Shown one piece after another: positions 1 to 33,075 of a stretch of DNA of 33,075 nucleotides. The position numbers were made by a program, and so were the translations under genes. The stretch lies in the NCBI GenBank assembly GCA_013695595.1, contig JACDAE010000756.1, positions 1 through 33,075 of the forward strand. Direction: 5' to 3'. The notes below the pieces were generated by a model. The model made no database searches. It was not told where the DNA came from and saw nothing but the letters and a program-made list of their open reading frames with translations. Each line of letters begins with the position of its first letter. The first letter of the stretch is position 1. The stretch comes from Ktedonobacteraceae bacterium (GTDB lineage Bacteria; Chloroflexota; Ktedonobacteria; Ktedonobacterales; Ktedonobacteraceae).

Positions 1-377
1 CCCTACAGTGATGGTGGTCCCGATGCGAAAATCTGAGTCACACCCAATAAGGGGGGAGGGGGAAAATATGTTTCTCTCAATTATTTGGGAAGAAACGGCG
101 TGAATATGCATCAAATAAACGTATTACCGCATATTCAGTAGGGATCCAGTTTGACCGCATGCGCGATTCATCGACCTGGGGGCGCACGGTCAATAAATGG
201 CGGATGCGGTCAAACCGCATCCTTACCGATATCGCACATTTCCTGATATCTGGAGTGTCTATTGGGGAATATGCGCATAAGTTGGAGTCAATATGGCCAG
301 CACAGGCCCCTACTCCAATTCCCAAAGATTCCCCTGGAAGGGCGGAGATTTGTAACGAATATAGGTGTTTACCCCTC

Positions 378-719
378 TTATTCTTCTGGGTTTTCTTCGA
401 CACGGATGCGGCCATGTACAACGTTGGATGTGGGCGTATATGCGGGAGGATCCCATTCAAATGTCACCTTCTGACGTCTAATGGGAACATCCGTTTGCAA
501 TTTATCTGATCCACCCTCGCGTGTCAGTAGCACCTGCATTTGCTGCTCATCGACCTCCAGGCGCTTCGAAATGACGGAGAGGACTTCCGCTCTAATCATC
601 TCAAGCACTTCCGGGTTCACTTTCAAACGATCGTGAACGAGTACTACTTTTAAGCGTTCTTTCGCCATCTCACCTGGCGTTGGCTTCTTACGACCAACCA
701 TAAACTCAAAAACACCCAT
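378..719 (-). CDS. minE: Cell division topological specificity factor MinE
   Basis: 113 aa ORF, MinE-like (AKERLKVVLVHDRLKVNPEVLEMIRAEVLSVISKRLEVD); lies directly downstream of minD on the same strand. Confidence 0.93.
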   Translation of the reverse strand: MGVFEFMVGRKKPTPGEMAKERLKVVLVHDRLKVNPEVLEMIRAEVLSVISKRLEVDEQQMQVLLTREGGSDKLQTDVPIRRQKVTFEWDPPAYTPTSNVVHGRIRVEENPEE

Positions 720-730
720 TGCTTTCCCCC

Positions 731-1555
731 TTACGACGACTGAGAACGTACCCCTGCTGGGCCAATACCAACCATGCGTCGTAAACGTTCCAGGAGCGTG
801 GGAGAGTCTTCGACTTCATCGAGCGGAATCTCTTCGCCCAGAATGCGTTGCGCGGCATTCAGAAAAGCACGCCCGGCCCGCGACCGTTTATCATAGACAG
901 CTGGTTCGCCTCTATTGGTAGCAACAATAATCGCTTCATCTTCTGGAATAATACCGAGCAGATCGATACTCAACACTTCTAGCACATCCGCCACATCCAT
1001 CATATCCCCGCGCCGCACCATTTCTGGTCGCAAGCGATTGAGGATCAAGCGTGGCTCCGGCTTTCCTGCCGCCTCAACCAATCCGATAATTCTATCTGCA
1101 TCACGTACAGAGGCCATTTCGGGATTAGCGACGATTACGATCTCATCTGCACCTACAATGGCGTTACGAAATCCTTGCTCAATACCTGCGGGCGAGTCAA
1201 TCACCACAAAATCAAATTCCTGGCGCAGTTGCTGACAGAGTTGCTCCATTTGCACGCTATTTACGGCATTCTTATCCCGCGTCTGCGCCGCAGGTAACAA
1301 ATACATTTCTGGCAAACGCTTATCTTTGATCAATGCCTGGCGCAAACGACATTGTCCTTCAACGACATCAACGAGATCATAGACGATCCGATTCTCCAGA
1401 CCCAATACAGCATCCAGATTGCGCAGACCAATATCTGAGTCCACTACAGCTACCCTCTTCCCCTGCATGGCAAGGGCAGATCCAAGATTAGCTGTTGTTG
1501 TCGTCTTCCCAACCCCCCCTTTGCCTGATGTGATGGTGATTACCCGGCTGTCCAT
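731..1555 (-). CDS. minD: Septum site-determining protein MinD (ParA/MinD ATPase)
   Basis: Deviant Walker A GKGGVGKTTTTANLG, VVIDSPAGIEQGF, C-terminal amphipathic tail LLERLRRMVG. Confidence 0.96.
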   Translation of the reverse strand: MDSRVITITSGKGGVGKTTTTANLGSALAMQGKRVAVVDSDIGLRNLDAVLGLENRIVYDLVDVVEGQCRLRQALIKDKRLPEMYLLPAAQTRDKNAVNSVQMEQLCQQLRQEFDFVVIDSPAGIEQGFRNAIVGADEIVIVANPEMASVRDADRIIGLVEAAGKPEPRLILNRLRPEMVRRGDMMDVADVLEVLSIDLLGIIPEDEAIIVATNRGEPAVYDKRSRAGRAFLNAAQRILGEEIPLDEVEDSPTLLERLRRMVGIGPAGVRSQSS

Positions 1556-1893
1556 ACGCTACTCCCTACTGCTGCTTCCATTGATCTTTTTTGCTTACCT
1601 TATCTATACTTCTATGATAGAAAGCTTATCGATCCTGGATGCTTCTTTTGATCCATTTCAGGACACTGCAATTTAGGATACTACAATACATAAAATAAAA
1701 ACTGTTTCCAAAGATATCTCTTTGTCTCTTCACCATGGAACACCCAATCAGTATACCATGAAATCTTTCCATGCAAAGTGTGTTCTCACCTCATGGTGTC
1801 AAAAGACTCTGGATGTTACTGACTCATATCTTTAGTATACGTATCGTATGCAATTTCTAGCAGTCTATTCCTTGCTGGTATGGGATAGCATTA

Positions 1894-2745
1894 CTATTTG
1901 CGTGGAGAACGCCCGCTCACCCACGTCTCGACAACAATCTGTTCTTGTTTGATGATAGCGACCTCTGGTCGTGGTTGCGCCGTAAATCCTTCCGGCGGAC
2001 GGGAGAGAAGATGGGCAATACGTACCTGAACCGGTGATAATTGAAGTGCGCATACCATCGCCTGTTCATTATCTGGATAGCCAGCATGGACCATCCCCCG
2101 TAAAACGCCCCAGACGATGATGTCGCCACCCGCCACAATCTCCGCACCTGGATTTACATCGCCTAATACTACAACGTTACTTTTATGATGAATCGCCTGC
2201 CCCGAACGTATGGTACGTCTCAAGAACAGTGTATCCTCGGACTCCCTCGGATCACGCTGGACCTGGAGTTCGCCTGGTTGATCCTGTGGCTCCTCTAATG
2301 GTAACGTAATTGTCCTTGCCTCTCTGATCACCTCTGTCACTTGCTCCTGTGACCTGATCGACATCTGATAATGCGCAAGAAGGCTCTCAAGTTGCACACG
2401 TTCATTTACACGCAAATTCCGCCGACTGGTATCTACCGTCAGGGCTGCACCACGAAAAAACGCTGGCGCTTCTGACAACCGATCTGCCAATGCGTTTAGT
2501 AGATCAACGAAAGGCGTCTCAGGCTCCAGGGTCAGGAGCAAACCACTACGTGTTCCTTTAATGGTAATATATCCTTGCACAGACCGTGTTTCCTCCCTTT
2601 CCAGCCTGCCTGACGGTGTTCGTGCCACCGACGTTTCTCTACCCGAGTTGTCCTCCATACACAAACTCCCCATTCGTTCTGGAAGCAGGATGTAGAAAAC
2701 GATACTTTGTAGCTTCAAACGCAATGTATATGCGTACATATACAC
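1894..2745 (-). CDS. minC: Septum site-determining protein MinC (true start probably internal, around 2658 at MEDNSG)
   Basis: C-terminal MinC beta-helix repeats (VVVLGDVNPGAEIVAGGDIIVWGVLRGMVHAGYPDN) and MinC_N-like region (GLLLTLEPETPFVDLLNALADRL). The N-terminal extension MYMYAYTLRL overlaps a palindrome and is probably not coding. Confidence 0.9.
   Translation of the reverse strand: MYMYAYTLRLKLQSIVFYILLPERMGSLCMEDNSGRETSVARTPSGRLEREETRSVQGYITIKGTRSGLLLTLEPETPFVDLLNALADRLSEAPAFFRGAALTVDTSRRNLRVNERVQLESLLAHYQMSIRSQEQVTEVIREARTITLPLEEPQDQPGELQVQRDPRESEDTLFLRRTIRSGQAIHHKSNVVVLGDVNPGAEIVAGGDIIVWGVLRGMVHAGYPDNEQAMVCALQLSPVQVRIAHLLSRPPEGFTAQPRPEVAIIKQEQIVVETWVSGRSPRK
2725..2744. promoter_or_regulatory. 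Perfect palindrome TGTATATG-CGTA-CATATACA upstream of minC, candidate operator
   Basis: 8-bp arms, 4-nt spacer, read directly from the sequence. Confidence 0.5.
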
Positions 2746-2938
2746 CTCAATACCTACAGTATAAGCATGAAACTATCAAAACGCAATAGGATAGGAACCT
2801 CTATAGCCTGATTGGAATATATGCACCAATGGTGAGCTTGCTGATCTTTCCATAACGTACCATAATAACAGAGGCTATTACAGAAATTACAATGAAAAGG
2901 AGGCTATGCTCAGCCGTTAAGACTGAGCGCTACACCAT

Positions 2939-3748
2939 ATGAACTTTCCTACCACACGTGAGCATGTACTCACATACGGTAACACAACGATAGGCGTGAT
3001 CCCCGAGATATGCCTGGTCTCACACTTTCAGGTCGGTCCCTGGGAGGTCCTTTATCGGCCATCTCAAACGGGTAACGTGAAACGTTGGGGCCTGCCGCTC
3101 ATGATCCCTAACTTTTCGCGGCTTAAAGATGGCATCTTTCAAGACAAAGGAACAACGCTGCCCATCCACGGTTTCGGTCGTACTATGCCCTGGACCGTTA
3201 TAGAACAGACCGCGGCGAGCATCACTATTCAATTAGCCAGTAGCGATGCTACACGCCCCCATTATCCTTATGAGTTTACCTTTACGGCCCAGATAACTGC
3301 TGGTGAAGGGACGCTCACTTATCTCTTGACGATGGAGAATGGCAGCGCTGAAGTTATGCCCATCGCTCCTGGCTTCCATCCCTACTTCACAGTCGAGCAA
3401 GCTGTCAAGTCACGTATTGAAACCGATGGCCCTCCTGGCTTCGCTGTTTCAGCATTTCAATGGGATACTCAGCCACCGGACAATCCCTATCCATTCCCTC
3501 ATTCTGTAACCGTCCAGATTCCTGGCCGTGGTATGCTCACGATTGCAGAACTTCCAGATAATGGCAATTATTCTCTTTCAACCATACAAGTCTGGTCGGA
3601 AGCAGTGACCGCGCCCGATCATGACTTTATCTGTTTTGAACCCGTTGTTACTGCTGAAGATGGCCTCAATCGTCCAGCCGATCGTCTAAATATTCCACCA
3701 CATGGTTCACATCAGATCATCCTGCAATTCAGAGCACAAAACAGGTAA
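2939..3748 (+). CDS. Aldose 1-epimerase family protein
   Basis: Galactose mutarotase-like features: GNVKRWGLPLMIPNFSRLKDGIF, LPIHGFGRTMPW, APGFHPYF, CFEPVV. Confidence 0.85.
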   Translation: MNFPTTREHVLTYGNTTIGVIPEICLVSHFQVGPWEVLYRPSQTGNVKRWGLPLMIPNFSRLKDGIFQDKGTTLPIHGFGRTMPWTVIEQTAASITIQLASSDATRPHYPYEFTFTAQITAGEGTLTYLLTMENGSAEVMPIAPGFHPYFTVEQAVKSRIETDGPPGFAVSAFQWDTQPPDNPYPFPHSVTVQIPGRGMLTIAELPDNGNYSLSTIQVWSEAVTAPDHDFICFEPVVTAEDGLNRPADRLNIPPHGSHQIILQFRAQNR

Positions 3749-3768
3749 AAAACAATAATGCAAGCACA

Positions 3769-3809
3769 GAGAGGATGCATTTACGAGGCTCTGGCGAATG
3801 CATCCTCTC
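3769..3809. terminator. Stem-loop GAGAGGATGCATT...AATGCATCCTCTC after the epimerase gene
   Basis: 13-bp perfect inverted repeat just downstream of the stop codon; the following T tract is weak. Confidence 0.6.
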
Positions 3810-4147
3810 CATGTAGGGTTTTATTCAACATTTTCCTCTCCGCAACGTATAGAACAGCAGAGAGTATTTCGTCCCGCTCCTGTGAGATGAGCGTTTGCCC
3901 TCTTTGTTGCCAGACGTGCCGCATAGCGAGAAATTTCAAGAGATGACACTTGCTTACTTATAGAATCATGAGTGTCATCCTACAAAGAATACTGAGAAAA
4001 CTACCCTATGCGTGCATTTCCAACATCGGTAAGATATAATAAGTATGTTGCCTCCCTATAGTCTATGCGATGGGATGGCTCTATCTTCCCAGCGTACATG
4101 TGTCGTGGGATGAAGCAGATCGAAGGCCCAGAAAGCAGGTACTTCAC

Positions 4148-6178
4148 ATGAGTAAACAGCCGGAAAATAGATACTGGCTACAAAATAATAATGAGAGGCA
4201 GCAACCGCGCCAGGGACCATCAGGGCGACCAAATGGGCAGACACCACAAACCCGTCCATCAAATAACCTGAACCGCTGGCTTATGCTCGTGGTTGGTATC
4301 CTTCTCGTTGTGTATATTGTAAACTGGTTTAATAGTACGAGCCAGAGCAACAGTACTCCGCAACGTGTAGAACTCACCTACACACAATTTTATAATCAGA
4401 TCGCGACAAAAAATGTTAAAACTGCAACCATTCTAGGGCAGACAGACATCACTGGAACGCTGGATAATGCGGTAAGTGGTCAGACGCAATACCATGTCTA
4501 CCAGTTACCAAATGGTGATCCCGATCTGGCTTCAAAGCTTAACGCCGCTGGAGCGGTGGTCTATGTACAGCCACCAGCCGATAATTCGTTCTGGCTGACC
4601 CTCCTGCTCGATTTTCTGCCCTGGCTTTTCTTGATTGGTGCAATCTTTTTCTTCAGCCGGCGCGCAACGCAGGGACAACAGGGTATCTTTAGCTTCGGAA
4701 AGAGCCGGGCAAAGCTAATTCTGGAAGACCGCCCAAGCACGACGTTTGCGGACGTTGCGGGTGTAGATGAATCAAAGTATGAGTTGCAAGAGGTCGTTGA
4801 GTTCCTGAAAACGCCTCAGAAGTTTCAGCGCCTGGGAGGCAAAATTCCACGTGGTGTTCTGCTTGTAGGCCCTCCGGGTACAGGTAAAACTCTGCTGGCT
4901 CGTGCAGTCGCTGGCGAGGCTGGCGTTCCGTTCTTCTCAATGTCCGGCTCTGAGTTTGTCGAAGTTCTGGTTGGTGTAGGAGCCAGTCGCGTGCGTGATC
5001 TGTTTGATCAGGCGAAGAAAACTTCACCGAGCATTATCTTTATCGATGAAATTGATGCCGTAGGTCGCCAACGTGGCTCCAGCATCAACACAAACGATGA
5101 GCGTGAGCAGACACTGAACCAGTTGCTGGTGGAAATGGATGGTTTTGATAATCGTCAAGCAGTCGTGGTTATCGCTGCGACGAACCGTCCCGATGGCCTG
5201 GACCAGGCTCTCCTGCGTCCTGGTCGTTTCGATCGCCGTGTGACCGTTGATCGGCCCGATTGGAACGGACGCCTTGCGATCCTTAAAATCCATTCGCGCA
5301 ATGTTCCTCTATCATCTGATATCGATCTGACAAAAGTGGCACGGAGCACGACTGGTATGGTAGGTGCGGATCTGGCGAATCTGGTCAATGAGGCCGCTCT
5401 CCTGGCGGCAAAACGGAACCAGGATGCCGTGACACAGCCAAACTTTGAAGAGGCACTGGACAAGATTCTGCTTGGTGCCGAACGTCCATTAGTGCTGAGT
5501 GATGAGGATCTCACGGTCACCGCTTATCATGAAGGTGGACACGCCCTGGCAGGACTGATCTCTGAAGGCGCTGATCCTGTAACGAAGGTTACGATTGTAC
5601 CTCGCGGACAGGCTCTCGGCGTTACAATGTCGACACCGCTTGATGATCGCTATAACTATTCGAAAGAATACCTGATGGTGCAGATTGTGACCGCGCTTGG
5701 AGGTCGTGCTGCTGAACAGGTTGTGTTTGGCAAGGTGACGACGGGTGCGGAAAACGACCTGCAACGCGTGACCGCGATCGCTCGCCAGATGGTATCCCGC
5801 TGGGGCATGAGTGAACGCCTGGGTACGATCTCGTTTAGCGAACGCCAGAGTCCATTCTCAGGTGGCGGTGATACAGGCGCACCTTCAAATTATAGTGAAG
5901 AGACAGCCGAGTTGATTGATGAGGAAGTTGATCGTATTGTGCGCTCCTCTTATGCAAAAACGGTTGATTTGTTGACCACATACCGGCCAACCCTCGATCG
6001 TATCGCGCAAGAATTGCGTCGCAAGGAAACAATCGACTCTAAACAATTACTGAGCATCATGGAGGAGACGGCGGCACCAATCTCATCTACACAGTTCTCG
6101 CCGGATCCTATTCAACCAAATGTTATCCTGGCACCAACACCACCGGCTATACAGCCTGGCACGACTGAAACTCAGTAG
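4148..6178 (+). CDS. ftsH: ATP-dependent zinc metalloprotease FtsH
   Basis: TM helices, Walker A GPPGTGKT, Walker [33 protein letters not shown], HExxH (HEGGH), GAENDLQ. Start at [10 protein letters not shown] preferred over the ORF start at 4070. Confidence 0.96.
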
Positions 6179-6186
6179 TACAGCAT

Positions 6187-6220
6187 CGCATAGGGGCATC
6201 GTTTTGATAACCCCTATGCG
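6187..6220. terminator. Bidirectional terminator CGCATAGGGG...CCCCTATGCG between convergent genes
   Basis: 10-bp inverted repeat at the ftsH/thioesterase 3' junction. Confidence 0.7.
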
Positions 6221-6699
6221 GTTCCCGTATTTTCCAAAAAAGTGCGCATACCTGGGTAGTCCTTCATGACCGTATCAACCATTTCTTCTGTTAACATCAT
6301 AAATGTCCCCTGCGCCTCTGCCAGAATAATGGTTTCATCATCGGCAAGCGTCAATACACCTTGTGCCTGGAGCATACGATTTCGCACGATGCCAGGAGTT
6401 GCACGAACGCGCAGAAGCGGTCCATAGGGCACGTTACGCCGATATCGTACTTCCAGGCGTCCCGTCATACTCCATGCAGGATGCTCAGTGAGCAAAGATG
6501 TTCGGTTCAATGCTTCATCCAGGACAGCAGCAACAATACCACCATGGATAATCCCCGGAAACCCCTGATGCTCTTCATGCGGTTGAAAGTCTGAAACAAC
6601 CGTCCCTTTATCCTGACGGAAGACCATGTGTAGCCCATAGGGGTTACGTAAACCACAGGCAAAACAAAGCTGATAATCTGTAGTATCGTTCAATTCCAT
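6214..6699 (-). CDS. PaaI family (hotdog) thioesterase
   Basis: CFACGLRNPYGLH, HQGFPGIIHGGIVAAVLDEALN, LEVRYRRNVPYG. Confidence 0.87.
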   Translation of the reverse strand: MELNDTTDYQLCFACGLRNPYGLHMVFRQDKGTVVSDFQPHEEHQGFPGIIHGGIVAAVLDEALNRTSLLTEHPAWSMTGRLEVRYRRNVPYGPLLRVRATPGIVRNRMLQAQGVLTLADDETIILAEAQGTFMMLTEEMVDTVMKDYPGMRTFLENTGTA

Positions 6700-6968
6700 T
6701 GTTTTTTACACAACTCTCTCTACTCAAAATTATTGCTAAAAGTCTATCACATGGGAATGAGAAGCGGCAAAAAATACGAGTCCAGGGCTATGTACCCTTT
6801 GCTCCACTCTCAACCGTATTACTATTTAGTGATATAATATACCCCCAAGAGGCTACGTAAAACAGCGCATTGTGCGTTTTGCATCAGCGCACCTATCTTT
6901 TAGCGTTAGCGCAAACCGTAATGATGTCGACGTAGACATACTTAATTAGCGAATGCGAGGAAAACATT

Positions 6969-7550
6969 ATGACAAAAACAGCAACCATCGAGCCTGAAGC
7001 ATCACAAAAGGATGAAACAAGGCAACAGCGTAAGAAGCAAGCAAGAAAAGAAGCAAAAACTATGCTCAAGATAGAGCGTGCAAAAAAAGATGTCAAAAAA
7101 GCCCAAAAGAAAATGACCCGCGCACAATCTACCTTTGATGAGAGCCAGGCGCATTTGCACGATCTTGAAGAGAAATTACAGCAAATCCGTTCGCCTCAGG
7201 AACCTGCGGTCGAGGAGACACCAACCTACCAGGCTCCATCAGAAGAGTTACCAGAACTTCAACCAGAAGATTTTAAGACGCAAGAAGCGGTCGATGAAGC
7301 GTATCAAGAGCCATTGCTTCTTGAAAATACCTCTTCTGAAGAGCAGCCTCTTACAGAAAGCGATACAAGTGTATCAACAGACCCTGAATTAACGACTCCT
7401 TCTACAGAGGCTAGCATAGAGACGGATACGACAACAAGCGAGACCACTTCTTCATCAGACGAGTATCAGAGTCCTGAAGATGCGTCCGTTTCAGGCACAC
7501 ACGGCTACAGCACCTGGCAGGAAGAGCATTCTCAGGCAGAAAATCAATAA
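6969..7550 (+). CDS. Hypothetical charged, low-complexity protein (basic coiled-coil N-terminus, acidic Ser/Thr-rich C-terminus)
   Basis: Continuous 193 aa ORF with upstream GCGAGGAAAACATT; no recognised domain. Confidence 0.65.
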   Translation: MTKTATIEPEASQKDETRQQRKKQARKEAKTMLKIERAKKDVKKAQKKMTRAQSTFDESQAHLHDLEEKLQQIRSPQEPAVEETPTYQAPSEELPELQPEDFKTQEAVDEAYQEPLLLENTSSEEQPLTESDTSVSTDPELTTPSTEASIETDTTTSETTSSSDEYQSPEDASVSGTHGYSTWQEEHSQAENQ

Positions 7551-7608
7551 GCATCGACAGTTTGTGAATCGATACGACGATTTTTCAGGATTGATTTTGC
7601 GTAACAAA

Positions 7609-7650
7609 AATACGTATTCATAGGAACATACATTTTTATGAATACGTATT
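7609..7650. terminator. Inverted repeat AATACGTATTCATA...TATGAATACGTATT between convergent genes
   Basis: 14-bp perfect arms, 14-nt loop. Confidence 0.6.
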
Positions 7651-7672
7651 GTGATTTTAGACCACCTGAAAG

Positions 7673-8497
7673 TTAATGAGCTGTTTTATGGTGTTGAAAC
7701 ACATGAAAGAGGCTTTTACCTGTATCCCATTTAGGAGTAAGCACACCACGCTCCTTCAATTTGAGGTATATCCATAAAGCTATACCTAACAACAAACCGC
7801 CAAACAGATACCCACCAAGTACATCGCTGGCCCAGTGATCGCCCAGGTAGATACGTGATGGACCCACCAGAACAACAAAGAGGGCCGGAATAATCAGTAA
7901 GACATAATGCCACCAGCGGTCTCTTCTAAACAGGATCAGGCCCAATGAGAATAATAATCCCCAAAAGGCAACATATGACATAACGTGACCACTGGGAAAG
8001 CTCTGTCCCGTTGCATACTGGATGATAGTAACCGATTGGGTCGTAGGACGTGGACGGCTCACAAGCAATTTGATCAATGTGTTTGTAATGCCACTAACAA
8101 CAGAAAGCCCGACAATGAATAAGGCTTCCAGGCGGAGACGCACAATCCAAAAGCATAACGCCGTCACAAAAATGAGCAGGGTAAAAATGATGGCCTGATT
8201 TCCTAAAAAGCTCACTGCAATCATAAAGCCTTTAAGCCAGGGAGTCTGATTTTCTTGAAATTCTCGTGTAATGGTTACATCTACAGGTAAAATTGGATTA
8301 TAGTGAACGAACCAGGCCAATAATGCGAAAAGTGCGAATTGCACGATATAAACGATGATAAGCACTTGCGCGCGACGCGAGGCGCGATACCAGGGGGCAC
8401 GGCTCTCTTCCACCTCTTGCTGCGCTTGCTCTACCATATTCTGTACGTTTGCTTCGACTTTAGCCTGGATCGGTTCTTTTCCAGATTGCTCTGGCAT
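7673..8497 (-). CDS. PAP2 superfamily membrane phosphatase
   Basis: Signature KLLVSRPRP...FPSGHVM...SRIYLGDHWASDVLGG; multiple TM helices. Confidence 0.93.
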   Translation of the reverse strand: MPEQSGKEPIQAKVEANVQNMVEQAQQEVEESRAPWYRASRRAQVLIIVYIVQFALFALLAWFVHYNPILPVDVTITREFQENQTPWLKGFMIAVSFLGNQAIIFTLLIFVTALCFWIVRLRLEALFIVGLSVVSGITNTLIKLLVSRPRPTTQSVTIIQYATGQSFPSGHVMSYVAFWGLLFSLGLILFRRDRWWHYVLLIIPALFVVLVGPSRIYLGDHWASDVLGGYLFGGLLLGIALWIYLKLKERGVLTPKWDTGKSLFHVFQHHKTAH

Positions 8498-8634
8498 ATT
8501 CTTCTCCTAACCTCGTATCTCTTCTAAAAGGTCACATTGACACGTCTCATATCCAAAGGGATTAATAGTATTACGTTTATTCACAGAAAAATGTTTCTAG
8601 TACTTAACTGATTAACTTCATCTCCGCCAATATA

Positions 8635-8664
8635 TTGACGAACGCAACCTCCTATGGCTATAGT
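8635..8664 (+). promoter_or_regulatory. Sigma70-like promoter TTGACG-N18-TATAGT upstream of the GNAT gene
   Basis: -35 at 8635-8640, -10 at 8659-8664; overlaps the TTG start used in the supplied ORF track. Confidence 0.55.
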
Positions 8665-8688
8665 ATAACTGTGGAAAGTGAGAAGAAA

Positions 8689-9576
8689 ATGAACTCAAGT
8701 ATAAGAGAAATCCGCTCCGCTCGACCTGAAGACCGTGAACCTGTGCTAGCTTTCTGTAAAAATACCTGGTCATGGGGCGACTATATTGAATATCAGTGGG
8801 ACAATTGGCTGCATAATCCCAACGGTCAACTATTCGTTGCGACGCTCGATGGACAACCAGTGGGCATTGTTTTTATACTCATGATAACGGCTCAAGACGC
8901 CTGGTTACAAGGATTACGCGTCGATCCGCAGTTTCGACGGCAAGGATTGGCAGAGGAACTGAATAATGCAGCTCTACTCGAAGCCATGCAGCGCGGTGCT
9001 ACCTATGCACGTCTGCTTATTGAGTCTGACAATGCCCCATCCATCAGGGTCGCCGAACGCATTCTCATGCGCAAGGTTGCGGGCTTCTCTCTCCTTACCG
9101 CTACACCGCAGCTCAATACTCTACGTGCTTCCCAGGAGAGAACACAACTGGCGACATCCGCTGACATGGATGATATTATTGATTACTTGAATGTCTCCAA
9201 TATCTTTCCCCTTTCGGGTGGTCTGTATTATACAGGCTGGATCGCTTATCCTATCACTGCTACCTTGCTTGAGTCAAAGATTAATGCTCAACAGGTCTAC
9301 CTCTTACGACGCTGGAACCGCCTGGATGGTCTGGCTATTGCTGAGATACGCACGGAGCGCCAGGGGCCGCAACTCTCTATCGGGTATATTGACGGCACTG
9401 CTATTGAACCCATTAGCTTGATTGCTTACGACCTGCGGCGTCAACTGCCTGCTTTACACGCGGACTCTATCCGTGCCTATGTTCCCGATATCATGCTGCT
9501 ACGCGAAGCTCTGACCGGCGTTGAATATGAATGGGATGGGAGCTTTTTTTATACATACGAGCGAGGATTAAAATAA
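8689..9576 (+). CDS. GNAT family N-acetyltransferase
   Basis: LQGLRVDPQFRRQGLAEELNNAALLEAMQRGATYARLLIESDNAPSIRVAER is acetyl-CoA-binding motif A-like; start at MNSSIREIR preferred. Confidence 0.85.
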   Translation: MNSSIREIRSARPEDREPVLAFCKNTWSWGDYIEYQWDNWLHNPNGQLFVATLDGQPVGIVFILMITAQDAWLQGLRVDPQFRRQGLAEELNNAALLEAMQRGATYARLLIESDNAPSIRVAERILMRKVAGFSLLTATPQLNTLRASQERTQLATSADMDDIIDYLNVSNIFPLSGGLYYTGWIAYPITATLLESKINAQQVYLLRRWNRLDGLAIAEIRTERQGPQLSIGYIDGTAIEPISLIAYDLRRQLPALHADSIRAYVPDIMLLREALTGVEYEWDGSFFYTYERGLK

Positions 9577-9614
9577 AAAGGGAAGAAGAGAACAAAGCTC
9601 TTCTTCTCTTTTTT
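9577..9614. terminator. Intrinsic terminator GAAGAAGAG-aacaaag-CTCTTCTTC + T tract
   Basis: 9-bp stem followed by a T run. Confidence 0.8.
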
Positions 9615-9628
9615 TATGAGCCTCAGGA

Positions 9629-12361
9629 TTAGCCAGCCAGTTCAGCACGCCGTGCTTGCAATTTGCTCACACGTTCTTCTTGAGCAGCCAATCGCTCACG
9701 TTCTTTTTCAACTACTTCGGGTTTGGCCCTTGTGACGAAATTCTCATTCGCTAACTTGGCTTGCAAGCGTACAATCTCTTGCTGAGCCTGCACAACCTCT
9801 TTATCGAGACGTTGCAGTTCTTTGCCAATATCAAGCATACCAGCCAGCGGTAGATAAATCTCTACAGCGCCCGCAAGCAGGCTCATGGCCTGCTGAGGCT
9901 TCTCTACCACTACCGTGTGCAACTCCGGCTTCTCTACACGTGCCAGGAACTCGATGAGCGGAACCTGAGCTGCAAACACGTCGAGCAAGTCTCCTACCGC
10001 CAGAATGGCTGGAATGCGCCGAGATTGCTCAACATTCATCTGGTTGCGTGCATCACGAATACGTGTAATCACTTCCTGCAATAACGTAAACTGCTCCTCA
10101 GCTTCGTCATCGATCGCCAGCATCGCAGCATACGGCCAGGATGCAACGATCAATGCAGATGCAGGCCAACGTTCAGGTGTAGGCTCGCTCGTCTGATAGA
10201 GATGCTGCCAGACCTCTTCGGTAACAAATGGCATGAAGGGATGGAGCAGGCGCAGGCTCTGATCAAGGACCATACGCAGAATACCAGCCGTCGAGTGACG
10301 AGCACGCTCATCCCCCTGCATCTGGACTTTCGCGGCCTCCACATACCAGTCGCAGTAGTCAGACCAGAAGAACTCATTGATCTGTCGCCCTGCCTCGCCG
10401 AGCTGGAACTCGTCGATCAGACGCGTCACTGATTGCGTCAATTTTGTCAATCGATGCAAGATCCAGCGATCCGCCAGCGTCTGAGGCTCTACTTCATTGA
10501 GGGCAGGCACGCCACCACCAATTTCAGCAGTCGTCATAAGTACAAAGCGCGAAGCGTTCCAGATCTTATTTGCAAAGTTGCGATTCCCCACAATCCGCTC
10601 TTCCACCAGCTTCATATCGTTACCAGGCGTACTACTTGTTGCCAATGTAAAGCGCAATGCGTCGGTACCATACTGATCCATCACCTCCAGCGGATCAGTA
10701 ACATTTCCCTTCGACTTACTCATCTTTTCACCCTTCGCGTCGCGTACCAGCCCATGCAGGTAGATGGTATCGAAGGGAACAGTACCCATAAAGTGAATAC
10801 CCGCCATGACCATACGCGCTACCCAGAAGAAGATTATGTCGTAACCCGTCTCCATGACCGAAGTGGGATAGTAGCGTAACAGATCATGCGTTTCCTCCGG
10901 CCAGCCAAGCGTGCTAAAGGGCCATAGCCAGGAGCTAAACCAGGTATCCAGAACATCTTCGTCCTGATGAATGCTGGTGCTATCACAATGAGCACAATTT
11001 GTGGGATCCTCGCGGCTCACCGTCATCTGCCCACACGTATCACAATACCAGACAGGTATGCGATGCCCCCACCAGAGCTGGCGCGATATAGTCCAGTCGT
11101 GAATATTCTCCAACCAGTCGGTATAGACTTTTTCGAAGCGTTCCGGCACAACTTTGATCAGGCCATACTTTACCGCAGCTAGAGCTGGAGTCGCCAATGG
11201 CATCATCTTGACGAACCATTGCAATGAGATCAATGGCTCAACAACCGTATTACAACGCTGACAAAGACCTAACGGCACCGTATACTCTTCAATCTTGTCG
11301 ATCAGACCAAGTTTCTCAAGATCAGCCACCAGATTCTTGCGCGCCTCGTAGCGGTCCTGCCCCACATAGGGACCAGCCTCTGCCGTCATCTTCGCGTCAA
11401 ATCCGATCACCTGGATCGCGAGCAAAGAATGGCGCTGTCCAATCTCGAAGTCGGTTGGATCATGAGCAGGTGTGACCTTGACGGCCCCGGTACCAAATGC
11501 GGCATCGACCGCTTCGTCGGCAACAATCGGAATCTCACGCCCGACGATTGGTAAGATCGCATGGCGTCCGATCAGATCTTTGTAGCGTGTATCCTTAGGG
11601 TTGACCGCTACCGCAGTATCGCCCAGAATCGTCTCAGGCCGCGTTGTCGCAACATGGATATATTCAGTTGGATCTGCATCGTGCCCTTCTAATGGTTTTA
11701 GAGGATAACGTACGTAGGTCAATGTTCCCGGTGTATCAACATGATTGACTTCTAGATCAGAGATAGCACTCATGCAGCGCGGGCACCAGTTAATGATACG
11801 CTTTCCACGATAGATCAGCCCTTCTTCGTAGAGACGTACAAAGACTTCGCGCACTGACGTTGATAATCCATCATCCAATGTAAAACGTTCCCGTGACCAG
11901 TCACATGAAGCTCCGAGGCGACGATGCTGGTTCTGAATACGACTTTTATACTGTCCCACCCAGGCCCAGACGCGCTCTAAGAACGCCTCACGTCCGATCT
12001 CATGGCGATCGGTACCTTCTTGCGCAAGCAAGCGCTCTACGACTGTCTGAGTGGCAATACCAGCATGATCCTCGCCAGGCACCCAGAGCGTCTCATCACC
12101 TTTCATGCGATGATAGCGCACGAGAATATCTTCAACGGTTGAGGTAATCGCATGACCAAGGTGGAGTGCTCCTGTGACATTAGGCGGTGGCATGCTGATG
12201 ACAAATGGCTTGCGTGTAGGATTTGGGCGAGGTTTGAAGTACCCTCCTTCTTCCCAAAATTGGTACCATTTGCCTTCGACGGCCTGTGGCTCATACGTTT
12301 TAGGTAGTGTCGCGGCGGACGGTGTAGCATCCGCCTCATTATTCTTTTCCTGCTCTATCAT
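9629..12361 (-). CDS. valS: Valyl-tRNA synthetase
   Basis: PPPNVTGALHLGHA (HIGH), GEKMSKSKGN (KMSKS), C-terminal coiled coil. Start ATG at 12361 after AGGAGAAAAAT; the upstream extension to 12439 lies in the T-box. Confidence 0.97.
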   Translation of the reverse strand: MIEQEKNNEADATPSAATLPKTYEPQAVEGKWYQFWEEGGYFKPRPNPTRKPFVISMPPPNVTGALHLGHAITSTVEDILVRYHRMKGDETLWVPGEDHAGIATQTVVERLLAQEGTDRHEIGREAFLERVWAWVGQYKSRIQNQHRRLGASCDWSRERFTLDDGLSTSVREVFVRLYEEGLIYRGKRIINWCPRCMSAISDLEVNHVDTPGTLTYVRYPLKPLEGHDADPTEYIHVATTRPETILGDTAVAVNPKDTRYKDLIGRHAILPIVGREIPIVADEAVDAAFGTGAVKVTPAHDPTDFEIGQRHSLLAIQVIGFDAKMTAEAGPYVGQDRYEARKNLVADLEKLGLIDKIEEYTVPLGLCQRCNTVVEPLISLQWFVKMMPLATPALAAVKYGLIKVVPERFEKVYTDWLENIHDWTISRQLWWGHRIPVWYCDTCGQMTVSREDPTNCAHCDSTSIHQDEDVLDTWFSSWLWPFSTLGWPEETHDLLRYYPTSVMETGYDIIFFWVARMVMAGIHFMGTVPFDTIYLHGLVRDAKGEKMSKSKGNVTDPLEVMDQYGTDALRFTLATSSTPGNDMKLVEERIVGNRNFANKIWNASRFVLMTTAEIGGGVPALNEVEPQTLADRWILHRLTKLTQSVTRLIDEFQLGEAGRQINEFFWSDYCDWYVEAAKVQMQGDERARHSTAGILRMVLDQSLRLLHPFMPFVTEEVWQHLYQTSEPTPERWPASALIVASWPYAAMLAIDDEAEEQFTLLQEVITRIRDARNQMNVEQSRRIPAILAVGDLLDVFAAQVPLIEFLARVEKPELHTVVVEKPQQAMSLLAGAVEIYLPLAGMLDIGKELQRLDKEVVQAQQEIVRLQAKLANENFVTRAKPEVVEKERERLAAQEERVSKLQARRAELAG

Positions 12362-12387
12362 ATTTTTCTCCTGAAGTCCGAGTCCAT

Positions 12388-12645
12388 AAAAAAAGCCCCT
12401 CCCCGTCAAGGACGAGAAAGGACATGCTCGTGGTACCACCTTGTTTCGATCAATTCGCCATAAAATATATACTCATTTTTAGAGAATGATCCTCAAAAGT
12501 GCGTTAACGGGCACACCGTGGAAATATTTCATTTCCAGTCTCACAGGCGACCTTCAGTATGTTCCACCGAGGAAGATTCACAGCCTTTGATCTCCCCTCT
12601 CTTGCGGCAACCCGTACCTACTCCTCCTGCTCCTCGTCTCTTTGT
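12388..12645 (-). promoter_or_regulatory. T-box leader (tRNA-sensing riboswitch) of valS
   Basis: Minus strand contains T-box sequence AAGGTGGTACCACGAGC, then a terminator stem (CTTTCTCGTC-CTT-GACGGGGAGGG) and T7, and upstream stem I with TGAAGGTCGCCTGTGAG, placing GTC (Val) in the specifier position at 12549-12551. Confidence 0.93.
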
Positions 12646-12726
12646 TTATTAAAATCAGTTTATCGAGTATTCTAACAATTGTCAAGCATGTGATTATTCC
12701 GAAGCTCAGGCATATGTAAGAAAGCA

Positions 12727-12766
12727 GTGGTTAAGAAATCTTTACCACGGTTAAGACTTCTTAACC
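12727..12766. promoter_or_regulatory. Two abutting palindromes GTGGTTAAGA-AA-TCTTTACCAC and GGTTAAGA-CT-TCTTAACC, candidate operators
   Basis: Read directly; first has one mismatch, second is perfect. Confidence 0.55.
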
Positions 12767-13062
12767 TTGCGTTGTGTCAGCTTCACAATGGTCCAGCGAT
12801 ACAACCAGATCAAAGCTACAAAGCAATTTATTAAAGAATTCCTTTCCTTTCTCCGATATATAGAAGCAGGCATAAGGAATAGATCATTAGTACCGTTTAG
12901 TAGGGAACGTAACTGACTATAGCCCATAATGTTTCATCATGTTACTGCTCATATTACGTCCCGTTACTTAAGTTAAGAACAGAAATTTTTTGAAGAACTT
13001 ATCTATGAATATAGGATTGGTACATCCTTGTATTGTAATTTAGGCCTGTAGGAGGAATACGA

Positions 13063-13761
13063 GTGAAAATCATGGTGGCGGACGACGACCGCGACATGGT
13101 AGACATGCTAAGCTATTGGCTCAAAGGACACGGCTATGACGTGGTGCGGGCATTTGACGGGGAGCAGGCTATCAAACGTTGGCGCGAGACATTACCCGAT
13201 CTCGTCATCTTAGATATTCAAATGCCTAAGCTCGATGGTTTTGAAGTATGTCGCCAGATGAGAAGCGAAACCAATGCGATGGTGTTAATCTTGACTGCAC
13301 ATGATCGCGAAGACGACGAAGTACGTGGCCTGGAACTGGGTGCCGATGATTATCTACGTAAACCATTTAGCCCACGACAACTCCTTGCACGTATTAAAGC
13401 TATTATGCGACGCTCCTCCAGTACACGAGGCACTTCTGGATCGTCGATGACGACCGTAGGGCCGATCACCCTGGATGCAATGCGCCATGAGGTCACCAGA
13501 GATGGCTCTAAAGTCAGGCTCACACCGACCGAGAGCCGATTGCTTCACCTGCTGATTACGCATACAGGACAGGTGTTGACAACGGACATGATTATCGAGC
13601 GCGTCTGGGGCTACGATGAAGCTGGCGACTCAGGCCTTGTGAAAACTCACATTCGCCACCTGCGTCAGAAAGTTGAACCGGACCCTAATACGCCACAATT
13701 TATTATGACGGTTCCAGGTGTGGGATATACCTTTACCGCTCCTGTTACCATTGAACCCTGA
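13063..13761 (+). CDS. OmpR/PhoB-family response regulator, no adjacent histidine kinase
   Basis: Receiver domain (ADDDRDM, LPDLVILDIQMPKLDGFEV, ADDYLRKPFSPRQLLARI) and winged-helix (LTPTESRLLHLLITHTGQVLTTDMIIERVWGY). Confidence 0.95.
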   Translation: MKIMVADDDRDMVDMLSYWLKGHGYDVVRAFDGEQAIKRWRETLPDLVILDIQMPKLDGFEVCRQMRSETNAMVLILTAHDREDDEVRGLELGADDYLRKPFSPRQLLARIKAIMRRSSSTRGTSGSSMTTVGPITLDAMRHEVTRDGSKVRLTPTESRLLHLLITHTGQVLTTDMIIERVWGYDEAGDSGLVKTHIRHLRQKVEPDPNTPQFIMTVPGVGYTFTAPVTIEP

Positions 13762-13770
13762 ATAAGAAAC

Positions 13771-13806
13771 ATTAGTCTCCTCCTTCTATTGAGGGAGGAG
13801 ACTAAT
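13771..13806. terminator. Stem-loop ATTAGTCTCCTCC...GGAGGAGACTAAT
   Basis: 13-bp inverted repeat immediately after the response regulator stop. Confidence 0.75.
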
Positions 13807-13973
13807 TCTGCCTCTCACGGGTCTTTATAATTCCCATGATATCCTCTCAACCAACTCACCTGGATCTTAACCACAATACAACGTATTTCTTCTCTGTTTT
13901 TTATTTTCAACACGTATAATTTTAGCATGTTTACTGGAGACAATATAGCAAAAGTAGAGGCGCAACAAGCGGT

Positions 13974-14912
13974 ATGTCCATGAATCAAAAAAAACATGCT
14001 TTACCACCTACTACTCCTATACCATCTTCTGCACAAATAGTGCCTGGACAATGTGTCTGTCATTCACTCTCATCGCTTCACACATTAGAGATAGAGAGCG
14101 AGAAATTTGTACCTATATCAACCATTTTACATAAACGCCTGGACAGTACATTGCAAATGCTCTTTCCACGCTCAACTTCCCTTAGCATTTTCTTGTTACA
14201 TATCTCACAATGGGATCGCGTCCACTCTAACCAGCAACTTACCCGGCGTCAACACTACCATGCTTCTCCAGATCTATTGGAACAAGTGATAGTCAACGTA
14301 CGCCGCGCTATGCGAGCCGATGACCAGATCCTTCTTCAGGACCAGGCAGGGATCGCCATTGTTTTTCCCGAGGTTGACCAACAAGGCGCGTATATTATAT
14401 TGGAACGCATCTATCATAGCGTATGTCTGCTACAGGCTGAAACATTATTGCCACCCCTCACTCTCAATACCACTATCCTCATGGGCATGAGTTCCTATCC
14501 AGAACCCGCTCCATCCCTGGAACAGCTTCTCTATTGCACCGATGTATCGGCTCGCTGCTTTACATTACGTCCAGCTATCACAACGCACCTCTGGAACATT
14601 TCTACCTCTCCTGCACAAGAAACTATAGTCGGAGACGAGCATTCTCAGCATGCAAAAGGACAGACAGGTTTCCCTTTTATGGACCTGCCAGCTACCATCC
14701 CTCTTCGTTTACGACACCTTATTCCTCATGTGCTGGCAAACGAACTTCGCTGTGTACCCGTTGGCCGGAATCACCACTGCCTCACCGTTGCAATGGCCGA
14801 ACCCACCAATCACGAATACATCCAACGCCTGCATAGTGCCACCGGGCTGACCATCTTTCCTGTCTCCTGTGACCCAGAAAAACTTGCTACCCTGCTCACC
14901 AAAAATTGGTAA
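13974..14912 (+). CDS. Hypothetical protein with degenerate GGDEF-like region and C-terminal MshEN/T2SSE-N-like segment
   Basis: RADDQILLQDQAGIAIVFPEVDQQGAYIILERI resembles a GGDEF fold without GGDEF; LANELRCVPVGRNHHCLTVAMAEPTNHEYIQRLHSATGLTIFPVSCDPEKLATLL resembles T2SSE_N. Confidence 0.65.
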   Translation: MSMNQKKHALPPTTPIPSSAQIVPGQCVCHSLSSLHTLEIESEKFVPISTILHKRLDSTLQMLFPRSTSLSIFLLHISQWDRVHSNQQLTRRQHYHASPDLLEQVIVNVRRAMRADDQILLQDQAGIAIVFPEVDQQGAYIILERIYHSVCLLQAETLLPPLTLNTTILMGMSSYPEPAPSLEQLLYCTDVSARCFTLRPAITTHLWNISTSPAQETIVGDEHSQHAKGQTGFPFMDLPATIPLRLRHLIPHVLANELRCVPVGRNHHCLTVAMAEPTNHEYIQRLHSATGLTIFPVSCDPEKLATLLTKNW

Positions 14913-15168
14913 AAAAAATACCTCCCCACACTACCTTTTCAGATTGAAAGTGATGAATATCAACTCATCATGGCGTAAAATTAACCATTTCGCAACCTTT
15001 CCTTAACCTGGAACTTCATCACCATGGGTTACTATAACACTTGATGAGACACTATTCGCATTTTGGAGGACCCATCTGCGAACAGAGCATTTACCTTATC
15101 ACACGTTTTCAAATGTCTTTTTATTGTTCTTTCAGTTGTAATTATCTACTTTTTAGGAGAAAAAAATC

Positions 15169-15462
15169 ATGGTAGTCCAGATGATTCAAGACGATACTCT
15201 GCTTACCTTCAAAGAAGCTATGAGCTATTTGCGCGTTAGCCGCTCGACTCTCTATCGCCTGATGTGGTCAAATCAACTTACGGGGCACAAAGTTGGTAGC
15301 ACCTGGCGTTTCTATCGTGAAGATTTGCGTGCTTGTGTAGGGCGTGAGATTTCTATGGCTCCCCTATCCTCGTCATTCCTATCCTCCACGGGAACGACCG
15401 ATGTTTTACCCTCAGTAGTAACCATTCCATCGGACGCTACTCTGAGCGGAGTTATCAACTAA
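15169..15462 (+). CDS. Excisionase-family/HTH_17 DNA-binding protein
   Basis: LTFKEAMSYLRVSRSTLYRLMWSNQLTGHKVGSTWRFYREDL; RBS TTAGGAG upstream. Confidence 0.88.
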   Translation: MVVQMIQDDTLLTFKEAMSYLRVSRSTLYRLMWSNQLTGHKVGSTWRFYREDLRACVGREISMAPLSSSFLSSTGTTDVLPSVVTIPSDATLSGVIN

Positions 15463-15500
15463 CATTTGCTAATTATCTTATAATATATCTCTATAAATAT

Positions 15501-15543
15501 AAAAAAGGTAGGAACCCGATTGAAGCGGGTTCCTACCTTTTTT
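15501..15543. terminator. Bidirectional terminator AAAAAAGGTAGGAACCCG...CGGGTTCCTACCTTTTTT
   Basis: Near 18-bp inverted repeat with A and T tails. Confidence 0.92.
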
Positions 15544-15601
15544 CATTTGACTGATGCGTTTTCGCATTCTTTCTTCCCATCTCCTTTGATGAAGGGAGAT
15601 A

Positions 15602-16483
15602 TCACAATCTATCGAAATCTGTAATCTTCCAGTTATTACCAATTTTCTGCAGACTCAGCAAGACGCTATAACTCTGACCTGGACGTGTGATATTGACAAC
15701 AACCGTAAAACGCGAAAAATCGAACCCCTTATTAGGATCTGTCACAATATTTACAGCCCCGGTTGTGTACGAACGTATAGATCCATATTGCTTATCCGCA
15801 CTCTGGGCACGTTGTGTAAATGTCGCGAGTGCCGTACCCTGTATTGAACCCTCAGGCATAAGATACTGATAAGCGCTTGCGTAATCGTTACTATGAAGCG
15901 CATCATAATATTCATTTGTGACATTAATTGCATTCGTCTCTGACTGCACAATCGGGGTAACAAACTGGGAGAACGCCCACCCGCACAATCCACATGCAGC
16001 GAGGAGCAAAACGACAAGAATAGAAATAGTAATCCAGAGCCACCGATATGATTTTTTTGGCGCAGCAGGCGGCATTGGTGCAAACGGTGGGGGCTGCATT
16101 CTAGCATATTCGCCTGACGGCGTGTAGCCAACAGATTGAGCTGGCGGCATTTCCCTATTCCCCGTTCCTGAATACGTCGGCATTGGTGCTTGAGGGAGCG
16201 GTTGCCCTGATGTAAACTGGGCTTGTTGATAAAATGATGGCGGCGGGGGATAGACCAGGCCCTGGTGAGACAAAGCTTCCGCTGTTTTGTGCTGTCCTTC
16301 AACTTCAGAAGCCGATTTTAAGGCCGATGCATCTCCTGTTTCGGCAATAGATACCCTCTCCTCTTGCTTCTCATCATTTGATGGAACATAGGGAGTAGAA
16401 AATTCATAAAAGGGCGATGAAGCAGCCGCATTTTCTGCTTTTTTTTCTTCAGGATTTTCCGGTGATGGATTAGAATTTTGCAT
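15602..16483 (-). CDS. Hypothetical membrane protein, Pro-rich disordered N-terminus, one TM helix, DUF4878-like extracytoplasmic domain
   Basis: TM WLWITISILVVLLLAACGLCGWAF; C-terminal NVTNEYYDALHSNDYASAYQYL...WKITDFDRL. Confidence 0.75.
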   Translation of the reverse strand: MQNSNPSPENPEEKKAENAAASSPFYEFSTPYVPSNDEKQEERVSIAETGDASALKSASEVEGQHKTAEALSHQGLVYPPPPSFYQQAQFTSGQPLPQAPMPTYSGTGNREMPPAQSVGYTPSGEYARMQPPPFAPMPPAAPKKSYRWLWITISILVVLLLAACGLCGWAFSQFVTPIVQSETNAINVTNEYYDALHSNDYASAYQYLMPEGSIQGTALATFTQRAQSADKQYGSIRSYTTGAVNIVTDPNKGFDFSRFTVVVNITRPGQSYSVLLSLQKIGNNWKITDFDRL

Positions 16484-16491
16484 AAACTATC

Positions 16492-17769
16492 TCAACTCTG
16501 TCCAGATGATGAAATTCTATAGTGTTCTTCTTGCTCTGATCTCTGATCATTTTGTGAATATCGTTGCTCCACCTTAGTACGAGCCACCTCTTCAAACTCT
16601 AGCTCCATTTCTCTTCTCACGCGAAGCTCTGCTTCCAGACGAGAAATGTCATACTTACGTGCATATGTAAGAATACGGTTTACATATGAGCGCGTAATGT
16701 GCTCCCGTTGCTCTTTTAATTCTGGCATTGGGCGCAAGTTCAGCAGTGCATGAAGTTGAAAATCGCTTTCAGTCAGAGCTATCGCCAATAGATGAGCATA
16801 TTCAACCACAGCCTGGCATGCCATTGGATCATTAAAAAATGTTGGTTGTGCGCTAGAGACGATTAATGCGCCTGCGATACGCCCTCCACGCATGACTGGA
16901 GCCGCGCACGCACTTGCTTCATAATCATCAACCTCAACTTGCAGACGATCTCCTCCCCCTATACTATTCCATACAAGCATACGCTGCATAGTCACAGCAG
17001 CTCCTGCCAGCGTTGTACTGCCCAGGTAGGCTTTACTTTCAATATCGAACGGCCACGGCGTATTCCCGCGCATTGCGGACTCGCGTAAAGAGTGAATACC
17101 ATCATCATGAGCCTGCATAAGTCTGGCAAATGTAATAGCCATGCCTTGCCGATCACTATCTAAATGAAGGAGTGCATACTCAAAAATGGCTTGTGATACC
17201 TGCCAGAGACGTGTATCCTCTTCAACGGTTGTTGCAACGAGATCCAGAACATGACGATAAATATCCTTATTGACTTCACGGATACCCATCGTTTGCATAT
17301 CTAGAGAGCCTGGAAAGGTCTGATTGATAACATAGGAGAGGTTACCGCGATGCACAGGCAAAACATCGGGTAATTTCTTTAAATACATAGCGCGTGGCTC
17401 TGAACTTCCATTCATCCAGCGATAAATAGTGTTCTCAGCAACGTCCATTTCCCTGGCTACGCGGGTTATTTCAGCACGATCATGATGCAAAATAGTACGT
17501 AAAAAGCTGCTGAATGAGGTCTGTTTCCCCTCTACCGATCCATAGAGGAGTTGTTCCTCATTCACCTCATTGTCACCTGGAAGGACGGCTTCTCCCTCAT
17601 TGGAGCTCCACTTCCTCTCACCAGATACAGCGACGACTTCTTGCTGTTCGTCGCGCGGCTCTGAACGTTTTTGTTCAGGCACAGGAGTTTTTTTTCGTGA
17701 GCCTGGAGGACGCCCCCGCTTCCTACGGGGCAATTCAGCCGCATCTTGCCCGTTTTTCATCGCTCTCAT
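16492..17769 (-). CDS. AT-hook / HTH / GAF-like transcriptional regulator
   Basis: AT-hook PRRKRGRPPGSRKK; HTH-like REMDVAENTIYRWMNGSSEPR; GAF-like segment STTLAGAAVTMQRMLVWNSIGGGDRLQVEVDDYEASACAAPVMRGGRIAGALIVSS. Confidence 0.75.
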   Translation of the reverse strand: MRAMKNGQDAAELPRRKRGRPPGSRKKTPVPEQKRSEPRDEQQEVVAVSGERKWSSNEGEAVLPGDNEVNEEQLLYGSVEGKQTSFSSFLRTILHHDRAEITRVAREMDVAENTIYRWMNGSSEPRAMYLKKLPDVLPVHRGNLSYVINQTFPGSLDMQTMGIREVNKDIYRHVLDLVATTVEEDTRLWQVSQAIFEYALLHLDSDRQGMAITFARLMQAHDDGIHSLRESAMRGNTPWPFDIESKAYLGSTTLAGAAVTMQRMLVWNSIGGGDRLQVEVDDYEASACAAPVMRGGRIAGALIVSSAQPTFFNDPMACQAVVEYAHLLAIALTESDFQLHALLNLRPMPELKEQREHITRSYVNRILTYARKYDISRLEAELRVRREMELEFEEVARTKVEQRYSQNDQRSEQEEHYRISSSGQS

Positions 17770-17960
17770 TCCTTACTACATTGAAAACAGCGTAACATCT
17801 ACAAGACGTTTGAATTAACATTATACCATAATGAGGTTTTGAAATCTCAATAATATGACATTTCAACCTTAAACTTTCATTAAAATGTTCATTTTTGTAA
17901 AGAAAAGTAAAGGGTTGTCAATCACATCTGATGTAAAAATTGATGTAAATTTTAAGATAT

Positions 17961-18130
17961 AAAAACACCCCTGGCTTGTCCTGTCATGGGCAAACCAGGG
18001 GTGTTTTAACGCAACTTACATCTTAGAATTCATCTTCACATTTCAAGCCCTCACGGGATCGATCGGCCCTTTAGACCCCTACCTCGCAAGCGTTGGTCTG
18101 TCCAATCGATATGGTTTTAATTCTGGTGCT
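17961..18130 (-). ncRNA. Candidate structured RNA or leader ending in a strong intrinsic terminator
   Basis: Minus strand: 9-bp stem AUCGAUUGG/CCGAUCGAU (18110-18102 with 18066-18058) enclosing AGACC/GGUCU and CGC-UU-GCG, then CCC-GUGA-GGG, then terminator AACACCCCUGG...CCAGGGGUGUU + U5. Confidence 0.5.
17964..18009 (-). terminator. Strong intrinsic terminator AACACCCCTGG...CCAGGGGTGTT + T5 (minus-strand sense)
   Basis: 11-bp GC-rich stem plus about 6 inner bp; T5 on the minus strand. Confidence 0.88.
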
Positions 18131-18537
18131 ATCTTATCATTTTTGACTATCAGACATCAATCGGTAAAAAGGTCACACATCATCTTCACTTTTTATTCCA
18201 TTTCAACATATATGCACAAAACAGAGCAATTAAAAGCAGCATCTTTTTCATCTCTTCTCGAAATATCTTTTCCTATTCAGCTTTTTCGCCAGTATTTCCT
18301 TATAAAGGTACTTATCAACTACATCTTGTTATACAAACATGACAAATATAAATTGATTCGTATCGCATTTATATTATACAATGTTTGTACGAAAGTACCA
18401 CAATGTCATATACGTATTGATTTTTTAAATGGCAACATGTAATATGTTCCTCACGAGGAAGAGTATTTCTCACCTTCACAGTAAAGGTTATCAAAAAATA
18501 CTCTCCATTACTTGTCTGGAAGGAATTATTCGGTGTT

Positions 18538-19470
18538 ATGGCAGTAAACAATGTAGTGCACGTTAACGAGTGTGGACTTCCCCTTAATGCTATCAATTGG
18601 CTGGAAACACATCATCAAAGTAAAGCTTTCGAGCGCAAACAGATGATTCATGATTTACAACTCCAGCATGGAAGCTTTGTCGTTGATGCGGGTTGCGGCC
18701 CCGGTCTATGGACTCCACTTCTCGCTCAAGCAATCGGGCAAGAGGGCCATATTCTCGGTGTGGATATCTCACCGGAAGCTCTGGTTACCGCCCAACGCAG
18801 AAGCGTACATCGCTCATATCGTCGACAGGTACAATATAAACGTGCATATCTGGAAAACTTACCCATTGAATATGGGGCGGCTGACACAATTTTTAGCGCA
18901 AATGTTAGCCAGTATCTTTCCGATCCAGTTGCTACATTCGCTGCCATGGGCCGCTATCTGACTCCGGGGGGACGCCTCATTATCAAGGATATCGATTTTG
19001 GCACCATGCGCTTCCAGGCGGTCGATCCTTCTCTACAGTCGCACGTGTTTCACGCCAGAGAAAAATGGGAAAAGGAACGTATAGAGCAAGGATATTCCTT
19101 TGAAGATAGCTGGGTCGGTTCAAAGCTCGCTGGCTACCTGCGTGCCGCTGGCTACGAAGATGTACAGGAAAAAACATATCATGTTGTACGCCGTTTTCCT
19201 CTCCCTCTCAACTTTCGCAATTATGTTCAGGGTATAGCAGAATGGTTCGTCTGTGAAGGCGCTCCATTCCTTGCAAATGAAGATGTAACAAAATGGTTAC
19301 AATGTTTTTTCTCCCCAACAGAGAATGTTTTTAACATGGATACCTTCCTTTTTGAGGAAACTGAGTTTGTGGTGAGTGGCTCCTGGCACGCTCCAACCTC
19401 ACGCTTCTATATAGATATGCCAAAAGAGGTAGCTTCTCTGGAGGAATCTCTTCTGGTTGTTCCCGTCTAA
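18538..19470 (+). CDS. Class I SAM-dependent methyltransferase
   Basis: VVDAGCGPGLWTPLLAQAIGQEGHILGVDISPEAL, ADTIFSANVSQYLSDP, LTPGGRLIIKDID; GGAAGGA RBS. Confidence 0.9.
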   Translation: MAVNNVVHVNECGLPLNAINWLETHHQSKAFERKQMIHDLQLQHGSFVVDAGCGPGLWTPLLAQAIGQEGHILGVDISPEALVTAQRRSVHRSYRRQVQYKRAYLENLPIEYGAADTIFSANVSQYLSDPVATFAAMGRYLTPGGRLIIKDIDFGTMRFQAVDPSLQSHVFHAREKWEKERIEQGYSFEDSWVGSKLAGYLRAAGYEDVQEKTYHVVRRFPLPLNFRNYVQGIAEWFVCEGAPFLANEDVTKWLQCFFSPTENVFNMDTFLFEETEFVVSGSWHAPTSRFYIDMPKEVASLEESLLVVPV

Positions 19471-19484
19471 CTTCGTAGAGCAAG

Positions 19485-19568
19485 AAAAAAAGAGAGGTCC
19501 ACACCTGGGTACCATCCGCTTCTTATTGCGCCCATGCGGATGTACCCAGGTGCGGGCCTCTCTTTTTC
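19485..19568. terminator. Unusually long hairpin terminator AGAGAGG..ACACCTGGGTAC.ATCCGC / GCGGAT.TACCCAGGTG..CCTCTCTTTTT
   Basis: About 25 paired bases with small interruptions and both A and T tails. Confidence 0.85.
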
Positions 19569-19730
19569 AGGATAAAAAAAACAGAATGTCTATGACAAAC
19601 ATTCTGCAAAAATAATAGCTAGAAAATCGATAATTACCTCTTAACCTCAACGTATTCCCCGCCCTCCACAGCTCTATTTACGAACTCATACAAATAGCAG
19701 TCATAAATTATACACATTCTTTGCCAGATG

Positions 19731-19961
19731 TTAGCGACCACCATTGAGTTGATCTGCAATCATCGCAATGGCGACATCACCAACAAGCGAGTGTAACTGA
19801 TTGTGAAGCTGCCCCATGTTTTCCATACGAGCCGTAATAAAATCGTGTTGCGAGGTACCATACGAAAGACCTGAAAGGCCTCGCTGTGCGGCTTCGTACT
19901 CCGCACTAATCTGTGATAACAAACGGGCAACTTCACTACGTTGTTCATTCGCTCCGAGCAT
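19731..19961 (-). CDS. Small uncharacterised protein (76 aa), probably helical
   Basis: Good SD AGGAAGG 12 nt before ATG (CAGGAAGGAAAAAGATCATG); predicted helical composition. Confidence 0.7.
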   Translation of the reverse strand: MLGANEQRSEVARLLSQISAEYEAAQRGLSGLSYGTSQHDFITARMENMGQLHNQLHSLVGDVAIAMIADQLNGGR

Positions 19962-20658
19962 GATCTTTTTCCTTCCTGATTGTAGCGCCTGTGAGCCGAA
20001 ACATATTTTTTACGTTAATATATATGACTAACAAGATGTAAATACAATGTATATCGTTTGTAAAACACGATGTACAATACACACTCCTAGTATGCACGAA
20101 AATGTATGACTTTGTCTAGTAGTTATCACCCCTTTTCTAAAAAACTTGTATTTTTCACACAATTTTTACATGTTATTGCAATGTATCAACATCAATAAAC
20201 ATTTTATTTGCACGTATCACGCTCATCCAGGGTATTTTCTCGCGCTCTCCAATTCCTCTCAACCATCTTTGCTTCATCTGCAATACTGCTTCCAAGTAGT
20301 ACTTCCGGGGTGATCCGACTTCTCTCGCGTTGTACTCCCTACTTATAGAGACTGGATTTACCCTCATCAATAAAATATCTTTTTATGAATTTGTCGCAAA
20401 AAGTAAAAATTTGCTTGCTCAGGTTTATTTTTGTTGTTTTTCCCTTCATTTCTTTCCTCCGATATGGTATACTCCCTTTAGCGTCAGTTCAGCGCTTGCT
20501 TAAATATTGCACAGCCTGTAACGCGACGCGAAGAGGCCGCATTGTCTCCCCTCTGACATGTGAGTCAGTTGCAATGTTGGCACCAAGCAATTGCTTCATC
20601 TATTGTTGAAGGGTAACGGGAATGAACCCGTTACAGAAGCGAAAAGGAGTAGTCCTTC

Positions 20659-21768
20659 ATGGCACGTGTCCAATTTGAGCATATCTACAAACGCTTCGGT
20701 AAAGTCGATGTCGTTCATGATGTCAGCATTGACATCAAAGACAAAGAATTTCTCGTCCTGGTCGGCCCCTCTGGCTGTGGGAAAAGTACCTGCCTACGCA
20801 TGGTTGCCGGGCTTGAAGAACCCAGCGAAGGTGAGATCTATATCGGCGATCGCCTGGTAAACGGCGTCGACCCTAAAGACCGCGATATCGCAATGGTCTT
20901 CCAGAACTACGCCCTTTACCCACACATGACCGTTTTCGATAACATGGCCTTCGGCTTGAAACTACGTCACTTCCAGAAAAATGATATCAAGAAACGTGTG
21001 GAAGAAGCCGCTGGTATCCTCGGTCTGGAGCAGTTACTCAAGCGTAAACCGAAAGAACTTTCCGGTGGTCAGCGCCAGCGCGTGGCTCTTGGTCGCGCCA
21101 TCGTGCGTGAAGCTCAGGTCTTCTTGATGGACGAGCCTCTCTCCAATCTGGATGCCAAACTACGCGTTGCTACACGCGCAGAAATTATTAAACTACATCA
21201 ACGCATTCAAACAACCGTTGTATATGTCACACACGACCAGGTTGAAGCCATGACCATGGGTGACCGGATCGCTGTTCTCAACGGTGGCATCATTCAACAA
21301 CTTGGTGCACCACAGGAACTCTACGATCATCCTTCTAATATCTTTGTGGCTGGCTTTATTGGCTCACCTGCCATGAACTTCTTCCCCGGTGCCCGTATTG
21401 CCAGCGATGGAGATCTCACCAAAGTAGTACTCGAAGGCATCGGACAGGTTGCCGTTCCCCCACTTTTCGTGGAACGTGCTCGTGCCGCTGGCAATAAAAA
21501 CATTACCTTTGGCGTTCGCCCGGTCCATCTGGAAGATGCAGCTCTCGTTAACCGTAACGGTTCTACACCTTCGACTATCGATGCGGTCGTTGACGTTGTT
21601 GAAAATCTGGGTAACGAACTGCAGGTCTACTTCAACACTGGTGGCCATAACGCAGTTGCTACTCTTAACCCTCGCTCTCAAGTATCTGCCGGCGATAAAG
21701 TTCGCCTCTTCGTTGATAGCGATCAGATCCACCTCTTCGATTCGGATACTGGCGAAGCTATCTTCTAA
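20659..21768 (+). CDS. ugpC: MsmK/UgpC-type carbohydrate ABC transporter ATP-binding protein
   Basis: GPSGCGKST, LSGGQRQRVALGRAIVR, VFLMDEPLSNLDAKLR, FIGSPAMNFF, C-terminal TOBE region (VRPVHLEDA). Confidence 0.94.
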   Translation: MARVQFEHIYKRFGKVDVVHDVSIDIKDKEFLVLVGPSGCGKSTCLRMVAGLEEPSEGEIYIGDRLVNGVDPKDRDIAMVFQNYALYPHMTVFDNMAFGLKLRHFQKNDIKKRVEEAAGILGLEQLLKRKPKELSGGQRQRVALGRAIVREAQVFLMDEPLSNLDAKLRVATRAEIIKLHQRIQTTVVYVTHDQVEAMTMGDRIAVLNGGIIQQLGAPQELYDHPSNIFVAGFIGSPAMNFFPGARIASDGDLTKVVLEGIGQVAVPPLFVERARAAGNKNITFGVRPVHLEDAALVNRNGSTPSTIDAVVDVVENLGNELQVYFNTGGHNAVATLNPRSQVSAGDKVRLFVDSDQIHLFDSDTGEAIF

Positions 21769-21783
21769 ATACCAATGTTTGTC

Positions 21784-21828
21784 AAATATCCTGCAAGCGG
21801 GAGGAGTACCGTTGCAGGATATTTTTTA
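21784..21828 (+). terminator. Intrinsic terminator AAATATCCTGCAA...TTGCAGGATATTT + T tract
   Basis: 13-bp perfect inverted repeat followed by T-rich tail. Confidence 0.9.
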
Positions 21829-21982
21829 TTTTACAATGTATCTACTTTGTTAACAGAAATGTTATCTTTTTGCAACATGGTCCTCTGTCAACCTTCATTG
21901 TGCCCCTACGCCAAAGGGGCACACGATTTTCTATCAATCCAGTCCTCCAAAAAGGTCCGATGGCGTTTTGCAGAGCAGTACC

Positions 21983-22011
21983 TTGACATTTTCCATTCTC
22001 CGATTTATAAT
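21983..22011 (+). promoter_or_regulatory. Perfect-consensus sigma70 promoter TTGACA-N17-TATAAT
   Basis: -35 at 21983-21988, -10 at 22006-22011, spacer 17 nt. Confidence 0.85.
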
Positions 22012-22022
22012 TCGTACAACAC

Positions 22023-22044
22023 ATACGTACAAAATCGTACGTAT
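22023..22044. promoter_or_regulatory. Palindromic candidate operator ATACGTAC-N6-GTACGTAT
   Basis: 8-bp perfect arms just downstream of the expected TSS. Confidence 0.65.
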
Positions 22045-22065
22045 CATTAGAGAAAGAGGAAACAT

Positions 22066-22551
22066 ATGCCATATAGTAGAGGCTATCTGCTAGGGCGACT
22101 GCTGGTTCGCCTGGGACAACTGGAAGCGCTGGAAGCACCTGTCGAGCAAATATATCAGCAAGCTATCACAACTCCTCCACCGGTGTTTGCAAAAGCACTC
22201 GCTTCATTGATTGAGGCAGGAAAAGAGGAATCAATACGGGAGATGCTGAGGCTTTTACCAATTAATGCATTTGACGGCGGCCTTAACTGGCGTGAACGTG
22301 GTGCGTTCGCCCTTGGCTTCTCTCATGAACGAGCGGGCTATACAGCACCTCTAGAAGAGGATTCCGAGGGGAGTGACCAGGAAGGAGATCTGAGCGACCG
22401 CTATGAGTTTCGCATCGAGCAAGGTTTGAAAGAATGGATCAAAAATAATGGCGGCGGCGCGTTTGTACGGACAGTGTTACGTACAGAACAGGCTAAGCAA
22501 CGGCAGCAACCCGATGATGCAACTCCTCAAACACAGCCCTTCGCTTCATGA
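22066..22551 (+). CDS. Stand-alone protein resembling the C-terminal (Cas11c-like) region of Cas8c/Csd1, with a possible ribbon-helix-helix-like tail
   Basis: GYLLGRLLVRLGQLEALE...IYQQAITTPPPVFAKALASL...LNWRERGAFALGFSHERAGY matches the pattern YxLGRLFxxLE...AxxTPxxVFxxLL...LxxxxQGxFxLGYYHQR of Csd1 C-termini; tail YEFRIEQGLKEWIKNNGGGAFVRTVLRTEQ. RBS AGAGGA. Confidence 0.65.
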   Translation: MPYSRGYLLGRLLVRLGQLEALEAPVEQIYQQAITTPPPVFAKALASLIEAGKEESIREMLRLLPINAFDGGLNWRERGAFALGFSHERAGYTAPLEEDSEGSDQEGDLSDRYEFRIEQGLKEWIKNNGGGAFVRTVLRTEQAKQRQQPDDATPQTQPFAS

Positions 22552-22559
22552 TAGCAAGG

Positions 22560-22606
22560 CTATTAGAGGGTGAAATACTGGCTTGAGTATCTCATCCCTC
22601 TAATAG
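22560..22606. terminator. Long hairpin CTATTAGAGGGTGA...TCATCCCTCTAATAG between convergent genes
   Basis: 11-bp outer stem plus TGA/TCA and ATACT/AGTAT inner pairings. Confidence 0.75.
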
Positions 22607-23530
22607 AGCGCGTTCGTCATAAAGATTGCAGTTGAGAACAGCTACTTCGTAGTTGCCTGATCCGATTGTGGTAAGCCGAGATGTGTCCAACGATGCTCCT
22701 CGATACCATCGAAGTTGGTGGAGGAAACTGAGCTTTTCCCAGCGATCCGTTTCAGCAAGTTTGGCCTGGTCAATCCTGCGAGCGAGCAGGACAGCATCCT
22801 TGCCCAGAAGCAGGCGCAGCGGCGGGTTTGCTTCATTGGCAATCGTAATGATTGCCTGTGCAGCCTTCACTGGATCACCTGGTTCATTCCCCGCTTGATT
22901 ATGGTAGTCCAGACGGCCTTCAAGCAGGCTGCGGTAATCCTCACTCGGTTCTGTATAAGACATTGAAGAACCACCCCAGTCAGTACGAAAACTGCCAGGC
23001 TCGACCAGCGTGACCTTAATACCAAGCGGCGTGACCTCACGGGAAAGGACTTCAGAGAACCCTTCAACTCCCCACTTTGCGGTCTGATAGGGACCCAGTC
23101 CTGCAGAACCTGTACGACCTCCAATCGAGGAGATCTGTATAATGTGTCCCGATCGCTGCTTGCGCAGAATTGGGAGGGCGGCTCGCGTCACATTGATCAC
23201 TCCCCACAGGTTTGTTTCGATCTGGGCACGCCAGTCCTCTTCGGAGGCGTCTTCGATAGAGGCTATATTGGCGTACCCCGCATTATTGACTACGATATCG
23301 AGACGACCAAAGGCCTCGACGGCGACGGCGATTGCTTTGCGTGCCTGCTCTGGATTGGTTACGTCAAGCGGGACAGCACGGATCTTTTCCCCATATGTTG
23401 AAACAAGATCGCTTAGTTGCTCAGGGTTGCGAGCAGTGGCAACCAGAAGATCCCCATGGGCCAGAACTTCTCCGGCAAGGCTGCGTCCCAGGCCGCGCGA
23501 ACTTCCTGTAATAAACCAGACTTTTGACAT
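22592..23530 (-). CDS. SDR family oxidoreductase
   Basis: VWFITGSSRGLGRSLA, NNAGYA, YQTAKWGVEGFSE; start at MSKVWF preferred. Confidence 0.92.
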   Translation of the reverse strand: MSKVWFITGSSRGLGRSLAGEVLAHGDLLVATARNPEQLSDLVSTYGEKIRAVPLDVTNPEQARKAIAVAVEAFGRLDIVVNNAGYANIASIEDASEEDWRAQIETNLWGVINVTRAALPILRKQRSGHIIQISSIGGRTGSAGLGPYQTAKWGVEGFSEVLSREVTPLGIKVTLVEPGSFRTDWGGSSMSYTEPSEDYRSLLEGRLDYHNQAGNEPGDPVKAAQAIITIANEANPPLRLLLGKDAVLLARRIDQAKLAETDRWEKLSFLHQLRWYRGASLDTSRLTTIGSGNYEVAVLNCNLYDERALLEG

Positions 23531-23611
23531 ATGAATTGTTCCTTTCATTTGCACTTTCTATGAGAGAAGTATAGCCTCAAAGAATGATTGGAACTCAGTG
23601 ATACGAATATG

Positions 23612-26002
23612 TTAATTGCGCAACGGTTTCCCCGTCATCAAAACGGACTCCATGCGAGCCTGCGTCTTCGGCATTCCACATAACTTGAGAAACGCCTCAC
23701 GCTCCAGGTCAAGCACATACTGTTCGGTAACAGGCTCAAGCGGCGAACACTCTCCACCTGTGAGAACACGGGCCAGTTGCCGCGCAATCACTGCGTCATG
23801 CTCACTGATCTTCTCAGTGAAGAGCAGATTGTCGACCTGTTGCTCTAATACCAGACGCGCACCCACTCCCGGCAAAAGCAGCATCTGTGGCTGTGCTGGC
23901 TTCCACTTCCCTGCTGCTTGAGCTTCCGCTAACTTGATGGCATCGGCTTTGGCATCACGCAATAAAAGATCACGGTTGACAGTAATGGCGTCGGTCTTGC
24001 GCAGGAAACGCAACTCCTGGGCCTCTACAGCGCTGGTGGAGACGGTGGCAACTGCAATTGTTTCAAATGCCTTGCGCACAGGCGTGAAGGGACCTCCAGT
24101 CTTTCCGGCCTTCTGCGTCTCCAGACTGGCACCCTGACGCAACAGCAACTCTTTACAGCCACCGCCAGCAGGGACCAATCCAACACCAACTTCAACCAAT
24201 CCGATATACGACTCCGCAAGGGCACGTGTATGGTTACAATGCATGATGATCTCACAACCACCACCAAGTGCTCGACCTACAGGGGCTGCCACCACAGGAA
24301 TTGGACTGTACTTCAACAACTGATGCGCCTGCTGCAAGCCATTAATAGCGCCCTCTAGCTGCCGCCATTCTTCACTTCTAGCCCCCATAAGCACCAACAA
24401 CAGATTGGCACCCGCTGAGAAATCGTCAGCCTCATTTCCGATTACCAGAGCACGAAACTGCTCCGGGCCATCCCCGACAGCATAGTGCAGCATCTCGATG
24501 ATGCCTTCGTCAATCGCGTTCATCTTTGTATGGAACTCAAGGCAGGCCACACCATCACCCAGGTCGATCAAAGCCGCCGAACCGTTATCATATACGACGT
24601 TATTGCTCGCCTTGAACGCTTGTAAAGAAATGCTACCCTCCGGCACAGGAACCGGTTTGTATTCGTCTGTGGCGAAATCGAAGTATTTGCGCTGCCCAAC
24701 GCCCCCAATATAGAATGTACCTTGCCCCTTATCGATGACGCGGCGTACAAGTGCTGGCAACTTACGCCCCTGGAAGACTTTCTTCAAGACTTCGGGATTT
24801 TCCAGGAGCAGATCCCACACTTCAAAGCTACCAAATGTAAAGTTGAAACCCCAGCGCATCGCTTCGTCGATCGCTACAATGCTATCAGCGATCTCCTCGG
24901 CAAGGTCAGCGGCATAAAACAAGGAGTCAGCCGTAGTCTCGCGGGCAAACACACTGGCACGATCATCCCCGGAGAGCACCGTGAGTATCTGCTTCTTAGG
25001 GTCGCTGGAATTGCGTGCGGCCCCTATCGAAGGATAACGCACCTTGTTCTGCGGCACATACTCAAGTGTTTTCAGGTCCAATTCCAGAATGCTTGATTTG
25101 CCATCTGAACCCTTGACACGCTTGTAGAAACCCTGTCCAGTCTTCTCACCAAGCCATTTACGCTTAACCAGCTCACGCAGTATCTCAGGTGCTCGAAACG
25201 CTTCCCGATACGGATCGTTCGGTACATTTTCGTACAGATTATCGGCAACATGCAAGGATATGTCTAGCCCCGAAAGATCTGCAGTGCGAAAAATGGCCGA
25301 TTTGGGACGCCCCATAGTTGGCCCCAGTATCGTGTCCACCTCGCCGATGGTGTACCCCTCAGCAATTCCACGCTGAATAGTTGACATAAAACCGTGGGTG
25401 CCGATGCGGTTGGCAATGAAGTTGGGCGTATCTTTACAGAAGACAACGCCTTTGCCCAACACTTCCGTTGCGAACTGCTGCATATACTGAGTCAGGGCTG
25501 GATCAGTATCGACCGTTGGCACAATTTCGAGCAGGCGCATATACCGCACAGGATTAAAGAAGTGGGTGATCAGGAAATTATGGCGGAAATCCTCGCTACG
25601 TTCATCCAAAAGCATATGCGCAGGCAGACCAGAGGTGTTGGAGCTAATGATCGTGCCCGGTGTCAGAACCATTTCAATTTTGCTGTAGAGTGCACGCTTG
25701 ATATCCACGCGCTCGACAACGGCCTCTACGATCCAATCAACGTCCGCAAGCTCTTCCAGATCATCCTCGACGTTCCCGATGGTGATAAGGCTGGCAGCAC
25801 GTTTGCTGTAGAATGCTGAGGGTCTGGCCTTCAGGATCTTTTCCAGTCCTGTGCGTGCCACAACATCGCGGTCCTTCTTCTCGTCGGCAGGAACGATATC
25901 AAGAAGCAGGCTGGGTATGCCGACGTTGGCAAGATGGGCCGCTATTGCAGCTCCCATCACGCCAGCACCAAGCACTGCTACTTTGCGAATCTGATACGAC
26001 AT
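23612..26002 (-). CDS. fadN: 3-hydroxyacyl-CoA dehydrogenase / enoyl-CoA hydratase fusion (FadN-like)
   Basis: VAVLGAGVMGAAIAAHLANVG (Rossmann), SNTSGLPAHML, HFFNPVRYMRLLEIV, then ECH-like C-terminal half FSAGANLLLVLMGA and ALGGGCEIIMHC. HCDH-then-ECH order as in B. subtilis FadN. Confidence 0.93.
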   Translation of the reverse strand: MSYQIRKVAVLGAGVMGAAIAAHLANVGIPSLLLDIVPADEKKDRDVVARTGLEKILKARPSAFYSKRAASLITIGNVEDDLEELADVDWIVEAVVERVDIKRALYSKIEMVLTPGTIISSNTSGLPAHMLLDERSEDFRHNFLITHFFNPVRYMRLLEIVPTVDTDPALTQYMQQFATEVLGKGVVFCKDTPNFIANRIGTHGFMSTIQRGIAEGYTIGEVDTILGPTMGRPKSAIFRTADLSGLDISLHVADNLYENVPNDPYREAFRAPEILRELVKRKWLGEKTGQGFYKRVKGSDGKSSILELDLKTLEYVPQNKVRYPSIGAARNSSDPKKQILTVLSGDDRASVFARETTADSLFYAADLAEEIADSIVAIDEAMRWGFNFTFGSFEVWDLLLENPEVLKKVFQGRKLPALVRRVIDKGQGTFYIGGVGQRKYFDFATDEYKPVPVPEGSISLQAFKASNNVVYDNGSAALIDLGDGVACLEFHTKMNAIDEGIIEMLHYAVGDGPEQFRALVIGNEADDFSAGANLLLVLMGARSEEWRQLEGAINGLQQAHQLLKYSPIPVVAAPVGRALGGGCEIIMHCNHTRALAESYIGLVEVGVGLVPAGGGCKELLLRQGASLETQKAGKTGGPFTPVRKAFETIAVATVSTSAVEAQELRFLRKTDAITVNRDLLLRDAKADAIKLAEAQAAGKWKPAQPQMLLLPGVGARLVLEQQVDNLLFTEKISEHDAVIARQLARVLTGGECSPLEPVTEQYVLDLEREAFLKLCGMPKTQARMESVLMTGKPLRN

Positions 26003-26004
26003 AG

Positions 26005-27201
26005 TTATGACATCCTCTCGATTAGTGTCGCAACTCCCTGGCCTCCTCCGACGCAGAGGGTAGCAATACCCAGCGTCTTGTTAGCCGTCTGCAGATCGTT
26101 GACAAGCGTGGCGATGAGGCGTGCTCCGCTGCTACCCAGTGGATGACCCAACGCAATAGCTCCCCCATGAGGGTTGAGCTTCTCTTCGTCAATCCCCATG
26201 GCCTGTACAACCGATAATGACTGCGCTGCGAAGGCTTCGTTGAGTTCGATGATGTCGATGTCGCTCAGTTGCAACCCTGAGCGTTGTAAAAGTTTGCGCA
26301 TAGCAGGCACAGGCCCGATCCCCATGTAGGCCGGGTCCACGCCTGCTACGGCCAGAGTGCGTACCTTCGCCAGTGGCGTAATCCCCATGTCGCGAGCTTT
26401 TTGCGCCGACATCAAGACAACGGCAGAGGCTCCATCGTTGAGCGGACTGGAATTGCCCGCCGTCACTGATCCGCCTTTGATAAAAGCGGGTTCGAGGCTG
26501 GCAAGCCTTTCCAGTGATGTGTCACGACGTGGCCCCTCGTCAGTCTCCATTACACGCCCATCTGGCAAAGGTACTGGAACAATTTCTCGCTTAAAAATGC
26601 CGCTATCTATAGCAGCAATAGCACGTTGATGGCTGCGCAGTGCAAAAGCGTCCTGCGCCTCACGGCTAATCTTATATTGACGTGCGAGGTTTTCGGCGGT
26701 CATTCCCATCGGAATATAGCTCGAATACCCATATTCTAGTTCGCATGGTGGATAAGATAAGCTCCCCTCCTCACCCTCACGTGCCTTGATCAGGCGCGGA
26801 TTAAAGCTTGGATTAAAGCCGCCCATCGGCACGCGTGACATCGCTTCGACGCCTCCTGCAATTACGACATCTCCCATGTCAAGCATAATACTCTGCGCTG
26901 CCATATTGACCGCCTGCAAACTTGATGCGCAGAAACGGTTCACGGTGACACCACCCGCCGTCTCCGGCAATCCCGCCAGAGCACCAACGATGCGGGCCAG
27001 ATTCATCCCCTGCTCCCCTTCTGGGAACGCACATCCAAGAATGAGATCTTCAATTAACGATCGGTCTAACTGCGGCACACGCTCAACGGCTGCTTTGACA
27101 GCTACAGCGGCAAGGTCATCGGCTCGTACGTCCTTGAGAACACCCTTGTTCGCTCGTCCTATAGGAGTGCGTACAGCACTGACAATGACGGCTTCTGACA
27201 T
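26005..27201 (-). CDS. fadA: Acetyl-CoA C-acyltransferase (thiolase)
   Basis: TVNRFCASSLQAVNMAAQSI, GGVEAMSRVPMGG, NEAFAAQSL, NPHGGAIALGHPLGSSGAR, CVGGGQG. Confidence 0.95.
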   Translation of the reverse strand: MSEAVIVSAVRTPIGRANKGVLKDVRADDLAAVAVKAAVERVPQLDRSLIEDLILGCAFPEGEQGMNLARIVGALAGLPETAGGVTVNRFCASSLQAVNMAAQSIMLDMGDVVIAGGVEAMSRVPMGGFNPSFNPRLIKAREGEEGSLSYPPCELEYGYSSYIPMGMTAENLARQYKISREAQDAFALRSHQRAIAAIDSGIFKREIVPVPLPDGRVMETDEGPRRDTSLERLASLEPAFIKGGSVTAGNSSPLNDGASAVVLMSAQKARDMGITPLAKVRTLAVAGVDPAYMGIGPVPAMRKLLQRSGLQLSDIDIIELNEAFAAQSLSVVQAMGIDEEKLNPHGGAIALGHPLGSSGARLIATLVNDLQTANKTLGIATLCVGGGQGVATLIERMS

Positions 27202-27236
27202 AACTCTATTTCTCCTCGTAAAGTTTTATTCGCAAT

Positions 27237-29021
27237 TTAGAGGGGATACCCCTGCTTCTCAACAACGATGGCGGCTATCTCGCGCTGTGCAGTAACTCCA
27301 TTGAATATGTAATCGCCAACGTATGCACGCACACGGGCCAGCTCTTTCTCCACTTTTTCTGCATCAATATTCGTCATAATTACCTGATCCAGATTGCTGC
27401 GAATACGCGCAAAACCCAACCAGCTTGCCATCTGCGCCAGCTTGACGTGGATCGCGCTATTCTCATCACCGCGCTTCACCGACTGGATCGCACGTGCAAG
27501 GGCGCTATCAATCGCGTACAGGTCGATCATAAGGTTCGCCAGGTACTCAATAAATTCCTGCTCATTTTCCAGCGCCTGCATATATTTCATGGCTATCTTC
27601 ATCGCACTGTAAATGGTTGCTTCCTTGGCACGCTCCAGGGCATTGACGGCCCCCTTCAGCTCAGCAGGGACGCTTTCATCCGCTTTCTCCAGCACCTGGC
27701 CGGACTTGACACGCTCCTGTATCTCTGCGAAACGCGTCATAAGGTCAAGCTTGCCCGACAACACGCGCTTGAACAATGTGCCTGCTGCAACCATACGATT
27801 GATCTCATTGGTTCCTTCAAAAATGCGCTGAATACGTGCATCGCGATACGCCTTCTCGATAGGATACTCGTGCATGAAACCATAGCCACCAAAGATCTGC
27901 ACGCCCTCATCGACGGCTAAAGCGAGCACTTCGCTCCCATGCACTTTTGCCAATGAAGCCTCAATAGCGTATTCTTCAATCGACTTGAACACGGTCTCGG
28001 TATTTTCGCCTGCACTGCGCTGAGCCTGCGCAATATTGCCAGCAGTACGGAATACTTCGCTCTCGGCAGCATAGGTTTCAGCAGCGATCCGCGCCAGTTT
28101 TTTCTCGATCATACCGAACTCATACAGGAATTTGCCAAATGATTTGCGCTCAGTCGTATAAGTTGCGGCCAGCTTCAATGCGTTACGTGCACCGCCAACC
28201 GTCCCGGCTCCCAGCTTCAAGCGCCCGATATTGAGGATATTAAAGGCAATTTTATAGCCTTTGTGTATTTCACCCAACAAATTCTCAACAGGCACGAGCG
28301 CATCCTCGAAGTAGACCTGGCGCGTCGATGAGCCTTTGATGCCCATCTTGTTCTCTTCAGTTCCCGTCGAAACTCCTGGATAGGTTGCCTCAACAATAAA
28401 GGCTGAAGGTCGGTTGCCATCTATACGGGCAAAAACAACCATCATATCTGCAAAACCAGCGTTGGAGATCCACTGCTTGGTCCCATTCAAGATGTAATGT
28501 TTGCCATCTGGTGACAGCGAGGCACGGGTGCTCAAGCTCATAGCGTCCGATCCAACACCCGGCTCGGTTAAGGCATATGCGGCGATCCATTCACCGCTCG
28601 CCAGCCTGGGGAGGTACTTTTGCTTCTGCTCTTCTGTGCCGTAGTAGACAATAGGCAGGGTGCCAATGGTTGTGTGCGCACCAAAGGCAACACTAAATGA
28701 TGCTTCCTTCAACTCGGAAGCAACCAGCGCACTGGTGAGAAGTCCCAATTCAGCGCCACCATAGGCTTCGGGGATATCAATCATTAATAAGCCTTGCTCA
28801 CCAGCCTTCTTCACCAGACTGGGCATCAAACCAGGCTCCTGGCGGTCGATTGCATCTACATGGGGCAACACTTCGCGCTCAACGAATGTAGCCGCCGACT
28901 CTTCAATCCAACGCTGCTCCTCGTCACGCTGCTCCAGGGTAAATATCTTTTCAGCACTCTCGCTGACAGGTGTCGTGAGAAAGGCTGTTCCTTCTTCGGT
29001 TGGTTTCATTGTCGTTGACAT
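27237..29021 (-). CDS. fadE: Acyl-CoA dehydrogenase
   Basis: YALTEPGVGSDAMSLSTRA, GTKQWISNAGFADMMVVFA, QIFGGYGFMHEYPIEKAYRDARIQRIFEGTNEINRM; start at MSTTMKPTEE preferred. Confidence 0.95.
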   Translation of the reverse strand: MSTTMKPTEEGTAFLTTPVSESAEKIFTLEQRDEEQRWIEESAATFVEREVLPHVDAIDRQEPGLMPSLVKKAGEQGLLMIDIPEAYGGAELGLLTSALVASELKEASFSVAFGAHTTIGTLPIVYYGTEEQKQKYLPRLASGEWIAAYALTEPGVGSDAMSLSTRASLSPDGKHYILNGTKQWISNAGFADMMVVFARIDGNRPSAFIVEATYPGVSTGTEENKMGIKGSSTRQVYFEDALVPVENLLGEIHKGYKIAFNILNIGRLKLGAGTVGGARNALKLAATYTTERKSFGKFLYEFGMIEKKLARIAAETYAAESEVFRTAGNIAQAQRSAGENTETVFKSIEEYAIEASLAKVHGSEVLALAVDEGVQIFGGYGFMHEYPIEKAYRDARIQRIFEGTNEINRMVAAGTLFKRVLSGKLDLMTRFAEIQERVKSGQVLEKADESVPAELKGAVNALERAKEATIYSAMKIAMKYMQALENEQEFIEYLANLMIDLYAIDSALARAIQSVKRGDENSAIHVKLAQMASWLGFARIRSNLDQVIMTNIDAEKVEKELARVRAYVGDYIFNGVTAQREIAAIVVEKQGYPL

Positions 29022-29077
29022 AGATGCTGTTCTCCTTTGACTACAGGCAGGGGTGCAGTAGATGCAACCCATGCATA

Positions 29078-30841
29078 TCATTTCCCTGTACGCAACTCTC
29101 TGCGTAAGGTTTTGCCAATAATTGACTTGGGCAGACTTTCACGGAACTCTACAACTTTTGGCACCTTGTATGATGCCAATTCTTGTTTACAAAATGCGAT
29201 AATAGCTTGTCGCGTCTTCTCAGATGGCTCTATGCCAGGTTTCAGGACGATAAATGCCGCAACCGTCTCGCCTCGATATTCATCGGGCACACCCACAACA
29301 GCCGCTTCGGTAATATCAGGATGCTGAAACAGTACCTCTTCTACCTCGCGCGGATAAATGTTGAAGCCACCCGCAATAACCATGTCTTTGGCACGTTCCA
29401 CTACATAGAAGTATCCGTCTTCGTCCATCTTGCCAATGTCACCGGTGCGCAACCAACCATTATGGAAAATAGCCTTACTCTCGTCGTCACGCTTCCAATA
29501 CCCCTTCATTATATTGGGTCCCTTGACAAGAATCTCGCCCACCTCACCAACAGGGACCTGCTCACCAGTTTCCATATTGATAATAATAGACTCGACATCT
29601 GGGAATGGCAGACCAATACTTCCGTTGCGCCGCTTGTCTGTCAGTGGATTGCAATGCGTGACAGGGGATGCTTCACTGAGGCCATATCCCTCGACAAGTG
29701 TGGCTCCCGTTATCTTCTCAAAATCGTTTTGTACTTTAGCTGGCAATGGCGCAGCGCCGCTGATACAATACTTGATCGATTGCAGTTGGGCGTGCCTGTC
29801 ACCTGCCTCGCGCATAATAGCAATGTACATGGTCGGAATGCCAGGAAAGAGGGTGGGCTTGTAACGACGAATAGCACTCACAACATCTTTTGCCTTAAAA
29901 CGTGGCAACAGAACCATCGATGACGCGGTTAAAATAGAAAAGTTCATACCAACCGTTAAACCATACGAATGAAAAAAGGGCGCGACACAAAGCGATATGT
30001 CTGTCCCCTCGCTGGCTTTAGGTGTCCAGTAGCGAGTCTGCATAGCATTAGACAATAAATTACGATGTGTGAGCATTGCTCCTTTAGCAAGCCCCGTCGT
30101 ACCACCAGTATATTGAAGGGCTGCAAGGTCATCACTTGTAACAGGCACGGGTAAGCTGGAGGTGGCAGCAGTCCTTTTATTCGCATGCAGAAAGTTCTGC
30201 ATTGTATGTAATGTTGGATCACGTTTCAACTCTGTAGCGCTTAACTTTGGCTCTGGCACCTTGACGCCACGCTGACTGAAAGGATACAACACGCGTAAAA
30301 GAGGCGGCAGAAATTCAGCCGGGCTAGTGACAATAATGTGTTCTAAGGCGGTCTGGGCACGGATATTACGCACCGAGGGGTAGAACGAGTCAAGCATGAC
30401 AATGACCGTGGCCCTGGCATCGTTGAGCTGATGGGATAACTCTCGCTCTGTATAGAGGGGATTTGTTGGTACGACCACAGCTCCTGCCCTTAACGCTCCG
30501 AAGAAAACGATTGGATATTGAGGAATGTTTGGCAGTGCAATAGCAACCCGGTCACCTTTTTTCACGCCTATCTTCTGTAGACCCGCAGCAAATTGATCGG
30601 CAAGTGTTGAAAGGTGAGCATATGTAATCTTATGACCATAGTAAATGATAGCGGTATTATCTGGATAATGCTGTGTGGCGTTATCGAGGAGCCAGGTCAA
30701 AGGATAATCTGGAATATCGATATGAGCAGGGACGCCCTCTTCATAGGATCGTAGCCAGGGGCGCGTTGCTAATAATTCAGCACTTGTACCGGATACATGT
30801 TGTTCCACTTGTGCATTATTGATGAGAGATGGGTCAAACAT
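29078..30841 (-). CDS. fadD: Long-chain-fatty-acid--CoA ligase
   Basis: AMP-binding motif YTGGTTGLAKGAMLTHRN, EGYGLSEASPVTHCNP, GWLRTGDIGKMDEDGYFYVVERAKDMVIAGGFNIYPREVEE; start at MFDPSL with upstream GGAGAGGAG. Confidence 0.94.
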   Translation of the reverse strand: MFDPSLINNAQVEQHVSGTSAELLATRPWLRSYEEGVPAHIDIPDYPLTWLLDNATQHYPDNTAIIYYGHKITYAHLSTLADQFAAGLQKIGVKKGDRVAIALPNIPQYPIVFFGALRAGAVVVPTNPLYTERELSHQLNDARATVIVMLDSFYPSVRNIRAQTALEHIIVTSPAEFLPPLLRVLYPFSQRGVKVPEPKLSATELKRDPTLHTMQNFLHANKRTAATSSLPVPVTSDDLAALQYTGGTTGLAKGAMLTHRNLLSNAMQTRYWTPKASEGTDISLCVAPFFHSYGLTVGMNFSILTASSMVLLPRFKAKDVVSAIRRYKPTLFPGIPTMYIAIMREAGDRHAQLQSIKYCISGAAPLPAKVQNDFEKITGATLVEGYGLSEASPVTHCNPLTDKRRNGSIGLPFPDVESIIINMETGEQVPVGEVGEILVKGPNIMKGYWKRDDESKAIFHNGWLRTGDIGKMDEDGYFYVVERAKDMVIAGGFNIYPREVEEVLFQHPDITEAAVVGVPDEYRGETVAAFIVLKPGIEPSEKTRQAIIAFCKQELASYKVPKVVEFRESLPKSIIGKTLRRELRTGK

Positions 30842-31105
30842 ATAGCAATAGCTCCTCTCCATAGCGGCACCCCTCATAGGTGCCCAAAGTGACCTCTTCG
30901 TCACCGTTATAAGCAATAAAACTACCCATGCAACCATTATAAGTTACTTCATCGGATATAGACACGTTGCCAGCTAACAAATTTTGCGACATAATGTAGT
31001 AGGTAGCTAACACTGCCGCAACGAAAAGTGGCTGCATGGATAGAAACGCCGCTTGCAATCCCATATGATACCAATAAAAATGACATTGAGAGGGGGAGAT
31101 CTCTT

Positions 31106-31915
31106 GTGGAAACTCAATATGATACAAAGCGAATCTCGGATTTCGCGCAATTGGTGACCCGTTTTCGCCAAAAGCATAGTATGTCACAAGGACAACTTGC
31201 ACAGGCCACCCGTCTCTCGCGCACATATGTGTATCATCTTGAAACGGGGCAACGCGCAAATCCCTCGCCCGCCGTTGTGCAAAACATTGTTCGTGCTCTG
31301 GAATTGACATTGGATGAGCGCAACCTCCTTTATGACGCCTATACACAACTTACTGGTCAATATATCGATTCTGAATTATTTGAAGGTACCCTCCTCGATA
31401 TGGGGGAACTGGCACGCTTACTGGTCTATAATACCTCTTATCCCGCTCATTCCCTGGACCGACTCTGGTTCTTGCATTCCTGGAATGCTGCTGCAACCAC
31501 GCTTTTTGAGGTGCAGGAAGCGATCAGAAAGGGAGAGAAACTGCATCTATTAGCGCTGGTGTTTGATCCCCTCATGCGCCGCCGTTTTCATGGCTGGGAA
31601 AATCTAGCTCGCCGCCTAATGAGCGACTTTCTCTACGATACACGCACGATGACACACTTGCCCGAATATAAAGTGCTCTGGAAAAATCTACGCGAGCTCC
31701 CCGAATTCCGTCGCATCGCCTCGGCAACCTATCCGCGCGGAAAGCCCGCACCATCGTTCGTCTTCCAGGTACAGCATAGTGAGCTTGGGCGCCTGACTCT
31801 GCGTACTGCCATTACTGGCTTCACGGGTGTCGCTAGCTATTCGATGGTTAGCTATGTACCAGGCGATCAGCAAACCCTGGACATGTATCGTCAGCATGGG
31901 TGGCAACCAAAGTAA
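31106..31915 (+). CDS. XRE-family HTH regulator with MmyB/MltR-like ligand-binding domain
   Basis: HTH FRQKHSMSQGQLAQATRLSRTYVYHLETGQRANPSPAVVQNIVRAL; MmyB-like RLWFLHSWNAAATTLFE...FHGWENLARRLMSDFLYDTR. GTG start with GAGAGGGGGAG upstream preferred over 31028. Confidence 0.85.
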   Translation: METQYDTKRISDFAQLVTRFRQKHSMSQGQLAQATRLSRTYVYHLETGQRANPSPAVVQNIVRALELTLDERNLLYDAYTQLTGQYIDSELFEGTLLDMGELARLLVYNTSYPAHSLDRLWFLHSWNAAATTLFEVQEAIRKGEKLHLLALVFDPLMRRRFHGWENLARRLMSDFLYDTRTMTHLPEYKVLWKNLRELPEFRRIASATYPRGKPAPSFVFQVQHSELGRLTLRTAITGFTGVASYSMVSYVPGDQQTLDMYRQHGWQPK

Positions 31916-31932
31916 TCTATTTCCAAATTCCT

Positions 31933-33075
31933 TTATTCCATTTGACTATTACTCATCAGTAATACGCGTTGCACCATCTGCGCAGCCAGGAATTTCGCTC
32001 GTACATGCTCATCCTCTATCCTGTCAGCGAGCGCATATAGCATCTTGCTCGCATGCTTAAAAGCGGTATGTGCTCTATCTTTATTCCCTTGAGCGAGAAA
32101 CAATTCACCACGTGCCGCCTCTATAGACCATAACTCTCCTACCAACCCACTCTCTTCCGCCAGGTCCCCGGCTTTGCGTAGATAAAGATCTGTTCGCTCA
32201 AATTCACCGCGCCAGAGGGCAAGTACAGCCTGCACACGCAAATAAGGAATTCGGTAACGAGGATTATGATCACTCAAGCGCCCAAATTGTTCCGCGTCGA
32301 CAGTAGCACGCTCATTATAACCCGTGCGTATCAGAATCTCCGTTTCATACCAGCGTGTTAGACCAGCATGAAAAAAAGCGGTATTGCTTCTACATGCTAG
32401 CGCCCGTGTTGCGTGGGATTGCGCCTCCACCCATTCATTTGTAAGCACACAATCAGCACAAAGTTCAACGACCAACATTTCCATAACAGGTCGCGGCGCA
32501 TCTGTCGAGAAAACATTCAGCGCTTCATAATGCAACGCATATGCATCCGCCAGATCCATTAATGCCCTTTTTACTCTTCCTAAGGCTGTTAAACAGAGGC
32601 ATACAAGCAGGGCAACATTATAGGCTCGTGCCAGCGCCAGAGCTTCCTCCGCAATGCTTAGCGCTTCCCCATAAGCTCCAATATCCAACAATCCCATAAT
32701 CAGATGATAGGCGCTATAGATCCTTCCCCAGCTATACTCAGCGTGTGCAAAAGAACTATAGGCCGCACGTACAGCAATGACACCCTCTTGTGGCTGTCCT
32801 CGACTATAACTAGCCTGAGCAATCTGTACAAGGCAGGTCGCTTCCATTAGAGCATTGTGCTGTCTTTCGTAAAACATACGCGCTTCTTCAGCCAGCGCTT
32901 CAGCCTCCTTCCATGAATTTACAAGCATGAGAGCACTGGCAAACGCTGAAAGCGTACGTGCAATCAACTCAGGTGAACCAATCTTGCGTGCCAGGTGGAG
33001 GGCACGTTTTCCATGCTGCAAGGCAGCTTCAGCATCGAAACGATAAAAGTCGAATAGTGTGAGCTGCCATTCGTT
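31933..33075 (-). CDS. TPR-repeat protein (C-terminal part, truncated at the window edge)
   Basis: Repeated TPR-like helical units (ALHLARKIGSPELIARTLSAFASALMLVNSWKEAEALAEEARMFYE...). The frame stays open to the last base of the window (NEWQLTLFDFYRFDAEAALQHGKRAL), so the ORF-track start at 33021 (TTG) is not real. Confidence 0.75.
   Translation of the reverse strand, partial: NEWQLTLFDFYRFDAEAALQHGKRALHLARKIGSPELIARTLSAFASALMLVNSWKEAEALAEEARMFYERQHNALMEATCLVQIAQASYSRGQPQEGVIAVRAAYSSFAHAEYSWGRIYSAYHLIMGLLDIGAYGEALSIAEEALALARAYNVALLVCLCLTALGRVKRALMDLADAYALHYEALNVFSTDAPRPVMEMLVVELCADCVLTNEWVEAQSHATRALACRSNTAFFHAGLTRWYETEILIRTGYNERATVDAEQFGRLSDHNPRYRIPYLRVQAVLALWRGEFERTDLYLRKAGDLAEESGLVGELWSIEAARGELFLAQGNKDRAHTAFKHASKMLYALADRIEDEHVRAKFLAAQMVQRVLLMSNSQME

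Follow-up and report, generated by a model that had tools for sequence, protein, structure and literature searches.

We found that the product of the free-standing gene in this window (the whole 33,075-nucleotide stretch of DNA analysed here) is probably a mimic of the small subunit of type I-C Cascade that derives from phage and regulates itself, i.e., a candidate anti-CRISPR fused to its own autorepressor. According to this proposal, the head (~93 N-terminal residues) would fold like Cas11c with most of the conserved basic residues gone, and would insert into the belly that Cas8c and Cas11c form in type I-C Cascade, or contend for a place there. It would thereby spoil the handling of the non-target strand and act as a poison subunit. 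The C-terminal ~40 residues would make up a strand-helix-helix repressor that dimerises, binds to the TACGTA box pair of its own promoter (ATACGTAC...GTACGTAT) and represses this promoter, as in fused anti-CRISPR/Aca proteins, and hosts would have kept the gene on the chromosome in the window genome and in Dictyobacter. The gene and its promoter region comprise the following features:

21983-22011, plus strand: sigma-70-type promoter, TTGACA-17-TATAAT, 12/12 consensus positions
22024..22043, plus strand: predicted operator, a TACGTAC ... GTACGTA inverted pair directly downstream of the -10 element
22025-22042, plus strand: ACGTAC-N6-GTACGT within the predicted operator
22055..22060, plus strand: likely ribosome-binding site, AGAGGA, purine-rich, read directly from the sequence
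22066-22551, plus strand: free-standing gene, a 161-aa ORF with a Cas11c-like head, an acidic linker and an RHH-like tail
22075..22344, plus strand: Cas8c/Csd1 C-terminal (Cas11c-like) domain, residues 4-93, modelled as a five-helix bundle
22390..22509, plus strand: tail domain, residues ~109-148, strand-helix-GG-helix, a predicted ribbon-helix-helix autorepressor

Consistent with the original prediction, the ORF has the predicted extent and its own promoter, which is followed by ACATACGTACAAAATCGTACGTATC and then by the ribosome site. The gene also lies outside any CRISPR locus, as had been claimed: cas genes were absent among the window ORFs, and direct repeats of at least 20 bp were absent around the gene. 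The window is contig C544 of a 6.7-Mb assembly (809 contigs, 88.6% complete). Its neighbouring genes are ordinary chromosomal ones, with an ABC transporter ATPase upstream and a convergent short-chain dehydrogenase and beta-oxidation genes downstream, and no phage neighbours were found around this copy among the window ORFs. A third TACGTAC box is located within the 3' end of the gene (22478-22484).

The proposed match of the head to the C-terminus of Cas8c/Csd1 proved to be real, as the window protein, a profile of its free-standing homologs and a viral homolog all match Cas8c/Cas11c. Scans of the window protein against three libraries returned only Cas8c/Csd1 families, matched at their extreme C-terminus: PF09709 (E=8.5e-4, model positions 452-556 of 559), TIGR01863 (0.0084) and, as the sole matches in PADLOC, three Cas8c models, all of them under the curated cut-offs. 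An alignment (A1) of five free-standing homologs, namely those of the window, Dictyobacter aurantiacus, D. kobayashii, the Ktedonobacterales MAG G043 and genome G011, was built with Cas8c excluded. Searched against the PDB, it matched ten sequences, all Cas8c/Cas11c, with E-values from 2.3e-7 (8g9s_H) to 6.6e-5; the next match was at 0.025. Across 47 genomes from the order and 400 from the phylum Chloroflexota, A1 and the later alignment A9 recovered only free-standing genes and the C-termini of long Cas8c-type ORFs, which measured 507-690 aa across the 400 Chloroflexota genomes. The viral homolog P0006 scored over the Pfam Cas8c/Csd1 cut-off (42.1 vs 27 bits, 6.3e-11), and its plasmid matches with an annotation were all cas8c (15/15). 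A second viral homolog, P0007, matched the Cas8c C-terminus/Cas11c at 3.6e-9. A 203-aa open frame in genome G002 (L015, C182:9438-9998) matched Cas8c over the N-terminal third only (2.5e-27); Cas7c was not found in that genome, and the frame represents a truncated or contig-edge gene.

Further substantiating the homology, an AlphaFold model of P0007 based on a seven-sequence alignment reached pLDDT >90 over residues 11-90. A Foldseek search with this model gave seven matches at a probability of at least 0.94, all of them type I-C Cascade chains (best TM 0.64 by target length), and every remaining match had a probability of at most 0.08. As the Foldseek E-values were modest (best 0.0087), the sequence profiles bear the main weight. 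The model of the window protein gave a similar but less strong result, and the Cas11 helical bundle is present in both models. Together, these data confirm that the window ORF and the C-terminal part of Cas8c from which Cas11c is formed are homologous. In a tree of the heads with long branches, the free-standing proteins were neither resolved as a single clade nor excluded from one. Two uncharacterised siphovirus proteins in BFVD (A0A8S5LWF5 and A0A8S5QYQ3) matched the fold of the window model with probabilities of 1.00 and 0.98, and phrog_12690 weakly matched two of the heads; phage Cas11-like proteins possibly form a wider group.

A pair of Cas11c subunits, each identical to the C-terminus of Cas8c, makes up the belly of type I-C Cascade, in which a positive channel accommodates the non-target strand (PMC7684278). 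The free-standing heads retain Y-x2-GRL, the proline of helix 2 and FxLGYYH-x-R. Nine columns are at least 60% K/R in Cas8c C-termini, and seven of these hold only 0-2 basic residues among the seven free-standing proteins. The net charge of the domain is -0.7 in the free-standing heads vs +3.3 in Cas8c C-termini (rank test p=4e-4, which is only indicative because the compared sequences are related). The conserved positive surface for the non-target strand that characterises true Cas11c was not found in the free-standing heads. This loss of basic residues suggests a poison subunit and would fit a protein that still packs into the complex yet handles DNA badly.

Every intact copy has, behind the head, a linker that is acidic or variable and then a tail of ~40 aa with a predicted strand-helix-helix order. 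The claim that this tail is RHH-like gained indirect support. In its favour, the tail of the G043 homolog (P0003) matched RHH_1 at this very place (E=4e-5, over the Pfam cut-off), with no other RHH_1 match listed for that genome, and a conserved palindromic box pair is present at the promoter. Against it, the window tail had no significant match to RHH profiles. The remaining tails share RYELRxD..LKxWxKxxGG..IRxLLR and have diverged too far to be called by Pfam or by HMM-HMM comparison. They resemble RHH_1/CopG repressors (PF01402) in the predicted order of strand and helices and in their palindromic operator, but have no PF01402 match themselves. An HMM-HMM comparison of the tails with RHH scored within the shuffled range, and the tail profile had nothing significant in the PDB.

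The palindrome ACGTAC-N6-GTACGT was first noticed upstream of the gene in the window and in D. kobayashii and was then tested genome-wide. It occurs once each in the window genome, D. aurantiacus and D. kobayashii, always directly upstream of the Cas11c-like gene; genome G006, which does not carry the gene, has two unrelated sites. Two viral loci contain GTACGTAC twice, 21-22 bp apart, with one box in the -35/-10 spacer and the other past the -10 element. Overall, paired TACGTA boxes are present at the promoters of five loci; the two most divergent copies, those of G043 and G011, have no such pair. The genes with the pair share with fused Acr-Aca proteins an inverted repeat in their own promoter, to which the tail would bind.

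As a forward test of the link between boxes and tail, we scanned viral contigs with GTACGTAC-N12..15-GTACGTAC, which yielded 97 stretches, of which 80 were examined. One new locus with the same promoter layout was found, L132 (IMGVR_UViG_3300027857_000023). The second gene of its operon (2103-2591) encodes a protein of 162 aa that ends in the same tail (last 40 residues, profile 1.3e-14) and whose head (~120 aa) has no detectable Cas11c likeness and no matches in Pfam, PHROGs or the PDB. This suggests, from one example, that tail and operator travel together and that the head is exchangeable. It also indirectly supports a DNA-binding, repressing tail and makes the L132 protein a candidate new anti-defence protein. 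The first gene of this operon (1685-2134, 149 aa) matches phrog_16123, a family of unknown function (1.1e-24). The box pair alone is not specific, because most other contigs carrying it had no recognisable tail within the stretch scanned. Two viral contigs, 3300027007_000025 and 3300011112_000003 (L137, L141, L147; L138, L142), each have three GTACGTAC pairs spread along the contig; a recognisable tail protein was not found in the parts examined, and these pairs could be operators of another repressor.

The seven copies of the gene are distributed over the window, two Dictyobacter species, one prophage, a phage contig in a MAG and two further viral contigs. The prophage copy, in G011, adjoins tail, lysis and holin-like genes and was also found in an IMG/VR contig, and the G043 copy lies on a 63-kb contig with a terminase large subunit and a portal. 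In the IMG/VR contigs, a terminase small subunit and an amidase are encoded near one copy (3300038400_000028; L079/L080), and tape measure and tail genes lie directly upstream of the other (3300048592_000443; L081). These homologs are thus encoded by phages or other mobile elements, as is characteristic of Cas-homolog anti-CRISPRs. The occurrence of the same two-part gene in viruses indicates that the window protein is probably virus-derived. In L080 (~5778-6005) and L081 (~5705-5985), small unrelated ORFs separate the Cas11c-like gene from the double-box promoter. They are therefore part of its operon and, by this position, candidate anti-defence genes. When phage records were searched by tblastn, the window protein, the G011 copy and P0006 had no match, and scans of viral contigs with A1, P0002 and P0003 found no relatives. 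Two matches of a Cas8c query in phage records were rejected as full-length Cas8c ORFs in unverified faecal contigs. In one further search, four of five matches were full Cas8c and only L079 was free-standing.

The window and Dictyobacter copies, by contrast with the viral ones, have chromosomal surroundings, with neighbours common to both Dictyobacter species, and the lack of phage genes next to them suggests that the gene was retained by the host. Between D. aurantiacus and D. kobayashii, dN is 0.061 and dS 1.29, the latter near saturation, giving a ratio of 0.047, compared with 0.09-0.10 for the neighbouring genes. The Dictyobacter chromosomal copies are therefore under strong purifying selection (dN/dS about 0.05), and this points to a use for the host more than to a simple phage weapon. 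The D. kobayashii copy (L021:9116-9560) contains a one-base frameshift in a C run, downstream of which the tail is still well conserved; this may reflect recent decay or a sequencing error.

These observations bear on the original suggestion that a Cas11-like module had been exapted as a small regulator. Its components stand, namely a free-standing Cas11c-like domain, a DNA-binding-type tail and an own promoter. The homologs in phages and a prophage and the pairing of the tail with a conserved operator point to a phage-derived, self-repressing mimic of a CRISPR subunit and away from an exaptation for regulation alone. We consider such a pure regulator possible but rather unlikely. Here, the bundle would serve autorepressor oligomerisation or non-specific nucleic-acid binding, and the protein would control itself and perhaps a neighbour, with CRISPR uninvolved. 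The conserved operator and tail and the selection on the Dictyobacter chromosome would fit this, as would a phosphoesterase-like ORF that begins 6 bp past the stop of the D. aurantiacus gene and the fact that type I-C was not found in the window genome. However, the head, and not the tail alone, is kept in phages, where it remains recognisably Cas11c, L132 pairs the same tail with a different head, so that the tail has no need of the Cas11 bundle, and the operator pair occurs once per genome, which argues against a wider regulon using that site.

In the 88.6%-complete window genome, neither Cas7c nor a full Cas8c was found; its two CRISPR loci are a type I-D (Csc1, Csc2, Csc3) and another type I with a DevR-type Cas7 and Cas3. 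As no type I-C was found in this host, an obvious present-day target is lacking for the window copy. A type I-C locus is present elsewhere in the genomes of D. aurantiacus (a full locus) and G043, type I-C genes were not found in G026 and G011, and cas1 was not found in G011 and D. kobayashii. As for co-occurrence with type I-C loci, two of the five carrier genomes of the order have type I-C (hand count; not significant). The chromosomal copy may be a residual anti-CRISPR, a domesticated CRISPR brake or a plain regulator.

Domestication is improbable in our judgement. The chromosomal copies would then restrain or tune the host's own or an incoming type I-C system, or another type I such as the resident type I-D, for instance against self-targeting after prophage or plasmid gain. 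The host retention at dN/dS about 0.05, the type I-D and additional type I locus of the window genome, the co-existence of the gene with the full type I-C locus in D. aurantiacus, and the frameshifted copy in D. kobayashii, where cas1 was not found, are consistent with it. Yet only three genomes are concerned, the frameshift is a single base in a C run and could be of very recent origin or an error of sequencing, and nothing ties a Cas11c mimic to type I-D.

The alternative that the protein is a genuine accessory Cas11c subunit, serving a distant type I-C effector in trans as the original prediction had allowed, is very unlikely. The retained Cas11c fold and key motifs would suit this role, but type I-C genes were found neither in the window genome nor in G026 or G011, the conserved basic columns are gone, phages encode the protein, and internal translation of Cas8c already yields Cas11c (PMC7684278). 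Finally, a decaying cas8c fragment whose 3' end was kept by chance, for which only the frameshift in D. kobayashii could speak, is refuted by the dN/dS of 0.05, the perfect promoter with its conserved operator and the same head-tail fusion in unrelated viral contigs.

Extending the proposal of a self-regulating Cas11c mimic, we tentatively suggest a modular phage cassette, in which a portable self-repressing tail and the GTACGTAC pair would be combined with varied anti-defence heads. In such a cassette, the charge-stripped Cas11c mimic would poison type I-C Cascade, the L132 head would represent a second class, so far undescribed, of anti-CRISPR or anti-defence protein, and the Cas11c version would have been retained by hosts such as Dictyobacter. 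Tail and operator provide a search handle that has already yielded a new head. The poison-subunit mechanism through the lost basic surface would be testable, and the Dictyobacter copies illustrate a phage-type CRISPR mimic retained on bacterial chromosomes under purifying selection.

Compared with known systems, the heads are homologous to Cas11c and the Cas8c C-terminus (PDB 7kha, 8dex, 8g9s, 9jhb) by profile and predicted fold, with the Y-x2-GRL and FxLGYYH-(Q/E)-(R/K) motifs in common. True Cas11c is encoded inside cas8c in a type I-C locus, whereas the window gene is not made from cas8c and has no cas neighbours; proteins of its type are about 15 residues shorter, have lost basic positions, and have an extra C-terminal tail and their own promoter and operator. 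Cas-derived anti-CRISPRs are newly described. Phages are known to employ Cas homologs in this manner: AcrIB3 replaces Cas5 (PMC13131331), and AcrIB4, a phage protein homologous to the C-terminal domain of Cas8b, is reported to impair the type I system to which it is similar, by a mechanism that is unclear (Katz et al. 2024, according to PMC13131331). Like the window head, AcrIB4 mimics a Cas8 C-terminus, of type I-B rather than type I-C. It is a 9.1-kDa protein with no regulator domain according to the review (PMC13131331), whereas the head here is fused to a DNA-binding-type tail and accompanied by an operator. A type I-C mimic with an operator-binding tail would be a second case of a Cas8 C-terminus used in this way, in another subtype. 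In AcrIF24, a CRISPR inhibitor and a DNA-binding domain are united in one protein, with the latter repressing the protein's own promoter, and AcrIIA1 and AcrIIA13-15 are named as similar (PMC9001735). The AcrIF24 inverted repeat lies between -35 and -10, like one box of our viral loci. AcrIF24 differs in having an HTH domain instead of an RHH-like tail and an inhibitor part that is not a Cas homolog, as the window head is, and its activity has been shown while we infer that of the window protein. Mimicry as in AcrIB4 and autorepression as in AcrIF24 are known, and the new element would be their union in a mimic of the type I-C Cas8 C-terminus with a built-in autorepressor.
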